Below, piece by piece: positions 1-64,000 of a stretch of 64,000 bases of DNA. The stretch comes from Synechococcus sp. 8F6 (GTDB lineage Bacteria > Cyanobacteriota > Cyanobacteriia > PCC-6307 > Cyanobiaceae): positions 62,001-126,000 of the forward strand of contig NZ_NQKZ01000003.1 in the NCBI RefSeq assembly GCF_002252665.1. The letters are read 5' to 3'. The position numbers and the translations under genes are program-made. Position 1 is the stretch's first letter, and each line of letters starts with the position of its first letter. The notes below the pieces were generated by a model, which worked only from the letters and a program-made list of their open reading frames with translations, did not search any database and had not been told where the DNA came from.

Positions 1-506
1 TTGAAGCGCACCAGCAGGTTGCGCGGTTGGCGGTAGCTGCGGGCCACCTGGTGCAGGGTTTCCTCCGGCGATGGACTGAACTCACTACGGAAGTTGAATT
101 GCTGGCCCAGTTCCGCCAGCAGCGGCACCGAGCGCTCGGCCGAGAAGTTGTTGAAGCTCAGGGCCACCAGGCCGCTGGCGCTGCGACCGCCATCGGGAGC
201 CAACAGATGCAATTTGCAGCCCAGGCTGTGGCCAAGCCGCAGCAGGGGGGCCGTGCTGTCATCGCCTTCGCGCAGTTGGCGAAAACGGCGCCAAGCCGTG
301 TTGGCCTGGTCTTGATGGTCAAATCCCGGCACGTAACTCCAGGCCCGCACCAGCCAGCCCTTGGATGTCAGAGCCTCCAGCAGCCGCCGATAGCTGAGCT
401 GGGGGGTGGCGGCCAGGTAGCTGCCGCCGATGAATTCGATGCAGCCGCGTGCCCCTCCCGCTGGCTCCAGCTGCCAGATGTCACCTCGCTGGCGCCAGCG
501 CGTCAT
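1..506 (-). CDS. DUF1350 family protein (partial, 3' end outside window)
   Basis: Reading the minus strand from the ATG at 506 gives an open frame of 168 codons that runs off the left edge. The product starts MTRWRQRGDIWQLEP and continues through GCIEFIGGSYLAATPQLSYR and LLRLGHSLGCKLHLL, which fits the cyanobacterial and plastid DUF1350 family, predicted alpha/beta-hydrolase-like proteins of unknown substrate. The GHSLG segment resembles a nucleophile elbow. It starts 2 nt after the stop of the peroxiredoxin gene on the same strand, so the two are probably cotranscribed. The function is unknown. Confidence 0.8.
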   Translation of the reverse strand, partial: MTRWRQRGDIWQLEPAGGARGCIEFIGGSYLAATPQLSYRRLLEALTSKGWLVRAWSYVPGFDHQDQANTAWRRFRQLREGDDSTAPLLRLGHSLGCKLHLLAPDGGRSASGLVALSFNNFSAERSVPLLAELGQQFNFRSEFSPSPEETLHQVARSYRQPRNLLVRF

Positions 507-508
507 GG

Positions 509-991
509 TCAGAGGGCCAGGCGCTGCAGGGCGGCCCGGGCTTCATTGCGGTGGGCGGCCCCGTCCAGCAGGTTGTTGAACACATGCCGGATCACCCCTT
601 CGCCGTCGATCACGTAAGTTACCCGGCCCGGCAACAACCCGAGCACATTGGGTACACCGAACGCTTGGCGAAGCCGATTGCCCTGGTCTACCAGCAGCGG
701 GTAAGGGATGTTGTGGCGGCTGGCAAAGCGCTGGTGGCTGGCCAGGTCGTCGCCGCTGACGCCCCACACCTCCGCGCCCAGGGCCTGGAGGTCGGCGTAG
801 CTGTCGCGGAAGGCACAGGCCTCGGCCGTGCAGCCAGGGGTGTCGTCCTTGGGATAGAAAAACAGCACCAGGGCTTTGCCGGCGAGCTGATCGCTGCGGC
901 GCTCGCTGCCGTGTTGATCAAGGAGCGCCACCAAGGGGGCTCGGTCTCCGGCGGCAAGGCCCATGCCTGGATCGGGAATCTGTTGCTTCAC
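509..991 (-). CDS. Peroxiredoxin Q / BCP-type thiol peroxidase
   Basis: The 160-residue product is an atypical 2-Cys peroxiredoxin that would reduce H2O2 and alkyl hydroperoxides using thioredoxin. The FYPKDDTPGCTAEAC block contains the peroxidatic Cys54 and a second Cys59 five residues on, the CxxxxC pattern typical of PrxQ/BCP. Cyanobacterial PrxQ proteins protect the cytoplasm and thylakoids from photosynthetic peroxide. An internal Met at residue 10 (MGLAAGD) is an equally plausible start. The downstream DUF1350 gene begins 2 nt after the stop, suggesting an operon. Length matches the family. Confidence 0.93.
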   Translation of the reverse strand: MKQQIPDPGMGLAAGDRAPLVALLDQHGSERRSDQLAGKALVLFFYPKDDTPGCTAEACAFRDSYADLQALGAEVWGVSGDDLASHQRFASRHNIPYPLLVDQGNRLRQAFGVPNVLGLLPGRVTYVIDGEGVIRHVFNNLLDGAAHRNEARAALQRLAL

Positions 992-1059
992 CCTAGGCAG
1001 CGACCTCTGGTCGCCGGAGGTTCGGGCTGGGACGATGGGGCAGCAGTGCCCTGGACACC

Positions 1060-1911
1060 GTGAGCGGCCCGATCGAGGAACAGCCCAGCCTTTGGCAGCA
1101 GAGCGATCTGCTCAGCCTGGCGCCCCAGGCCCCCGAGCCAGGTCCAGCCCCCAAGCGCGATCGCCAGCCCCAGCTGCCGCCCCTCACGGGCCGCTCGGAT
1201 GCGGCCCGGGTCGCTCCAACCACCCTGTTGATCCTTGACACCGAAACCACCGGCCTGGAGCCCAGCTCTGCCGAATGCATTGAGGTGGGAGCCGTGTTGT
1301 TTCACGTGCCCCAGCGCGCTGTGCTCAGCCAGGTGTCCTTCCTGTTGCCGGCCCAGGTCAATCCAGCCGAGGCCGTCAACGGCATTGCGGCGGCGGTGAC
1401 GCAGCTTCCCCAGCCCTGGCAGGCCGGCCTGCAGCACTTTGAGGCCATGCTGGGGGCGGCCGATGCGGTGCTGGCCCACAACGCGGCCTTCGATGCCCAG
1501 TGGTTTGGTCGGGGGCCCTTGCCACCGATCAACAAGGCCTGGATCTGCTCGATGGACGACATCCGCTGGCCCGCGGAGCGACATCTTCGGCCTGCGCCGT
1601 CGGTGCGCGATCTGGCCCTGGCCTACGGCGTGCCGGTGTGGGCCGCCCACCGGGCTCTCACCGACTGCATCTACCTGGTGCAGGTGTTCGAGCGCTGCAC
1701 CAACCTCGAAGAGTTGCTGGTGGCGGCGCTGGAGCCCAAGCTGCTGTTCCGCGCCAACCTCACCTACGCCGAGCGCCACCGGGCCAAGGAGGCCGGGTTC
1801 CGCTGGAACGATCCGGTGCGGGGTGCCTGGACCCGTCGCCTCAGCGAGCGGGAGGCCCAGGCCTTGCCCTTTCCGGTGCAACCGGTGGATGCCGACCCCG
1901 TGGCGGCCTAG
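1060..1911 (+). CDS. DEDDh-family 3'-5' exonuclease (DnaQ-like)
   Basis: The 283-residue protein carries a DnaQ-type exonuclease domain: LDTETTGLEP supplies the ExoI Asp60/Glu62 pair, LAHNAAFDAQWF the ExoII Asp, and HRALTDC the ExoIII His and Asp. The first 50 residues are Pro/Gln-rich and look disordered. A C-terminal stretch (about residues 225-275) with AKEAGFRWND and a following Trp resembles the small tail domain seen in cyanobacterial standalone exonucleases. The start is a GTG. It may proofread or process nucleic acid ends, but it is not fused to a polymerase and its partner is unknown. Confidence 0.85.
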   Translation: MSGPIEEQPSLWQQSDLLSLAPQAPEPGPAPKRDRQPQLPPLTGRSDAARVAPTTLLILDTETTGLEPSSAECIEVGAVLFHVPQRAVLSQVSFLLPAQVNPAEAVNGIAAAVTQLPQPWQAGLQHFEAMLGAADAVLAHNAAFDAQWFGRGPLPPINKAWICSMDDIRWPAERHLRPAPSVRDLALAYGVPVWAAHRALTDCIYLVQVFERCTNLEELLVAALEPKLLFRANLTYAERHRAKEAGFRWNDPVRGAWTRRLSEREAQALPFPVQPVDADPVAA

Positions 1912-2009
1912 CGGCACGGCTCTGTACCGATTGTCTTCCAATCTCTGAAGCAGAGCGGGGTGTTCGCGCCATTGTTGTTCTGCAGGCGCAGGGTGGTGGT
2001 GCGGTCGCC

Positions 2010-2273
2010 ATGGAGACCATGGCCAGTCGGGTGCGGTTTCGGGTTCTGCAGGTGGACGGTGGTCCCCAGCAGCGCGTGCTCCGTTGGCAGGCTGCGAGGT
2101 CTTGGGCACGGCTGATCCGCGAGGCTGAGGCGCTGTGGCGGGTGGATGTGCGCGGTCTGCGTCGTCTGGCTGCCCATGAGCTGGGCCAGTTGCTGCAGGA
2201 GGTGCCGCCGCGTTTGCGACATCGCGTCAACCGCTGGCTGGAGCGGCTCCAGGTGGCGACCCGGCTGCGGTGA
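2010..2273 (+). CDS. Small Arg-rich helical hypothetical protein
   Basis: An 87-residue frame from the ATG at 2010 encodes a basic, largely helical protein (METMASRVRFRVLQV at the start, many Arg, Trp and Leu residues). I do not recognise the family. The frame stays open far upstream inside the preceding exonuclease, so open length alone is weak support. The gap between the exonuclease and the tRNA region and the sensible internal ATG make a real gene plausible. No signal peptide or membrane segment is visible. Confidence 0.5.
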   Translation: METMASRVRFRVLQVDGGPQQRVLRWQAARSWARLIREAEALWRVDVRGLRRLAAHELGQLLQEVPPRLRHRVNRWLERLQVATRLR

Positions 2274-2313
2274 TCTGGGAGTGAGTCGGCTAGTTCAGTC
2301 AGCCGCTGGCTAC

Positions 2314-2338
2314 AAAAAAACCGGCTGGGGAAGCCGGT
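2314..2338 (-). terminator. Rho-independent terminator downstream of tRNA-Pro
   Basis: Read on the minus strand, a 7-bp stem (ACCGGCT/AGCCGGT) with a five-base loop is followed by a run of T residues. It lies about 120 nt past the tRNA-Pro 3' end and would end that transcript, leaving a long 3' trailer. Confidence 0.75.
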
Positions 2339-2345
2339 GGAAGCT

Positions 2346-2417
2346 GCACTAGTGCTGAAAGCGGTACTAGTGCTGGAAGCAGTACTAGTGCTGGAAGCAG
2401 TACTAGTGCTGGAAGCA
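2346..2417 (-). repeat. 18-bp tandem repeat in the tRNA-Pro 3' trailer
   Basis: Four consecutive 18-bp units are present, with consensus GTACTAGTGCTGGAAGCA on the plus strand. Units two to four (2364-2417) are identical and the first (2346-2363) differs at a few bases. A degenerate fifth unit follows. The block sits between the tRNA-Pro gene and its terminator, so it would be transcribed as part of the precursor trailer. Each unit contains the palindrome ACTAGT. No spacer structure is present, so this is not CRISPR. Confidence 0.9.
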
Positions 2418-2456
2418 GTACAGATGCTGACCGCTGGACGCGGTGCCGGCTAAAAA

Positions 2457-2530
2457 TCGGAGCGACAGGATTTGAACCTGCGACCCCCACTACCCCAAAG
2501 TGGTGCGCTACCAAGCTGCGCTACGCCCCG
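2457..2530 (-). tRNA. tRNA-Pro (anticodon GGG)
   Basis: The minus strand folds as a 74-nt cloverleaf. The acceptor arms are CGGGGCG and CGCTCCG with discriminator A, the D arm contains AGCTTGGTA, the anticodon arm is CCACT/AGTGG around loop TTGGGGT, and the T arm has loop TTCAAAT. The loop places GGG (complement at 2494-2496) at the anticodon, decoding CCC and CCU proline codons. CCA is not encoded. Confidence 0.93.
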
Positions 2531-2541
2531 GCAGAAGGAAG

Positions 2542-2892
2542 CTACCACAACGCTTTGCGCGGTTTCAGCCGCTGGATCAGGCGCCGGCTGAGTCTCTCCC
2601 GGCTGAGACCCGCGTAGCCCGCAATCCGCTGCTGATGGGCCAGTTGGCGCAACTCCGCCAGCCCCATGCTCGCCAGCCGCAGCTCGGGCAGTTTCTGCCA
2701 AGCAGCGGCGGCGGCCGGCAGATTCGACCCCCGACGGGAGCCGCCGAAGCTCAGCAGGGCTCCCCCTGCTATCCATTCCGGCACCAGCACAAACAACACC
2801 GCGAGCAGTCCATAGAGCTCAACCAGCCCCTTGGGCAGGGGGTGCAGTTGGCGATGCTGCGATTGGCGGTGGCGCGACGGTGGCTTGGTCAC
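2542..2892 (-). CDS. Membrane-anchored protein with Rho-N/SAP-like helical C-terminus
   Basis: A 116-residue product starts at the GTG that overlaps the upstream stop in a GTGA junction, which decides the start over longer open frames. It has one hydrophobic segment (LYGLLAVLFVLVPEW, about residues 28-42) after a short basic N-terminus. The helical C-terminus includes LASMGLAELRQLAHQQRIAGY, which resembles a Rho N-terminal/SAP-like fold that can bind nucleic acid or protein. Similar small cyanobacterial proteins are uncharacterised. The stop lies 11 nt from the tRNA-Pro gene. Confidence 0.65.
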   Translation of the reverse strand: MTKPPSRHRQSQHRQLHPLPKGLVELYGLLAVLFVLVPEWIAGGALLSFGGSRRGSNLPAAAAAWQKLPELRLASMGLAELRQLAHQQRIAGYAGLSRERLSRRLIQRLKPRKALW

Positions 2893-3071
2893 AGCAGCTG
2901 GAGGCTGGGTTGGGGGCGCCGGTCCAGGGCCTGGGGCGCGGTGTTCTCGCGCCACTGGAGCGGTGGCTCTGGACGCGGATTCAACCGCACGCTCCAGAAC
3001 ACAAGCGCAAAGCACAGGCCCAGGGTGATCAGGAGTCCCAGAATCACCACCCGATCCGGCAACGGGTTCAT
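2889..3071 (-). CDS. Small single-pass membrane protein
   Basis: A 60-residue frame starts MNPLPDRVVILGLLITLGL, giving one transmembrane helix at about residues 8-27, then a basic, proline-rich cytoplasmic or lumenal tail. I do not recognise a family. It overlaps the next gene by 4 nt (GTGA) and follows the MliC-like gene by 13 nt on the same strand, consistent with translational coupling in a small operon. Confidence 0.55.
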   Translation of the reverse strand: MNPLPDRVVILGLLITLGLCFALVFWSVRLNPRPEPPLQWRENTAPQALDRRPQPSLQLL

Positions 3072-3084
3072 GGCTCCAGCCCTC

Positions 3085-3396
3085 TCACACCTGCTCCGTA
3101 CGCAGGCATTCCAACCGCCGTGACTGCTGCTCCATGGTGAGCACGTCCCCCTTGAGTACCAGGGTCATCTGGTCGTTGCGGTAGCGGATGCCGGGCAGGT
3201 CGGAGGCCTCGCGGAACAGGGTTGAACGGAAACGGCCGGCGATCAGGGAGGCCTGGGCGTCGTTGCGCTCCAAGGTGACCCGACGGGCATTGGGGCAGAG
3301 GAACTGCTCGGTGATGCCGTAGTCCTCCCACCACGGGGAGCCCATGGAGATCAGGCTGAGTGCCAGCAGCGACAGGGGCAACGACACAGGCAGCAC
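3085..3396 (-). CDS. Secreted MliC-like (C-type lysozyme inhibitor-like) protein
   Basis: The 103-residue product opens with a hydrophobic signal-like segment (MLPVSLPLSLLALSLISMG). The mature part has the layout of MliC/PliC domains: a first Cys after an aromatic run (EQFLCPNARRV), an alternating beta pattern, GIRYRNDQMTLVLKGD, and a final Cys (RRLECLRTEQV) that could pair with the first. Known MliC proteins sit in the periplasm or outer membrane and block c-type lysozyme. This assignment rests on pattern only; a generic two-Cys beta-barrel secreted protein is the alternative. It lies 9 nt downstream of msrA. Confidence 0.5.
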   Translation of the reverse strand: MLPVSLPLSLLALSLISMGSPWWEDYGITEQFLCPNARRVTLERNDAQASLIAGRFRSTLFREASDLPGIRYRNDQMTLVLKGDVLTMEQQSRRLECLRTEQV

Positions 3397-3405
3397 CGAC
3401 CCCTC

Positions 3406-4104
3406 CTAGGCCAAGTGAATGGGGGAATTGTCCCCCCGCAGCACGCAATGGGCCACCGACCAGTCGTAGGCATCCCACACTCGGGAATCGAGTTTGTAGG
3501 CGGCGCCGGGGAACTCGCCCAGCCGTTGGCCGCTGGGCTGGGCGGAGCAATAGGGCCGGCTTCCCGGTTTCGCTAAATACTGCTGGTGATACGGCTCTGC
3601 AAACCAGAAGGTCTGTTGGCTGCGCAGCTCGGTGGTGATCGGCCCAAAGCCAGCGCCGCTCAACAGGGCTTGGTAAGCGTCGCGGCTGGCTTCGGCCTGG
3701 GCCAATAAGCCCGGATCGTTGACGTAAATCACGGAGCGGTACTGGCTACCGCGGTCGTTGCCCTGGCGATCTCCCTGGGTGGGGTCGTGGCATTCCCAGA
3801 AGAGTTTCAGCAGGTCGCTGAAATCAATCTGAGCGCTATCCCAAACCACCCGCACCACCTCGCTGTGGCCGGTGCGTCCAGAGCACACCTGGTCGTAGCT
3901 GGGTTGCTGGATCGTGCCGCCCGCGTAGCCCACCGCTGTGGTCACCACCCCGGGCAGGCGCCAGAACCCTTTTTCTGCGCCCCAGAAACAACCGCAGCCG
4001 AACACCGCTTCGTGCTGCCCCTGCTGGGGGGCCGCCTCGATCGGAGTGCCCAGCACCACATGCGGAGACTGGGTCTGGGGAGCGGTCTGAAACAGCCCGA
4101 ACAC
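3406..4104 (-). CDS. msrA: Peptide methionine-S-sulfoxide reductase
   Basis: The 232-residue protein has the catalytic GCFWG motif (Cys39) followed by AEKGFWRLPGV and GYAGGTIQQPSYDQVCSGRTGHSEVV, the signature blocks of MsrA. It repairs oxidised methionine (S-epimer), with thioredoxin as reductant. The first 30 residues are a variable leader before the catalytic domain, as in cyanobacterial MsrA. It heads a compact minus-strand run with a secreted MliC-like protein and two small membrane proteins. Confidence 0.95.
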   Translation of the reverse strand: MFGLFQTAPQTQSPHVVLGTPIEAAPQQGQHEAVFGCGCFWGAEKGFWRLPGVVTTAVGYAGGTIQQPSYDQVCSGRTGHSEVVRVVWDSAQIDFSDLLKLFWECHDPTQGDRQGNDRGSQYRSVIYVNDPGLLAQAEASRDAYQALLSGAGFGPITTELRSQQTFWFAEPYHQQYLAKPGSRPYCSAQPSGQRLGEFPGAAYKLDSRVWDAYDWSVAHCVLRGDNSPIHLA

Positions 4105-4130
4105 ACTCGATCGTGCAATGAAAGACGAGC

Positions 4131-4421
4131 CTAGGCAGCCCCTTTCGTGCCTGCGTCAGCCTCCAGCGCGATGTGGTTGAGCAGGGTGGTGGTAAAGGCG
4201 AACAGCAGGAAGGGCAACGAGAGCACCAGGATCAATCCCACCCCCACCAGGGCGAAGATCGGCTTGCTGGCTCCCATCAGCGCCAGGCCCGCAGCCAGGC
4301 TGGCAAAGATCACCAGCATCCAGATCAGGATCTGGCCGTAGATGTCGCCGAAGGTGAGGGTGCAGCGCAGCCGATACGACAAGCCGGTCAGTCGGGTGGC
4401 GGGCGACGGTGCGGGCTCCAT
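4131..4421 (-). CDS. Two-helix membrane protein of unknown function
   Basis: The 96-residue product has two clear hydrophobic helices (ILIWMLVIFASLAAGLALMG and IFALVGVGLILVLSLPFLLFAF) separated by a short polar turn. The N-terminus is hydrophilic and the tail short and acidic. No catalytic motif is visible and I do not recognise the family. It lies 26 nt upstream of msrA on the same strand and may be cotranscribed with it. Confidence 0.6.
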   Translation of the reverse strand: MEPAPSPATRLTGLSYRLRCTLTFGDIYGQILIWMLVIFASLAAGLALMGASKPIFALVGVGLILVLSLPFLLFAFTTTLLNHIALEADAGTKGAA

Positions 4422-4501
4422 GACTCCGGACGCGATTGGCGATCTCTTCTAGGTAAGCCGCGGCGGGCCGGGTTGTCTGGAGAGGGCAACAAGTATTGAG
4501 A

Positions 4502-6268
4502 TCAGCCCGCAGCCCTGAGCTGCTCGGTGGCCTGTTCCCGATCCCACAGCCGCCGGTAGGTGCCGCCCTGGGCGAGCAGCTCGCTGTGGTGGCCCTGCTG
4601 CACCAGCCGCCCCTCCTCCATCACCAGCACCCGATCACAGGCGGCGGCGGCAGAGAGTTGGTGGCTGATCATCAAGATTGTGCGGGTCTGCCGTTGACGC
4701 GACTGTTCCTCGCGGACGCTGCCCAGGATCTCGGCGGCCGTCGTGTTGTCGACACTGGCGAGGGCATCGTCCAGCACCAGCAGGGGCGTCTGCACCAACA
4801 GGGCTCGTCCCAGGGCCGTGCGCTGGCGCTGGCCTCCGCTGAGGGTGATGCCCCGTTCACCCACCAGGGTGTTGTAGCCATCGGGGAAGCCCTTGATATC
4901 GCCCTCCAGCCGGGCCTGGCTGGCTGCCGCCTGAACGCGCTCCAGGGGCGCCTCGGGCTCGCCATAGCGCAGGTTGTCGGCAAGGGTGGCGGTGAACAGG
5001 TAGCCCTCCTGGGGGACTAGGCCGACTTGGGCGCGCAGGGCCTCGAGATCGAGGGCGGTGATGTCGACCCCATCGAGCCAGAGTTGGCCGGGCTCCACCT
5101 CCACCATGCGTCCAAGCGCTCGGGCCAGGGTGGTTTTGCCGCAGCCCACGGGCCCCACCACCGCCACCAGTTCGCCGGGATGGAGCACAAAGCTGACGTC
5201 CACCAGTGCCGGTCGCGGAGCACCGGGGTACTGCACGGTGAGACCGCGGGCTTCGATTGCGCCCCGGCTTGGTTGGCTTGGCGGTTGGGGTGACGAAGGC
5301 GACACGATCAGGGGGCGCCGGCGCAGCAGGTCTTCCACCCGCTCCAGGCTCACCTGGCCCGTCTGGAAGGTGTTAAGGGTGAAGCCCAGCAGCGCCGTGG
5401 GAAACACCAGTCGCTCCACAAACAGGATCAGGGCGACGAGGTCGCCGATCGTCAGGCGGCCACTTTCGAGTTGGCCGCTGCCCAGGGCCAGCAGCAGCAG
5501 CAGGCTGATCGAGGAGATGCCCTCCAACAGCGGAAATAGCGTGCTGCGGGTGCGGGCTAGTCCCAGGGCCGCATCCCTGTACATCCGGTTGCGTCCGGCG
5601 AAGGCGGCCTGCTCGGTGCTCTCCTGGCCGTAAATCTTGATCGCGCTGATCCCGGAGAGGTCCTCCTGGATCAGGTCGCTCAGGGAGGCGAGGGCCTCCT
5701 GTTGGCGCCGCTGCTGGCGCATCATTCGCCCTCCGAACAGGCGAACCACCATCAGCATGAGGGGATAGAGCCCCACCGCCGCCAGGCTCAGCCACGGGTC
5801 GATGGCCAGCATCGCCGGCAAGGTGAGCGCATAGGCCAACACCGTGTTGGTGAGGCTGAGCACGGCGAAGCCCAGCAGCCGCCGCACATTTTCCACATCG
5901 CTGGTGGCTCGGCTGATCACCTCGCCGCTGCCGGTGGTTTGCACCCAACCGGGCTCTTGCCGCAGCAGGTGATCAAAAATCTGCTGTTTGAGATCGGCTT
6001 CTACCTGCCGCCCCACGCCAAACACCAGCATGCGCGAGTAGAGCCGCACCGCTCCCATCACTGTTGCCAGGGCGACGATCAGGGCTGCCTGCGCCAGCAC
6101 GTCCTGGAGATCAAAGCCGTCCTGCAGGTCGTCGATCACCCGCCGTACCAACAGCGGAATCGAGACGCTCAGCAGGTTCACTACCACCAGGGCGGCCATG
6201 CCCTGGAACACCACTTTGCGGTGGGGCCGCAGGTAGCGGCCAATCAGATCCAGCCGGATGGCTCCCAT
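4502..6268 (-). CDS. ABC exporter, fused permease and ATPase (MsbA/MdlB type)
   Basis: A half-transporter of about 588 residues from the ATG at 6268 (MGAIRLDL); a GTG at 6328 would add 20 residues. The N-terminal half is a six-helix type IV exporter domain. The C-terminal half is a nucleotide-binding domain with Walker A (GPVGCGKTT), signature LSGGQRQRTALGRALL and Walker B LLVLDDALASVD. It would act as a homodimer exporting a lipid, peptide or drug; the substrate cannot be read from sequence. Walker B ends in Asp-Asp where most family members have Asp-Glu, so the usual catalytic Glu is replaced, as in the degenerate sites of heteromeric exporters. Confidence 0.9.
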   Translation of the reverse strand: MGAIRLDLIGRYLRPHRKVVFQGMAALVVVNLLSVSIPLLVRRVIDDLQDGFDLQDVLAQAALIVALATVMGAVRLYSRMLVFGVGRQVEADLKQQIFDHLLRQEPGWVQTTGSGEVISRATSDVENVRRLLGFAVLSLTNTVLAYALTLPAMLAIDPWLSLAAVGLYPLMLMVVRLFGGRMMRQQRRQQEALASLSDLIQEDLSGISAIKIYGQESTEQAAFAGRNRMYRDAALGLARTRSTLFPLLEGISSISLLLLLALGSGQLESGRLTIGDLVALILFVERLVFPTALLGFTLNTFQTGQVSLERVEDLLRRRPLIVSPSSPQPPSQPSRGAIEARGLTVQYPGAPRPALVDVSFVLHPGELVAVVGPVGCGKTTLARALGRMVEVEPGQLWLDGVDITALDLEALRAQVGLVPQEGYLFTATLADNLRYGEPEAPLERVQAAASQARLEGDIKGFPDGYNTLVGERGITLSGGQRQRTALGRALLVQTPLLVLDDALASVDNTTAAEILGSVREEQSRQRQTRTILMISHQLSAAAACDRVLVMEEGRLVQQGHHSELLAQGGTYRRLWDREQATEQLRAAG

Positions 6269-6345
6269 CGGGGCCGGGTGCACAGGTGGCCCCAACCTAG
6301 GGACGCGCTTTTCCGGCAGGCTGGACACCTGAATGGGGCAGCGCC

Positions 6346-6708
6346 ATGGCTTCCGGTAACTCGGCCTCCGGCAACTCGGCTTCCGGCAACAAGGCTTCCG
6401 GCAACAACGACCAGAGCCATCCCCTTTATGCCACCGACCGCGACGCAGTGGACCGTTTGCTGGCTGCGGAGGTGCCGGCCGACGATCACCTCGTGGATGC
6501 GGCGCGTCTGCTCATGCGCTACGAGGGTTTTCCTGGCGCCCATGACCTCAGCGCCGACCTGGCCAAGACGCTGCGACTCTGGGGCCTGAGCCGGGAGGAG
6601 CTGCATCGCCGCACCCGCGCCATCTGGGCAGCGGGCTTTCGCCCGGCGCCGGCGGCCAGTGAGGCGGTTGGATCCAGTTTTGATACCGCCGATCAGGAGC
6701 AGGGCTGA
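6346..6708 (+). CDS. DUF3288 family protein with N-terminal SGN repeat
   Basis: The 120-residue product contains the cyanobacterial DUF3288 core from about residue 24: DQSHPLYATDRDAVDRLL, then ARLLMRYEGFPGAHDLSADLAKTL and a C-terminal helix. The role of this family is unknown. The first 21 residues are an unusual low-complexity lead of four A-S-G-N-x units encoded by a 15-bp tandem repeat, which the family does not need. A strong terminator follows 70 nt after the stop. It starts near and divergent from the ABC exporter. Confidence 0.85.
   Translation: MASGNSASGNSASGNKASGNNDQSHPLYATDRDAVDRLLAAEVPADDHLVDAARLLMRYEGFPGAHDLSADLAKTLRLWGLSREELHRRTRAIWAAGFRPAPAASEAVGSSFDTADQEQG
6349..6408 (+). repeat. 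15-bp in-frame tandem repeat at the DUF3288 N-terminus
   Basis: Four 15-bp units (consensus GCTTCCGGCAACTCG) lie directly after the start codon and encode A-S-G-N-(S/K/N). Differences between units are mostly third-position or final-codon changes, suggesting recent in-frame duplication. Confidence 0.9.
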
Positions 6709-6746
6709 ACAACGTTGCTCAGGGGCATCGCCAATTTCCCCCTCTT

Positions 6747-6777
6747 CGGGTGATAGTGGAGGAGTCCCCATCACCCG
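6747..6777 (+). other. Inverted repeat upstream of the trpD terminator hairpin
   Basis: CGGGTGAT (6747-6754) pairs with ATCACCCG (6770-6777) across a 15-nt loop containing GGAGGA. It abuts the terminator hairpin at 6778. It may be an extra structure of the DUF3288 3' UTR or part of the trpD leader. Confidence 0.45.
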
Positions 6778-6807
6778 GCCCGGCGTGCTTTGCACCCGGG
6801 CTTTTTT
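6778..6807 (+). terminator. Rho-independent terminator between DUF3288 and trpD
   Basis: The arms GCCCGG-C-GTGC and GCAC-CCGGGC form a 10-bp stem with one bulged C and a TTT loop, followed by six T residues (6802-6807). It lies 70 nt after the DUF3288 stop and 57 nt before the trpD ATG, so it most simply ends the DUF3288 transcript. Confidence 0.85.
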
Positions 6808-6864
6808 CTGGCTCCAGCTCTGGCTTCAAGTCCGGCTCCAACGGATCCTTCCCTCCCCGACCCC

Positions 6865-7908
6865 ATGGCCCAAGCCCATCCCTGGCCCGCTCTCCTGGAG
6901 CAACTGCTGCAGGGAGATCCGCTCTCGACAGAGCAGGCCACAGCGCTCATGCATGGCTGGCTGGCTCAGCAAATTGACCCCGTTCTTACCGGTGGCTTGC
7001 TCGTGGCTCTGCGGGCCAAGGGGGTGACGGGTGGCGAGCTGGCGGCGATGGCTGCGGTGCTGCGGCAGGCCTGTCCGATGCCAGCTGCCCGCCCGTCCTT
7101 CGCCCTGGTGGACACCTGCGGCACCGGCGGCGACGGCGCCGACAGCTTCAACATTTCCACCGCCGTGGCCTTTGTGGCGGCTGCCTGCGGTGCGCCTGTG
7201 GCCAAGCACGGCAACCGCAGCGCCAGCGGCCGGGTGGGCTCGGCCGATGTTCTGGAAGCCCTGGGCCTCCATCTGCAGGCGCCAGCGGAGCAGGTGATCG
7301 GCGCCCTGGCCGATGCAGGGCTCACGTTCCTGTTCGCACCGGGCTGGCATCCGGCTCTCGTCGGCCTGGCCCCCCTGCGGCGCACCCTTGGGGTGCGCAC
7401 CGTGTTCAACCTGCTCGGGCCGCTGGTCAATCCCCTGCGGCCCGAGGCCCAGGTGTTGGGGGTGGCCCGGCCGGAGTTGCTCGATCCCATGGCCGAGGCT
7501 CTGGCTCAGCTGGGCCTGCGGCGCGCGGTTGTGGTGCACGGCCACGGTGGCTTGGATGAGGCGTCCCTCGCTGGCGTCAATGCCCTACGGCTGGTCGAGA
7601 ACGGAGCGGTGCAGGCCGATCAACTCGACCCCGAGCAGTTGGGCCTGGCTCGAGCGCCACTGGCGGCTTTGGCTGGCGGCGACCTCGCCACCAATCGCAC
7701 CATCCTTGAAGCGGTGCTCCAGGGCCGGGGCACCCAGCCCCAACAGGATGTGGTGGCGTTGAACACGGCCTTGGTGCTGTGGGCCGCTGGCCGGGCCGAC
7801 AGCGTGGCGGATGGACTCCAGCAGGCCCAGCAGGCCCTGGCGGCTGGCGGCGGCTGGCAGGCCCTGGAGCGGCTGCGCGCCGCCCTCCCCGCCCCCGCTG
7901 CGGGATGA
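6865..7908 (+). CDS. trpD: Anthranilate phosphoribosyltransferase
   Basis: The 347-residue enzyme transfers a phosphoribosyl group from PRPP to anthranilate, the second step of tryptophan synthesis. The PRPP-binding [14 protein letters not shown] motif, the KHGNRS stretch with [14 protein letters not shown], and [10 protein letters not shown] are all intact. The ATG at 6865 (MAQAHPW) is chosen because longer in-frame extensions cross the terminator. It is a standalone TrpD, not fused to TrpG. carA follows after 22 nt on the same strand, linking the two chorismate/glutamine-using pathways in one unit. Confidence 0.96.
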
Positions 7909-7930
7909 TCCAACCAACTGCGTTGAACCC

Positions 7931-9067
7931 GTGAGCGAGCCTGCTGCCACTGCCCTGCTGGTGCTGGCCGATGGCACGGTCCTGCGGGGCGAGGCCTTTG
8001 GTGCCCGCGGCACGGCCATCGGTGAAGTGGTGTTCAACACCGGCATGACCGGGTATCAGGAAGTGATGACCGACCCGAGTTACTCCGGGCAGCTGGTCAC
8101 CTTCACGTATCCCGAGCTTGGCAACACCGGCGTCAACGCCGACGACCAGGAGGCGAATCGGCCCCATGTGCGTGGCGTCATTGCCCGCCAGCTGGCACCA
8201 CGCGCCAGCAATTGGCGCTCCGAAGGAGATCTGGAAGCATGGCTGAGCCTGCACGGTGTGGTCGGCATCCGTGCCGTCGATACCCGCGCCTTGGTGCGCC
8301 ATTTGCGAGAAGGGGGCGCCATCAACGGGGCCATCAGCACCGATGGCACCGCCCCTGGGGCCTTGCTGGAGCAGGTGCGCTCAGCCCCCTCCATGCAGGG
8401 GCTCAACCTGGCGGCCCAGGTGTCGACCCCAGAGCCTTATCAGTGGGATCGCTCCTGTGGCGCGGCCTTTGACGCCCGGCTGCAGCAGCGCCCCGATCGC
8501 CCCTACCGCGTGGTGGCGATCGATTTCGGCATCAAGCGGGCCATCCTCGAGCGCTTGGTGGCCCATGGCTGTGGGATCACCGTGTTACCCGCTGACGCCA
8601 CCCTTGAGCAGGTGCTCAGTCACCAGCCGGAGGGGGTGTTTCTCTCCAATGGACCTGGCGATCCCGCCGCCGTCGCCACTGGCATTGAGCTGGCCAAGGG
8701 GTTGATTGCGCAGCCCAACCTGCCCCTGTTTGGGATCTGTCTGGGTCACCAGATCCTGGGGCTGGCCCTGGGGGGCCGCACCTTCAAGTTGGGCTATGGC
8801 CACCGCGGCCTCAACCATCCCTGCGGCAGCATCGGCCAAGTGGAGATCACCAGCCAAAACCATGGCTTCGCTCTGGATTCGGATTCCCTTCCCGCCGAGC
8901 GGGTGCGCGTGACCCATCACAACCTCAACGACCAGACGGTGGCGGCCTTGGAGATGTGCTCTCAGCCTGTGTTCGGTGTCCAATACCACCCCGAAGCGAG
9001 TCCCGGTCCCCATGACGCGGACCACCATTTCGCCCGTTTTGCCACCCTGATGGCCGAGCGCCGCTGA
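7931..9067 (+). CDS. carA: Carbamoyl-phosphate synthase small (glutaminase) subunit
   Basis: The 378-residue protein has the CarA N-terminal domain ([25 protein letters not shown]) and a class I glutamine amidotransferase domain with LSNGPGDP, nucleophile Cys in LFGICLGHQ, and the His/Glu pair in [11 protein letters not shown]. It hydrolyses glutamine and passes ammonia to CarB for pyrimidine and arginine synthesis; carB is not in this window. The start is a GTG 22 nt after trpD. All catalytic residues are present. Confidence 0.97.
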
Positions 9068-9072
9068 AGCCT

Positions 9073-9091
9073 GTCGCAGTTTTGTTGCGAC
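9073..9091 (+). promoter_or_regulatory. Inverted repeat ahead of the STAS gene
   Basis: GTCGCA (9073-9078) and TGCGAC (9086-9091) form a perfect 6-7-6 inverted repeat in the 69-bp gap between carA and the STAS gene; a further GCGAC copy follows at about 9100. It could be an operator or a weak hairpin. No poly-T tract follows directly. Confidence 0.35.
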
Positions 9092-9136
9092 TGCAGCAGC
9101 GACAAATTTGCTCTCTACACTTCGCCCCAGAACGGA

Positions 9137-9514
9137 TTGGGGGCTGGAGCCATCAACGACCTGCAGCGATTGACGGTGTCCCTTCGAGGCGGCTTCGAGC
9201 AGCAGGCCCACTGCCAGCTGTTCCGCTTCACGGGACAGCTTGACGCCTATTCCGACAAGCAGTTCGGCGAGTTTGTGGCCTCCCATCGAGGCACCGGCCA
9301 GTCCTTGGTGATCGACCTGAGCCACATCGACTTCATCGACTCCTCCGGACTGGGGGCGCTCGTGCAACTTGCCAAGCAGTGCAACGCTGACCAGCAACAG
9401 TTTTTGGTGGTGGGTAACGCCCGGGTGGTGCAGACCGTGAAGCTGGTGCGCCTGGAAGAGTTTTTGCATCTCCAGCCCGATCTCGACACCGCCCTTGGCA
9501 ACCTCGCGGCCTGA
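9137..9514 (+). CDS. STAS-domain anti-sigma factor antagonist
   Basis: The 125-residue product is a single STAS domain of the SpoIIAA/RsbV type: FRFTGQLDAYSDKQF is the first beta hairpin and VIDLSHIDFIDSSGLGALVQLAKQ contains the conserved DSSG with the phosphorylatable Ser. Such proteins are inactivated by phosphorylation by an RsbW-type kinase and free a sigma factor or other target when unphosphorylated. A candidate partner kinase lies at 39939-40376. The start is uncertain: TTG at 9137 is the only nearby upstream start codon. Confidence 0.88.
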   Translation: MGAGAINDLQRLTVSLRGGFEQQAHCQLFRFTGQLDAYSDKQFGEFVASHRGTGQSLVIDLSHIDFIDSSGLGALVQLAKQCNADQQQFLVVGNARVVQTVKLVRLEEFLHLQPDLDTALGNLAA

Positions 9515-9938
9515 GCAGGGCAGCCCCGACCCATTGGACAGCACGGGTTGGTTGGCAGGGCTGACGCCCCAGCCCCCCGGTGCCGAGCTCGGCCCCCTGC
9601 AGCTGGCCTGGCTGGGGGATGCGGTGTGGGAGTTGCACCATCGCCTGCAGCGCTGTCGTCGCCCTGCCCGCTCCCAGACCCTGCATCAGCAGGTGGTGCA
9701 GGTGGTGCGCGCCGATGCCCAGGCCCAGGCACTGGAGTGTCTTGATTCCTTGCTCAGTGAGGCCGAGCGCGATCTGGTGCGGCGCGGCCGCAATCGGGCC
9801 GGTCGTGGGCCGCGCCGGGGGGATGCGGCGGCCTACGGACAGGCCACGGGTTTTGAGACGCTGCTGGGCTGGCTGTTTCTTCACAACCCTCCCCGGTTGG
9901 TCGAGCTGCTAGATCACTTGAAGGAGAACGATCCATAA
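9495..9938 (+). CDS. mrnC: Mini-ribonuclease III
   Basis: The product is up to 147 residues (134 from the alternative TTG at 9534) and consists of a lone RNase III catalytic domain without a dsRNA-binding domain. PLQLAWLGDAVWELHHR carries the acidic signature and GFETLLGWLFLHNP the second metal-binding block. Mini-III matures 23S rRNA ends in Bacillus, and cyanobacteria carry related enzymes. The long start overlaps the STAS gene by 20 nt. The rlmB gene follows after 15 nt, a sensible pairing of two 23S rRNA enzymes. Confidence 0.88.
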   Translation: MATSRPEQGSPDPLDSTGWLAGLTPQPPGAELGPLQLAWLGDAVWELHHRLQRCRRPARSQTLHQQVVQVVRADAQAQALECLDSLLSEAERDLVRRGRNRAGRGPRRGDAAAYGQATGFETLLGWLFLHNPPRLVELLDHLKENDP

Positions 9939-9953
9939 CCTGCGGAAGACGTC

Positions 9954-11630
9954 ATGAGCCCACGATTTGATCGCCGCCCCGAGAAGCGGACGGGGGGCGG
10001 GGCCCGCGGGGCTGGTCGCCCGCCCCGTTTCAGCGGTCCAAAGCCGGAGTGGCGCCGCGATGGAGCCGGCGAGGACCGGGAGGGAAGCCGCGATGCCCGG
10101 CGGGACCCAGGCGGGCCTGCGCCTCGCGGCGCTTCGCGCTATCAACCCCGCCGCGACGGTGGCGCCGATCGCCCCAGCAGCCGAGGTGAACGCCGCCCCT
10201 TTGAGCGCCGCAATGACAGCGACCGCCCCGCCTATGGGGAGCGCAGGCCGGATCGTTTCTCAGGGGATCGCGGTGCCGCCGATAGCAAGCCCTACGACCG
10301 CCGGCCTGGTGGCCGTTTTGAAGGTCGTCCCCAGGGTCGGCGCCCCGATGCAGCAGGAAGCCCCGATGGTCGCCGTTTTGCAGGGCGCCGTCCCGATGGC
10401 CCGCGCTTCGAAGGACGCCGTGCTGACGGGGGCAGAATTGCCAGCGGCAGATTTGAAGCTGGCAGATTCGAAGGTGGGCGCCCGTCGCCAGGACGCTTCT
10501 CGCCCAAGCCCCTGATTGTCGATGCCGACAGCCTCCCCCCCAGTGGCGATGCGGAGCGCCACAGCGTTGACCCCAGCACCGACCTGATTTGGGGACGCCA
10601 TCCAGCCCAGGCGGCCCTTGAAAGTGGTCGTCCCATCCACCGCGTCTGGTGCACGCCGGAGATGCGGTTCAGCCCGAAATTTCTCCAGTTGCTGCGCGAG
10701 GCCAAAGCCTCCGGGGTGCTGGTGGAGGAGGTCACCTGGGCGCGCCTGGGGCAGATCACTGGTGGGGCCGTGCACCAGGGCATTGCCCTGCAGACCGCCG
10801 CTGCGGAAACCCTGGACCTGCCGACCCTGCTTGAGGGTTGCGCCGGCATCGGTGAACCGCCGCTGCTGATGGCGGTGGATGGCCTCACCGATCCCCAGAA
10901 CCTGGGGGCGATCGTCCGCAGCGCCGAGGCCCTCGGGGCCCATGGCCTGGTCTTGCCCCAGCGCCGCAGCGCCGGCCTCACCGGTTCGGTGGCCAAGGTG
11001 GCAGCCGGGGCACTGGAGCACCTGCCCGTGGCCCGGGTCGTCAATCTCAACCGCGCCCTCGACACCCTCAAACAGGAGGGTTATCGGGTGGTGGGCCTGG
11101 CCGCTGAGGGCACCGTCAGCTTGGAGGAGGCCGATCTGGAGGGCCCCCTTGTCATCGTCACCGGATCGGAGGGCGATGGCCTCTCCATGCTCACCCGCCG
11201 CAATTGCGATCAGCTGGTGCGCATCCCCCTGCGCGGTGCCACCCCCAGCCTCAATGCCTCCGTGGCCACCGCCCTGCTGCTTTATGAAGTGGCCCGTCGC
11301 GGCTGGATGAAGGGGTTGCGTGGCTCCCAGCCCGCACCGCGCCTGGTTCGCCCCCAGCTCCCCGCTCCAGCGGCGGAGACCGCTGAGATGGCCACTGAGA
11401 TGGCCGCTGAGCTGGTCACTGAGCTTGTCGCTGAGCCTGAGGTCTCTCCCCTGGCACTGGAGGAGGCTCCCCCCATCGCTGAGCTAGCTGCTGAAGAGCT
11501 GCCTGTTGCGGCTTGGATGCCTCCTGAGGATGAGGCTCCCGTGGCGGATCCCGGCGTCAATGAGACCACCCTGGACCTCGGTCTCACCCCGGCAGGGCCC
11601 GCGGGTTTCAACGGGGATATTCAGCTGTGA
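9954..11630 (+). CDS. rlmB: 23S rRNA (guanosine-2'-O)-methyltransferase, TrmH/RlmB family, with long disordered extensions
   Basis: A 558-residue protein built around a SPOUT methyltransferase of about 250 residues. The core starts at LIWGRHPAQAALESGR (substrate-binding domain) and ends with the knot motifs TDPQNLGAIVRSAEALGA, VIVTGSEGDGL and SLNASVATALLLYEVAR. It methylates the ribose of G2251 in 23S rRNA. Two unusual flanks are present: about 190 N-terminal residues rich in Arg, Gly, Asp and Phe (repeated GRFEG and RRPDG-type units, resembling RGG RNA-binding tails), and about 95 C-terminal residues that are acidic and Ala/Glu/Pro-rich. Typical RlmB is about 250 residues. Confidence 0.93.
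   Translation: MSPRFDRRPEKRTGGGARGAGRPPRFSGPKPEWRRDGAGEDREGSRDARRDPGGPAPRGASRYQPRRDGGADRPSSRGERRPFERRNDSDRPAYGERRPDRFSGDRGAADSKPYDRRPGGRFEGRPQGRRPDAAGSPDGRRFAGRRPDGPRFEGRRADGGRIASGRFEAGRFEGGRPSPGRFSPKPLIVDADSLPPSGDAERHSVDPSTDLIWGRHPAQAALESGRPIHRVWCTPEMRFSPKFLQLLREAKASGVLVEEVTWARLGQITGGAVHQGIALQTAAAETLDLPTLLEGCAGIGEPPLLMAVDGLTDPQNLGAIVRSAEALGAHGLVLPQRRSAGLTGSVAKVAAGALEHLPVARVVNLNRALDTLKQEGYRVVGLAAEGTVSLEEADLEGPLVIVTGSEGDGLSMLTRRNCDQLVRIPLRGATPSLNASVATALLLYEVARRGWMKGLRGSQPAPRLVRPQLPAPAAETAEMATEMAAELVTELVAEPEVSPLALEEAPPIAELAAEELPVAAWMPPEDEAPVADPGVNETTLDLGLTPAGPAGFNGDIQL
11382..11441 (+). repeat. 12-bp in-frame repeat in the rlmB C-terminal tail
   Basis: Five consecutive 12-bp units of the form (A/G)CTGAG(A/C)TGGCC, drifting in the later copies, encode a (T/A)E(M/L)(A/V) pattern at the start of the acidic tail. 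Confidence 0.8.
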
Positions 11631-11691
11631 TGCGCCCAATCCCTTCCGGTCCCAATGGCGGGCAGAATGGACGCAGTCCTGCCCCTGCTCC

Positions 11692-11931
11692 ATGAATCCC
11701 CTGCTGTGGCCCGTGCGCAGCTGCGCCAATGGTCTGGGCCTAGCTTGGTGGGCGCGGGTGGAAACCCGTTCACCGGACGCGGTCTACTGGTTTGGGCCGT
11801 TTGTGCGTCGTGGCACCCTAGAGGCCCACTTGCCAGCCTTCCTCGCCGATCTGCAGGCTGAATCGCCCGGATCCCTGGAGCATCAGCTGCTGCGCACCCG
11901 CCGGGGTGAGCCCCTCACCGAAGTGGGTTGA
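11692..11931 (+). CDS. DUF1816 family protein
   Basis: The 79-residue product has the compact DUF1816 fold signature: WWARVETRSPDAVYWFGPFVRRGTLEA, followed by LPAFLADLQAE. This small family is found in cyanobacteria and sometimes neighbours or resembles CpcD-like linker modules; no function is established. The ATG at 11692 gives a family-typical length. It lies 61 nt after rlmB and 44 nt before gatA. Confidence 0.85.
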   Translation: MNPLLWPVRSCANGLGLAWWARVETRSPDAVYWFGPFVRRGTLEAHLPAFLADLQAESPGSLEHQLLRTRRGEPLTEVG

Positions 11932-11975
11932 TCGGGGTCAGCTGATAGCGTCCAGACCAGCTTGCAAGTAGGTGA

Positions 11976-13436
11976 ATGGGGATCGCCGCATGGCGTGAGC
12001 AACTGCGCAAGGGCGATATCTCGGCCCGGGAGCTCACCGATCACCATCTGGCTCGGATCGCGGCGGTCGATTCCACCGTGCACGCCTATTTGGACGTCAC
12101 TGCGGAGCGGGCCCGGGCCGATGCCGATCGCATCGATGCCCTCCGGGCCGCCGGTGAAGAGCTGCCTCCGCTGGCGGGGATTCCGTTGGCGATCAAGGAC
12201 AACCTCTGCACCAAAGGGGTCGCCACCACCTGCTCCAGCCGCATGCTGGAGCACTTTGTGCCCCCCTATGAGAGCACCGTCACCGAGCGCCTCTGGCAGG
12301 CCGGTGGCGTGCTGCTGGGCAAAACCAACCTCGACGAGTTCGCCATGGGCAGCTCGACGGAGACCTCAGCCTTTGGCCCCAGCCGCAACCCCTGGAATCC
12401 GGAGAAGGTGCCCGGCGGCAGCTCCGGCGGCAGTGCGGCGGCGGTGGCCGCCGGTGAGTGCATGGCCTCCCTCGGCTCTGACACCGGCGGTTCGATACGC
12501 CAGCCGGCTGCCTTCTGCGGGGTGGTCGGGCTCAAGCCCACCTATGGCCGCGTCAGCCGCTACGGCCTGGTGGCCTTCGCCAGCTCCCTCGACCAGATCG
12601 GCCCCTTCACCACCTCGGTGGCTGATGCTGCCGAGCTGCTGCAGGTGATCGCCGGTGCCGACCCCCGCGATTCCACCTGCCTCAACGCCCCCGTGCCCGA
12701 TTACGTCGAGGCCCTGCAGCAGCCGGTGGCCGGGCTGAGGGTGGGCCTGGTGCGCGAGTGCTTTGAAGCGGAGGGTCTCGATCCCCAGGTGAAGGCGTCT
12801 GTGCTCGCCGCTGCCGCCCAGCTGGAGGCCCTGGGCTGTGAGTTGGTCGACGTGAGCTGCCCCCGCTTCAACGACGGCATCGCCACGTACTACGTGATTG
12901 CGCCGTCGGAGGCTTCGGCCAACCTGGCTCGCTACGACGGCGTGAAATACGGCTACCGCGCAGCCGATGCGGCAAGCCTGGCGGAGATGACGGCGCGCAG
13001 CCGGGCCGAGGGCTTCGGCGATGAGGTGCAGCGGCGCATCCTGATCGGCACCTACACCCTATCGGCGGGCTACGTGGATGCCTACTACAAAAAGGCCCAG
13101 CAGGTGCGCACCTTGATCCGTCGCGACTTTGACCGGGCCTTCGAGTCGGTGGATGTGTTGCTCACTCCCACCTCCCCCACCACGGCCTTCGGCTTTGGCG
13201 CCCACAGGGACGACCCCCTGGCCATGTACCTGGCCGACCTGCTCACGATCCCCGCCAACATGGCTGGCCTGCCGGCGATCAATGTCCCCTGCGGTTTCGA
13301 TCTCCAGGGCTTGCCGATCGGCTTGCAACTGATCACCGGTGTGCTCGAAGAGCCGCGGCTGTTGCAGGTGGCTCACCACTACGAGCAAGCCGCACGGGTA
13401 ATGCAGAGCCGTCCGGTGGCTGATCTGGTGCCCTAG
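11976..13436 (+). CDS. gatA: Aspartyl/glutamyl-tRNA amidotransferase subunit A
   Basis: The 486-residue amidase-signature enzyme releases ammonia from glutamine and channels it to GatB for conversion of misacylated Glu-tRNA(Gln). The catalytic Ser-cisSer-Lys set is visible: Lys in [12 protein letters not shown], and the glycine/serine-rich segment [15 protein letters not shown] with [15 protein letters not shown]. The length is typical. It is preceded by DUF1816 and followed by dnaE. gatB and gatC are outside the window, as is usual in cyanobacteria, where the subunits are scattered. Confidence 0.97.
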
Positions 13437-13541
13437 CGGCACTCCAGATCTGGTGCCGGTAGCCGCGGGTGCTCCAAGCACCACGCTGGATCTTGCGTAG
13501 TCGCCTAACTTGGGCCTGCACTAGGTGCCCGCCGGCCGCTT

Positions 13542-16500
13542 TTGCCCTTGGCTTTCGTTCCGCTCCACAACCACAGCGACTACAGCCTCCTGGACGGGGC
13601 GAGTCAGTTGCCGGCGATGGTGGAGCGGGCGGTTGAGCTCGGCATGCCCGCCCTGGCCCTCACCGACCACGGCGTCATGTATGGCGCCATCGAGCTGCTG
13701 AAGCTCTGCACCAAGGCGGGGATCAAGCCGATCATCGGCAACGAGATGTATGTCATCAATGGCTCCATTGATGACCCCCAGCAGAAAAAGGAGAAGCGCT
13801 ACCACCTTGTGGTGCTGGCCAAGAACGCGGTGGGCTACCGCAATCTGGTGAAACTCACCAGCATCAGCCACCTGCGCGGCATGCGCGGCCGGGGCATCTT
13901 TGCCCGCGCCTGCATCGACAAGCAGCTGCTGGCCCAGCACAGCGAAGGGCTGATTGTGGCCACCGCCTGCCTGGGCGGCGAGATTCCCCAGGCGATCCTG
14001 CGGGGCCGCCCCGAGGTGGCCCGCGACGTGGCCCGCTGGTACCAGCAGACCTTCGGCAACGATTTCTACCTGGAGATCCAGGACCATGGCGGCATCGAAG
14101 ACCGCATCGTCAACACCGAGATCGCTCGCATCGGTGCCGAGCTGGGCATTGAGCTGATTGCCACCAACGACGCCCACTACCTCAGTGCCAACGACGTGGA
14201 GGCCCACGACGCGCTGCTGTGCGTGCTCACCGGCAAGCTGATCAGCGACGAAAAGCGTCTGCGCTACACGGGCACCGAATACATCAAAGGCGAGGCCGAG
14301 ATGCTCGCCCTGTTCGGCGATCACCTGCCGCCAGCAGTGGTGGAGCAGGCTGTCGCAAACACAGCCAAGGTGGCTGAGAAGGTGGAGGCCTACGACATCC
14401 TGGGCCGCTACCAGATGCCGCGGTTCCCGATTCCCGAGGGCCAAACACCGGTGAGTTACCTCACCGCGGTGGCCGAGCAGGGCCTGCGGGATCGCCTGCA
14501 TCTGGAGAGCGATGCGGCGTTTAAGCCGGAGTACGGCGAGCGGTTGGCTTTCGAGCTGCAGGTGATGGAGCAGATGGGCTTCCCCACCTACTTCCTGGTG
14601 GTGTGGGATTACATCCGCTTCGCCCGGGATAACGGCATCCCGGTGGGGCCGGGTCGGGGCTCGGCGGCCGGATCCCTGGTGGCCTATGCCCTGGGCATCA
14701 CCAACATCGATCCGGTCACCAATGGCCTGCTGTTCGAGCGCTTCCTCAACCCAGAGCGCAAGTCGATGCCGGATATTGACACCGACTTCTGCATCGAGCG
14801 CCGTGGTGAGGTGATCGATTACGTCACCCAGCGCTATGGCGAAGCGAAGGTAGCCCAGATCATCACCTTCAACCGCATGACCTCCAAGGCTGTGCTTAAG
14901 GATGTGGCCCGGGTGCTTGATATTCCCTATGGCGATGCCGATCGACTGGCCAAGTTGATTCCGGTGGTGCGGGGCAAACCCGCCAAGCTCAAGGAGATGA
15001 TTGGTGCTGAATCGCCAGCACCGGAATTCCGCGAGAAGTATGAGAAGGACCCTGTGGTCCAGCGCTGGGTGGACATGGCCATGCGCATTGAGGGCACCAA
15101 CAAAACCTTCGGGGTGCATGCGGCCGGCGTGGTGATTGCCGCAGATCCACTCGATGAGCTGGTGCCGCTCCAGCGCAACAACGATGGCCAGGTGATCACC
15201 CAGTACTTCATGGAAGACGTGGAGTCGATGGGCCTCTTGAAGATGGACTTCCTCGGGCTCAAAAACCTCACAATGATCGACAAGACCGTCGACCTGGTGG
15301 AGCAGAGTAGTGGCATCAAGGTTGATCCCGACGACCTGCCCCTCAACGATGAAGGCACCTATGCCCTGCTGGCCCGGGGCGATCTCGAAGGCATCTTCCA
15401 GCTTGAATCGAGTGGCATGCGCCAGATCGTGCGCGATCTCAAGCCCTCATCACTGGAGGACATTTCCTCGATTCTGGCCCTTTATCGACCGGGCCCTCTC
15501 GATGCTGGACTGATCCCCAAGTTCATCAACCGCAAACACGGTCGCGAAGCGATCGATGTGGCCCATGAAAAGCTGGAACCGATCCTGAAGGAGACCTACG
15601 GGATCATGGTGTACCAGGAGCAGATCATGAAGATTGCCCAAGACCTGGCCGGCTATTCCCTCGGTGAAGCCGACCTGCTGCGGCGGGCGATGGGCAAGAA
15701 GAAGAAAAGCGAAATGGAGAAACACCAGAGCATCTTCGTGAGTGGTGCCACCGAGCGGGGTGTTGATCCGAGGGTTGCGGAAGCCCTGTTTGAACAGATG
15801 GTGCTGTTCGCGGAATACTGCTTCAACAAGAGCCATTCCACCGCCTATGGGGCCGTCACCTACCAGACGGCCTATCTCAAGGCCCACTATCCAGTGGCCT
15901 ACATGGCGGCGCTGCTCACTGTGAATGCCGGCGACAGCGCCAAGGTGCAGCGCTACATCGCCAACTGCAATGCCATGGGCATCGAGGTGATGCCGCCGGA
16001 TGTGAATGCCTCCGGAATCGACTTCACACCGGTCGGCGATCGCATCCTGTTCGGCCTCTCGGCCGTACGCAATCTGGGCGATGGGGCGATCCGTCAGTTG
16101 ATCGAAGGTCGACGCAACGATGGCCCCTATGAATCTCTAGCCGAGCTCTGCGATCGCATTCCCGGCCAGCAGCTCAACCGCCGAGCCATGGAGGCCTTGA
16201 TTCACTCCGGTGCCCTCGATGCCCTCGAACCCAAGGCCAACCGGGCCCAGTTGATGGCGGATCTCGAACTGGTGATCGATTGGGCCAGCTCCCGCGCCAA
16301 GGATCGGGCCAGCGGTCAGGGCAATCTGTTTGACCTGTTCGGAGCCGCCGCGGGGGCCGATTCCACTGCGGCGGGCGTGGCCGATTTGAGTACGGCGCCC
16401 AAGGCTGCTCCTGTGCCCGACTATCCCCCCACCGAGAAACTGCGGCTGGAGAAGGAGCTGGTGGGCTTCTACCTCTCGGATCACCCCCTCAAGCAGCTGG

Positions 16501-17078
16501 CCCACCAGGTGAAACTGCTCTCACCGGTGGCCCTTGGCAGCCTGGAGGAGATGGCCGATAAGGCCAAGGTGAGTGCTGTGGTGATGGTGTCTGAGTTGCG
16601 CCAGGTGACCACCCGCAAGGGTGATCGCATGGCCGTGCTGCTCCTTGAGGATCTGACCGGCAGCTGCGAGGCCGTCGTGTTTCCCAAGAGCTACGCCCGC
16701 CTGGCAGATCACCTGATGGTGGACGCCCGTCTGTTGGTGTGGGCGTCGGTTGACCGCCGCGATGATCGCGTGCAGCTGATTGTCGACGACTGCCGCTCCA
16801 TCGACGATCTTCAGCTGCTGATGGTCGATCTTCCGGCCGAACAGGCTGCCGACATCGCCATCCAGCACCGGCTACGGGAATGCCTGCACCGCCACAAGCC
16901 ACCCCAGGAAGAGGCCGGACTGCGGGTGCCGGTGGTGGCCTTGGTGCACCAGGCGGATCAGACCCGCTTCGTGCGACTCGGGCCCCAGTTTTGTGTGGGC
17001 GACGTGGGAGCCGCCCTGGACACGCTGACTGCCGCCGACTTCCGCGCCAGGGTCAGCTCACCCATCCTTGCGGCCTGA
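13542..17078 (+). CDS. dnaE: DNA polymerase III alpha subunit (replicative polymerase)
   Basis: The 1178-residue replicative polymerase has an N-terminal PHP domain ([20 protein letters not shown]), a PolC-type palm with [17 protein letters not shown] (about residue 370) and the catalytic PDIDTDF (about residue 409), fingers, helix-hairpin-helix and an OB fold near residue 1010. The start is TTG; a second TTG at 13548 gives the family-typical MAFVPLHNH. The conserved EYCFNKSH block (junction at 15818/15819, residue 760) is where many cyanobacteria carry the split DnaE intein; here it is uninterrupted. The 3' end overlaps the convergent PAM68 gene by 21 bp. Confidence 0.98.
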
Positions 17079-17477
17079 GCCGGGCGGCGGCTGGGCATTG
17101 CCCCCTGTGCGCATGCTCCGAATTGAGCTGCGCAGGCGGCTGATGTTCACCCCGATCTGCTCGGTGCCCAACAGGCTGCCCGGCTGGTCTTCCCAGCTGG
17201 CCGACAGCACACCAAAGCTCAGGCCGAGTAGGCTTAGAAAAAAACAAGCTCCCGATGCCGCCAAGGTGGCACCGGGAGCAATGTCGGCGATCTCTCGGCT
17301 CACCAGCAAGTAGCTGCCGACAAACACGCCCATGCCCATCAGGGTGGGGATGCCGGTGCCGATCGCAATGCGCCGGGCCATGCGGTTGGCTACCGCGTCT
17401 GGTATCACCTGCTGGCGAGCGGGTTGACGTGAGCCCTTGCCGGCTGGAACTCGGCGTTGAATTCCTTTGCCGGCCAT
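17058..17477 (-). CDS. PAM68-like photosystem II assembly protein
   Basis: The 139-residue protein has a basic N-terminal tail and two membrane helices ([18 protein letters not shown] and [21 protein letters not shown]). It matches the PAM68/DUF3464 family, including [23 protein letters not shown] and [13 protein letters not shown]. In Arabidopsis and Synechocystis, PAM68 proteins assist early photosystem II assembly around D1 and CP47. It lies 13 nt downstream of rpsO on the same strand, and its last 21 bp overlap the dnaE 3' end. Confidence 0.85.
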
Positions 17478-17490
17478 GGACGCGCTCCGT

Positions 17491-17760
17491 TCAGCCGCGG
17501 ATGCCGAGCTTGGCGATCAGGGCGCTGTAGCGCTCCTTGCTGATGCCGTTGAGGTAACCGAGCAGCCGCTTGCGGCGGCCGATCATCTTGAGCAGACCCT
17601 GGCGCGAGGAGAAGTCGTGCTTGTTCTTCTGGAGATGGCCGGTCAGCTGGCTGATCCGCTCACTGAGCATGGCCACCTGCACTTCCACCGAACCGGTGTC
17701 GGTGCCATGGGTCTGGTGACCGTTGATCAGTTCCTGCTTTTTGGTGGTGGTGAGCGGCAT
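17491..17760 (-). CDS. rpsO: 30S ribosomal protein S15
   Basis: The 89-residue S15 binds 16S rRNA helices 20-22 in the central domain of the small subunit. [49 protein letters not shown] and a final helix match the family. The ATG at 17760 gives the standard length. It precedes the PAM68 gene by 13 nt and follows ruvA by 92 nt. Confidence 0.98.
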
Positions 17761-17852
17761 GGGCTGGGGAGTGAAGCGCAGGCTGGGCCCGGGTTGGGGA
17801 CCTACGGTGCAAGCGACCACCATACCGCCCAGGGGTCTGGGTAGCTGTCGGT

Positions 17853-18500
17853 TCAGGCCACCTGGCGGGACAGCCAGCGCAGGCATTCGCGGATCCAATC
17901 TTCCGCCCCAGCCTCTTCCCCGAGCCCGCCTGCGGCCACGGCCCGCAGGGCCCGGTGAATCTCCAGGGCCTCGTAGCCCAGGGCCGCCAGGGTGAGGTGC
18001 ACCTCATCCCGACCGGCGGCAGGCAGCAGCGGGCCGTCCGCTAAGGGATCGCTGTCGTCCTGCCCCTCCAGCTGCCCCAGGAATCGCTGCTGCAGCCGGG
18101 TGCGCAGTTCCACCGCCAGCCGTTCCGCGGTGCGCTTCCCCACTCCCGGGGCCTGGCAGAGCCGGCGCAGATCGGCCTGCACGATCGCCTGCACCAGCTC
18201 ACCTGGATCCATCACGCCGAGTAGCCCCAGGCCCATCTGGGGACCCACACCACTCACGGCAACCAGTTCCCGGAACAGATCCCGCTCGTGGCGTTCGCCG
18301 AAGCCGTAGAGGATCCAGGCGTCGTCGCGGATGGCGTGGTGGATGTGCAGGCTCACGGCGCTGCCCTCCGCCGGCAGCTGCTGCCATTGCCGTTGGCTCA
18401 CCTGAACGTCGTAGCCCACCCCCTGACACACCAGCATCAGGCCGAAGCGTTTGTCCTGCTGCCAGGGATGGGTGAGTTGCCCTTGCAGCCAGCCGATCAT
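17853..18500 (-). CDS. ruvA: Holliday junction DNA helicase subunit RuvA
   Basis: The 215-residue RuvA tetramer clamps four-way junctions and loads RuvB. The N-terminal OB domain ([12 protein letters not shown]), the two helix-hairpin-helix motifs ([14 protein letters not shown] and [17 protein letters not shown]) and the C-terminal RuvB-contact domain ([20 protein letters not shown]) are all present. The start at 18500 gives the family length; longer upstream frames are noise. It is divergent from a lipoprotein gene with only 24 bp between start codons. Confidence 0.96.
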
Positions 18501-18524
18501 GGGAGCAGTGAAAGGTCCCCCATC

Positions 18525-19025
18525 GTGCCCGCCCTGCCCAGCCGTGCCCAGGCCTCGCCCGCGATTCGATCCCGGTGGCAATCTCGCCGGCTGCTCGGTT
18601 GGTTGTTGCCGTTGGTGCTGGTGGTCTGCACCGCGCTGACCGGTTGCAGTGGTGTCGCTCAGCCACCGCGCTCGGTGTTGTTGCAGGCCTTGGAGTTGCA
18701 GATCCAGCTCACCCAGGGGGCCATCGCTGAGGCCCTCGCCCTCGAGGCCGGCGGCACCCCGGAGGTGAGCCGGGTGCGGGTGTCTGAACAGGAGTCGGTG
18801 CGGATCGGCGACGCCAAGGGTCTGCGGGTGCTGGGTCAGTTCGACTGGCGCCTGGCCGGCGATCCGATTCGGGTCGACAGCCCCTTTGAGCTCTATCTGC
18901 AGCGTGGGGTACGGGGCGAGAGCTGGCGTCTGGCCAGGCCCAGGAGCCTCGCTGCCGATGGCGCTGCAGGGGACGATGCCAACGTGCAGGCCTGGATCAC
19001 CGACCCCCTGCCGCTCAAGGGCTGA
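18525..19025 (+). CDS. Predicted lipoprotein, conserved cyanobacterial
   Basis: The 166-residue product starts at a GTG and carries a lipoprotein signal: basic residues, hydrophobic LLGWLLPLVLVVCTA and lipobox LTGC followed by SG. The mature part is hydrophilic, with a beta-strand pattern (GQFDWRLAGDPIRVDSPFELYLQRG). I do not recognise a named domain. The 24-bp gap to the divergent ruvA start leaves little room for separate promoters. Confidence 0.7.
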   Translation: MPALPSRAQASPAIRSRWQSRRLLGWLLPLVLVVCTALTGCSGVAQPPRSVLLQALELQIQLTQGAIAEALALEAGGTPEVSRVRVSEQESVRIGDAKGLRVLGQFDWRLAGDPIRVDSPFELYLQRGVRGESWRLARPRSLAADGAAGDDANVQAWITDPLPLKG

Positions 19026-19092
19026 CCAGGCTTCAGGACCCTTTCCTGCGTCATCCGCAGAGCTTCTCGACCCGCACCCCAACGCGAACCGC

Positions 19093-19536
19093 ATGGAGAC
19101 CCCCGCCCCACCCTGGCTGCTTCAGTCCGTGGCCCTCACCTATCCCGGCTGGGTGCAGCGCAAGGCCGTCACCCTGTGCAAGCGGGATCAGAAGCGCGGC
19201 GGGAGCGGCAATGTGCAGGACTACCGCCTGGCCATTCACAACGCCGTGGTGGCCTCGGCCGGTCTGGACCACTGGACCGGCGAGCCGCTCGACTGGCACC
19301 TGATCGGCACCTACGACAATCGGGAGGCAGCAACAGGCAAGGGCGAACACAAGAAGCAGTACGCCCTGCTGCCCACCATCGACCACCGTTTCAACACACC
19401 GAGCCCCGACTTTGTGATCTGTGCCTGGCGCACCAATGACGCCAAGCACGACATGACGCCTGAGGAGCTCCTGGCGTTTTGCCGCCGGGTGGTGGCCCAC
19501 GCCGAGAGGATCAGCGCGCCCGCTGGCGGTGACTGA
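19093..19536 (+). CDS. Hypothetical protein with HNH-like His-Asn pattern
   Basis: The 147-residue protein contains LDHWTGEPLDWHLIGTYDN, then LLPTIDHRFNTPS, then FVICAWRTNDAKHDMTPEELLAFCRRVV. The spacing of DH and the later TND-AKHD is reminiscent of beta-beta-alpha-metal (HNH-type) endonucleases, but there are no zinc Cys pairs and I cannot confirm the fold. Similar proteins occur in other bacteria as hypotheticals. Its 3' end overlaps the convergent EamA gene by 26 bp. Confidence 0.6.
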   Translation: METPAPPWLLQSVALTYPGWVQRKAVTLCKRDQKRGGSGNVQDYRLAIHNAVVASAGLDHWTGEPLDWHLIGTYDNREAATGKGEHKKQYALLPTIDHRFNTPSPDFVICAWRTNDAKHDMTPEELLAFCRRVVAHAERISAPAGGD

Positions 19537-20374
19537 GGCTCACCAGGGTGGCGGCCAGAACCAGGGCCGCGCCAGCGATGGTCCAGGCGTCGATCGCTTC
19601 GCCGAACATCAGCCAGCCCCAGCCCCCCGCAAACAACACCTGCACGTAGCTGATGGCTGTAGCCCGCGCCGCCGGCAGGGCCATCAGGCTGCGGGTCAGG
19701 TACACCTGGCCCAGCTGGGTGAACAGCCCCACGCCGAGGAGCCAGAGCACTTCCATCGGGGTGGGCAGCACCGGATGGAGCGCCACCAGCGGCAGGCTCA
19801 GGGGCAGGGCCACCAGGGGGAAGTAGAAGACAATCACGAGCGGGTGCTCGCTCTGGCCCAAGGAGCGCACACTCACGTAGGCCAGGGCCGTGAACAGGGC
19901 CCCGGCCACGGCGATCAGCACAGGTTGCCAGGCCAGGGCCATGCTGCCGCCGGGCTGGGCCACCAGCAGCACCCCAAGCCAGCCCAAGGCCATGGCGGCC
20001 ACCACCCGCTTGCCGATGCGCTCGCCCAGCATCAGCCAGGCCAGCAGGCCCGTGAACGGTGGATAGAGGTACTGCAGCACCGTGGCTGAGGCCAGCGGCA
20101 AAGCGGCCAGGGCGGCATAGACGCAGAGCAGGGCGGCGGTGCCGATCACCCCGCGCCAGATCAGCAACCACCGGCGCTGGCCCCAGGGGGAAATGCCGGC
20201 CCGGCGCAGCAGCCACCAGCTCAGGGCCACACTCACAATGGCCCGCGCCAGCACCACCTCGGCGGCGGGAATGCGGCCCCCCACCTGTTTCACACACACG
20301 CCCATCAGCGAAAAACTCAGGGCGCTGGCCACCATTCCGAGCATGGCCCGCCGGCCCCGGTCAGAATCGGGCAT
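19511..20374 (-). CDS. DMT-superfamily (EamA) transporter
   Basis: About 287 residues with ten predicted membrane helices arranged as two EamA repeats. The first begins MLGMVASALSFSLMGVCVKQVGG and the second near AGALFTALAYVSVRSLG. EamA proteins export amino acids or metabolites; the substrate is not readable. The ATG at 20374 (MPDSDRG) is preferred over 20392. Its start lies 32 bp from the divergent dnaG start, so their promoters must overlap. Confidence 0.9.
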   Translation of the reverse strand: MPDSDRGRRAMLGMVASALSFSLMGVCVKQVGGRIPAAEVVLARAIVSVALSWWLLRRAGISPWGQRRWLLIWRGVIGTAALLCVYAALAALPLASATVLQYLYPPFTGLLAWLMLGERIGKRVVAAMALGWLGVLLVAQPGGSMALAWQPVLIAVAGALFTALAYVSVRSLGQSEHPLVIVFYFPLVALPLSLPLVALHPVLPTPMEVLWLLGVGLFTQLGQVYLTRSLMALPAARATAISYVQVLFAGGWGWLMFGEAIDAWTIAGAALVLAATLVSLSHRQRAR

Positions 20375-20406
20375 CGCTTCAGCGCCCACCACCGCCCCCC
20401 ATCGCC

Positions 20407-22500
20407 TTGAGCCTGCCGCGCCTCCACCCCCGCACGATCGAGGCCGTCAAGGAGCGGGCCGACATCGTCGATGTGGTGGGCGAGCACGTGGTGCTCAAGA
20501 AGAAGGGGCGGGAATACGTTGGCATCTGTCCCTTCCACGACGACACATCGCCGTCGATGACGGTGTCCCCGGCCAAGCAGTTCTACTACTGCTTCTCCTG
20601 CGGGGCCGGCGGCAATGCCATCAAGTTTCTGATGGAGCATCAGCGCCAGAGCTTCAGCGATGTGGTGCTGGAGCTGGCGCGCAAATATCAGCTGCCGATC
20701 GAAACCCTCGACGGCCCCCAGCAGGAGCGCCTGCGCAAGCAGCTCTCCCGTCGCGAGCAGCTGCACCGGGTGCTCACCCTGGCGGCGGGTTGGTTTCGCA
20801 GCCAGCTGCGCGCCCCCGAGGGCGCAGCGGCCCTGGCCTACCTGCGCGACAGCCGCGGCCTGAGCGAAGCCACCCTGGAGGCCTTTGAGCTCGGCTACGC
20901 CCCCGACCGCTGGGACGGCCTGCTCAGCCACCTGCAGCAGGTGGAGGGCTTGGGTCCGGAGCTGCTGGAGGCGGCTGGCCTGGTGGTGCCCCGCAAGGGG
21001 GCTCTTTCACAGGACAGCCGTGGTTTTTACGACCGCTTCCGCCACCGGGTGATGGTGCCGATCAAGGACCGCCAGGGGCGGGTGATCGGCTTTGGTGGCC
21101 GCAGCCTCGATGGCGGCGAGCCGAAATACCTCAACTCCCCGGAAACGGAGGTGTTCGAGAAGGGCAAGCACCTCTTTGGCCTCGACAAGGCCAGCAACGC
21201 CATCCGCAAGGACGACAGGGCGGTGGTGGTGGAGGGCTATTTCGATGTGATCGCCCTGCATGCCGCCGGTATCACCAACGCCGTGGCGGCCCTCGGCACG
21301 GCGTTGAGCAGCCAGCAGATCACCCAGCTGTGCCGCTGCTGCGAAAGCCGCCGGTTGATTCTCAATTTCGACAGCGACGGTGCGGGTGTGCGTGCTGCCC
21401 AGCGGGCCATCGGCGAGGTGGAGCAGCTGGCGCTGCAGGGGCAGTTGGAGCTGCGGGTGCTGCACCTCCCCGCTGGCAAGGATCCCGACGAATTTCTCAA
21501 GGGCCAGGGGGCTGGCGACTACCGCTCCCTGCTGGATCAGGCCCCCCTCTGGCTCGACTGGCAGATCGAGCAGGTGTTGGAGGGGCGCGATCTCGCCCGT
21601 CCCGACCAGTTCCAGCAGGTGGTAACGGCCCTGGTGGCTCTGCTCGGCAAGCTGCCCCAGAGCGCCGTGCGCAGCCACTACCTGCAGCGGGTGGCCGAGC
21701 GGCTCAGCGGCGGTCAGGCGCGTCTGGCGATCCAGTTGGAAGACGACCTGCGCCAGCAGGTGAAAGGCCAGCGCTGGCATGGCCGCTCCCAGAAGTGGGA
21801 ACAGCCCGGCGAGGCGGGCCTGCGGGAACGGGCCGAGGCGGAGCTATTGCGGCTCTATCTGCACTGCCCCAGCCACCGCGCTGCCATCCGGGCGGAGCTG
21901 CGCCAGCGGGAGCTCGACGATTTCGCCCTGCAACACCACCGCCTGCTGTGGGCGGCGATCAGCGCCCTCGAGGAAGACAACCTGGGGGTTGGCCGGCTGG
22001 AGGCGATCAACCGCGGCAGCGATCCCGGCCACGACCTTGGCGATCTCGAGCTGCCCCGGTTGCTGGGTGATCAGCTGGTGGTGGAGCAGAGCGCCCTGCT
22101 CAGCCGCTTGACGCCCCTGCTGGAGCCCAATGAGTTGCAGCGCATGGCCCTCAGCCAGCCGATGCTGCAGCTGCGCGGTGCCACGGCGGCCCTGGAGCGC
22201 CAGAAGAGCGTCAAGCGCTGCCGGCACCTGCTGGATGCCTGGAGCACCCAGCGCCTCGAAACCCTGGAGCGCTGCATCGCCCGGCTGCTGGATGAGGAGC
22301 GGCAGGAGGCGCGAGCCGCCGCCTCTGGTCTGGCTCCGGTGAGCGACATGGAGGCGCGGATTGAAGCCCTGTTCACCGAGCTCAATGGCGATGCCCTGCG
22401 CTTCCAGGAGCTCTATTACAACGAGCGTAAACACCTGGAGCACCTCGACTCCCAGCGTCGCGCCGGCTACGGGGAGGTGATGGCCCAACCCGCTGCCTGA
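20407..22500 (+). CDS. dnaG: DNA primase
   Basis: The 697-residue primase makes RNA primers at replication forks. The N-terminal zinc finger is complete (Cys41, His44, Cys62, Cys65 in CPFHDD and FYYCFSCGAGG). The RNA-polymerase core and TOPRIM domain follow (VVEGYFDVIALHAAGITNAVAALGTAL; NFDSDGAG). The C-terminal part (about residues 470-697) is the helical DnaB-binding region. The start is TTG (SLPRLHP); longer frames run into the divergent EamA gene. Confidence 0.96.
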   Translation: MSLPRLHPRTIEAVKERADIVDVVGEHVVLKKKGREYVGICPFHDDTSPSMTVSPAKQFYYCFSCGAGGNAIKFLMEHQRQSFSDVVLELARKYQLPIETLDGPQQERLRKQLSRREQLHRVLTLAAGWFRSQLRAPEGAAALAYLRDSRGLSEATLEAFELGYAPDRWDGLLSHLQQVEGLGPELLEAAGLVVPRKGALSQDSRGFYDRFRHRVMVPIKDRQGRVIGFGGRSLDGGEPKYLNSPETEVFEKGKHLFGLDKASNAIRKDDRAVVVEGYFDVIALHAAGITNAVAALGTALSSQQITQLCRCCESRRLILNFDSDGAGVRAAQRAIGEVEQLALQGQLELRVLHLPAGKDPDEFLKGQGAGDYRSLLDQAPLWLDWQIEQVLEGRDLARPDQFQQVVTALVALLGKLPQSAVRSHYLQRVAERLSGGQARLAIQLEDDLRQQVKGQRWHGRSQKWEQPGEAGLRERAEAELLRLYLHCPSHRAAIRAELRQRELDDFALQHHRLLWAAISALEEDNLGVGRLEAINRGSDPGHDLGDLELPRLLGDQLVVEQSALLSRLTPLLEPNELQRMALSQPMLQLRGATAALERQKSVKRCRHLLDAWSTQRLETLERCIARLLDEERQEARAAASGLAPVSDMEARIEALFTELNGDALRFQELYYNERKHLEHLDSQRRAGYGEVMAQPAA

Positions 22501-22552
22501 TCCGCTGCCTGATCCTCTCTGCGGCTGTGCTCACCAGGGCGTTTCACAGCCC

Positions 22553-22583
22553 GTTCAACGGTTTGTTGAACGGTTTGTTCAAC
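22553..22583. repeat. Triple GTTCAAC/GTTGAAC alternating inverted repeat
   Basis: GTTCAAC (22553-22559), GTTGAAC (22565-22571) and GTTCAAC (22577-22583) are separated by the same spacer GGTTT, giving a 12-bp period. The block lies in the 130-bp gap between dnaG and a secreted Cys-rich protein and resembles a multi-site operator. It does not match the cyanobacterial LexA or NtcA consensus. Confidence 0.75.
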
Positions 22584-22630
22584 ACCTCTGGATTCCCTAA
22601 ACCCATCCCGATCTCCTCGGCCTTGTCCTG

Positions 22631-22984
22631 ATGTCCCCGTCTCTGTTGCCGTCCCGCGTCGCCGTTGTCAGCGGGATCGGCCTGCTTGGCCTGGCTGCTG
22701 CTCTGTTGCCTTGCTCCCAACCGGCCCAGGCGCAGGCCCCGGCCCCGATCCAGGCCCAGAGCCAGGCTTGCCCCTGCAGCTGTGAGCAGCCCAGCGTGGG
22801 GCTGATTGGGCCGGATGGCTTGTGTCAGTGCCCCTGTGGGGCTGTGCCGATTCCCGGCATCAATGCCGAAACCCTGTCAGGGCCACCCAAGCCGCCCAAG
22901 GCCGGGGGACCGGCACCCACCTGGACCGTCGAACCCGGCTTCGAGGATGGCTTCGGAGGTCCTTTCTGGGGTGACTGGTGGTAA
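22631..22984 (+). CDS. Secreted small Cys/Pro-rich protein
   Basis: The 117-residue product has a signal peptide (VVSGIGLLGLAAALLPC, cleavage likely after AQA near residue 35) and a short mature chain. Two tight cysteine clusters, ACPCSCEQP and CQCPCG, stand 17 residues apart and could bind a metal or form disulfides. The tail is Pro/Gly-rich and ends GGPFWGDWW. I do not recognise a family. The alternating inverted repeat at 22553 sits just upstream and could regulate it. Confidence 0.6.
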   Translation: MSPSLLPSRVAVVSGIGLLGLAAALLPCSQPAQAQAPAPIQAQSQACPCSCEQPSVGLIGPDGLCQCPCGAVPIPGINAETLSGPPKPPKAGGPAPTWTVEPGFEDGFGGPFWGDWW

Positions 22985-23064
22985 GCGCTCATCCATCGCC
23001 ACCCGATGGCGCTGTAGTGCCCGGATACGCTGGATTTCTCTGTGCACTGCCAATACCTGCGGCC

Positions 23065-23316
23065 ATGGGGTTTTTCGAGGTGTTCTGGCAGGGCGAGGCC
23101 ATCGGGGATGGTGGCGATCTCGAGGAAGCCCTCACCGCCTATCTCGCTGTGCAGCCTGAGGAGGGCAGCTGGGCTGAGGCCTGCGCGGAAGCGGAGGTGC
23201 AGCCATGCATCCGGCGCTATGCCTCCTTCGAGGCCTACCTCGACAACGCCGACGAACTCGAGACGATCCCTGTGAGCGCCGCCATGATCGAAGCAGCCCT
23301 TGTGTCGCTCGCCTAA
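23065..23316 (+). CDS. Small acidic hypothetical protein
   Basis: The 83-residue acidic protein from the ATG at 23065 (MGFFEVFWQGEAIGDGGDLEEAL) has an alpha/beta pattern with two Cys and no signal or membrane segment. I do not recognise it. The frame extends upstream without a stop, but the ATG gives the only sensible start. It converges on umuC, with 20 bp between stops. Confidence 0.5.
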   Translation: MGFFEVFWQGEAIGDGGDLEEALTAYLAVQPEEGSWAEACAEAEVQPCIRRYASFEAYLDNADELETIPVSAAMIEAALVSLA

Positions 23317-23336
23317 GCGCGGCCCTGCCAGACCCA

Positions 23337-24644
23337 TCAACGGGCCTGCACCACCGGGATGGCGGCCAGCCGCGTGGTGGCGGCACCGGAGAGCCGCGAG
23401 CGTCGCATCCGCCAGGGCGTCTGCAGGCCTGCGGCGGCCCATTGCACGGTGCCGCTGCCGTAGTGGCGGTTGAGGCGATCGATGGTGGCCATCAGGGCCG
23501 AGCGGCGGTGCTGCTGCTCCAGGGGCAGTGGCACCAGCAGGTGGTGCTGCAGGATCTCCTCGCTCTGCAAGTTCTGCAGCAGAACGCCAGCCTTCTGTAG
23601 GGGTTTGTGGGGCTTGAACAGCCGCTCCACCAGGGGCAGGGCCGCCTGCAGCAGTACGGCCGTGTCGTTGCTGGCCAGCGGCAGGGTCACCGTGGCGCTG
23701 TTGCTGTAGAAGCTGGTGCCATTGAAGGGGCTGCTGCGCACAAATACCGTGATGGCCCCGGCCCGTTGCCGTTGGCGCCGCACCTTCTCCGCCGCCCGGC
23801 TCAGGTAGGTGGCGATCGCCTCCTGCAGCTCGGCCTGGGTGGTGATGGGCTGGCTGAAGCTGCGGCTGACGCAGGTTTCCCGCTTGGTGGCCGGCAGGGT
23901 GTCCAGTGGCAGGCAGGCGTGGCCGCGCAGCTCCTGCTGCAGGCGCACGCCCACCACACCGCAGCGGCGCCGCAGTTCGCCGCTGGGCATGTCCCGCAGG
24001 GCCCGGGCATGGCTGATGCCGCGCAGGCGGCACCAGCGGGAGAGCTGGCGGCCGATGCCCCACACGTCTTCGATCGCGACCGCTTCGAGCTGGGGATCGG
24101 GGTCACCGATGCCGCCGAAGTCCCACACACCGTCGCTTCCTGGTGCCGTTTTAGCGAGGCGGTTGGCGAGCTTGGCCAGCACCTTGCTGGGGGCGATCCC
24201 CACCGCCACCGGCAGGCCCAGCTCGCAGAGCACGTGGTGGCGCAGTCGCCGGCCCCAGTCGTGCAGGTCACCGTGGCCGGCGGGCCGGTGCAGCTGGCCG
24301 AAGGCCTCATCGATCGAATAGATCTCCAGCTGCTCGACCCACGGCTCCACGGTGGTCATCAGCCGCTGGCTCATGTCGGCGTAGAGGGCGTAGTTGGAGC
24401 TACGCACCACCACACCCTGGCGTTCCAGCTCGCGCCGCACCTGGAAGTAGGGCTGGCCCATGCGGATGCCGAGGGCTCGCGCTTCGGCACTGCGCGACAC
24501 GATGCAGCCGTCGTTGTTGGACAGCACCACCAGCGGTCGGCCCAGCAGTGCGGGATCCATCACCGCTTCGCAGGAGGCGTAGAAGTTGTTGCCGTCGATC
24601 AGCACGATCGCTGGCCGGCCGGTGGCCTGAGAGCGGCAGGTCAT
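23337..24644 (-). CDS. umuC: Error-prone DNA polymerase V catalytic subunit
   Basis: The 435-residue Y-family polymerase carries out translesion synthesis during the SOS response. The palm catalytic blocks are intact: VLIDGNNFYASCE near the start and LEIYSIDEAFGQL for the second acidic pair. The little-finger and UmuC C-terminal (DUF4113-like) regions follow. It lies 6 nt downstream of umuD on the same strand, under the LexA-like box at 25058. Confidence 0.95.
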   Translation of the reverse strand: MTCRSQATGRPAIVLIDGNNFYASCEAVMDPALLGRPLVVLSNNDGCIVSRSAEARALGIRMGQPYFQVRRELERQGVVVRSSNYALYADMSQRLMTTVEPWVEQLEIYSIDEAFGQLHRPAGHGDLHDWGRRLRHHVLCELGLPVAVGIAPSKVLAKLANRLAKTAPGSDGVWDFGGIGDPDPQLEAVAIEDVWGIGRQLSRWCRLRGISHARALRDMPSGELRRRCGVVGVRLQQELRGHACLPLDTLPATKRETCVSRSFSQPITTQAELQEAIATYLSRAAEKVRRQRQRAGAITVFVRSSPFNGTSFYSNSATVTLPLASNDTAVLLQAALPLVERLFKPHKPLQKAGVLLQNLQSEEILQHHLLVPLPLEQQHRRSALMATIDRLNRHYGSGTVQWAAAGLQTPWRMRRSRLSGAATTRLAAIPVVQAR

Positions 24645-24650
24645 GGCGCT

Positions 24651-25031
24651 TCAGCGATGGCCCGTGCCGGGCTCGAGGGTACGGATGACGTGCACGGCCA
24701 CCCCCCAGAGGTGGGGCTCAGCGCCGGGATCCAGCTCCAGCGGGGGATAGGCGGGATGGGCCGCCTCCAGCCGCAGCCGGCCCCGGTGGCAGACCAGCCG
24801 TTTGAGGGTGAAACCACCAGCGAGCCAGGCCACCACGATCTGGCCAGGCCGGGGCTCCAGGCCTCGATCCACGATCAGCAGGTCGCCGTGGGCGATCCCG
24901 GCGCCCTGCATCGACTCGCCACTCACCCGCAGCAACACCGTGCTGGCACGGCAGCGGATCAGCTCGTCTTCAAGACTGATGGCGGTGAGGTTGGTGGGGG
25001 TGAGGCTGGTGGGGGGAGCGGGGGGTGCCAA
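24651..25031 (-). CDS. umuD: UmuD-like S24 peptidase, short N-terminus
   Basis: The 126-residue product has the S24 self-cleaving protease core: catalytic Ser40 in VSGESMQGAGIAHGDLLIVD and Lys in GGFTLKRL. It pairs with UmuC to form polymerase V. The only start codon after the in-frame TAA (25058-25056) is the TTG at 25031. The untranslated codons just upstream spell D-W-V-C-G-A-P, resembling the Cys-Gly cleavage site of E. coli UmuD. The protein as encoded would therefore lack the cleavage site and resemble pre-processed UmuD'. A noncanonical start or sequencing error is the alternative. Confidence 0.88.
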   Translation of the reverse strand: MAPPAPPTSLTPTNLTAISLEDELIRCRASTVLLRVSGESMQGAGIAHGDLLIVDRGLEPRPGQIVVAWLAGGFTLKRLVCHRGRLRLEAAHPAYPPLELDPGAEPHLWGVAVHVIRTLEPGTGHR

Positions 25032-25057
25032 CGGCGCGCCGCAAACCCAATCACGTT

Positions 25058-25071
25058 AGTTCAGGTGTACT
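25058..25071. promoter_or_regulatory. LexA (SOS)-like box upstream of umuDC
   Basis: AGTTCAGGTGTACT matches the cyanobacterial LexA palindrome (AGTAC-N4-GTACT type) with one mismatch in one half-site. It lies 27 bp upstream of the umuD TTG, where a repressor would cover the promoter. Damage induction of the operon is inferred. Confidence 0.65.
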
Positions 25072-25085
25072 GGCATGGCGCCGGC

Positions 25086-25316
25086 CTAGTCCTGCGGGCC
25101 GGCATCCTTGGAGCCGGTGAAGCGCCGATAGAGCCACAGGCCGCCGCCGCCCCACAGCAGGGTCCACAGCACGAAAGTGGTGAGCGTGCCGAGCTGGCCC
25201 GTCTCGAGGGAATAGACGCCGGCCTGGATCAGCCCGGCATCGATCAGGGAACCGCCAATGCCCCAGCCCAGCACCCAGCTGAGCAAAAAGCCGATCGCCT
25301 GCAGATTGCCGGTCAT
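25086..25316 (-). CDS. Two-helix membrane protein
   Basis: The 76-residue product has two hydrophobic segments (IGFLLSWVLGWGIGGSLI and LTTFVLWTLLWGGGGLWLY) and a polar C-terminus. Similar small cyanobacterial membrane proteins are unassigned. Its start overlaps the stop of the upstream gene at 25313 by 4 nt (ATGA), indicating translational coupling. The stop is 15 bp from the umuDC LexA-like box. Confidence 0.6.
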   Translation of the reverse strand: MTGNLQAIGFLLSWVLGWGIGGSLIDAGLIQAGVYSLETGQLGTLTTFVLWTLLWGGGGLWLYRRFTGSKDAGPQD

Positions 25317-25690
25317 GCCGGCGAGGTTAGGCGCTGGCTGAAGCGGCGGACGAACTGCGCCAGGGGCATCGGCCCGCAGCGGCGCTGCCAGCCCACTCCT
25401 TCCGGGTAGCGGCGCCAGCAGGACAGCCGATTGCCGCGGTTGTCGAGACAGATCAGGTAGCGGTAGGTGGCAGTGGCGGCGGTGGACGGGGCCTCCGCGC
25501 TGGGCAGGGGCCGCAGCGGCTCAAACACGGCAGCAAGCTCCCGCCAGTTGCGGGGCGGCAGCCCGCTGGCCCGCAGCGGCGCGCCGAGCAGGCTGGCGAG
25601 GTGCTGGGGGAAGCCGGCATCGGGAAGCCACCAGTGGCCCTGGCGTGACCGGTGGGACTCGAGCAGGGAGATCACGGCGCCGCAGGCCAT
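25313..25690 (-). CDS. Hypothetical protein, 125 aa
   Basis: A soluble 125-residue protein with a proline-rich middle, then YRYLICLDNRGNRLSCWRRYPEGVGW and a basic end. No signal peptide or membrane segment is visible, and I do not recognise a domain. The 4-nt overlap with the downstream two-helix membrane protein supports expression as a pair. Confidence 0.55.
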   Translation of the reverse strand: MACGAVISLLESHRSRQGHWWLPDAGFPQHLASLLGAPLRASGLPPRNWRELAAVFEPLRPLPSAEAPSTAATATYRYLICLDNRGNRLSCWRRYPEGVGWQRRCGPMPLAQFVRRFSQRLTSPA

Positions 25691-25738
25691 GGGCAGGGAA
25701 GGGAAGGTCCCTTCACCAGTGCCCGGCCTGTCTCATCC

Positions 25739-26975
<1,237 letters not shown>

Positions 26976-27027
26976 CTAGTAAAAAGGCTCGAAGCCACCT
27001 TAGGGGCACTGATCAGGCTCCTTGCCG

Positions 27028-27687
27028 TCAGCCCAGGGCCTGCTGGAGAGCCGCCAGACCGAACACCAGGAAGAGGCCACCACTGAGCCGGTACAGGAGC
27101 CGCTCGTTGACGCGCTGGCCGATCCATTTGCCCGCCCCCACCGCCAGCCAGGTGACCAGGGCGTGACCCAGCAGCGTGCCGGCGAGCAGGCCGGTGAAGC
27201 TGAACACCTGGGCTGGTGCCGTGGCCATGAAGATCGTGGTGAATTGGGTGCGGTCACCCAGCTCGGCGACAAACACCAGCACGAAGGCTTCCCAGATCAC
27301 CGCCCAGGCCGTATTGACTGGCCGGCTGGTTTCGGCCGCATTGATCGCTTCCTCGGCTTCCTCAGCTTCCTCCGAGGCCGCGTCCGCTGCCATGCCCTGG
27401 GCATCGATCAGCAGCTTGAGGCCAAAGCCGAGAAACAGGGCGGCGGCCAGCCAGGGCACCACGGTGGGTGGCAGCAATTCCCGCAGGCCGTAGCCCAGGG
27501 CCAGGGAGATCAGCGTGACTGCCGTGAGGGCGGCAAAGGCACCGAGAAACACCCAGCGGCCCCGATGGCGCACCGCCAGGATCAGCGCCATAAAAAACGT
27601 TTTGTCGCCCAGCTCGGCCAGGGTGATGGCGGTGAGGCTGGAGCCGAAGGCGGCCAGGCTGGGGTCGCTCGAAAGAGTGATGCTCAT
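27028..27687 (-). CDS. UPF0016/GDT1 family membrane cation exporter (Mnx-like)
   Basis: The 219-residue protein has six predicted helices in two homologous halves, each with the family motif E-x-G-D-(K/R)-T: AELGDKTFFMALILA and AELGDRTQFTTIFMA. A charged loop rich in Glu and Ala separates the halves. The Synechocystis member Mnx exports manganese from the cytosol and protects against Mn overload; plant homologues act in chloroplasts. Mn2+/Ca2+ transport is inferred from the family. Confidence 0.88.
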   Translation of the reverse strand: MSITLSSDPSLAAFGSSLTAITLAELGDKTFFMALILAVRHRGRWVFLGAFAALTAVTLISLALGYGLRELLPPTVVPWLAAALFLGFGLKLLIDAQGMAADAASEEAEEAEEAINAAETSRPVNTAWAVIWEAFVLVFVAELGDRTQFTTIFMATAPAQVFSFTGLLAGTLLGHALVTWLAVGAGKWIGQRVNERLLYRLSGGLFLVFGLAALQQALG

Positions 27688-27789
27688 CCTCTACCCCTAC
27701 CCCAGCGGTGGGAAAAACGGCGTGAAAGCGGCTACGCCAGTGGTAAATCCATGGCCAGCACGCACCGGCTCGGGTCTGCAGCAGCCAGC

Positions 27790-28182
27790 TCAGGCGTCCT
27801 CGTCGTCTTCCAGCAGCAGTTGCTGGAATGCGGTGTAAAGGTCGACGTGGTCCGCGGCCGTGCGGGGATCCGCCCGGCCCACGGTGTTGGCTCCGGTGGG
27901 CCTGTTGCGACCCGAGGCGGGAGCGGCTGCCGGTGGAGGGTCCTGCCGGCGGGCTTCCAGCTCCCGCAACCGCTCCATCAGATGGGGCGGCACGGTGCCA
28001 TCCGGGCTGACCTGCATCAGTTCGCGAAACAGGGCCTCCGGGTTCTCCTCGACTTCAACGCGATGGCGTTTGTCTGTGGCCTTGGGCGTGCCCTGCTGGG
28101 GCGGCGTCGGTGTGGGCAGCGGTTTGGGCAGGCTGCGGCCGAGGGCCTCGAGGCGTTCGCGGCTGCGGGCGTCGAAACTCAT
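27790..28182 (-). CDS. Conserved hypothetical protein, Pro-rich and acidic
   Basis: The 130-residue product from the ATG at 28182 (MSFDARSRERLEALGRSLPKPLP) has a short helix, a Pro/Thr-rich linker, a helical block (VEENPEALFRELMQVSPDGTVPPHLMERLRELEARR), another linker, and an acidic helical end (AFQQLLLEDDEDA). The conserved PHLMERLRELE core suggests a protein-binding peptide. No named family is recognised. It follows the pentapeptide gene by 10 nt on the same strand. Confidence 0.65.
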   Translation of the reverse strand: MSFDARSRERLEALGRSLPKPLPTPTPPQQGTPKATDKRHRVEVEENPEALFRELMQVSPDGTVPPHLMERLRELEARRQDPPPAAAPASGRNRPTGANTVGRADPRTAADHVDLYTAFQQLLLEDDEDA

Positions 28183-28192
28183 GGTTCGGGGG

Positions 28193-28708
28193 TCAGCTGC
28201 AGCCCAGGGAGGAACGGGTGTCGCGGCCGGTGACGGGGTTGGTGCCGCTGGCCACGCCGCAGAGGGTTTTGAGGGCATCGCCCCGCAGCGGCACGTTGGT
28301 GAAGTCGGCCCCCTCAATCACCACGTTGGTGAATTTGGTGTTGAAGGCAAAGGCATCTTCCAGCACTGCATTGGTGAGGTTGGTGCCATCGAAGATCGCC
28401 GAATCGAGGGTGGCTTCGCGCAGGTTGGTGTTGCTCAGATCGGCGTCCTGGAGCTTGGCGCCGAACAGGCTGGCTCCCTGCAGATCGGAGCCGGCGAAGG
28501 TGGCGTCCCGCAGGTTGGTGAGGTTGAAGGTGGCGCCGCGCAGATCCTGGTCGTGGAAATCAGCGCCGATCAGCACCTGCTTGGCCACATCCATGGCGGC
28601 CATGGCCGGGGCGGGGGCCAGCCAGGTGGTGCCGAGGGCCAGCAGCAGCGCCAGCACCCAGCCAGCCAGGCGGTGTGGGCCGCGCTTCGGAGACATCGGC
28701 GGATGCAT
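28193..28708 (-). CDS. Secreted pentapeptide-repeat protein (probably thylakoid lumen)
   Basis: The 171-residue product has a signal peptide ending in AMA (about residue 37), then about 14 pentapeptide units of the A(D/N)Lxx type (DQDLRGATFNLTNLRDATF and onwards) expected to form a right-handed beta-helix of about four coils. The C-terminal 30 residues contain two Cys that could form a disulfide. Related lumenal pentapeptide proteins occur in cyanobacteria and chloroplasts without known function. Confidence 0.85.
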   Translation of the reverse strand: MHPPMSPKRGPHRLAGWVLALLLALGTTWLAPAPAMAAMDVAKQVLIGADFHDQDLRGATFNLTNLRDATFAGSDLQGASLFGAKLQDADLSNTNLREATLDSAIFDGTNLTNAVLEDAFAFNTKFTNVVIEGADFTNVPLRGDALKTLCGVASGTNPVTGRDTRSSLGCS

Positions 28709-28801
28709 GGCAACCTTTCAGCTCATCCCAGCCTAAGGAGGGCCATTCCGCCGGGATGCTCGACCCCTTGTGGGAACCCTGAGGCCACACCGGGGAGGGC
28801 C

Positions 28802-29167
28802 ATGCCACGCACCACCGCACGCCGTCAGGGCGACTGGGCCGAGCAGCGCGCCCTGCGCCTGTTGCAGCAGCGTGGCTGGCGGCTGCTGGCCCGGCAGTGG
28901 GTCTGCCGCTGGGGCGAGCTCGACCTGGTGCTGGAGAAGCAGGGGCGACTGCTGCTGGTGGAGGTGAAGGGTCGGCGCCGGCCTGGCCCCGATGGTTGGG
29001 GGGTCGGCTCCCTACGGCGCGGTAAGCGTCAGCGGTTGGAGCGGGCCTGGCATTGCTGGCTCGAGAGCCAGCCAACCTGGGCCGAGAGCCCGGTGGAGAT
29101 GGTGTATGCCCTGGTGCCGCTCGCCCCGGCGACCGGCCCGGTGCGCTGGATTCGCCCAGACGGCTAA
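28802..29167 (+). CDS. YraN/UPF0102 family nuclease-fold protein
   Basis: The 121-residue protein begins TTARRQGDWAEQRALRLLQQRGW and has a PD-(D/E)xK-like core: GELDLVLEKQGRLLLVEVKGRR. The family is widespread; a Holliday-junction-resolvase-like fold is predicted but activity is unclear. The ATG at 28802 follows a GGGGAGGG ribosome-binding site. It is divergent from the pentapeptide gene. Confidence 0.88.
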   Translation: MPRTTARRQGDWAEQRALRLLQQRGWRLLARQWVCRWGELDLVLEKQGRLLLVEVKGRRRPGPDGWGVGSLRRGKRQRLERAWHCWLESQPTWAESPVEMVYALVPLAPATGPVRWIRPDG

Positions 29168-29199
29168 GCGACCACGGCGCATCGGGTCAAGGCCAGGCG

Positions 29200-29547
29200 T
29201 CAGGGTGTCGGGGTCGGAGTTTGTGTCGGAGTGGAGGTGGGTGTGCTGACGGCTGGAGCGGGGCTGAACTCCACCGTGCAGAGATAGCGGATGTTGCCGA
29301 TCCCCACCTCCACCTCCTGACAGTGTTCGCCGGTGATGACAGCCCCCGGCGGCAGCTGCTGCCGTGCCCGAGCGAGGGCATTGGTTTTGTTCCAGATCGA
29401 GGAGGCGGTGGCGCTGCCAGCGCGGGCGGCGGGGGACAGCCCCGCGATGCCAGCCAGCAGCATTCCGGCGAGCAGCGATCCAGTCAGGAGCAGACGGGCC
29501 AGCGCGGGGGTGGGCCGCTGGGCGAGGCGGAGAGGGGAGACAGGCAA
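29200..29547 (-). CDS. Secreted protein with PT-repeat tail
   Basis: The 115-residue product has a signal sequence (LARLLLTGSLLAGMLLAGIAGLSPAARA), a compact middle with two Cys (GEHCQEVEVGIGNIRYLCTVEF), and a TPT-rich C-terminal tail. The two Cys likely pair. I do not recognise a family. The repetitive tail may be a wall- or surface-spanning linker. The start is 24 bp from the divergent ksgA ATG. Confidence 0.6.
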   Translation of the reverse strand: MPVSPLRLAQRPTPALARLLLTGSLLAGMLLAGIAGLSPAARAGSATASSIWNKTNALARARQQLPPGAVITGEHCQEVEVGIGNIRYLCTVEFSPAPAVSTPTSTPTQTPTPTP

Positions 29548-29571
29548 TGTGGAGCAACTGCAGCGTCATCC

Positions 29572-30411
29572 ATGAGTTTTGCTGCCCACCGCGCCCGCAA
29601 GCGTTTCGGCCAGCACTGGTTGGTGGATCAGGGGGTGCTCGGCCGCATCGTGGCGGCCGCAGAGCTCGAGCCCGCCGATCGGGTGCTGGAGGTGGGGCCG
29701 GGTCGGGGAGCGCTCACCGAGCGGCTGCTGGCCTCGCCGGCGGGGGTGGTGGCAGCGGTGGAGCTCGATCGCGATCTGGTGCACGGTCTGCAGGAGCGTT
29801 TTGGCGGCGAACCGCGGTTCAGCCTCACCCCAGGCGATGTGCTGGCGGTTGAGCTGCCGGCAGCCAACAAGGTGGTGGCCAACATCCCGTACAACATCAC
29901 CGGCCCCCTGCTGGAGCGCCTGGTGGGCCGCCTCGATCGACCCGTTGCCCGCCCCTACGAGCGCCTGGTGCTGTTGGTGCAGCGGGAGGTGGGGGAGCGC
30001 ATCCGCTGCCAGCCAGGGGCCAGCGCCTACTCGGCGTTGAGTGTGCGGATGCAGCTGATGGCCCACTGCCGCAGCGTCTGTGCCGTTCCCCCGCGCTGTT
30101 TTCAGCCGCCGCCGCAGGTGCACTCCGAGGTGATCCTGCTGGAGCCCCTGCCAGCTGCCCAGCAGCTGGTGCCGCTGCTGGCCCGCACCGTGGAGATGCT
30201 GCTGAAGCGCTGCTTTGCTGCCCGACGCAAGATGCTGCGCAACACTCTGGCGGGCCTGCTCCCGGAAGCCCAGCTGGCTGAGCTGGTGGCAGCGGCGGGT
30301 ATCAACCTGCAGCAACGGCCCCAGGAGATCGCCCCGTCAGCCTGGGTGGCGTTGGCGGGCGGCTTGAATCAGACCACCACTGTCACTGCGCCCCCTCCCG
30401 CCCATGGCTGA
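29572..30411 (+). CDS. rsmA: 16S rRNA dimethyladenosine transferase
   Basis: The 279-residue KsgA/RsmA enzyme dimethylates two adjacent adenosines in helix 45 of 16S rRNA late in 30S maturation. Motifs are [11 protein letters not shown], the SAM-binding [16 protein letters not shown] and catalytic [14 protein letters not shown]. The ATG at 29572 gives the normal length. Its last 8 nt overlap ispE. Cyanobacteria commonly keep ksgA-ispE together. Confidence 0.97.
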
Positions 30412-31339
30412 CCTGTGCGTGCGGGCCCCCGCCAAAATCAACCTGCACCTGGAGGTGTTGGGCCTGCGACCCGACGGCTTCCACGAGCTGGCGATGGTGA
30501 TGCAGTCGATTGAGCTGGCGGACACCTTGCGGCTGCAGCCCACCGCCGATGCCCGGATCAGCCTGCGCTGCGACCGAGCCGACCTGCCCACCGATGGCAG
30601 CAACCTGATCGTGCGGGCTGGCGAGCTGTTGCGGGCCCGTTCGGGGTTTTCCGAGCTGGGCGCCGAGATTGTGCTTGAGAAACGCATCCCCATCGGTGCC
30701 GGGTTGGCCGGTGGCTCCAGCAACGGGGCGGCGGCCCTGGTGGGCCTCAATGCCCTGTGGGGGTTGGGCTTTGATGCCGAGACCCTGCAGACGATGGCCG
30801 CCGAGCTCGGATCCGACATGCCGTTCTGCCTCGATGGCGGCACCCAGCTGTGCTTCGGCCGTGGCGAGCGGCTGGAGCCGGTGGAGCGCGCGGAGCCCCT
30901 GGGTTTGGCGGTGCTGTTGATCAAGCACCCCGAGGTCAGTGTCAGCACCCCCTGGGCCTACGGCCGCTGCAAGGCGATGCGGGGTGATTTTTACCTCCAG
31001 GGCGAGCACGACTTTGAGCAACGCCGTCAGGCGTTGCGCCAGGGGCCGCTGCTGCAGGCCCTGCACCAGGGCGCTGCCCTGCCTGCGCTGCGCAATGACC
31101 TGCAGGCCGTGGTGGAACCCGATGTGGAGAGTGTGCGGCAGGGCCTGGCTCTGCTGCGCCAGGCCGAAGGCCCGCTGGCGGTGGCCATGAGCGGATCGGG
31201 CCCGAGCCTGTTTGCCATCTTCGCCGGCCTCGCCGAGGCGCAGGCGGCCCAGGCCGGCTTGGCGTCCCAGCTCGAGCAGGCGGGCTTTGAGGCCTGGTGT
31301 TGTGGCTTCAGCAACCGAGGTGTCAGCCTGGAGGCGTGA
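30404..31339 (+). CDS. ispE: 4-diphosphocytidyl-2-C-methyl-D-erythritol kinase
   Basis: The 311-residue GHMP-family kinase phosphorylates CDP-ME in the MEP pathway that supplies carotenoids, phytol and quinone tails. The substrate motif [21 protein letters not shown], the ATP loop [21 protein letters not shown] and the late [13 protein letters not shown] are intact. It overlaps ksgA by 8 nt and the DUF3082 gene by 4 nt (GTGA), so the three are translationally coupled. Confidence 0.97.
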
Positions 31340-31668
31340 GCGACCCCAATCCCCCGACCGAGTCCGATGCGGCTCCCCGCAAGGGCCCCCTGAGCTTCCT
31401 GTCCGGTTCGCTCACCGCCGGGCTGCTGGCCTGGTTTGCCCTGGGCTTGAGCCGCCGGATGGTGAGCTACTACGCCCTGCACCCGCCCAGTTACAGCTCT
31501 GCCATTGCCCAGAGCATTGCCACCGCCCTCAAGACCCTGATTGTGGGCATGGCCTTCCTGGCCACCTTCAGCTTTGCCTTCATTGCCGTGGGGTTGGCCC
31601 TGGTGTTCGTGCGCAGCCTGGTGTCCGGTTCCGGATCAGCCCCTGTGGAGTCGGGTAAAACTCCCTAA
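31336..31668 (+). CDS. DUF3082 family membrane protein
   Basis: The 110-residue product starts at the GTG overlapping the ispE stop. A charged N-terminus is followed by two membrane segments ([22 protein letters not shown] and [25 protein letters not shown]). It fits the DUF3082 family of cyanobacteria and plastids, whose role is unknown. Conserved position after ispE suggests a thylakoid or envelope function, but that is inference. Confidence 0.8.
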
Positions 31669-31691
31669 CCTCCATCCACTAGCGCCGTCCT

Positions 31692-31787
31692 ATGACCCCC
31701 CACGACCTTGGTCTGTTGGTGACGCTGTTGCTGCCCGGCATGCTGCTGTCGGTGCTGCTGCTCTCCACGTTCGCTGCCGGGGGCTGA
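31692..31787 (+). CDS. Candidate 31-residue single-pass membrane peptide
   Basis: ATG at 31692 to TGA at 31787 encodes MTPHDLGLLVTLLLPGMLLS followed by VLLLSTFAAGG. It is one hydrophobic helix with a short polar N-terminus, the size and shape of low-molecular-weight subunits of photosystems, cytochrome b6f or NDH-1. It does not match PsbM, PsaM, PetN, PetM, PsbX or Psb30 as I remember them. It fills most of the gap between DUF3082 and pdhB. No strong Shine-Dalgarno is visible, so it stays a candidate. Confidence 0.5.
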   Translation: MTPHDLGLLVTLLLPGMLLSVLLLSTFAAGG

Positions 31788-31860
31788 GGCCACTGCCGCC
31801 GCTAGCGGCTGAGATAAGTTGGCGGCACCACCGGTCCTGTGCCGGAATCGCCTTCCCGCC

Positions 31861-32844
31861 GTGGCAGAGACGCTTCTCTTCAACGCCCTCCGCGAGGCCA
31901 TCGATGAAGAGATGGCCCGCGATCCGCACGTCTGCGTGATGGGCGAGGACGTCGGCCAATACGGCGGTTCTTACAAGGTGACCAAGGACCTCTACGAGAA
32001 GTACGGCGAACTGCGGGTTCTGGACACCCCGATCGCCGAGAACGCCTTCACCGGCATGGCCGTGGGGGCTGCCATGACGGGTCTGCGCCCGATCGTGGAG
32101 GGCATGAATATGGGCTTCCTGCTGTTGGCCTTCAACCAGATCTCCAACAACATGGGGATGCTGCGTTACACCAGCGGCGGCAACTACACGATTCCCACCG
32201 TGGTGCGTGGCCCCGGTGGTGTCGGTCGGCAGCTGGGGGCGGAGCATAGTCAGCGCCTTGAGGCCTATTTCCACGCGGTGCCCGGCATCAAGATCGTGGC
32301 GGTGAGCACCCCCACCAATGCCAAGGGGTTGATGAAGGCGGCGATCCGCGACAACAACCCTGTGCTCTTTTTTGAGCATGTGCTGCTGTACAACCTTTCG
32401 GAAGACATTCCCGAGGGCGACTACATCTGCGCCCTGGATCAAGCGGAAGTTGTGCGCGAGGGCAGTGATATCACGATCCTCACCTATTCCCGCATGCGTC
32501 ACCACTGCCTCAAGGCGGTGGAGCAGCTGGAGAAGGATGGTGTGAGCGTGGAGCTGATTGATCTGATCAGCCTCAAACCCTTCGACATGGACACCATCGC
32601 CCGCTCGATCCGCAAAACCCACAACGTGATCGTGGTGGAGGAGTGCATGAAGACCGGCGGCATCGGCGCTGAGCTCATTGCTCTGATCACCGAGCATTGC
32701 TTTGACGAGCTCGATGCCCGGCCGATTCGTCTCTCTTCCCAGGACATCCCCACGCCCTACAACGGCGCCCTGGAAAACCTGACGATCATCCAGCCCCACC
32801 AAATCGTCGCCGCGGCCCAGCAACTGCTCGCGGGCCAGATCTGA
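31861..32844 (+). CDS. pdhB: Pyruvate dehydrogenase E1 component, beta subunit
   Basis: The 327-residue protein is the beta chain of the thiamine-diphosphate E1 enzyme that decarboxylates pyruvate for acetyl-CoA. [41 protein letters not shown] and [18 protein letters not shown] are typical. The start is GTG at 31861. secD begins 1 nt after the stop, a linkage common in marine Synechococcus. The alpha subunit is elsewhere. Confidence 0.96.
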
Positions 32845-32845
32845 G

Positions 32846-34327
32846 ATGGCCCGCCAACAGGGGTGGTTTGCCCTGATCCTTGCCCTGGCCATCGCGGCCG
32901 GAGCCCTGCTGTTCAGCTGGAACAGCCCCTCCACCCCGCTGGGGCAGAGGCTCGGCCTGGATCTCCGCGGTGGCAGCCAGTTGACCCTGCAGGTCCAGCC
33001 TGCCGGAGCCATCACCACCGTCCGCAAAGAGCAGCTCGACGCCGTTAAGGACGTGCTCGATCGCCGCATCAATGGGTTGGGCGTGGCTGAGTCGACTCTG
33101 CAAACCGTCGGCGACGACCAGTTGGTGTTGCAGCTGCCCGGCGAACAGGACCCCACCCGGGCGGCCACCGTGCTCGGCACCACGGCCCTGCTGGAGTTTC
33201 GGGCCCAGAAACCGGGAACGGAGCAGCGCATGCAGGAGCTGCTCACCCTGAAGCGTCAGGCCACGGCCCTGCTGGCGCGCCTGGGCCAGCCCAGCCAGGA
33301 CAGTGCACCGTCAACCAGCGATTCCCAGCAGGCAGACCCCAGCCAGGCAGACCCCAAGCAAATCGACCGCGAGCAGGTGCAGGCCGATCTTCAGCGGATC
33401 AACGTTGACATCGTGGCGCTCTTTGAGCCGGCCAGCCTCAGTGGCAAGGATCTCGTGACTGCTGGGCGGCAGCAGCAGCAGAGCGGACCTGGCTGGGATG
33501 TGACCCTCAGTTTCAACAAGGATGGGGGCGACAAGTTTGCCCAGCTCACCCAGTCGATTGCCGGTACAGGGCGCCTGCTGGGGATCGTGCTCGACGGGCG
33601 CTCGATCAGCGAAGCCAGCGTGGGCCCTGAGTTCAAGGCGGCCGGCATCACCGGTGGCTCCGCCAGCATCACCGGCAATTTCAGCGCTGAAGAAGCCCGT
33701 GATCTGGAGGTGCAGCTGCGCGGAGGCTCTTTGCCCCTGCCGGTGAAAATTCTGGAGGTGCGCACGATCGGCCCCTCGCTCGGCGCCGAAAACATCCGCA
33801 CCAGCCTGCTGGCTGCCCTCACCGGCCTGTTGCTGGTAGCGGTGTTCATGGTGGTGGTGTACCGCCTCGCCGGCATCGTGGCAGTGATCTCCCTCTCTCT
33901 GTATGGCCTGTTCAATCTGGCCGCCTATGCCCTGATTCCCGTCACCCTGACCCTGCCAGGCATTGCCGGATTTATCCTGTCGCTGGGCATGGCGGTAGAC
34001 GCCAATGTGCTGATTTTCGAGCGGCTCAAGGAGGAGTTGCGCACTGGCAACACCCTCATTCGCTCGATCGACACGGGCTTTTCCCTCGCCTTGTCTTCCA
34101 TCCTCGATGGACAGGTCACCACCCTGATCAGCTGTATCGCCCTCTTCGCTCTGGGCACCGGTTTTGTCAAAGGCTTTGCGGTCACCCTTGGCATCGGTGT
34201 GCTGCTGAGCCTGTTCAGTGCTCTCACCTGCACCCGCACGTTGTTAAGGGTGCTGATGAGTTATCCAGCCCTGCGCCGGATCGATTACTTCATTCCGCTG
34301 GCCCAGCGCTCTGAGCGAGTGGCTTGA
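32846..34327 (+). CDS. secD: Protein translocase subunit SecD
   Basis: The 493-residue inner-membrane protein uses the proton motive force with SecF to finish Sec-dependent export. It has an N-terminal helix, LGLDLRGGSQLTLQV, a periplasmic P1 domain, and five C-terminal helices with AVDANVLIFERLKEELR. P1 contains a Gln/Asp/Pro-rich insert around residues 152-170 (QQADPSQADPKQ, a small duplication). Followed by secF after 7 nt. Confidence 0.97.
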   Translation: MARQQGWFALILALAIAAGALLFSWNSPSTPLGQRLGLDLRGGSQLTLQVQPAGAITTVRKEQLDAVKDVLDRRINGLGVAESTLQTVGDDQLVLQLPGEQDPTRAATVLGTTALLEFRAQKPGTEQRMQELLTLKRQATALLARLGQPSQDSAPSTSDSQQADPSQADPKQIDREQVQADLQRINVDIVALFEPASLSGKDLVTAGRQQQQSGPGWDVTLSFNKDGGDKFAQLTQSIAGTGRLLGIVLDGRSISEASVGPEFKAAGITGGSASITGNFSAEEARDLEVQLRGGSLPLPVKILEVRTIGPSLGAENIRTSLLAALTGLLLVAVFMVVVYRLAGIVAVISLSLYGLFNLAAYALIPVTLTLPGIAGFILSLGMAVDANVLIFERLKEELRTGNTLIRSIDTGFSLALSSILDGQVTTLISCIALFALGTGFVKGFAVTLGIGVLLSLFSALTCTRTLLRVLMSYPALRRIDYFIPLAQRSERVA

Positions 34328-34334
34328 GTTGACC

Positions 34335-35315
34335 ATGCCCCCCATCCCTGCCCCTTCCTCCACCAGCCGGCCGATGTTCGCCTTCCGCGTCAACCGTCAT
34401 CGCCGCCGTCTTTGGCTGCTGTCGCTGGTGGCTTTGGTGTTGAGCATCCTTGGGATGGCCCTCAGCTGGACTTCTCCGTCGATCCGAGCCCCACTGCGGC
34501 CGGGTCTGGACTTCACCGGAGGCACCCAGATCCAACTCGAGCGGCGCTGCGAGTCCGCTTGCACCCCTCTGACGGTTTCCACCCTGCAGCGGTCGCTCGC
34601 TGCCCTGAAGCTGCCCGCCGATGGCGCCAATCCAGCCCCTGCATTGGCTGGGGCTTCGGTTCAGCTGCTGGATGGCGGCCGCTCCCTGGTGGCGCGCACC
34701 CCCAGCCTCAGTCCGGATCAGGCCCAGGTGGTGCTGCAGGCGCTCCAGGATCAGGTGGGAGACACGGTGCCCGGTGGTTTGTCCATCGACACGATCGGCC
34801 CCACGCTGGGCTCCCAGTTGCTCCAGGCCAGTTTGGTATCGCTGCTGGTGAGTTTTGTGGGCATTTCCCTCTACATCAGTTTTCGTTACGACCGCATCTA
34901 TGCGGCCCTGGCGTTGTTGTGCCTGGCCCACGACGTGCTGATCACCTGCGGTCTGTTTGCCTGGCTCGGTCTGCTGGCCGGGGTGGAGGTGAACAGTCTG
35001 TTCGCCGTGGCCCTGCTGACCATTGCCGGCTATTCCGTGAATGACACGGTGGTGATCTTTGATCGGATCCGTGAGAAGCGGAACCAGCTCAAGGACCTCC
35101 CCTTGGCGGATCAGGCCGATGAAGCCGTGATCAGCACACTCACCCGCTCCGTCTACACCTCCCTCACCACCCTGCTACCCCTGATCGCCTTGATCTTCTT
35201 TGGCGGCAGCACCCTGTACTGGTTCGCGATTGCCCTCAGTTTCGGCATCCTCGTAGGCGCCTGGTCCAGCATCGGGGTGGCACCCACCCTGCTGCCGGTA
35301 CTGTCCCGTCGCTGA
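34335..35315 (+). CDS. secF: Protein translocase subunit SecF
   Basis: The 326-residue partner of SecD has six predicted helices, the GLDFTGGTQIQL motif after the first helix, and VNDTVVIFDRIREKRNQL in the membrane core. The ATG at 34335 is preferred to a TTG two codons upstream. It sits 7 nt after secD. The 5' 30 residues are Pro/Ser-rich and cytoplasmic. Confidence 0.97.
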   Translation: MPPIPAPSSTSRPMFAFRVNRHRRRLWLLSLVALVLSILGMALSWTSPSIRAPLRPGLDFTGGTQIQLERRCESACTPLTVSTLQRSLAALKLPADGANPAPALAGASVQLLDGGRSLVARTPSLSPDQAQVVLQALQDQVGDTVPGGLSIDTIGPTLGSQLLQASLVSLLVSFVGISLYISFRYDRIYAALALLCLAHDVLITCGLFAWLGLLAGVEVNSLFAVALLTIAGYSVNDTVVIFDRIREKRNQLKDLPLADQADEAVISTLTRSVYTSLTTLLPLIALIFFGGSTLYWFAIALSFGILVGAWSSIGVAPTLLPVLSRR

Positions 35316-35343
35316 CCGTTCACTGCGGAGGCTTGGCTGGGCG

Positions 35344-35523
35344 ATGGTCCCCGTATCGCTGGGCCTGCTGGCCCTGTTGGATCTGCGGGTTGAGTTGCAG
35401 TTGCTCCTGGAACACTTCACCTTGGCAGGGTTGGGGGCGGCGATCCGCAGCCATCCGCTGGCGGTGGCGGTGTTGCTGCTCCTGCCCTCGATCCTGCAGC
35501 GCTACCGCGGTCGGCCCAGATAA
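35344..35523 (+). CDS. Small membrane-associated protein downstream of secF
   Basis: The 59-residue product starts MVPVSLGLLALLDLRVELQ, has a mainly hydrophobic, helical body (second segment AVAVLLLLPSILQRY) and a basic end. It follows secF by 28 nt with GGAGG upstream, and small proteins at this position are common in cyanobacteria. I know no function. Its stop lies 4 bp from the convergent AI-2E-family gene. Confidence 0.65.
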   Translation: MVPVSLGLLALLDLRVELQLLLEHFTLAGLGAAIRSHPLAVAVLLLLPSILQRYRGRPR

Positions 35524-35527
35524 AGAA

Positions 35528-36529
35528 CTAGGTCCAGCGATCCATCACCTCCTTCACCACCACTTCCTCGCAAAGCACCTGCAGCACCACCACCAGGGGC
35601 AGGGCCAGCAACACCCCGGGCAATCCGAGCAGGGCCCCTAGGCACAGCTGGGCGGTGAGGGCCACGGTGGGCAGCAGATTCACCGTGCGACGCAGCAGCA
35701 CCGGTGTCAGCAGAAAGGCCTCGGCGTTTTGGAGCACCACCCGCAACACCAGCACCTGAATCATCTTGGCCGGCGAAACCAGCAGGGCCAGGGCCAGGGG
35801 CAGCAGGGTGGCAGCGGTGGGGCCGATGGTGGGAACGAAGGTGAGCAGGCCGCAGATCAGGGCGCTCAGTAGCGCCAGGGGCACCCCCAGCAGCGCCAGC
35901 CCCGCCCAGGTGAGCAGAAACACGCTCACGGCGGAGAGGGTCATGCCGGCCAGCCAGCCTCCAAGGGCCTGGCGGGATTCGCTCAGCAGGTGGCCCATCT
36001 GGAGCCGCAAGAAGCTCGGCGTCAGCGCCACTACAACCTTCTGGTGACTGCGCGGATCCAGCGCCAGCAGGATGGCCAGCAAGGCCATTAACACCAGTTG
36101 GATCGACGTGTTGGCGGCCCCGCCGGCAAACCCCAGCAGCTGGCTGCCGAGGGGTTGCAGGTTGTCCCAGGTGCCCAGCTCCATCAGCTGGCGCTCCAGG
36201 CCGGGCAGCCAACGCACCTGACCGGCGAGGTCGGCCAACCTTTGGGCGAGGGCCGGCAGCAGCTCCGAGAGTTGGCTGATCTGCTGAAGCAGTTCCGGCA
36301 ACAGCAGTTGGGCCAGCAGCCCACCCACCAGCACAAGGGCCACCAGCACCAACACCAGGGCGGCGGGCCGGTTCAGCGGCAGCAGGCGCCGCAGAAGTGT
36401 GATGGGCACATCGAGGGCCACGGCCAGCACCACCGCGCCAAACAGCACCAGCAGCACCCAGCGCAATTCCCAGCTGAGCAACCCCAACACGATCAGGGCC
36501 AGAGCCCCCAGCACCGTGCGGCCGTTCAT
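35528..36529 (-). CDS. AI-2E/PerM-family membrane protein (copy 1)
   Basis: The 333-residue protein has about eight helices in the AI-2E/PerM pattern: paired N-terminal helices, a long amphipathic central region (LLPELLQQISQLSELLPALAQRL), then AGMTLSAVSVFLLTWAGLALLGVPLALLSALICGLLTFVPTIGP. Family members transport autoinducer-2 or act as Na+/H+ antiporters; the substrate here is unknown. It lies 4 nt downstream of a paralogue, so the two probably arose by tandem duplication. Confidence 0.9.
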   Translation of the reverse strand: MNGRTVLGALALIVLGLLSWELRWVLLVLFGAVVLAVALDVPITLLRRLLPLNRPAALVLVLVALVLVGGLLAQLLLPELLQQISQLSELLPALAQRLADLAGQVRWLPGLERQLMELGTWDNLQPLGSQLLGFAGGAANTSIQLVLMALLAILLALDPRSHQKVVVALTPSFLRLQMGHLLSESRQALGGWLAGMTLSAVSVFLLTWAGLALLGVPLALLSALICGLLTFVPTIGPTAATLLPLALALLVSPAKMIQVLVLRVVLQNAEAFLLTPVLLRRTVNLLPTVALTAQLCLGALLGLPGVLLALPLVVVLQVLCEEVVVKEVMDRWT

Positions 36530-36533
36530 GGGG

Positions 36534-37619
36534 TCAAGGGGCCAGCCGGTGGCGTTTCCATGGATCCAGGATGTCGTGGATCAGCAGGTCGCGCACGATC
36601 ACCTGCAAGCACACCGCCAGGGGCAGGGCGAGCAGCAGGCCGAGGGGGCCGAACACCACCGTGAACAGCAGCTGGGCCGTGAGGGTGAGACCGGGCAGCA
36701 GCCGTAGTTGGTGGTGCATCACCGACGGGGTGATGAAGTAACTCTCGAGATTTTGCACGGCGACATAAAGCACCAGCACCGCTGCAGCTTTCCACGGGGC
36801 ATCCAGCAGGGCCACCGACATCGGAAAGAGGGTGCTGAGGGTTGGTCCCACGTTGGGAATGATGTTGAGCAGCCCCGCCAGTAGCGCATTGGCGGCCACC
36901 AACTTCACACCCAGCAGGCTCAGGCCGATGGCCGCCAGGGTGCCCACACACAGGGAGCTGATCAGCACTCCCACCATCCAGGCACTCAGGGCCTCGCCGC
37001 ATTGCACCAGCACCTGGCGGAAACGGCGCCGGTAAAACGAAGGCACCAGCAACACGGCCACCTCGCGATAGGCGACGGGTTGCACCGCCACCATCAGGGC
37101 CACTGCAAATACAAACAGGGTTTGCAGCAAGCCGGTGCCGAGACCACCAGCCAGCCCCACCAGTCGCAGGGCGCCGGACCCCAGGCTGCCGCCCAGACCA
37201 GACGACAAGCCGCTGGATGCGTCGGCTCCGCCGATCAGGCCATTGCGCAGCCAGGACAATCCGCCTTCTCGGGTGCCGTAAAGCATCTGGCTCACCCGAG
37301 CCAGGCCATCACGCAGCAGCTCCAGGAGGGTTTCGGCGGCCGCCGGCAATTTGCTCAGCAGCTGGCTGAACTGGTCGACGAACGGGGGAATCACCGCCGT
37401 GGCCACCACCGCCAGCAGCAGGGTTGCCGTGCCCAGGCTGAGCAACAGGGCAACTGGACGGGAGCAGCGCAGGCGGGTCTGGATGGCACCCACGAGGGTG
37501 CAGAGCGCCATCGCCAGGACCACGGCAGCAAACAGATGCATCAGGCTCTGGCGCAGGTTCCAGAGCAGCACCAGGGCTGCCACCAGCGCCAATAGCCCCA
37601 GCCATTGGCCGAATTTCAA
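36534..37619 (-). CDS. AI-2E/PerM-family membrane protein (copy 2)
   Basis: A 361-residue paralogue of the next gene downstream, with the same helix pattern and the conserved AANALLAGLLNIIPNVGPTLSTLFPMSVALL segment. A Ser/Gly-rich stretch (GGADASSGLSSGLGGSLGSGA) interrupts the central region. The start is the TTG at 37619 (KFGQWLGLL), 4 nt after the psb28 stop; longer frames run into psb28. Coupling to a photosystem II gene is a conserved-looking context but mechanistically unexplained. Confidence 0.9.
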   Translation of the reverse strand: MKFGQWLGLLALVAALVLLWNLRQSLMHLFAAVVLAMALCTLVGAIQTRLRCSRPVALLLSLGTATLLLAVVATAVIPPFVDQFSQLLSKLPAAAETLLELLRDGLARVSQMLYGTREGGLSWLRNGLIGGADASSGLSSGLGGSLGSGALRLVGLAGGLGTGLLQTLFVFAVALMVAVQPVAYREVAVLLVPSFYRRRFRQVLVQCGEALSAWMVGVLISSLCVGTLAAIGLSLLGVKLVAANALLAGLLNIIPNVGPTLSTLFPMSVALLDAPWKAAAVLVLYVAVQNLESYFITPSVMHHQLRLLPGLTLTAQLLFTVVFGPLGLLLALPLAVCLQVIVRDLLIHDILDPWKRHRLAP

Positions 37620-37623
37620 GGGA

Positions 37624-37995
37624 TCAGGCCTCGTCCTGCTCCGCCTGATCTTCGCCCTTGTTGTTCGAGAAGCCGAGATCGTGACTGTCGGCGTAACGCT
37701 GGGCAAAGCGCATGAAGCGGTCGAAGTCTTCGGTGCTCTTCCAGGTGTAGGTGCACTCGAGGGCGCTGGCCTTGCCATTGACAAAGCGGGCCTTGACCTC
37801 ACGGGTCACCAGCTCGCCCTCCTCATCCACCAGGAACATGCCGGTGATGTCTCCCATGCTCTCAGGGGCGAGGGCGTCGGGTTCTTCGAACACGAACAGG
37901 GCCTGACCGGTGCGGCCATCGCGGGAGCGGGTTAAGCGGATATCGGGCACGACCGGCTCATCCACCCCGCGGAAGAACTGAATGGCGGCGCCCAT
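37624..37995 (-). CDS. psb28: Photosystem II assembly/reaction centre protein Psb28
   Basis: The 123-residue protein matches Psb28: [63 protein letters not shown] and [18 protein letters not shown]. It binds photosystem II assembly intermediates near cytochrome b559 on the cytoplasmic side and influences chlorophyll-protein biogenesis. The ATG at 37995 is chosen over the TTG at 38010. The acidic C-terminal tail (EDQAEQDEA) is longer than usual. It starts the run with two AI-2E-family genes. Confidence 0.93.
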
Positions 37996-38019
37996 GGCAA
38001 GCGGGGACAAAAATCAATC

Positions 38020-39087
38020 CTAGGAGCCAGCCTCAGAGTGGACCGCAGTTGCAACACTGCGCTCCTCTGCCTCCTGCAGCAGCCGGCTGGCGGCGGCATC
38101 GGCAGCGATTCCCGCCAGGTCGACGCTGGTCAGCACTGGGCTGTTCCGGCGGCTCAGCTCGTGGTCGTAGCAGCGGTCGTAGTAATCCAGCATCTGGACG
38201 CAGGCGCTGGCCCAGTCGCAACGGTCGATTGCTTCCAGGGCCGTGGCGGTGCGCTGAGGCCCCAGCCGACGGGCGATCCGTTCGGTGGCCTGGCGCAGGG
38301 CCTCCTGCCCCTGGTTTCCATACACCGCCACGAGCTGCTCGACACGCTCTGCCAGTGGGCGCTGGATCTCGATCGCGGGCGCCTCCCCCATCTGCCGCCA
38401 CAGACCGGCGGGGATCCGGCAGCGGCCCACCTGGGCGCTTTCCGCCTCGACCCAGATCGGCGCCTGGCCCTCGAGAGCCTGCAGGTTGGACGCAAGACGA
38501 TTTTCGTAGTGCTCGCTGCTGGGTTGGGTCGGCAGCCCCAAGCCGCCAAAACTGCTTCCTCGGTGGTGGGCAAGCCCCTCCAGATCAACCACGGCTGCTC
38601 CCTGACGCCGCAGGGCCAGCAGCAGATCGGTCTTGCCGGTGCCGGTGCGTCCGCCCAGCACCAGCAGCGGCCAGGGCCGCTCGAAGGTGTCCAGCACCCA
38701 GCGGCGGTAGGCCTTGTAGCCACCCTCAAGCAGCAGCACCGGTAGCTCCAGGGTGCTGGCCAGCCAGGCGACGCTGCCTGAGCGCATGCCGCCCCGCCAG
38801 CAGTGCAGCCGCAGGGGTGTGTTGTGCTGACCCAGCCGGCGCAGCTCCTGGCCCAGCGCTGCCAACTTGGGACCCACCAGCTCCAGCCCAAGCTGGATCG
38901 CCGCAGGGCGACCCTTGTGCTTGTAGCAGGTGCCCACCTGAGCCCTTTCGTCATCGCTGAACAGGGGCAGGTTGAGGGCGCCAGGGATGTGGCCCTGGGC
39001 AAATTCCTGGGGACTACGTACATCGACGATGGGCCCGCCTGCCGCCAGGAAAGCTGCCACGGTGAGGGGGGGGCTGGCGCCCGGCAT
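38020..39087 (-). CDS. mnmH: tRNA 2-selenouridine/2-geranylthiouridine synthase
   Basis: The 355-residue protein has a rhodanese domain with catalytic Cys in LHCWRGGMRSGS, and a P-loop domain with GGRTGTGKTDLLLAL. MnmH modifies the wobble uridine of tRNAs for Lys, Glu and Gln, exchanging sulfur for selenium or adding a geranyl group. The ATG at 39087 (MPGASPPL) gives the family start. The selD partner is not in the window. It is divergent from the GUN4-like gene. Confidence 0.93.
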   Translation of the reverse strand: MPGASPPLTVAAFLAAGGPIVDVRSPQEFAQGHIPGALNLPLFSDDERAQVGTCYKHKGRPAAIQLGLELVGPKLAALGQELRRLGQHNTPLRLHCWRGGMRSGSVAWLASTLELPVLLLEGGYKAYRRWVLDTFERPWPLLVLGGRTGTGKTDLLLALRRQGAAVVDLEGLAHHRGSSFGGLGLPTQPSSEHYENRLASNLQALEGQAPIWVEAESAQVGRCRIPAGLWRQMGEAPAIEIQRPLAERVEQLVAVYGNQGQEALRQATERIARRLGPQRTATALEAIDRCDWASACVQMLDYYDRCYDHELSRRNSPVLTSVDLAGIAADAAASRLLQEAEERSVATAVHSEAGS

Positions 39088-39154
39088 CGCTGTTGTGGAT
39101 CTCTGCTGACATAGTGGTCCCACGCTGGCTTCGCTTCAGGCTTCGACCCCTTCC

Positions 39155-39883
39155 ATGCTTTCCGGTCCTCCGGTCACCGCCACCACTAGCGCCAGCCCCG
39201 AGTCTCTGCTTGAGCGCTTTCAGAGCGGCAATCCCCGACAGCGTCGTGCCCTGCTGGCCGCCCTGCAGGAGCAGCGGCAGCTCCTGCGGCCGCTGATCGC
39301 CGACCACCTGTCGGCCCTCGATGCCACTGGCGACGACTGGGCCGCCGGTTTCCTGATCCAGTTGTTGCTCGACGAGAGTGACGGCCTGCGCGACGCCTTC
39401 CTGGCCCGGTATCCCCTGGGGTGGCTGGCCACGGTGTCGGCGCGAGGACTCGACTACGCGCCGCTGCAACAGGCCCTGATGGCCCAACAGTTTGAGGAGG
39501 CCGATCGGATCACCAGCGCCCTGCTGCGGGAGCTGGCCGGGCCGACCGCGGTGCGCCGTGGCTATGTGTATTACAGCGAGGTGCCGCCGATGCCGTCGGC
39601 CGATCTCGACAGCCTGGATCGCCTCTGGGTGTGCTTTTCGCGCGGGCGTTTCGGGTTTTCCGTGCAAGGGCGACTGCTGCGCAGTTGCAACGACCGCTGG
39701 GAGCTGCTCTGGCCCAAGTTGGCCTGGAAGGACGGGGGCCGGTGGACCCGCTACCCGGGCTCCTTCCAGTGGTCCATCGATGCGCCCGAGGGGCACATGC
39801 CCCTGGTGAACCAGCTGCGGGGGGTGCGGTTGATGGATGCCCTGCTCAGCCATCCCGCTCTGCAACAGCGCATCTACGCCTGA
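39155..39883 (+). CDS. gun4: GUN4-like porphyrin-binding regulator
   Basis: The 242-residue protein has the N-terminal helical bundle of cyanobacterial GUN4 and the porphyrin-binding core: LDYAPLQQALMAQQFEEADRIT, WPKLAWKDGGRWTRYPGSFQWSIDAPEGHMPLVNQLRG. GUN4 stimulates magnesium chelatase and shields protoporphyrins, tuning chlorophyll synthesis. Cyanobacteria often have several GUN4-like proteins; whether this is the main one cannot be judged here. Confidence 0.9.
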   Translation: MLSGPPVTATTSASPESLLERFQSGNPRQRRALLAALQEQRQLLRPLIADHLSALDATGDDWAAGFLIQLLLDESDGLRDAFLARYPLGWLATVSARGLDYAPLQQALMAQQFEEADRITSALLRELAGPTAVRRGYVYYSEVPPMPSADLDSLDRLWVCFSRGRFGFSVQGRLLRSCNDRWELLWPKLAWKDGGRWTRYPGSFQWSIDAPEGHMPLVNQLRGVRLMDALLSHPALQQRIYA

Positions 39884-39938
39884 GCCAGGGTGCCGGCAGC
39901 GGCGTAGGGTCGAATTGGCCCCTGCGGATCCCAGCCGG

Positions 39939-40376
39939 ATGGCGCTGCGCTGGTCAGATTTCATCACGCCTTCGACCCTGCAGCTCGCTCCGCTGCTGGA
40001 GTTGCTGATTGAGCCGATCCGCTGCCTGCAGCTTCAGAGCCAGGTGCAGCTGGGTCTCCAGGAGGCGCTGGTCAACGCGGTGCGCCACGGCAATGGTTGC
40101 GATCCGGCCAAGTGCCTGCGGGTGCGGCGGATTGAAACCCCGCGCTGGCTGGTGTGGCAAGTGCAGGATGAAGGCCCGGGGCTGCCGCCGGATGCCCGCA
40201 CCACGTCCCTGCCGGAGCAGCTTGACGCCACCGGCGGACGAGGCCTGTTCTTGATCCACAACTGCTTTGACGACGTGCGCTGGAGCAGCCGCGGTAACCG
40301 GCTGCAACTGGCCGTCAGTCGCCAGCGGGCTGCGGTGCTGTCGCCGGTCGGTGGCTGGGGCAACCGGGGTCGCTGA
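39939..40376 (+). CDS. RsbW-like anti-sigma factor kinase (HATPase_c)
   Basis: The 145-residue protein is a single GHKL ATPase domain of the SpoIIAB/RsbW type. The N box is LGLQEALVNAVRHGNG, G1 is VQDEGPGL and G2 is GGRGLFLIHNCFDDV. Such kinases bind a target (often a sigma factor) and phosphorylate a STAS antagonist; a candidate partner is the STAS protein at 9137. The last 62 bp overlap a convergent gene. The targets are unknown. Confidence 0.85.
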   Translation: MALRWSDFITPSTLQLAPLLELLIEPIRCLQLQSQVQLGLQEALVNAVRHGNGCDPAKCLRVRRIETPRWLVWQVQDEGPGLPPDARTTSLPEQLDATGGRGLFLIHNCFDDVRWSSRGNRLQLAVSRQRAAVLSPVGGWGNRGR

Positions 40377-40641
40377 GCTCCCCCCGCAACCAGCCCAGGC
40401 CGTGTTCCACCAGTTCGATGGCCTGCTGGCGGGCGGCGCTGGCCTGGGGGGCGCTGGGGTCATCGCCGCCCAGCAGGAGCACCAGGGCAGCGGCCAGCTG
40501 CTCCGCTCCCCGTCGGGACCGCTGGGCCTTGAGGGCGTGCCAATCGCGATCGCCGATGGCCAGTTGGCGCTGCAGGGCCAGGGCCTGATCCAGGGCTCCC
40601 TCAGGCCAGCACCGGGATGGCTTGGGCGGCGAGGTGGGCAC
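40315..40641 (-). CDS. Conserved cyanobacterial protein, probably DUF6439
   Basis: From the GTG at 40641 the product is 108 residues, mostly helical: ALDQALALQRQLAIGDRDWHALKAQR, then GAEQLAAALVLLLGGD and AIELVEHGLGWLRGEL. This pattern recalls a conserved cyanobacterial family I associate with DUF6439, without known function. The longer frame to 40779 would overlap the gene starting at 40655 and is not used. The 3' end overlaps the RsbW-like gene by 62 bp. Confidence 0.65.
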   Translation of the reverse strand: MPTSPPKPSRCWPEGALDQALALQRQLAIGDRDWHALKAQRSRRGAEQLAAALVLLLGGDDPSAPQASAARQQAIELVEHGLGWLRGELSDPGCPSHRPATAPQPAGD

Positions 40642-40654
40642 TGGACGTTTGTTG

Positions 40655-40972
40655 ATGGCAGGCCCCATCCTGATGCCACTGCTGCGTTGCTGTGAGCTGG
40701 CTATGCCGAGCCGACCCCTGGGCCACCATCTGGTACACCAGCCGATCCGTCTGCTGCACCTCTTGGACGGCTTGTTCACCCAGGCCTCGCTGACGCGCCA
40801 CAGCTCCGGGGTGACCCAGCGGCGCCAACGCCAGCGCCTGGCCCTGACCCAGCGCCTGCTGGATCCGCTGCCGGAGTCTTTGGCACCCCCGCACCGGGTG
40901 GAGGTGTTGTTCTGGCGAGGGCTGCGCTGGTCGACCGCCGGATTGCTGCTGGCCTGGTTGCTGAAGCGTTAA
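40655..40972 (+). CDS. Hypothetical basic protein, 105 aa
   Basis: The ATG at 40655 gives 105 residues (MAGPILMPLLRCCELAMPSR), Arg/Leu-rich, with a hydrophobic C-terminal segment (STAGLLLAWLLKR). A later ATG at 40703 is also possible. I do not recognise it. It is divergent from the preceding gene and converges with the methyltransferase, overlapping its stop by 4 bp. Confidence 0.45.
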   Translation: MAGPILMPLLRCCELAMPSRPLGHHLVHQPIRLLHLLDGLFTQASLTRHSSGVTQRRQRQRLALTQRLLDPLPESLAPPHRVEVLFWRGLRWSTAGLLLAWLLKR

Positions 40973-42027
40973 CGCGGTTTACGCGCTGTCCAGATCCGCG
41001 TCATGAAGTGGGATTCGGCGGCGACGGCTTCAAATCCAGCCTGCCGCATGCGGCCGTCGATGTCGTCGCTGATGTAATCGCGGTAGTAGGGCTCGTGGAA
41101 CACGCGCCGGAAGTTTTCCATCGCGGCGCTGAATTGGGGGGAATCGGCCAGCTGCACCGAGTCGGCCAGCACCACCACCCCGCCGGGCTCGAGCACGCGA
41201 TAGGCCTCATCAATCACCGCCTGACGGGCGTCTCCAGGCAGTTCGTGAAACAGGAAGACGCAGGTGAGGCCTTGGAACGTGGCCTCCGCAAAGGGCATGC
41301 TTTCGCCATTGCCCTGCACCAGCTGGGGCAGCTCGCCGGGCAACTGGCTCAGCCATTTGTTCGCCTGGCGAAGGTAGGCCGTGGAGAGATCCAGGCCCAC
41401 CAGCTGGGCCTGGGGCAGGGCGGCCCGGATCTGGCGCAGCGTGCGGCCGGTGCCGGTGGCCACGTCGAGCACCCGCAACTGGCCCGCTGGCCGATCGGCA
41501 AAGGCTTTGATGCCTCGCAGCAGCGGCGCCAACACCCGCCGCCGCATCGGATCGGCGGTGCCGTTGAACAGAATCTCCACCTGCAGGTCGTAGAGGGCTG
41601 CGGAGTGGTCGCTCAGGTAGCCGTCAGTCTGGTGGTGAAAGTTCTGGAGGTAGTAGTCGGGGTAGGCGGCCGGATCCACATCCTGGGGTAGGTCACGCAC
41701 GTTGCGCTCGCTGCGGCGGGTCCAGGTGCTGGGCATGTCCAGCCATACCAGCGGGTAACGGCTGGCCCAGTCGAGCCAAGGGGCATCGAATAGCAACGAC
41801 GCTGGATACAGACCCTGCTCCGCCTCCTGCCAATCACGCTCGTGCAGGCAGTCCATCGACTGCTTGAGCCGGCCCATCAATTCCGGCGGCACCGGCACGG
41901 TTTTCGGGGTGCCATCCGGAGCCAGCAACCCCATCAGCCGGGTGCTCACTTCCTTATGGGTCAAGCCCAGCAAAGCCTTGCCCTGCTGCATGGTTTGGTA
42001 GGCCAGCTTGGTGAGCTGATCGGGCAT
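40969..42027 (-). CDS. Class I SAM-dependent methyltransferase
   Basis: The 352-residue protein has an N-terminal helical region (about 1-170) peculiar to a cyanobacterial subgroup, then a Rossmann methyltransferase: LRVLDVATGTGRTLRQIRAALPQAQLVGLDLS is motif I and II, and AYRVLEPGGVVVLADSVQ is the post-III strand. The C-terminal part contains PYYRDYISDDIDGRM. A lipid or quinone substrate is possible but not shown. The ATG at 42027 gives a subgroup-typical start. Confidence 0.85.
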   Translation of the reverse strand: MPDQLTKLAYQTMQQGKALLGLTHKEVSTRLMGLLAPDGTPKTVPVPPELMGRLKQSMDCLHERDWQEAEQGLYPASLLFDAPWLDWASRYPLVWLDMPSTWTRRSERNVRDLPQDVDPAAYPDYYLQNFHHQTDGYLSDHSAALYDLQVEILFNGTADPMRRRVLAPLLRGIKAFADRPAGQLRVLDVATGTGRTLRQIRAALPQAQLVGLDLSTAYLRQANKWLSQLPGELPQLVQGNGESMPFAEATFQGLTCVFLFHELPGDARQAVIDEAYRVLEPGGVVVLADSVQLADSPQFSAAMENFRRVFHEPYYRDYISDDIDGRMRQAGFEAVAAESHFMTRIWTARKPR

Positions 42028-42251
42028 GGCTGGGCAATCGCGTGCTGCCATTCCAGCCGATTGCCCCGGCGAGCGCGAGCAGCGAAGACCTGTGCCCCCC
42101 CCCTTGTGTTTCCAAGCAACGGCTCGAGATACAGCCCCCATGGCATGCAGCGATCCAGGAAGTCCTCGAATTCCAGGCCTGGAGACTCAGCTGAGCTGTG
42201 CTCGATCTGAGCTGATCAGTGTTCGGATTCGGCAGGTCCGCTTCGACCATC

Positions 42252-42277
42252 AAAAAGCCCCGGCCTTTGGCCAGGGC
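42252..42277 (-). terminator. Rho-independent terminator of glnA
   Basis: On the minus strand GCCCTGGCC pairs with GGCCGGGGC (9 bp, one G-U) around an AAA loop, followed by five T residues. It lies 34 nt after the glnA stop. The 284-bp gap from here to the methyltransferase ATG holds no other supported gene. Confidence 0.88.
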
Positions 42278-42310
42278 TCAGGGATTGAGCGCAATGCGAC
42301 AGCTCCTTGA

Positions 42311-43729
42311 TCAGGCGTCGTAATACATCACGAATTCGTGGGGGTGGGGCCGCTGGCGCAGCTGCTGGACCTCCTCGTATTTGAGAGCGATCCAGTTGTT
42401 GATGAAGTCTTCGGTGAAGACCCCGCCGGCCAGCAGGTAGTCCTTGTCGGCGTCGAGGGCCTCGAGGGCGCCGTTGAGGGAGGCGGGCACCGTGGAGATC
42501 TTGGACAACTCCTCCGCCGAGAGCTCAAACAGATCGACGTCGGTGCCATCGCCCGGATCGATCTGGTTTTTGATGCCGTCGATGCCGGCCATCAGCATGG
42601 CGGCAAAGCCCAGGTAGGGGTTGGAGAGGGCATCGCCAGAGCGGAACTCCAGGCGCTTGGCCTTGGGGCTGGGTCCGGTGAGCGGGATCCGCACAGCTGC
42701 GGAGCGGTTGCCCTGGGAATACACCAGGTTGACCGGAGCCTCGAAGCCCGGCACCAGACGCTTGTAGCTGTTGGTGGTGGGGTTGGTGAAGGCTAGGAAG
42801 CTGGGGGCGTGCCTGAGCAGGCCGCCGATGTACCAGCGGGCGGTTTGCGAGAGGTTGGCGTAGGTGCCTTCGCCGAAGAACAGCGGGTTGCCACCCTTCC
42901 AGAGGCTCTGGTGCACGTGCATGCCGCTGCCGTTGTCGGCAAACACCGGCTTGGGCATGAACGTGGCCGTCTTGCCGTACTTCTTGGCAATGTTGCGCAC
43001 CACGTACTTGTAAATCATCACGTTGTCGGCCGCGCTGATCAGCTCGGCAAACTTGATGCCCAGTTCGTGCTGAGCCGTGGCCACCTCGTGGTGCTGCTTC
43101 TCGATCGGCACACCCAGGCTGCCCATGGTGAGCAACATCTCGGAGCGCATGTCCTGAAGGGTGTCGTTGGGCGAAACCGGGAAGTAGCCCTCCTTCAGCT
43201 GGATCTTGTAGGCCAGGTTGCCGCCTTCCTCAAGCCGGGCGGTGTTCCAGGGGGCTTCGATCGAATCGACGCTGTAGAAGCTGCTGCCACTACCGGAGGT
43301 GTAGCGCACATCGTCGAAGACGAAGAACTCAGGCTCCGGACCGAAGTAGGCCGTGTCGGCGATGCCGGTGGAGCTGAGGTAATTCAGCGCCTTCTGGGCC
43401 AGGGCGCGGGGGCAGCGGGCATAGGGCTGGCCGCTGCGGGGCTCCTGGATCGAGCAGATCAGGCTGAGGGTTTTGTGGCTGTAGAAGGGGTCGATCCAGG
43501 CGGTGTTCGGATCCGGCACCATCGCCATGTCCGATTCATTGATCGCTTTCCAACCGCGGATCGAGGAGCCGTCGAAGGCCACACCTTCGCTGAAGGCGGC
43601 TTCATCGATCAGGTCGTTGCAGACCGTCAGGTGCTGCCATTTGCCGTGCAGGTCGACATATTTGAGGTCGATCAGCTCGATGCCCTCGTCATTGATCTGA
43701 CGCAGGACCTCTTGGGCTGTTTTGGCCAT
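42311..43729 (-). CDS. glnA: Glutamine synthetase type I
   Basis: The 472-residue GSI dodecamer assimilates ammonium into glutamine. The catalytic blocks [50 protein letters not shown] and ATP/glutamate site residues in NRSAAVRIP are intact, and the C-terminal segment has the adenylylation-type region, although cyanobacteria control GSI by small inactivating proteins. The ATG at 43729 (MAKTAQEV) matches the family. An NtcA-type promoter lies upstream. Confidence 0.98.
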
Positions 43730-43773
43730 GACGAACAAAAGAGTGGGTGCCGCCCTAGTCGCGGCGTGGCGGG

Positions 43774-43815
43774 ACCGTACGGATCGCCCCGGCGCCGCTG
43801 TGTATCGCTTGTAAC
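43774..43815 (-). promoter_or_regulatory. NtcA-activated promoter of glnA (candidate)
   Basis: On the minus strand GTTACAAGCGATAC (43815-43802) fits the NtcA core GT-N10-AC, with one mismatch to GTA-N8-TAC. After exactly 22 nt comes TACGGT (43779-43774), the TA-N3-T -10 box used by class II NtcA promoters. The spacing falls in the 20-24 nt range for NtcA activation. It lies 45 bp upstream of the glnA start. Confidence 0.65.
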
Positions 43816-43937
43816 CAAATGGTGGGCAGCGCTTGCGTAACCGTTTCTGTCAACTTCCCCAGAACGCGCCCCTGGCCTGGGATTTGGCCAAATGTGAGTG
43901 CTACGTTCCGCTGTAGGTGCGTCGATTCGATCCCGCC

Positions 43938-44456
43938 ATGCGCGATGCCATCACTGGTCTGATTGGCCGTTACGACCAGCTCGGCCGCTATCTGGACCGG
44001 GACGCGATTGACCGGATCTCGGCCTACTACTCCGAGTCGGAGGTGCGTCTGGCGGCCGTGGAGCTGATCAACCGGGAAGCGGCGGCGATCGTGCGGGAAG
44101 CGGCCCAGCGCCTCTGGCTGGCGGATCCCGAGTTGATCCTCCCCGGCGGCAATGCCTACACCACGCGGCGGCTCTCGGCCTGCCTGCGCGACATGGACTA
44201 CTTCCTGCGTTACGCCAGCTACGCCCTGATCGCCGACGACGCTTCGATTCTCAACGAGCGGGTGCTCAACGGCCTGGACGACACCTACAAGAGCCTGGGC
44301 GTCCCCACCGGCCCCACCGTGCGCAGCATCGCCCTGATGGCGGATGTGGTGTGCGAGATGTTGCTCGATGTCGGCGTAACCGCCACCAACGTGGTGCGGG
44401 TTCCCTTCGAGCATCTCTGTCGTGGGCTCGGCGCCACCAACGTGCGTGCTCGCTAG
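43938..44456 (+). CDS. apcF: Allophycocyanin beta-18 subunit (phycobilisome core)
   Basis: The 172-residue phycobiliprotein has the globin-like fold of the core beta subunits: MRDAITGLIGRYDQLGRYLDRDAIDRIS, PGGNAYTTRRLSACLRDMDYFLRYASYAL, in which the Cys is the phycocyanobilin attachment site. The MRDA start and ACLRDMDY block fit ApcF, which replaces one ApcB in the terminal-emitter disc, better than ApcB itself. It is divergent from glnA, and only about 210 bp separate the two starts. Confidence 0.85.
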   Translation: MRDAITGLIGRYDQLGRYLDRDAIDRISAYYSESEVRLAAVELINREAAAIVREAAQRLWLADPELILPGGNAYTTRRLSACLRDMDYFLRYASYALIADDASILNERVLNGLDDTYKSLGVPTGPTVRSIALMADVVCEMLLDVGVTATNVVRVPFEHLCRGLGATNVRAR

Positions 44457-44515
44457 GCCGTTCGTCGCTGCTTAGGCTCGATCGATCTGTTCATCCGGTT
44501 TTGGTTTCCCTCCCC

Positions 44516-45694
44516 GTGCTGCCCCCCGTTAATTCCGCCCACCGCCGCACGCTGGGTCCCATCGCCACCCCAAACCGCCTGCTGCTCGGTCCTGGGCCAT
44601 CCAATGCCCACCCCACGGTGCTCCGGGCCCTAGCCCGCACCCCGATCGGCCACCTCGATCCGCTCTACGTCGAGCTGATGGGTGAGGTGCAGGAGCTGCT
44701 GCGTTACGCCTGGCAAACCGACAACCGCCTCACCATTCCCATGAGCGGCACTGGCAGTGCCGCGATGGAAGCCACCCTGGCCAACACGATTGAGCCCGGC
44801 GACACCGTGCTGGTGGCGGTCAAGGGGTATTTCGGTCTGCGCCTCGCCGACATTGCCGGCCGCTACCGGGCCAATGTCGTAACGCTGGAGAAGCCCTGGG
44901 GCGAAGCCTTCAGCCTGGCCGAGCTGGAGGAGGCTGTGGCCACTCACCGGCCCAAGATCCTGGCGATCGTCCATGCCGAAACCTCCACCGGCATCTGCCA
45001 GCCCATGGAGGGCATCGGCGATCTCTGCCGTCAGCACGACTGCCTGCTCTTGCTCGACACGGTCACCTCGCTTGGGGCCGTTCCCCTCTACCTCGATGCC
45101 TGGAAGGTGGATCTGGCCTACAGCTGCAGCCAGAAGGGCTTGAGCTGCCCTCCCGGTCTCGGTCCCTTCACCATGGGGCCCCGGGCCGCAGCCAAGATGA
45201 TGGCGCGCCAGGGCAAGGTGCCCAACTGGTACCTCGATGTCACCCTGCTCAACCAGTATTGGGGCAGCGACCGGGTGTATCACCACACCGCTCCGGTGAA
45301 CATGAACTTCGGCATGCGCGAGGCCCTGCGCCTGCTGGCCGAGGAGGGGCTGGACTCGGCCTGGGCCCGCCACCGCAGCAATGCCGAACGTCTCTGGGCT
45401 GGCCTGGAGCGTCTCGGCCTTGAGCTCCATGCCCCCGAGCACCTGCGCTTGCCCACCCTCACCACCGTGCGCATTCCGGAGGGTGTGGACGGCAAGGCCT
45501 TCACCCTCCACCTGCTCAACCAGCACGGCATCGAAGTGGGCGGCGGTCTCGGCGCTCTGGCGGGCAAGGTGTGGCGCATTGGTCTGATGGGCTACAACAG
45601 CCGGCCTGAAAACGTCGATCGGCTGCTCAATCTGTTCGAAACCGAGCTGCCGGCCTTCCGTCCCGCTGGAACCCCTGCTGCCGTCGCTGTCTGA
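44516..45694 (+). CDS. Alanine-glyoxylate/serine-pyruvate aminotransferase
   Basis: The 392-residue fold-type I PLP enzyme has the NRLLLGPGPSNAHP opening of the class V family, SGTGSAAMEATLANTIEPGD, LLLLDTVTSLGAVPL, and the PLP Lys in YSCSQKGLSCPPGLGPF. It likely aminates glyoxylate to glycine in photorespiration. GTG at 44516 is used; TTG at 44501 is also possible. The 3' end overlaps the convergent tadA gene by 68 bp. Confidence 0.9.
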   Translation: MLPPVNSAHRRTLGPIATPNRLLLGPGPSNAHPTVLRALARTPIGHLDPLYVELMGEVQELLRYAWQTDNRLTIPMSGTGSAAMEATLANTIEPGDTVLVAVKGYFGLRLADIAGRYRANVVTLEKPWGEAFSLAELEEAVATHRPKILAIVHAETSTGICQPMEGIGDLCRQHDCLLLLDTVTSLGAVPLYLDAWKVDLAYSCSQKGLSCPPGLGPFTMGPRAAAKMMARQGKVPNWYLDVTLLNQYWGSDRVYHHTAPVNMNFGMREALRLLAEEGLDSAWARHRSNAERLWAGLERLGLELHAPEHLRLPTLTTVRIPEGVDGKAFTLHLLNQHGIEVGGGLGALAGKVWRIGLMGYNSRPENVDRLLNLFETELPAFRPAGTPAAVAV

Positions 45695-46244
45695 ACCACG
45701 CGGCCAGCTGATCTCCAGCTGGTTCCCCCAACACTCCGCCGATCACCCGCATGTAGTGATGGGCGCTGGCTGCGGTGGCAAGGTTGTGGCAACTGCCCAG
45801 GGCGCCACGCTTGGGATCCAGTGCGCCAAACACCACGGTGCCCATGCGGGCCTGCACCAGGGCACCGGCGCACATCGGGCAGGGCTCCAGGCTTACCAGG
45901 AGGGTGCAGCCGTTGAAGCGCCAGTCGCCCCGCAGGCGTGCCGCCTGCCCCAGGGCCACCAGCTCGGCATGGCCGAGTGGATCGGCGTGGGCCTCGCGTC
46001 GGTTGCTGCCCCAGCCAATGCAGCGCCCCGCCTCATCCAGCACCACCGCCGCCACCGGAATCTCGCCGCTGGCTCCAACCCGCTGGCTGTGGCGCAGCAG
46101 GCGCTGCATCCATTGCTCATGGGTCCACAACGGCGCGTGCTGCGCCAGGGGCTGGGGGTCTGGGGATTGGGTGGACTCCAACGCCTGAGCCGCAGCAGCA
46201 ACCACACCCTTGTAGCTCACCTCCGCAGGTGAGAATGGAGTCAT
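45627..46244 (-). CDS. tadA: tRNA-specific adenosine deaminase
   Basis: The enzyme converts A34 to inosine in tRNA-Arg(ACG). The zinc motif is GHAELVAL and SLEPCPMCAGALVQARM, with RGDWRFNGCTLLVSLEP between. From 46244 it is 205 residues; the first 45 or so are extra to the family, and Met46 (at 46109, MQRLLRHSQ) is close to the usual start. The longest form shares 10 bp with the divergent decarboxylase start. Confidence 0.9.
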   Translation of the reverse strand: MTPFSPAEVSYKGVVAAAAQALESTQSPDPQPLAQHAPLWTHEQWMQRLLRHSQRVGASGEIPVAAVVLDEAGRCIGWGSNRREAHADPLGHAELVALGQAARLRGDWRFNGCTLLVSLEPCPMCAGALVQARMGTVVFGALDPKRGALGSCHNLATAASAHHYMRVIGGVLGEPAGDQLAAWFRQRRQQGFQRDGRPAARFRTD

Positions 46245-47674
46245 TCGAGCGTTCCCCGTTGGCAAGCGCGCCACCTGCCCCGCGGGCGAGCCAGCCCCTG
46301 CCGTTTGCCAGTCCTGAGCAGCTCGACCCGCAACTGCAGGACTTTCTGGAGCAGGCATCCCGCCAGCTCTGCAGCTGGCTGGGGTCGGCCTCCCAGCGCT
46401 CGCCGCTGCCGGGTCTGAGCGTGTTGCCGGGGGTGGAACCCGCCCTGGAGGGATTGGAGCCTGCTGCGTTGCTGGCCGACCTGCAGCTGGTGATGGACGG
46501 CGCCTACAACCCCAACCACCCCGGAGCCCTCGCCCACCTCGACCCGCCGCCGCTGGCGGCATCGGTGGCGGCCGACCTGATCTGCGCCGGGCTCAACAAC
46601 AACCTGTTGGCTGAAGAGCTCTCCCCCAGCCTGACGCGCCTGGAGCGCAGTCTCACGGCCTGGCTGGCGGAGCAGCTGGGCCTGCCGGCTGGCAGCGGTG
46701 GCGTGGCGGCGAGCGGTGGCACCCTCTCCAACTTGATGGCTCTGGTCACGGCCCGGCGCTGCCGTGGTCTGGCAACACGGGCCGATGCGGTGGTGCTGGC
46801 CAGTGCCGATGCCCACGTCTCCCTGGCCAAGGCGTTGGCAGTGATGGGCCTGCCGGCTGCTGCCTTGCACGCGATCCCGGTGGACCATGAGGGGCGCCTG
46901 GATCCTGCGGCCCTCGAGCTGGAGCTCGATCAGCTGGCGCAAACCGGAACGCCGGTGATCGCCGTGGTCGCCACCGCGGGCACCACCGTGCGGGGCGCCG
47001 TCGATCCGCTCCTGCCATTGGCATCGATCTGCCGGAAACGCGAGCTGTGGCTTCACGTCGATGGAGCGATTGGCGCCGTCTTCGGTCTGGTGGCCGGTCA
47101 TCGCTTCCGGGTGGCGGGCCTGGAGCGGGCCGACTCCATCACGATCAATCCCCAGAAACTTCTGGGCATCACCAAGACCTCGTCGCTGTTGCTGTTGGCC
47201 AGGCCCCAGTGTCTGGCTGAGGCTTTTCACACCGGTCTGCCCTACATGGAGCCGAGTTGGGGCAACGGCCACGGTGGGGAGACGGGGTTGCAGGGCACTC
47301 GGCCCGCTGAGATTCTCAAGCTCTGGCTTGGTCTGCGCCAGTTGGGTTTAGAGGGAATTGAGGCGGTGCTCGATGGGGCCATTCAGCGGCGCCGCCAGCT
47401 CGCGGCCCTGCTGGAGGCCAGTGGCCGCCTGCAGCTGCGTGGGGGATCCTTCCACCTGCTGGCCTTCACACCCCGGGGCTTGGACGCCGCTGCTGCCGAG
47501 TGCTGGAGCCAACACACCCGCCAACGGCTGCTGCAAGAGCATCTGATGCTCTCGCGACCCTTGTACGCCGGTCGCCACCACCTCAAGGCCGTGCTCGGCA
47601 ATCCCCACACCCGCAGCAGCCACCTGGACAGCCTGGCCAGGCTGGTGCAGCTCAGCTTGGACGAGCTGCCATGA
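46235..47674 (+). CDS. PLP-dependent group II decarboxylase
   Basis: A 479-residue fold-type I enzyme with DGAYNPNHPGALAHLDPPP, a GGTLSNLMALVTAR cofactor loop, VVATAGTTVRGAVDPL, HVDGAIGAVFGLV, and the PLP Lys in ITINPQKLLGITKTS. It is related to aromatic-amino-acid and diaminobutyrate/aspartate decarboxylases; the substrate is not predictable. The next gene overlaps its stop by 4 nt (ATGA). The ATG at 46235 lies in the 5' region of the divergent tadA frame. Confidence 0.88.
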   Translation: MESFERSPLASAPPAPRASQPLPFASPEQLDPQLQDFLEQASRQLCSWLGSASQRSPLPGLSVLPGVEPALEGLEPAALLADLQLVMDGAYNPNHPGALAHLDPPPLAASVAADLICAGLNNNLLAEELSPSLTRLERSLTAWLAEQLGLPAGSGGVAASGGTLSNLMALVTARRCRGLATRADAVVLASADAHVSLAKALAVMGLPAAALHAIPVDHEGRLDPAALELELDQLAQTGTPVIAVVATAGTTVRGAVDPLLPLASICRKRELWLHVDGAIGAVFGLVAGHRFRVAGLERADSITINPQKLLGITKTSSLLLLARPQCLAEAFHTGLPYMEPSWGNGHGGETGLQGTRPAEILKLWLGLRQLGLEGIEAVLDGAIQRRRQLAALLEASGRLQLRGGSFHLLAFTPRGLDAAAAECWSQHTRQRLLQEHLMLSRPLYAGRHHLKAVLGNPHTRSSHLDSLARLVQLSLDELP

Positions 47675-47907
47675 CCGACCCTTCGGCTGAATCCCAGGCT
47701 GGTCGCGGACGTTGGGTCGCGATCCTCACCGGGGCGATCTCGATTCTGATCGGTGTGCTGTATCTGGCCCTGATCGTGGTGCTTGACAGCCGGGGACCGC
47801 TGCAGCCGCCTCCGCCGGAAGCCCTTGTCGACAGCGCCGTCATTCGGCCGGAGGCCGGGGCGGCAAGCGCGGCTGCTTCGCCTGCAGCGGTTCCACCACC
47901 CGCCTGA
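47671..47907 (+). CDS. Small single-pass membrane protein
   Basis: A 78-residue product with one helix (VAILTGAISILIGVLYLALIVVL) after a polar N-terminus, and an Ala/Pro-rich tail. Its ATG overlaps the decarboxylase stop (ATGA), so the two are likely coupled. Similar small cyanobacterial proteins are unassigned. The 3' end overlaps the convergent GTPase by 68 bp. Confidence 0.6.
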   Translation: MTDPSAESQAGRGRWVAILTGAISILIGVLYLALIVVLDSRGPLQPPPPEALVDSAVIRPEAGAASAAASPAAVPPPA

Positions 47908-49390
47908 ACGCCGCCTCGAGAAAGCGGCTCAGCGCCCCATCGCGGCGGCTCAGGTCGTACTGCTGCTGCACCACCTCCTGCACACCGCCATCGCCCCAGT
48001 CCTGGTCGCGCTCGAAGTAGGTGACAAAACTGAGGCCCGCCACCCGGGTCAGCCAGGCCGCACTGACCGCCTGAATGGCCCGGCTCACCACCAGGGCGGG
48101 CAGATTCAGGCTCAGGGCCGCACTCAGCAGGCTGACCCCACCTTTCACCAGGCCCAGGCCGGCCATGGTGCGCCCCACCGACAGGGCTAGGTCCTGGGCG
48201 TTTTGGCGGCTGAGGCTGATGCCGTAGATCCGGCCGATCTCCACCACCATCTGGGCATTGACGGCCGCCGCGCCCAGCAGGTCGAGCCCGGGCAGGGGCG
48301 TGACGGCCAGCACCCCGGCGCCGATCCACATGTAGCGATCCACGATGGCTTCGCTATCGCTGCGCCGCTGCCGGGCCAGCAGGGAGCGGCTGGCTTCGCT
48401 CAGCTGGCGGCACTGCAGCAGCAAGTTGTCGGCGATCAGCTCTTCGCCATCGGCATGGAGCACCGCCGCGATGCGGCGCAGTAGCGCGTCCACTTCAGCG
48501 GGCGGTTGGAGCGGTCTGCCGCCCGGCATCGGCACGCTCTGGGGAGCCGCGCTGGACGGCAACACATCCTCGGTGGCGATGCGGCCGCGGGTGCGTTGGC
48601 GCAGCAGCTGCAGCAGCCGTGCTTCTTCCTGTTCGCCACGCAAGTCGCACTTGTTCAGCACCAACATCAAGCGTTTGCCGAGGCTGGCCAGGGCTTCAAA
48701 CACCTCCAGTTCGGCAGCACGCAGATCGCCATCCACCACCAACAGCAGCAGGTCGGCCTTGCCGGCCTGCTCCCGGGCCAGCCGTTCACGCTCCAGCCCC
48801 GCCGCGCCGGCTTCGAGAATGCCTGGTGTGTCCACCAGCCACACGGCCCGTTGCAGCCCACGCAGGCGCAGGCGGTAGCGCTGGCTGCCGGTGGTGGAGC
48901 CCATGGCGGCGCCCACCTCGCCCACCAGCTCCTGCAGCAGGGCGCGGATCAGCGAGGTTTTGCCAGAGGAGCCGATGCCGAACAGCACGATCACCAGGTC
49001 GCCCCGCTCCAGTTCGGCGGCCATGCGCTGGCGCTCCTGGCGCAGGGCTTCCCGCTCGACTGCATCCCGCACCCGGTCGAGGGTTTGATCAATGGCGGCC
49101 AGGTTCTGGGCGGCGGCCTCGCGGCGGTTGCCGGGAGGCGGCAGCTGCGACGCCGTGCCAGGGCCTGCCTTGCCCCCCAGGGCGGCCCGCAGCCAAGGCC
49201 AGGCCAGCTGCACCAGCAGCAGCACCAGGCCAGCGAAGACCACAAAAAACACCGGCTGGACGATCCAGTACGGCAGATACCAACTCAGTTGCAGGTAAAG
49301 GGTGTTGATCGCCTGCAGCACCACACCCACCGCGATCAGGGCCAGCAGGGCCAGACCAGCGATCAACCACAGGCGGGTGCGGGTTTTCAT
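47840..49390 (-). CDS. Membrane-anchored GTPase with DUF697 domain
   Basis: A 516-residue protein with two N-terminal helices (LWLIAGLALLALIAVGVVL and WIVQPVFFVVFAGLVLLLVQL), a long helical linker, and a dynamin/Era-like GTPase: G1 LFGIGSSGKTSLI, G3 LVDTPGI and G4 VLNKCDL. The C-terminal DUF697 region has further hydrophobic helices (GAGVLAVTPLPGLDLLGAAAVNAQM). Similar proteins (YcjF-type) are linked to envelope or stress functions, but none is firmly characterised in cyanobacteria. Confidence 0.88.
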   Translation of the reverse strand: MKTRTRLWLIAGLALLALIAVGVVLQAINTLYLQLSWYLPYWIVQPVFFVVFAGLVLLLVQLAWPWLRAALGGKAGPGTASQLPPPGNRREAAAQNLAAIDQTLDRVRDAVEREALRQERQRMAAELERGDLVIVLFGIGSSGKTSLIRALLQELVGEVGAAMGSTTGSQRYRLRLRGLQRAVWLVDTPGILEAGAAGLERERLAREQAGKADLLLLVVDGDLRAAELEVFEALASLGKRLMLVLNKCDLRGEQEEARLLQLLRQRTRGRIATEDVLPSSAAPQSVPMPGGRPLQPPAEVDALLRRIAAVLHADGEELIADNLLLQCRQLSEASRSLLARQRRSDSEAIVDRYMWIGAGVLAVTPLPGLDLLGAAAVNAQMVVEIGRIYGISLSRQNAQDLALSVGRTMAGLGLVKGGVSLLSAALSLNLPALVVSRAIQAVSAAWLTRVAGLSFVTYFERDQDWGDGGVQEVVQQQYDLSRRDGALSRFLEAAFRRVVEPLQAKQPRLPPRPPAE

Positions 49391-49406
49391 CGATTAAACC
49401 CAGGCA

Positions 49407-51596
49407 TCAGGTTCGGGAGGCGCGCAGAATCTCACCCCACAGACTGGCGGCGAGGGCGCTGCTGGCGCGGGTGGGGCTGTTGTCGTCGTTGCCCAGCCAG
49501 ATGCCCACCACCCAGTGGCGCTGGGGCTCATAGCCCACAAACAGCAGATCGCGGCTCTCGTTGGTGGTGCCGGTCTTGCCGCCCTCCTGGCCCCCCAGAC
49601 TCGCCATCTGACCGGTTCCCCGCTGCACCACGGCCCGCAACATCTGCTGCATCGCCTGGGCCGTGGCCGGGGTGATGACCTGGCGGCCCGGCTGAGCAGG
49701 GGCCTGGCCAGTCCCCGAACCCCCACCGGCAGTTGTGGTCTGACGGCATTGACTGGACGTTTGGCCGCTGCAGGCCTCTGCATCGGTGAGGCGCCGGATG
49801 GTGGTGGGGGCATGCCAGATGCCGTCGTTGGCGATGGCGGCGTAGGCGGCGGTGAGCTCCAGCAGGGTCACTTCGCTCTGGCCGAGGGCGAGACCCGGCA
49901 CGGCGGCCAGCGGGCTGGTGATGCCTAGATCGCGGGCCTTCTGCACCAGCGCGTCGAGGCCCACCCGCTGGGCTAACCGAAGGGCTGAGGTGTTGCTGCT
50001 GATCGCGAAGGCTGAGACCAAACTCAGGGAGCCGCTGCAACCGCTGGCGAAGCTCTGACCGCGCCAGCGGAAGGGAGCGCAGCTGATCCCATCCCCGGGG
50101 CGCAGACCCCGTTCCAGGGCCACCAGATAGGGGATCAACTTGAAGGTGCTCCCCGGCTGGCGCAGGGCCATGGAGGCCCGGTTGAACTGGCTCTGGCGGT
50201 AATCCCGGCCCCCGGCAATGGCCAGGATGCCGCCGCTGCGGGCATCGAGCACCACCACGGCGCCCTCGCTCACCCTCAGGCCAGCACTGCTCTGCAGCCT
50301 CTGGCGCAACAGCCGCTCCACCTGCTCCTGCAGGGAACGATCCAGGTGGGTGTCAATCAGAAAGTTGCCCTCGGCGGCCACATCTCGGCCTACCAGCTGA
50401 TCGAGGTCGCGGCGCACCTGGTCGGAGTAGAAGGGCACGCCGCGCTGGGCTGGGCTGCTGCGGCAGGCCTGGGGTGACAAACGGATGGGGCTGCGGCGCC
50501 CACTGCGGGCCTGGTCGGCGGTGAGGCGCCCGGTTTCCCCCATCTTGCTGAGCACGGCGTTGCGGGCCTCTAGGGCTGCCTGGGGATCAAAACAGGGGTC
50601 GTAGCCGTTGGGGGAGGGCAACAGCCCCACCAGCAGGGCCGCTTCCTCGCGTTGCAGTTGGCTGGCGGGCTTGCCGAAGTAGTGGCGAGAGGCATCTTCG
50701 AAGCCCCAGCCCACGCCGAGATACACCCGGTTGAGATAGCTCAGCAGCAGGTCGCGCTTGCTGAAGCGGGCTTCCAGCTGCAGGGCTACGAGCAGCTCCC
50801 GCCACTTGCGGCCCAGGGTTTCCCCCTGGCCCACCTGATCGGGATACAGGCTGCGGGCCAGTTGCTGGGTGAGGGTGCTTCCGCCCTCGAGCACCCGGCC
50901 TCCGAGCACGTTGGTCACCAGGGCCCTCGCCGTGCCCACCGGGTCGACGCCCGGATGCCACCAGAAGCGGCTGTCCTCACTCGCCAGCAGCGCATCGATG
51001 AGCACCGCCGGATAGTCGCGCAGGGCCTGGCGCTCCCGGTGCTCGAGAGCATCGGCCGTGGTGATGGGCTTGCCCTGGCGGTCGTAGAGCACCAGCGGAC
51101 CGCGCACCGTGGCCAGGCTGCCGCGGATCGGGGCTTGCACGACGGAGAGGGCCAGAAGACCAAGCCCTCCAATAGCCATGCCCGCCAGCGCCCAGCTGAC
51201 GCCTCGCAGCAACCGCTGAAGCTGAGGTAGTGGTCGGATCTGAAAGTCCAGTTCGGGCAGGCCCGCTTCCTGACTGGGGCCAAAGCGGAGGCTGTCGCCG
51301 TCGCGCAGCAACAGCTGCCGCACGCGGCGGCCTTGCCACCACAGGCCATTGGTGGAGTTCTGGTCACTCAGCAGCCAGTGGGGGCCGCACCGTTCGAGCA
51401 GGGCATGGCGCCGACTGACCGCCTGGTGGTCGATGCTGATCTGGCAGTCGCTGTCGCGGCCGATGCCGTATGCGCCCGGATGCAGGGGCAGCAAGCGCGA
51501 GGCCTGGCCCGGCTGGTGAATGCGCAGCTGGGCCTGGCCAGGCTGGCTAAACCGCTGCCAGCGGCGGCGCAGGGCCTCAAGGGCGGGGTTGGCCAT
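49407..51596 (-). CDS. Class A penicillin-binding protein with N-terminal FHA domain
   Basis: A 729-residue protein fused as cytoplasmic FHA domain, one helix, glycosyltransferase-51, then transpeptidase. The FHA part (about residues 20-110) has YGIGRDSDCQ, SRRHALLE and DQNSTNGLWW, which binds phospho-Thr. The transglycosylase part has LASEDSRFWWHPGV and GGSTLTQQLARSL. The transpeptidase has the nucleophile in PGSTFKLI, the SSN motif and KTGT. It builds peptidoglycan, and the FHA domain suggests control by Ser/Thr kinases. ATG at 51596 is chosen. Confidence 0.95.
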   Translation of the reverse strand: MANPALEALRRRWQRFSQPGQAQLRIHQPGQASRLLPLHPGAYGIGRDSDCQISIDHQAVSRRHALLERCGPHWLLSDQNSTNGLWWQGRRVRQLLLRDGDSLRFGPSQEAGLPELDFQIRPLPQLQRLLRGVSWALAGMAIGGLGLLALSVVQAPIRGSLATVRGPLVLYDRQGKPITTADALEHRERQALRDYPAVLIDALLASEDSRFWWHPGVDPVGTARALVTNVLGGRVLEGGSTLTQQLARSLYPDQVGQGETLGRKWRELLVALQLEARFSKRDLLLSYLNRVYLGVGWGFEDASRHYFGKPASQLQREEAALLVGLLPSPNGYDPCFDPQAALEARNAVLSKMGETGRLTADQARSGRRSPIRLSPQACRSSPAQRGVPFYSDQVRRDLDQLVGRDVAAEGNFLIDTHLDRSLQEQVERLLRQRLQSSAGLRVSEGAVVVLDARSGGILAIAGGRDYRQSQFNRASMALRQPGSTFKLIPYLVALERGLRPGDGISCAPFRWRGQSFASGCSGSLSLVSAFAISSNTSALRLAQRVGLDALVQKARDLGITSPLAAVPGLALGQSEVTLLELTAAYAAIANDGIWHAPTTIRRLTDAEACSGQTSSQCRQTTTAGGGSGTGQAPAQPGRQVITPATAQAMQQMLRAVVQRGTGQMASLGGQEGGKTGTTNESRDLLFVGYEPQRHWVVGIWLGNDDNSPTRASSALAASLWGEILRASRT

Positions 51597-52044
51597 GGCT
51601 CCCCAGTAGATCGATGGCGAAGCAGAGCACCGCCAGGTTGATCGCCACATCGGCGAAATTGAACACCGGGAAGGAGATCGGCACCAGGGCCAGGAAATCG
51701 ACGACGTAGCCCAGCCGCCAGCGATCCAACCCGTTGCCGATGGCGCCGCCCAGCACGAGCCCCACCCCCAACCAGCGGGCCGGAGCCAGGGCGCCCTGCC
51801 GCTGAATCCAAACGATCACCCCCAGGGCCGCTAGCAGACTCACCAGGCCGAGCAGTTCAGGGTGGCCCGTGAACAGGCTGAAGGCGGCGCCGGTGTTGCG
51901 GGTGAGGTGCAGATCCAGCAGACCCGGCCAGAGTGGTGTTGTGCCAAATAGGGCCAGCTGGGCTACGGCCCAGGCCTTGCTGAGTTGGTCCAAGAGCACC
52001 ACCACACCGGCTGTGGCATAGGCCAGGGTGCGGGCCCGTCTCAT
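51577..52044 (-). CDS. lspA: Lipoprotein signal peptidase
   Basis: The 155-residue four-helix aspartic protease cuts prolipoprotein signal peptides ahead of the lipidated Cys. Conserved blocks are LDQLSKAWA, HLTRNTGAAFSLF and the catalytic Asp region FPVFNFADVAIN. It overlaps bioY by 4 nt upstream and the FHA-PBP by 20 nt downstream, giving a tight three-gene envelope/vitamin unit. Confidence 0.95.
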   Translation of the reverse strand: MRRARTLAYATAGVVVLLDQLSKAWAVAQLALFGTTPLWPGLLDLHLTRNTGAAFSLFTGHPELLGLVSLLAALGVIVWIQRQGALAPARWLGVGLVLGGAIGNGLDRWRLGYVVDFLALVPISFPVFNFADVAINLAVLCFAIDLLGSHGQPRP

Positions 52045-52616
52045 GGCTCCACCAGCAGCAGCCGACGCAACAGCAGGGCCGCCACGGCGACGCCGCAGCA
52101 CAGCAACAGCTGGGGCAGCAGGGGCGCGACGCTGTAGCTGATCAGCAGCATGCCGAGATTGGGCCCCCAGCGGCCCGCCAGGGCGCCGAGCAGCAAGTTG
52201 GCGATCCCGCAGAGTTGCAGCACCGCCAGGCCCACCACTGCTGCGCCAAGCAGGCTGAGCAGATCGTTCATGCCCGGTTGGCGCGCCAGCTTGCCGGTGA
52301 GCCAGGCGGCGGGAAGGAAGCCGGCCAGGTAGCCGAAGCCGGGATCGAGCAGATAGGCGGCGCCACCACCGCCGTGGAACACCGGCAGCTGGAACAGCCC
52401 CAGGCTGAGGTAAGCCACCGCCGCCAACATGGCGCTGCGGGGCCCACAAACCAGGGCGGTGAGCAGCAGCGCCGGCACCTGCAGGGTGATCGGCAGGGTG
52501 GCCAGGCTCCAGCCCCCATCGGCCGCCGGCAGAGGAGCTGCGGCCTGGATCAGTCCCCCCACCAGGATCAGCAACAGGCCGGCAATGGCGCCGCTCCAGG
52601 TGGCTAGGGCCCGCAA
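52041..52616 (-). CDS. bioY: Biotin transporter substrate-binding component BioY
   Basis: The 191-residue ECF-type S component has six helices and the BioY signature blocks TLPITLQVPALLLTALVCGPR and GGAAYLLDPGFGYLAGFLPAAWL. It takes up biotin, alone or with an ECF module that is not in this window. The start is the TTG at 52616. No biotin riboswitch or BirA site is recognisable in the short gap to sipA. Confidence 0.92.
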   Translation of the reverse strand: MRALATWSGAIAGLLLILVGGLIQAAAPLPAADGGWSLATLPITLQVPALLLTALVCGPRSAMLAAVAYLSLGLFQLPVFHGGGGAAYLLDPGFGYLAGFLPAAWLTGKLARQPGMNDLLSLLGAAVVGLAVLQLCGIANLLLGALAGRWGPNLGMLLISYSVAPLLPQLLLCCGVAVAALLLRRLLLVEP

Positions 52617-52694
52617 CTGATCCCATCATGTCTGCGACCATTTTGGGGGGTCGTGCCACCAAGGCCGGTCCCATCTGCCCTCCCACCTGCCGGT

Positions 52695-52958
52695 ATGGAC
52701 CAACCCACAAGCCCGGAGCCCCGCGAGTCCCAGCTCTTTACGGTGGGCGACGCCGTGCAGCTCAAGGGACGGCAGCAGTACCTGAAAACGGCCGATCCCA
52801 TGCCGATGCTCCGCCCCCCCGATCTCGTGGATCCGGAGGAGCTGGGTGAGGTGCTGGCGCTGAAAGCGCGCAACCTTCTGGCAGTCCGCTTTCGGCGGGG
52901 CACTTTTTTGATCGAGGCCGATCAGCTCCAGCCCCCGGAGCCCCAGAACGCCGACTGA
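52695..52958 (+). CDS. sipA: SipA-like regulatory protein (DUF3148)
   Basis: The 87-residue protein contains a beta-barrel core: FTVGDAVQLKGRQQYLKTADPMPMLRPPDLVDPEELGEVLALK, then LAVRFRRGTFLIEADQL. This matches SipA, which binds the histidine kinase NblS and modulates stress and high-light signalling in Synechococcus elongatus. The ATG at 52695 gives about 10 extra residues at the N-terminus. It converges with the M16 gene, with 11 bp between stops. Confidence 0.88.
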   Translation: MDQPTSPEPRESQLFTVGDAVQLKGRQQYLKTADPMPMLRPPDLVDPEELGEVLALKARNLLAVRFRRGTFLIEADQLQPPEPQNAD

Positions 52959-52969
52959 TCGGCGAGTCC

Positions 52970-54268
52970 TCAGCGGCTGAGGGCATGGCGCTGCCAGGCC
53001 TGTTCGGCGGCAGCCAGAGCCTGCGGTGGTCCACAGAGGCTCAAGGCCGGCTCGGTTAGTCGCCGTTGGGCCGCGGCCAACAGGGCTGGGGCATCGAGCT
53101 GCTGGGCCCGGTCCAGGGTGTCTTGCACATAGGTCCAGCCCAGACCATGGCCGAGCACTAGGGCCTGGCAATCAGCGATCTGGCCGCAGGTCTGCCGTCC
53201 CATGGCGTCCTGGCCGCGGTATTTGGCTTTGGCTAGGGCGAGTTCGCCGTCGCTGAGTGGCTGCTCCAGCATGCGAGCCCATTCATCGAGCAGGGAGGTG
53301 GTGGCTTCGGCGGCCCGTTCCGCCGAACTGGACAGGTGCCAGATGAAGGGGCTCGCCCCGCGCCGCGCCGGCATGTGCACTCCCACGTCGTAGGCCAGGC
53401 CGCGCTCCTCCCGCATCGTCACAAACAGCCGGCTGGACATGCCCATGCCGAGGTGGGCCTGCAGCAGCCGCAGGGCCAGCCCGTCGGGATCCCCCAGGGG
53501 CACGGTGGCCACCCCCAGCATCAGCACCAACTGCTCGGTCTCCTGCTCCAGGCTGTTGAAGCGCTGGCTGCAACCGGGCGCCTGCGGGCCTGGGCCCGCT
53601 AGGGGCGTGGTGGTGGACCATGGGCTGCGCGCCAGCCAGGCATTGAGCAGGTCCGGCAGCTCGGCCCCCAGATCGCCACAGGCCACCAGCAGGGCACCGT
53701 CCTGGCCAAGCACCGGCACCAGAGCACTGATCTGCTCGCCGCCGATTGCGGCCAGTTCTTCTTCCACCCCCAGGGGGTCGTGCCCATAGGGCCCCAGGCC
53801 GTAGAGCTGGTGGCGCAGCTGGTCGTGGGCCAATTGGAAGGGATCCTCCCGCTGGCGCTGCAGGCTCTGCAGGTTGAGGCCGCGCTCGAGCTCGAGTTGG
53901 TCGCTGCTGAGCCAGGGCTGCCTCGCCATGGACAACAGCAGGGGCAGCAGCTCGGGGGCATCGCTGCTGGCGCACTTGAGGCTCAGCACCAGGCTGTCCT
54001 CCGTGGCCTCACAGCGCAGGGCGGCACCCCGACCTTCCACCAGATCGGCCAGGGCTTCGGCGTTGTAGTCGCCGCAGCCTCGCGTCAGAAGCCCGGCCAG
54101 CAGCTGGGCAGCTCCCCGCTCGCCTGGACGATCCCCACTGCTACCGCCGCGGATCCAGAGGCGGCAGGCCACGATCGCAGGCCCTGGCCGCCGTTGCCAT
54201 ACCAGGGGCAGGCCCCCCTCCAGGGTTGTGTTCTGCCAAGTGCCTGTTGGCCATGGGGAATGGCTCAT
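52970..54268 (-). CDS. M16-family peptidase homologue lacking the zinc motif
   Basis: A 432-residue M16 protein that lacks the HxxEH zinc site: the equivalent region reads GAAQLLAGLLTRG. The fold is otherwise kept (LPLLLSMARQPWLSSDQLELERG, MREERGLAYDVGVHMPARRG). It overlaps the catalytic M16 gene by 4 nt (ATGA), and such inactive/active pairs form heterodimeric proteases like mitochondrial processing peptidase and related bacterial enzymes. Confidence 0.9.
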   Translation of the reverse strand: MSHSPWPTGTWQNTTLEGGLPLVWQRRPGPAIVACRLWIRGGSSGDRPGERGAAQLLAGLLTRGCGDYNAEALADLVEGRGAALRCEATEDSLVLSLKCASSDAPELLPLLLSMARQPWLSSDQLELERGLNLQSLQRQREDPFQLAHDQLRHQLYGLGPYGHDPLGVEEELAAIGGEQISALVPVLGQDGALLVACGDLGAELPDLLNAWLARSPWSTTTPLAGPGPQAPGCSQRFNSLEQETEQLVLMLGVATVPLGDPDGLALRLLQAHLGMGMSSRLFVTMREERGLAYDVGVHMPARRGASPFIWHLSSSAERAAEATTSLLDEWARMLEQPLSDGELALAKAKYRGQDAMGRQTCGQIADCQALVLGHGLGWTYVQDTLDRAQQLDAPALLAAAQRRLTEPALSLCGPPQALAAAEQAWQRHALSR

Positions 54269-55533
54269 GCCGGCACCGCTTCAAGGACGCAGGCCGCCGC
54301 TGGATCCAGCAGGGGCAGCGTCCGCCGCACCAGCTCCTGCCGATCCCAGCGCTCGATATCCTCCAGCGGCTGGGCCAGACCGTGCCGCCGCCCCCAGAGC
54401 CTGTTGTTGCCGATCAGCCCCGCCACGCCACCGGCGGCCTCCAAACCGAAGCGATAGCCGTTCGCCACCAGCCGCTGGGCCCGCTGCCACTCCACATCCG
54501 GCAGCCCGTCCTGCTGCAGTTGCGACCACACCTCAGCGATGGCCTGGCGCACCGCCGGCAGCTCGTCGGGTTCGCAGATCGCCTCCAGCAGGGCAAAGCT
54601 GCCGCTCTCCATCACATGCAGATCGAGATCGATACTCTCCACAATGCGGAGCTGCTCGCGCAGTCGCTCCACCAGGCGGCTGCGGCGACCTTCGGCCAAC
54701 ACGGTGGTGAGCAGGTCGGCACCCATCACTCCGTGGAGATCGGCGGCGGGTGGGAGCCCCCAGAGCATCAGCAACCGGGCTGATTCAAGCCGGGGCACAG
54801 CCAGTCGGTGCTCACCGGGTTGTACAGCCAGGGGAGGGCGGCTCGGGGGTTCAAGCACCGCCGGCAGGTCGGCCAGGGCGCTGCGCTCCAGGCGATCGCC
54901 GAGGGCGGCGGGTTCTACGGCACCGCTGAGGGCGAGCACGCAGCGGTTGGCGCCATACAGACGCTGCTGGAAGCCGGCCATGGCCTCGGGCGTTTGGGCC
55001 AGCAGCAGCTCCCGCTGACCCAGGATCGGTTCGCCGTAGGCATGGCCAGGGCAGCCCAACCGCAGCAACTGCTGCAGGGCGATTTCATCGGGCTGGTCTT
55101 CGCTTTGGGCCAGCTCTTCGAGCACCACCTGGCGCTCCATCACAAAGGCGTCGCGGTCCAGCCGCGGGTGCAGCACCAGATCCAGCAGCAGATCCAGGGC
55201 GTCGGCAGCGGCCTCAGGCGGAATCAACACGTGGTAGTGAACGTCGTCGAAGCCGGTGGCGGCATTGCTGTTGCCGCCCATCGCTTCGATGCGCAGGTCG
55301 AATTCCCCCGGCCCCAGCCGCTCGCTTCCCTTGAACACCATGTGCTCGAGGAAGTGGGCCATGCCGCTCTCCCCGGGACCCTCAAACACACTGCCGGCCC
55401 GGCACCAGAAGTCGAGGCAGACCAGGGGGGAGTCGGCCAGGGGCAGATAGACCACGCTGGCACCGTTGGCTAGCGGGTGATCGCTGGGTGACGCCAGCCC
55501 TGGCAACAGGGTCTCGGACGGGGCCAGGGTCAA
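54265..55533 (-). CDS. M16-family zinc metallopeptidase (catalytic subunit)
   Basis: A 422-residue protease with the inverted zinc motif in SGMAHFLEHMVFKGSERL (His60, Glu63, His64) and a downstream Glu. It likely degrades or processes peptides together with the adjacent inactive homologue. The start is a TTG at 55533 (TLAPSETLLP). It is divergent from pcyA with about 50 bp between starts. Confidence 0.93.
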   Translation of the reverse strand: MTLAPSETLLPGLASPSDHPLANGASVVYLPLADSPLVCLDFWCRAGSVFEGPGESGMAHFLEHMVFKGSERLGPGEFDLRIEAMGGNSNAATGFDDVHYHVLIPPEAAADALDLLLDLVLHPRLDRDAFVMERQVVLEELAQSEDQPDEIALQQLLRLGCPGHAYGEPILGQRELLLAQTPEAMAGFQQRLYGANRCVLALSGAVEPAALGDRLERSALADLPAVLEPPSRPPLAVQPGEHRLAVPRLESARLLMLWGLPPAADLHGVMGADLLTTVLAEGRRSRLVERLREQLRIVESIDLDLHVMESGSFALLEAICEPDELPAVRQAIAEVWSQLQQDGLPDVEWQRAQRLVANGYRFGLEAAGGVAGLIGNNRLWGRRHGLAQPLEDIERWDRQELVRRTLPLLDPAAACVLEAVPA

Positions 55534-55582
55534 GGCTTAGATGCGTGGCAGGATCTGCATTCTGCTGGCTGCACCCCCTGCC

Positions 55583-56326
55583 GTGAGTTCCGCCCCCGCT
55601 TCCTCCCAGGCTTCCGGTATCCACCCACTGGTGGATGCCCTGGCCGAGCGGATGCGCCAGTGGTGGCGAACCCTGCCCGAGCTGGCCCCCCTGGCGGTGG
55701 ATCCGGAGCTGGAGGCGATCAGCGGCAGTCTCGATGGCGATGCCCTGTTCATCCGCAACGAGCTGCGCCAGTGCCGAGGGTTGCGCAAACTGCACCTGGA
55801 GACGGCGCGCCTCGGCGCGGGGCTGAAGATCCTGCACTGCGTGATGTTCCCCGACCCCCGCTTCGATCTGCCGGTGTTTGGCGCCGATATCGTGGCGGGT
55901 CCAGCCGGGGTGTCGGCTGCCATCGTCGATCTCTCGCCGGTGCTGGGGGAGCTGCCAGTGGGCATTGCTGCCGCATTGGCCGCTCGGCCTCGCCCCTCCT
56001 ACAGCCAGGAGCGGGAGCTGCCCGGATGGGGATCGATCTTTTCGCCCTTTGTGCGCTTTGTGCGCCCCACCAGCCCCGAGGAGGAGAAGGCTTTTGTCGA
56101 TGAGGTGAGCAGCGTTTTGGCTGTGTTGGCCGATGCCATCGCCGCCGCCGCGCCTCAGGACCCAGACCATCCGGCTACGGTTGAGCGCTGGCAGGGGCAG
56201 CTCCGGTATTGCAAGCAGCAGAAACAAAACGACAAGACCCGCCGGGTGCTGGAGAAGGCCTTCAACCCCGCCTGGGCCGACCGCTACATCGAGGAACTGC
56301 TGTTCGACGATCCGCCGGCTCCGTGA
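55583..56326 (+). CDS. pcyA: Phycocyanobilin:ferredoxin oxidoreductase
   Basis: The 247-residue enzyme reduces biliverdin IXalpha in two steps to phycocyanobilin, the phycobilisome and phytochrome chromophore. Conserved segments are [39 protein letters not shown], which includes the catalytic Glu (HLE) and Asp (GAD) residues, and SFVRP-like elements near the end. The start is the GTG at 55583, giving the family length; an ATG at 55541 would add 14 residues. It overlaps the devB start by 4 nt, coupling bilin synthesis to the DevBCA exporter. Confidence 0.95.
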
Positions 56327-57240
56327 AACGGACCCTTCAGCGGGTGCCGCGGCTGTGGTGGCTGGCTGGTGTCGCCGTGGTGGTGGTGCTGGGGGGGCTG
56401 GCCGTCAGTCGCCAGCAGCGTCCAACGCCCATCCCCGCCACAGCTGCCTCCCAGTCGCCTCGCCCGCCTGAGGCCGTTGCAGCTCTGGGCCGGCTCGAAC
56501 CCGCCGGAGATGTGCGGTTGCTGGCCGCCCCGATCAGTGGCATTGGTGGCAGCCCCCGCATCACGCAGTTGCTGGTGGAGGAAGGCGACACCGTGCAGAG
56601 CGGCCAACTCCTGGCCCGTTTTGATACGGCACCCAGCCTGCTGGCCCAGCAGCGGTTGCTCGAGGCCCGGATTCGCAACCTCGACACCCGGCTGCAGGTG
56701 CAGACCCGCGACATCAGCCGCTATCGCCAGCTGAGCCGCTCCGGTGCCATTCCCAGTGGTGAGCTCGACACCCGCGAAACCGCCCTGCTCGAGCTGCAAG
56801 GGGCCCGCACCGAGGCCTGGGCCGAGCGCGAGAAGGTGAAGGCGGAGTTGCTGCTCACCCAACTGCGGGCACCCATCGCCGGCACGGTGTTGAAACTCCA
56901 TGCGCGGGTGGGCGAGCGGCCTGCCGACAAGGGCGTGCTCGAACTCGGGGCCAGCGACCGAATGCAAGCGCTGGTGGAGGTCTATGAGAGCGACATCGAC
57001 CGGGTGCGCCTGGGCCAGCCCGTCTCCCTGATCAGTGAGAACGGCGGATTCCAGGGCAACTTGAGCGGAGAGGTGATTCGGATCAGCCCCCAGGTGCGGC
57101 AGCGCTCGGTGCTCTCCACCGATCCCACCGGTGATGCCGATGCCCGCGTGGTGGAGGTGCGGGTGGCGCTCACTCCCACCGACAGCCTGCGAGTTCGCGA
57201 CCTTACCGGCCTGAAGGTGATCGCCCGGCTCGGTCGCTGA
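56323..57240 (+). CDS. devB: DevB-type periplasmic adaptor (membrane fusion protein)
   Basis: The 305-residue adaptor has one N-terminal helix ([17 protein letters not shown]), a lipoyl-like part ([19 protein letters not shown]), a coiled-coil hairpin of about 70 residues ([19 protein letters not shown]...), a second lipoyl half ([13 protein letters not shown]) and a beta-barrel. It bridges DevC to an outer-membrane TolC channel. Starts at the GTG overlapping the pcyA stop. Confidence 0.93.
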
Positions 57241-58412
57241 TGCTGGGTCGCCTCTGGCAGGGCCGGCGCATTCCGCTGGCCTGGCTGTTGCTGACGCGGC
57301 AGCCGGTGCGCCTGCTGGTGGCCCTGGCCGGCATCGCCTTTGCCGGCATTTTGATGTTCATGCAGCTGGGCTTTCGCGACGGGCTGTTCGACGCCAGCGT
57401 CACGATCCATCGGCTCTTTGACGCCGACCTGGTGCTGATCAGCCCGCGCTCCAGCAGCTCGGTGAGCATGGCAGGGTTTCCCAGGCGTCGGCTCGTGCAG
57501 GCCATGGCCGACCCCGCTGTGGAGGGGATCACGCCGGTGCACTGGAATCTGCTGCTCTGGCGCAACCCGGAAACCCGCGGCACCCGTTCGATCCTCACCC
57601 TCGGGTTTGAACCGGGTGATCCCCTGTTCACCGATCCCTCCCTGGCGCCCAAGGCCAAGCTGCTCCAAGACCGGGGTCGCGTGCTGTTCGACGAGCGCTC
57701 CAGGCCCGAGTTCGGTCCGGTGGCGGAGTGGTTTCGCAGCGGCCGCACGGTGGAAAGCGAAATCGGCGGCCAGCGGGTGCGAGTGGCGGGGCTCGTGGGT
57801 CTGGGCACGTCCTTCGGGGCCGACGGCAACCTGCTCACCAGCCACGAGACCTATCTGAAGCTGCTGCCCAACACCCCTCCGGGCAGCATCGAGGTGGGGC
57901 TGATCCGGCTGCAGCCGGGCTCCGATCCGGCTGCGGTGGTGGAGCGGCTCAGGCAGCGCTTGCCAGCCGATGTCACCGTCCTCACCAAGGAGGGCTTCAT
58001 CGCCTTCGAGCAGAACTATTGGCGCACCAGCACCTCGATTGGCTTCATCTTCACGCTGGGCGCTGCGATGGGATTCGTGGTGGGCTGCGTGATCGTGTAT
58101 CAGATCCTCTATTCCGACGTGAGTGATCACCTGCCGGAATACGCCACGTTGATGGCGATGGGCTATCGCCTGCCCAGCCTGCTTGGGGTGGTGGCCCGTG
58201 AAGGCCTGCTGCTCGCCACCTTCGGCTACCTGCCGGCCTACGCAGCCGGCCAGGGCCTCTATTGGTTGGTGCGCAACGCCACCCAGCTGCCGGTCACGAT
58301 GAACACGACCCGGGCCCTGACCGTGTTCACCATGATCCTGGTGATGTGCATGGGCTCGGCGGCCCTGGCGATGCGCCGGCTCGCCGACGCCGATCCGGCG
58401 GAAATCTTCTGA
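57240..58412 (+). CDS. devC: DevC-type ABC exporter permease
   Basis: The 390-residue permease has a FtsX/MacB-like layout: one N-terminal helix (LVALAGIAFAGILMFMQLGF), a large periplasmic domain of about 220 residues, and three C-terminal helices starting at IGFIFTLGAAMGFVVGCVIVY. In Anabaena DevBCA exports heterocyst glycolipids; in unicellular cyanobacteria the substrate is unknown. ATG overlaps the devB stop by one nt and the gene overlaps devA by one nt. Confidence 0.93.
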   Translation: MLGRLWQGRRIPLAWLLLTRQPVRLLVALAGIAFAGILMFMQLGFRDGLFDASVTIHRLFDADLVLISPRSSSSVSMAGFPRRRLVQAMADPAVEGITPVHWNLLLWRNPETRGTRSILTLGFEPGDPLFTDPSLAPKAKLLQDRGRVLFDERSRPEFGPVAEWFRSGRTVESEIGGQRVRVAGLVGLGTSFGADGNLLTSHETYLKLLPNTPPGSIEVGLIRLQPGSDPAAVVERLRQRLPADVTVLTKEGFIAFEQNYWRTSTSIGFIFTLGAAMGFVVGCVIVYQILYSDVSDHLPEYATLMAMGYRLPSLLGVVAREGLLLATFGYLPAYAAGQGLYWLVRNATQLPVTMNTTRALTVFTMILVMCMGSAALAMRRLADADPAEIF

Positions 58413-59140
58413 TGGATCTGGATCGTCTGGAGAGTGGGCCTGCTGCATCGGGCACCGTGGTGCAGGTGGCCGGGTTGAGCCACTGGTATGGGGCCGGCTC
58501 GATGCAACGGCAGGTGTTGCAGTCGGTGGATCTCGCCATTGCTCCCGGTGAGGTGGTGCTGCTCACGGGCCCCTCCGGATGCGGCAAAACAACCCTGCTC
58601 ACCCTGGTGGGAGCCCTGCGCCAGGTGCAGCAGGGCTCGGTGCGGGTGTTTGGCGAAGAGCTACACGGCGCGGGGCGAGCCTCCCGCCAGCGTCTGCGTC
58701 GCCGGATCGGCATGATTTTTCAAGGTCACAACCTGCTGCGCTGCCTGAGCGCCGAGCAGAACGTGCAAATGGGTGCCGACCTGCTGCCGGGATTGGGTTA
58801 TCGGGCCCGCCGCGATCGCGCTCGCGAATGGTTGCGCGCGGTGGGGCTTGGCGATCACCTGAACAAATTGCCCCACGATCTCTCGGGCGGCCAGAAGCAG
58901 CGGGTGGCGATTGCCCGAGCTTTGGCGGCCCGGCCCCAGTTGCTGTTGGCCGATGAACCCACCGCGGCCCTCGATTCCCGCAGCGGACGGGAGGTGGTGG
59001 ATCTGCTCAAAGGCCTGGCGCGGGAACAGGGCTGCGGTGTGCTGATGGTGACTCACGATCCCCGCATTCTCGATGTGGCCGACCGGCTGGTGCAGATGGA
59101 GGATGGCCAGCTCTGCCAGGGGGCCAGGCCCATTGAGTAG
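58412..59140 (+). CDS. devA: DevA-type ABC exporter ATPase
   Basis: The 242-residue ATPase has Walker A GPSGCGKTTLL, Q-loop FQGHNLLRCL, signature DLSGGQKQRVAIARAL, Walker B LLLADEPTAALD and the switch His in VTHDPR. It energises DevC and the DevB adaptor. One nt overlaps devC. The run ends with a 51-residue basic gene and a terminator at 59355, so pcyA to the small gene may be one transcript. Confidence 0.95.
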   Translation: MDLDRLESGPAASGTVVQVAGLSHWYGAGSMQRQVLQSVDLAIAPGEVVLLTGPSGCGKTTLLTLVGALRQVQQGSVRVFGEELHGAGRASRQRLRRRIGMIFQGHNLLRCLSAEQNVQMGADLLPGLGYRARRDRAREWLRAVGLGDHLNKLPHDLSGGQKQRVAIARALAARPQLLLADEPTAALDSRSGREVVDLLKGLAREQGCGVLMVTHDPRILDVADRLVQMEDGQLCQGARPIE

Positions 59141-59175
59141 GGTAAGGATTCGCATCTCTCCCCGTTGCCGTACGC

Positions 59176-59331
59176 ATGGCCAAGCGCAGGAATCTCAAGA
59201 AAGAAAAACAGGAGCGCAACCGTGCCTATGCGCGCAAGTTCAAGAAGCGCAAGCTGCGCAACGACGGCCGTGGTGAAGGGGCTGGCAACGGTGTGACCGG
59301 CACGGCCAACAACGGCGGCGCTGCAGACTGA
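59176..59331 (+). CDS. Small basic protein, conserved cyanobacterial
   Basis: A 51-residue product starting MAKRRNLKKEKQERNRAYAR, strongly basic (Lys/Arg) for about 30 residues, then Gly/Asn-rich to the end (GNGVTGTANNGGAAD). It probably binds nucleic acid, perhaps ribosomal RNA, but this is inference from composition. Similar short proteins occur in other cyanobacteria. It lies 35 nt after devA and 23 nt before a terminator. Confidence 0.7.
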   Translation: MAKRRNLKKEKQERNRAYARKFKKRKLRNDGRGEGAGNGVTGTANNGGAAD

Positions 59332-59354
59332 TCAGCGCTTTGACGCGTTGCTGG

Positions 59355-59379
59355 GGGGATCCTGCGGGGTCCCCTTTTT
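59355..59379 (+). terminator. Rho-independent terminator after the devBCA run
   Basis: GGGGATCC pairs with GGGTCCCC (8 bp, one G-U) around a TGCG loop, then five T residues. It closes the pcyA-devBCA-small gene block before the glycosyltransferase. Confidence 0.85.
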
Positions 59380-59421
59380 GCTGTTCACGACCACTCGGCT
59401 CAATCTCTCCCGGCGGTTCCG

Positions 59422-60375
59422 ATGTTCCTCAGCGTCGTCATCCCCACCTACAACCGCCTGCCGATCCTGCAGAAGTGCCTGCGGGCCCTGGAGGCCCAGG
59501 AGCTAGCTGCGCCGATCTCCGGCTACGAGGTGGTGCTTGTTGACGACGGCTCCACCGATGACACGGTGGCCTGGCTGCGGGGGCATGCGGCCGAATTGCC
59601 CCATGTCCGGCTGATCCAGCAGGAACACGGTGGTCCTGCTGAAGGGCGCAACCGAGGGGTGCAGCAGGCCCAGGGTGAGGTGATTGTTTTCATCGACAGC
59701 GACCTGGTGGTCACCCCCAGTTTTCTGCGCTGTCACGCTCAGGCCCTGGAGCAGCACTGGACGAGGCGGGGCGATCGCCGCTGTTTCACCTATGGCGCGG
59801 TGATCAATACCGCCAACTTCGACACTCCCACCAGCGAGCCCCACAAGTTGCAGGACGTGTCGTTTGCCTATTTCGCCACCGGCAATGTGGCGATCGATCG
59901 CACCTTGCTGGAGCAAGCCGGCCTTTTCGACACGCGCTTCCGCCTGTATGGCTGGGAGGATCTGGAGCTGGGGGAGCGGTTGCGGCGTCTGGGTGTTGCG
60001 CTGGTGCGCTGCCCTGAGGCGGTGGGTTATCACTGGCACCCGGCTCTGCGGCTGGAGCGGATCCCCGACCTGATCCGGGTCGAGCGGGAGCGGGCCAAAA
60101 TGGGATTGGTGTTCTATTTGAAGCACCCCACCCGGCGGGTGCGATTCATCATTCAGTACACCTGGTTGCACCGGCTGCTCTGGGAGCTACTCACCCTGGG
60201 GGGCTTGCTCAATGAGCGCAGCCTGCGCCCCCTGCTGGCTTGGTTGATCCGTTGCGGCCACCCCGGTCTGGCCATGGAGCTGTTGCGGCTGCCCCTGAAC
60301 CGTCTGGGGGTACGCGCTCTGTATGCCGAAGCCTGGGCCCTTGCGGCCACAAGCCAGGCCTGCAGGCCCGTTTGA
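59422..60375 (+). CDS. Family 2 glycosyltransferase
   Basis: The 317-residue enzyme has a GT-A fold: LSVVIPTYNRLPILQKCL, VVLVDDGSTDDT (nucleotide-sugar Asp), and DSDL as the DxD metal motif. FDTRFRLYGWEDLELGERLRRLG is the acceptor-side ED motif. The C-terminal 90 residues are basic and hydrophobic (WLHRLLWELLTLGGLL). It probably adds sugars to an envelope polysaccharide or lipid; the acceptor is unknown. It has its own 5' region after the terminator. Confidence 0.92.
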   Translation: MFLSVVIPTYNRLPILQKCLRALEAQELAAPISGYEVVLVDDGSTDDTVAWLRGHAAELPHVRLIQQEHGGPAEGRNRGVQQAQGEVIVFIDSDLVVTPSFLRCHAQALEQHWTRRGDRRCFTYGAVINTANFDTPTSEPHKLQDVSFAYFATGNVAIDRTLLEQAGLFDTRFRLYGWEDLELGERLRRLGVALVRCPEAVGYHWHPALRLERIPDLIRVERERAKMGLVFYLKHPTRRVRFIIQYTWLHRLLWELLTLGGLLNERSLRPLLAWLIRCGHPGLAMELLRLPLNRLGVRALYAEAWALAATSQACRPV

Positions 60376-60379
60376 TAGG

Positions 60380-60405
60380 GTGCTGGGGTTCCATTCACCC
60401 CGCAC
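60380..60405 (+). promoter_or_regulatory. Hairpin in the rpsB leader
   Basis: GTGC-(T)-GGGGT and ACCCCGCAC form a 9-bp stem with one bulged T around a 7-nt loop, starting 4 nt after the glycosyltransferase stop and 113 nt before the rpsB ATG. No poly-T follows, so it may be a leader structure rather than a terminator. Confidence 0.5.
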
Positions 60406-60517
60406 ACCTGCGTGTTTCGGGTGATCTGAGCGCTTCACCCCACCGGCCCCTCTTGGCTGGCTGGGCGGCTCGAGATCCCTGGCAGGTGGAGGCAAACCCG
60501 AAACCCCCAACCAAACC

Positions 60518-61231
60518 ATGGCTGTTGTCACACTCGCCGAAATGATGGAGGCGGGTGCCCACTTTGGGCACCAAACGCGCCGCTGGAATCCCAAGATGTC
60601 GCGCTACATTTATTGCGCGCGCAACGGCGTTCACATCATTGATCTCGTGCAGACCGCCGTCTGCATGAACAACGCCTACAAGTGGACCCGCAGTGCCGCG
60701 CGCAGCGGCAAGCGCTTTCTGTTTGTTGGCACCAAAAAGCAGGCCTCCGAGGTGATTGCCCTGGAAGCCACCCGCTGTGGAGCCTCCTACGTCAACCAGC
60801 GCTGGCTAGGCGGCATGCTCACCAACTGGACCACGATGCGCGCCCGCATCGACCGGCTCAAGGATCTTGAGCGCATGGAGAGCTCCGGCGCCATTGCCAT
60901 GCGTCCCAAGAAGGAAGCTGCAGTGCTGCGCCGCGAGCTGGAGCGCCTGCAGAAGTATCTCGGCGGTCTCAAGAACATGCGTCGGCTGCCCGACGTGGTG
61001 GTGCTGGTGGACCAGCGCCGTGAAACCAACGCCGTGCTCGAGGCCCGCAAGCTCGATATCCCCCTGGTGTCGATGCTCGACACCAACTGCGATCCCGACC
61101 TCTGCGACGTGCCCATCCCCTGCAACGACGACGCTGTGCGCTCGGTCCAACTGGTGCTCGGACGCCTGGCGGACGCCATCAACGAAGGCCGCCACGGTGC
61201 CCAGGACCAGGGCCGTGACGACGAAGGCTGA
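60518..61231 (+). CDS. rpsB: 30S ribosomal protein S2
   Basis: The 237-residue S2 binds the 30S platform. [58 protein letters not shown] and [24 protein letters not shown] match the family. It has a 142-nt leader with a stable hairpin that could allow feedback by S2, as reported for other bacteria. tsf follows after 47 nt, the usual rpsB-tsf pair. Confidence 0.98.
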
Positions 61232-61278
61232 TTTCGCCCCTGCCCATTTCTCTCTGAATTCCGTACCCCATACCCTCC

Positions 61279-61938
61279 ATGGCTGAGATTTCGGCAAAGC
61301 TGGTTAAAGAACTGCGCGACAAGACCGGCGCAGGGATGATGGACTGCAAGAAGGCGCTGTCGGAGTGCGACGGCGACGCCACCAAGGCCACCGAGTGGCT
61401 GCGCCAGAAGGGCATTGCCACCGCCGAGAAAAAGGCCGGCCGCACCGCTGCTGAAGGAGCCATCGGCAGCTACATCCACACCGGTGCCCGCGTGGGCGTA
61501 CTGGTGGAGGTCAACTGCGAAACCGACTTCGTCGCCCGCGGCGAGGGCTTCCAGGAGTTGCTCCGCAACGTGGCCATGCAGATCGCGGCCTGCCCTGGGG
61601 TCGAATACGTCAGCGTGAATCAGATCCCTGCCGAGGTGGCCGAGCGCGAGAAGTCCATTGAGATGGGTCGTGACGACCTGGCTGGCAAGCCCGACCAGAT
61701 GAAGGTCAAGATCGTCGAAGGCCGTATCGGCAAGCGACTCAAGGAGCTGGCCCTGCTGGACCAGCCCTTCATCAAGGACAGCTCTGTCACCGTGGCCGAG
61801 ATGGTCAAGCAGGTGGCCGGCAAAGTGGGCGAAAACATTCAGGTGCGCCGCTTCACCCGGTTCACCCTGGGTGAAGGCATCGAGGTGGAGAAGGCCGACT
61901 TCGCCGCGGAAGTGGCGGCCATGACCCAGCCAGCCTGA
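61279..61938 (+). CDS. tsf: Elongation factor Ts
   Basis: The 219-residue EF-Ts exchanges GDP for GTP on EF-Tu. The N-terminal UBA-like domain ([25 protein letters not shown]) and core ([17 protein letters not shown]) are conserved. The length is the short cyanobacterial type, with one core domain. It sits 47 nt after rpsB and 11 nt before an unknown gene, with the gene order rpsB-tsf-unknown-recG. Confidence 0.98.
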
Positions 61939-61949
61939 GCGCCCCCCCT

Positions 61950-63053
61950 GTGACGGTGCTGGAGGCTGCCCGCCAGCAGCTCACGGATCTGGAAACCCAG
62001 CTGTCGGCCTCCAACCCGCAGCTGTATCGGCACCTGGCCCTCTACCTCCAGGTGCTGCGTGATGGCCTGTTGAACGGTGTTCAACAGGCCTGCTTTCATT
62101 TGGCGACTCAGGCCTATCCCGATCGCTATCTCGAGCTGGATGCTTCCCAGCGGCAGGTGTTGCATCGGCGTCTCCGCAGCCTGGTTCAGCGGGCCACCAG
62201 CCTGCTCACGGTGGAACATCTGGCCCACCTGGCGTCCCAGATGGCGCGGGAACAGCATCGTCAGCGTCAGCGGCGGCGCAGCCGTCTGCTGGAGGCCCTT
62301 GAGCAGGGCGAACCCAGCGAGTCTTTGGCCGATGCGGACGAATCGGACCAGCCGCCGCACGGTTCGGTGCATCTCGGATTGGCATTGCCGATCGGAGCTG
62401 ATTTTCTTCCCACCTCCAGCTTTGCCATATCGTCAGCGCCCCAAGCACCTTCGCTTGCGTCCGACGCGGCCGATACGGATCCAGGGGAGGAGGGTGAGCA
62501 GGACTCAGCCATGCAGGCCATGGCCGAAGCCTTCAGTGAATGGCTCGAGCAGTCCCCGCCCCGGGCTTCCACCCCCTGGGATGGAGGCTCGTTGCCGAGC
62601 GAACCGGCCCTGCTGATGGCCTGGATCGCAGGTTTTGAGCTGGCCCTCAGCCGCCGGCTGCGCAATCTTTCCCATGCCCTCAACGTGGAGCTGTTGCGGC
62701 TTGGGCTCAGCCGCACCCTGCTGCCGGTGAGCCTGCTGGATGCCGTGTTGGCTGGTCAATTGGATACCTTGGAGGCTCCGGCCAACCTGCTGCGGCTGCT
62801 CTTGCCGTTTGGCCCCGATACGGGCCCGGCGCGGTTGGAGACCATGACGGTGCTGCTGCGACCGGATGATCTGGAGTTGGCGCTTCCCAAACTGCGCACC
62901 TGCCGCACCCGGATTCAGCAACACCGGCAGGAGGTGCGCAGAATGGCTCAGCACTATCGCCGCATCCAGCGGCGCGTTCAGGCGCTTGAGGCGGAACAGC
63001 TGTGGCTGCAGGACATCAACCCAGCCCAGACACCCCCGCTGCCCCCGACCTAG
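61950..63053 (+). CDS. Conserved cyanobacterial hypothetical protein between tsf and recG
   Basis: A 367-residue protein from a GTG, largely helical. The N-terminal 110 residues (LEAARQQLTDLETQL, LALYLQVLRDGLLNGVQQACFHL) are coiled-coil-like and basic (REQHRQRQRRRSRLLEAL). A low-complexity acidic middle follows (about 120-190), then a C-terminal helical domain ending ELALPKLRTCRTRIQQHRQEVRRMAQHY. No known domain. The gene's last 52 nt overlap recG. Confidence 0.8.
   Translation: MTVLEAARQQLTDLETQLSASNPQLYRHLALYLQVLRDGLLNGVQQACFHLATQAYPDRYLELDASQRQVLHRRLRSLVQRATSLLTVEHLAHLASQMAREQHRQRQRRRSRLLEALEQGEPSESLADADESDQPPHGSVHLGLALPIGADFLPTSSFAISSAPQAPSLASDAADTDPGEEGEQDSAMQAMAEAFSEWLEQSPPRASTPWDGGSLPSEPALLMAWIAGFELALSRRLRNLSHALNVELLRLGLSRTLLPVSLLDAVLAGQLDTLEAPANLLRLLLPFGPDTGPARLETMTVLLRPDDLELALPKLRTCRTRIQQHRQEVRRMAQHYRRIQRRVQALEAEQLWLQDINPAQTPPLPPT
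62064..62090. repeat. 12-bp perfect inverted repeat inside the tsf-recG intermediate gene
   Basis: GGCCTGTTGAAC and GTTCAACAGGCC are separated by only GGT, giving a perfect 27-bp near-palindrome in coding sequence. The core GTTGAAC/GTTCAAC also occurs in the repeat at 22553. Confidence 0.85.
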
Positions 63054-64000
63054 AGGCCTGGCTGCGCACCCTGCAGCAGGCGCTGCAGGTGGAGGCGGAT
63101 CGTGGCTTCATTGATCTCAAGGGCCGCCATAGCCGCTTCAGTGCTTTTGTGATTCAGCAGCTGCGGGAGCGACCTGCTGATCTCCCGGACGAGCCACTGC
63201 AGCGGATCCTTGAGCTGAAGGCGGGCTTCGACACCTACAGCCAACTCTCGCTGGCACGGCGCCAGTCGCTGGTGCGGCAGTGCCGCGAGCGCCTGCATGC
63301 CTTGCGCCAGGCTCAGCGCCCGGTGTTGGCGGTGGCCCCACCGCGGCTGCGCCTGGTGTCCAGTGCACCCGGAACCACGCCCAGCGCAGGCGCGGCGGAC
63401 TTCACGGCCGACACGCCGCTCTCGGAGGTCCGCGGCGTCGGCCCCAAAACGGCGGCACGGCTGGCCCAGCTTGGGCTCTGGGTGGTGCGCGACCTCGTGC
63501 ACTACTACCCCCGCGACTACCTCGACTACGCCAACCTCGTGCGGATCAGTGGCTTGGAGCCGGGGCGCACGGCCACCATTGTCGCTACGGTGCGCCGCAG
63601 TCACGCCTTTGCCAGCCCGCGCAACCCCAATCTCTCGATCCTGGAATTGCATCTGGTCGACTGCACCGGGCGGATTCGGGTCAGCCGGTTCTTTGCCGGC
63701 CAGCGTTTCTCCAGCCCAGGTTGGCTGAAATCCCAACAACGTCTGTTTCCAGTGGGCGCCACGGTGGCAGTGAGTGGCCTGGTCAAAGAAACCCCCTATG
63801 GCCCGGCATTCCAGGACCCGCTGATGGAGGTGCTGGACTCGCCCCAGGCGCCGGTGCGCTCCGAAACGATCGGTCGCCTGCTGCCGGTGTATGGGCTCAC
63901 CGAAGGCCTGGGGGCCGACCGCTTGCGTCAGGTGGTGGAGGCGGTGCTGCCGGTGCTGCGCCGCTGGCCCGATCCTTTGCCCAAAGGCCTGCGCCGCAGC
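63002..64000 (+). CDS. recG: ATP-dependent DNA helicase RecG (partial, 3' end outside window)
   Basis: The first 333 codons from a GTG at 63002 are open to the window edge. The product has an N-terminal helical extension (LEAWLRTLQQALQVEADRGFIDLKGRHSRF), then the RecG wedge domain: LSEVRGVGPKTAARLAQLGLWVVRDLVHYYPRDYLDY followed by an OB fold (ATIVATVRRSHAFASPRNPNLSILELHLVDCTGRIRVSRFFAGQRF). RecG regresses stalled forks. The helicase motors lie beyond the window. The GTG overlaps the previous gene by 52 nt; a later start is possible. Confidence 0.9.
   Translation, partial: MAAGHQPSPDTPAAPDLEAWLRTLQQALQVEADRGFIDLKGRHSRFSAFVIQQLRERPADLPDEPLQRILELKAGFDTYSQLSLARRQSLVRQCRERLHALRQAQRPVLAVAPPRLRLVSSAPGTTPSAGAADFTADTPLSEVRGVGPKTAARLAQLGLWVVRDLVHYYPRDYLDYANLVRISGLEPGRTATIVATVRRSHAFASPRNPNLSILELHLVDCTGRIRVSRFFAGQRFSSPGWLKSQQRLFPVGATVAVSGLVKETPYGPAFQDPLMEVLDSPQAPVRSETIGRLLPVYGLTEGLGADRLRQVVEAVLPVLRRWPDPLPKGLRRS

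Follow-up and report, generated by a model that had tools for sequence, protein, structure and literature searches.

The window analysed here, a stretch of 64,000 nt from Synechococcus sp. 8F6, carries on its minus strand a short umuD, referred to below as umuD', followed after 7 nt by umuC (Table 1). The umuD' product is recognised by the Pfam profile PF00717 Peptidase_S24 (68.6 bits against a cut-off of 23.3), and a structure search returned E. coli UmuD' as its nearest solved structures, the best Foldseek match of the AlphaFold2 model (mean pLDDT 81) being UmuD' 1ay9 (E 6.4e-08). Ser40 and Lys77, the counterparts of S60 and K97 in an alignment with E. coli UmuD, form the predicted protease pair, which upholds the claim of an earlier, sequence-only reading of this DNA that both catalytic residues are kept. 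The resemblance to processed UmuD' that it proposed is borne out as well: besides the fold match, the window gene and its close relatives lack an arm with a cleavable C/A-G bond, having neither an AGFPSP segment nor an upstream start. With the NCBIfam models PRK10276 (UmuD) and NF051876 (HumD family) the product scores 98.4 (cut-off 110) and 39.1 bits (cut-off 120), in both cases under the cut-off, as is the best NCBIfam match of umuC (PRK03609, 364 bits, cut-off 431). The features by which a umuD is recognised, an operon with umuC and a LexA box, are both found at the window gene, as judged from the DNA sequence only. The gene is thus a umuD placed before umuC and driven by a predicted SOS box, the product of which would begin after the N-terminal arm and hence be born UmuD'-like. 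Most likely, umuD' and umuC are transcribed together from the LexA box of umuD' itself.

Table 1. Coordinates (window numbering) of the features at the umuD'-umuC locus
Feature	Position	Strand	Basis
Predicted LexA box AGTACACCTGAACT	25058..25071	-	pattern search; consensus from PMC3091678
Leader of 26 nt from LexA box to start codon, probably untranslated	25032..25057	-	spacing as in full-length relatives
umuD' (arm-less UmuD, 126 aa, TTG start)	24651..25031	-	ORF, Pfam S24, short frame in ten relatives, UmuD' fold
Predicted catalytic Ser40 codon (= E. coli S60)	24912..24914	-	alignment; 29/29 in clade
Predicted catalytic Lys77 codon (= E. coli K97)	24801..24803	-	alignment; 29/29 in clade
umuD' stop codon TGA	24653-24651	-	
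umuC, pol V catalytic subunit	23337..24644	-	Pfam IMS, IMS_C, DUF4113

The predicted LexA box AGTACACCTGAACT departs from the cyanobacterial consensus AGTACWNWTGTACT (PMC3091678) at two positions, with C in place of W and A in place of T, and AGTACNNNTGWACT has a single match in the window versus none in 100 shuffles, with 3 matching places across the 2.5-Mb genome. Its position directly upstream of the gene agrees with the LexA control assumed in the sequence-only reading. The last T of the box is also the first base of an in-frame TAA (25058-25056), and between this stop and the TTG at 25031 the umuD' frame contains no ATG, GTG or TTG, so that the TTG is indeed the only usable start and the TAA blocks any further upstream. 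No Shine-Dalgarno sequence was seen before the TTG, which lies 26 nt from the end of the box. Among full-length relatives with a box (n = 58), the first usable ATG or GTG most commonly lies 25-28 nt from the box end (26/58) and falls within 20-34 nt in 40/58. Eleven short forms in the genus resemble that of the window, which is included in this number; six have a TTG at exactly 26 nt, and the other five (L006, L007, L009, L010, L011) have at the same distance a CTG, which is their presumed and possibly conserved start. In site-less forms of another genus, the box is mostly followed by an ATG or GTG at a distance of 25-31 nt. We infer that TTG or CTG is used as the start codon.

The leader contains in-frame C-G-A-P codons (25043-25032), which had been taken for a relic of the UmuD cleavage site. 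Because the TTG sits at the start spacing typical of full-length relatives, and of the ATG or GTG in site-less forms, these codons are best read as leader sequence. The residues at this position are not conserved, relatives having CGLP, CGPP, CGVP or RGAR (R-G in five of them), the family site A-GFPSP is wholly missing, and substitutions in the leader show no third-codon-position excess, albeit on small counts, whereas the umuD' core retains the coding pattern of third-position changes. We therefore reject the relic. Just upstream of the LexA box lies a small ORF (25086-25316, minus strand) that has no Pfam match and carries a C-terminal LYRRFTG motif, preceded by another ORF lacking a Pfam match (25313-25690, minus strand). 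The motif also precedes umuD at locus L024 of a relative, so this gene order predates the split between the window forms and L024.

Relatives were taken from whole genomes and from public contigs, the latter belonging to strains and MAGs of Cyanobium and Synechococcus. The short frame, the start position, the box and the stop at or just after it are retained in ten other genomes at species level, none of which has an in-frame upstream start. Since stop and frame are conserved in relatives, the TAA is real and the sequencing error that had been considered possible is rejected. An eleventh relative (G013, locus L024) is likewise short and site-less but differs in sequence, and four further genomes of the genus encode a full-length UmuD with AGFPSPADDY. 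Across 29 distinct sequences of site-less UmuD, in which 22 of 105 columns are invariant, S60 and K97 are present in all 29, and the proteins are therefore predicted to be active; the pair has been retained although these proteins have no cleavage site in cis.

The genome of the window encodes a second UmuD outside the window (G000:C52:97201-97518; about nt 97201-97551), which we refer to as D. Its N-terminal arm is present and its A-GFPSPADDY intact, but it carries S60A and K97R; it has its own LexA-like box GGTTCAGCTGTACT, is not adjacent to umuC, and passes PRK10276 (118.6 against a cut-off of 110). In 27 D sequences obtained by protein searches, and thus not selected for the site, S60A and K97R are both found in 27/27, as are G25, F26, P27, S28, A30, D32 and Y33. 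Invariant positions make up 7/10 of the site versus 27/101 of the core (Fisher p 0.009), and as these residues are invariant despite 20 different DNA spellings of the GFPSPA codons, selection acts at the protein level. The cleavage site is thus selected in a protein predicted to be unable to cut itself. A third S24 paralog (L153, G000:C32, 233-637, minus strand; counterparts L155-L161 elsewhere in the genus) is about the size of UmuD', has Gly or Arg at S60, Arg at K97 and no cleavage site, in most cases has its own LexA-like box, and groups with D on the tree.

The distribution of these forms was followed in 400 Cyanobiaceae genomes, which were scanned for three patterns (site + Ala; site + Ser; Ser...Lys), the errors of the pattern scan being amended through protein searches and reading of the loci. 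Three of the 66 genomes with site + Ala (G109, G133, G152) were left out of the D count, as they carry the umuC-operon umuD of genus g60, a different gene; in G110 and G187, a D missed by the pattern was recovered by protein search (GQAM, GDAL), and in G057 and G176 the pattern had missed a normal site, both carrying variant sites. Three candidates for a site-less UmuD were discarded: the match in G066 is not UmuD-like, G383 has no UmuD match, and the protein match in G396 is LexA. Normal UmuD, with site and Ser in cis, is present in about 273/400 genomes and D in 65/400; the two never occur together, against about 44 genomes expected under independent sorting. A live site-less UmuD was found in 56 genomes (g1 12, g6 34, g46 3, g62 6, g74 1), of which 53 were read directly, two were assigned by pattern alone (G153, G169) and one is truncated where its contig ends (G362). 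D is present in 56/56 of them, a count of genomes that are not independent, since the site-less forms share one origin, and a live site-less UmuD without D was never found among the 400. The association also holds within genus g46, where all three D genomes have the site-less form and none of the genomes with the normal form has D. The two genes are therefore inherited together, both behind LexA-type boxes, and each has retained what the other has lost, the catalytic pair in one and the cleavage site in the other.

Two further genera show a different arrangement. In g40 and g60 (L112-L120), umuD begins 6 nt after the LexA box, and most of its products have only about 2-5 arm residues ahead of the A-GFPSP bond, L117 having more. 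The operon umuD of g60 (L118-L120) carries S60A and retains Lys97, and those genomes showed no other UmuD.

In a core-domain tree, which has few columns and many open forks, the site-less Cyanobiaceae forms make up one clade (SH-aLRT 96), and D and the third dead paralog another (SH-aLRT 99). Repeated independent losses of the site are thus unsupported, the site-less forms being a single clade. Since each half forms one clade, the split appears to be old; most likely it happened once, both halves having been retained across five genera.

Eight genomes, six in g6 and two in g74, have D and umuC, and no live UmuD was found in them (G318, G329, G334, G369, G381, G384, G088, G138). In five of the eight, umuC directly follows a LexA box; at loci L224, L225, L226, L227 and L231, no umuD stands between the two, umuD' having been lost and only the dead armed paralog being left, elsewhere in the genome. 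The residue before the cut (position P1) is Ala in 46/46 D proteins whose genome encodes the short protease, likewise in 69/70 normal UmuDs, compared with 3/8 in the D-only genomes, where it is Ser or Thr in 5/8 (Fisher p 2e-5). By parsimony, UmuD' was lost four times, and the cut position changed in most of these lineages, three of the four, and nowhere else; the comparison comprises only these four loss events (too few for a sign test), draft genomes and two long-branch lineages. The GFPSPA core of D persists in the D-only genomes. As D lasts there without a live UmuD, it must be useful uncut in these genomes, and part of the conservation of D and its GFPSPA core must accordingly have another cause; the site may also serve binding.

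UmuD normally cuts itself, which switches on an error-prone DNA polymerase, a textbook switch; intermolecular cleavage was reportedly described by McDonald et al. in 1998. To our knowledge, work on cutting between UmuD subunits has relied solely on mutants. We lean, if only somewhat, towards the view that the umuD' product and D are the protease and substrate halves of an anciently split UmuD, with cleavage in trans. Evenly balanced, in our judgement, is the further proposal that self-cleavage has been replaced by an obligatory cut between co-induced paralogs, whereby activation of pol V would need the heterodimer and stay under RecA control. RecA and LexA are both present, and we propose the following hypothetical sequence of events, in which (i) umuD' and D would be induced together in the SOS response; (ii) UmuD'/D heterodimers would form and hold pol V back; (iii) on RecA filaments, the UmuD' protomer would cut D in trans; (iv) cut D would give rise to UmuD'-like dimers, by which UmuC would be activated. 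On this view, which is the simplest, two tasks of UmuD would have been shared out, the protease and the position next to umuC falling to the short protein and the arm and the bond to D; by analogy with E. coli, pol V would be held by the heterodimer and released by trans cleavage of D. Counted against this proposal are the location of D away from umuC, the eight D-only genomes and the single common origin.

Compared with known systems, the window protein shares with E. coli UmuD/UmuD', the pol V manager (PDB 1ay9, 1umu, 8gmt), the S24 fold and the Ser60-Lys97 pair as well as the umuC operon and the LexA box, and its start-to-Ser distance is 39 residues versus 35 in UmuD'. Unlike E. coli UmuD, it has neither the arm nor the bond in cis, both of which are on a second, catalytically dead protein. 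Another close counterpart is an engineered one: E. coli UmuD 18, which is arm-truncated and hardly self-cleaving, forms heterodimers with UmuD S60A and cuts it in trans in the presence of RecA/ssDNA (PMC5342242), an active subunit without the arm thus being combined with a dead armed subunit, as here. Those are laboratory mutants for which the trans cut was seen, whereas the present pair is natural and known from sequence alone; it is conserved across five genera, and D, unlike UmuD S60A, has lost Lys97 too. In the open-access papers searched, we found neither a description of a split UmuD nor the trans-cleavage reading.

The foremost alternative, which we consider rather doubtful, is that the short protein activates UmuC once made, with no RecA-dependent cleavage, and that D is a separate regulator that is never cut, perhaps acting as a brake or by binding the clamp or a polymerase, Ser and Lys being kept in UmuD' for the fold or by inertia. 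The missing cleavage site in cis would suit such constitutive activity, as would the persistence of D in eight genomes without a live UmuD. A precedent is offered by phage P1 HumD, which we take to be a natural UmuD' homologue that is made at UmuD' size without self-cleavage, as is the window protein, and works uncleaved; NCBIfam has a HumD family. HumD is phage-borne and, unlike the window protein, has no cognate umuC, and we know of no dead armed partner for it. Constitutive activity is harder to reconcile with Ser and Lys being kept in 29/29 short forms, as the fold tolerates their loss, D having lost both, and with the selection on the cleavage site of D, the retention of Ala before the cut only alongside the short protease (save in one D-only clade), and the finding that the short form never occurs without D. 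The suggestion of the sequence-only reading that pol V activation depends on transcription alone is thus unsupported, a D with S60A/K97R and an intact site being co-inherited in 56/56 genomes; trans cleavage, with the partner bearing the RecA checkpoint, accounts for the pattern of D no less well than constitutive activity does. That reading is therefore partly confirmed in what it observed and partly supported in how it was interpreted, constitutive activation perhaps being wrong.

We regard as improbable a regulatory heterodimer that is never cut, in which D would be a permanent dominant-negative partner inactivating UmuD' or marking it for ClpXP; UmuD/UmuD' heterodimers do form in E. coli, where ClpXP degrades the UmuD' within them (PMC4552617), D retains the arm and D-only genomes exist, but both the catalytic pair kept in the short protein and the tracking of the latter by the Ala before the cut are left unexplained. 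That the true protein begins further upstream and includes a cleavage site in its N-terminal part, hidden by a sequencing error, a mis-set start or decay into a pseudogene, is hardly credible: TTG and CTG are weak starts and the TTG has no Shine-Dalgarno sequence, but ten relatives share the frame, the stop and the start spacing, there is no space for an arm behind a LexA box that lies immediately before the gene, the ATG or GTG of many site-less relatives in other genera is found 25-31 nt from their box, and the core's coding pattern speaks against a pseudogene.

If the split of UmuD into protease and substrate is true, the two genes would constitute a natural pair with cut site and active site on separate genes, which would make inter-subunit cutting directly testable, and they would illustrate how two paralogs can share out the functions of an autoprotease. 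The control of pol V in picocyanobacteria would also have to be read differently: in this host group of small freshwater cyanobacteria, any cut would act between two proteins, and an annotated short UmuD does not necessarily imply unregulated mutagenesis.
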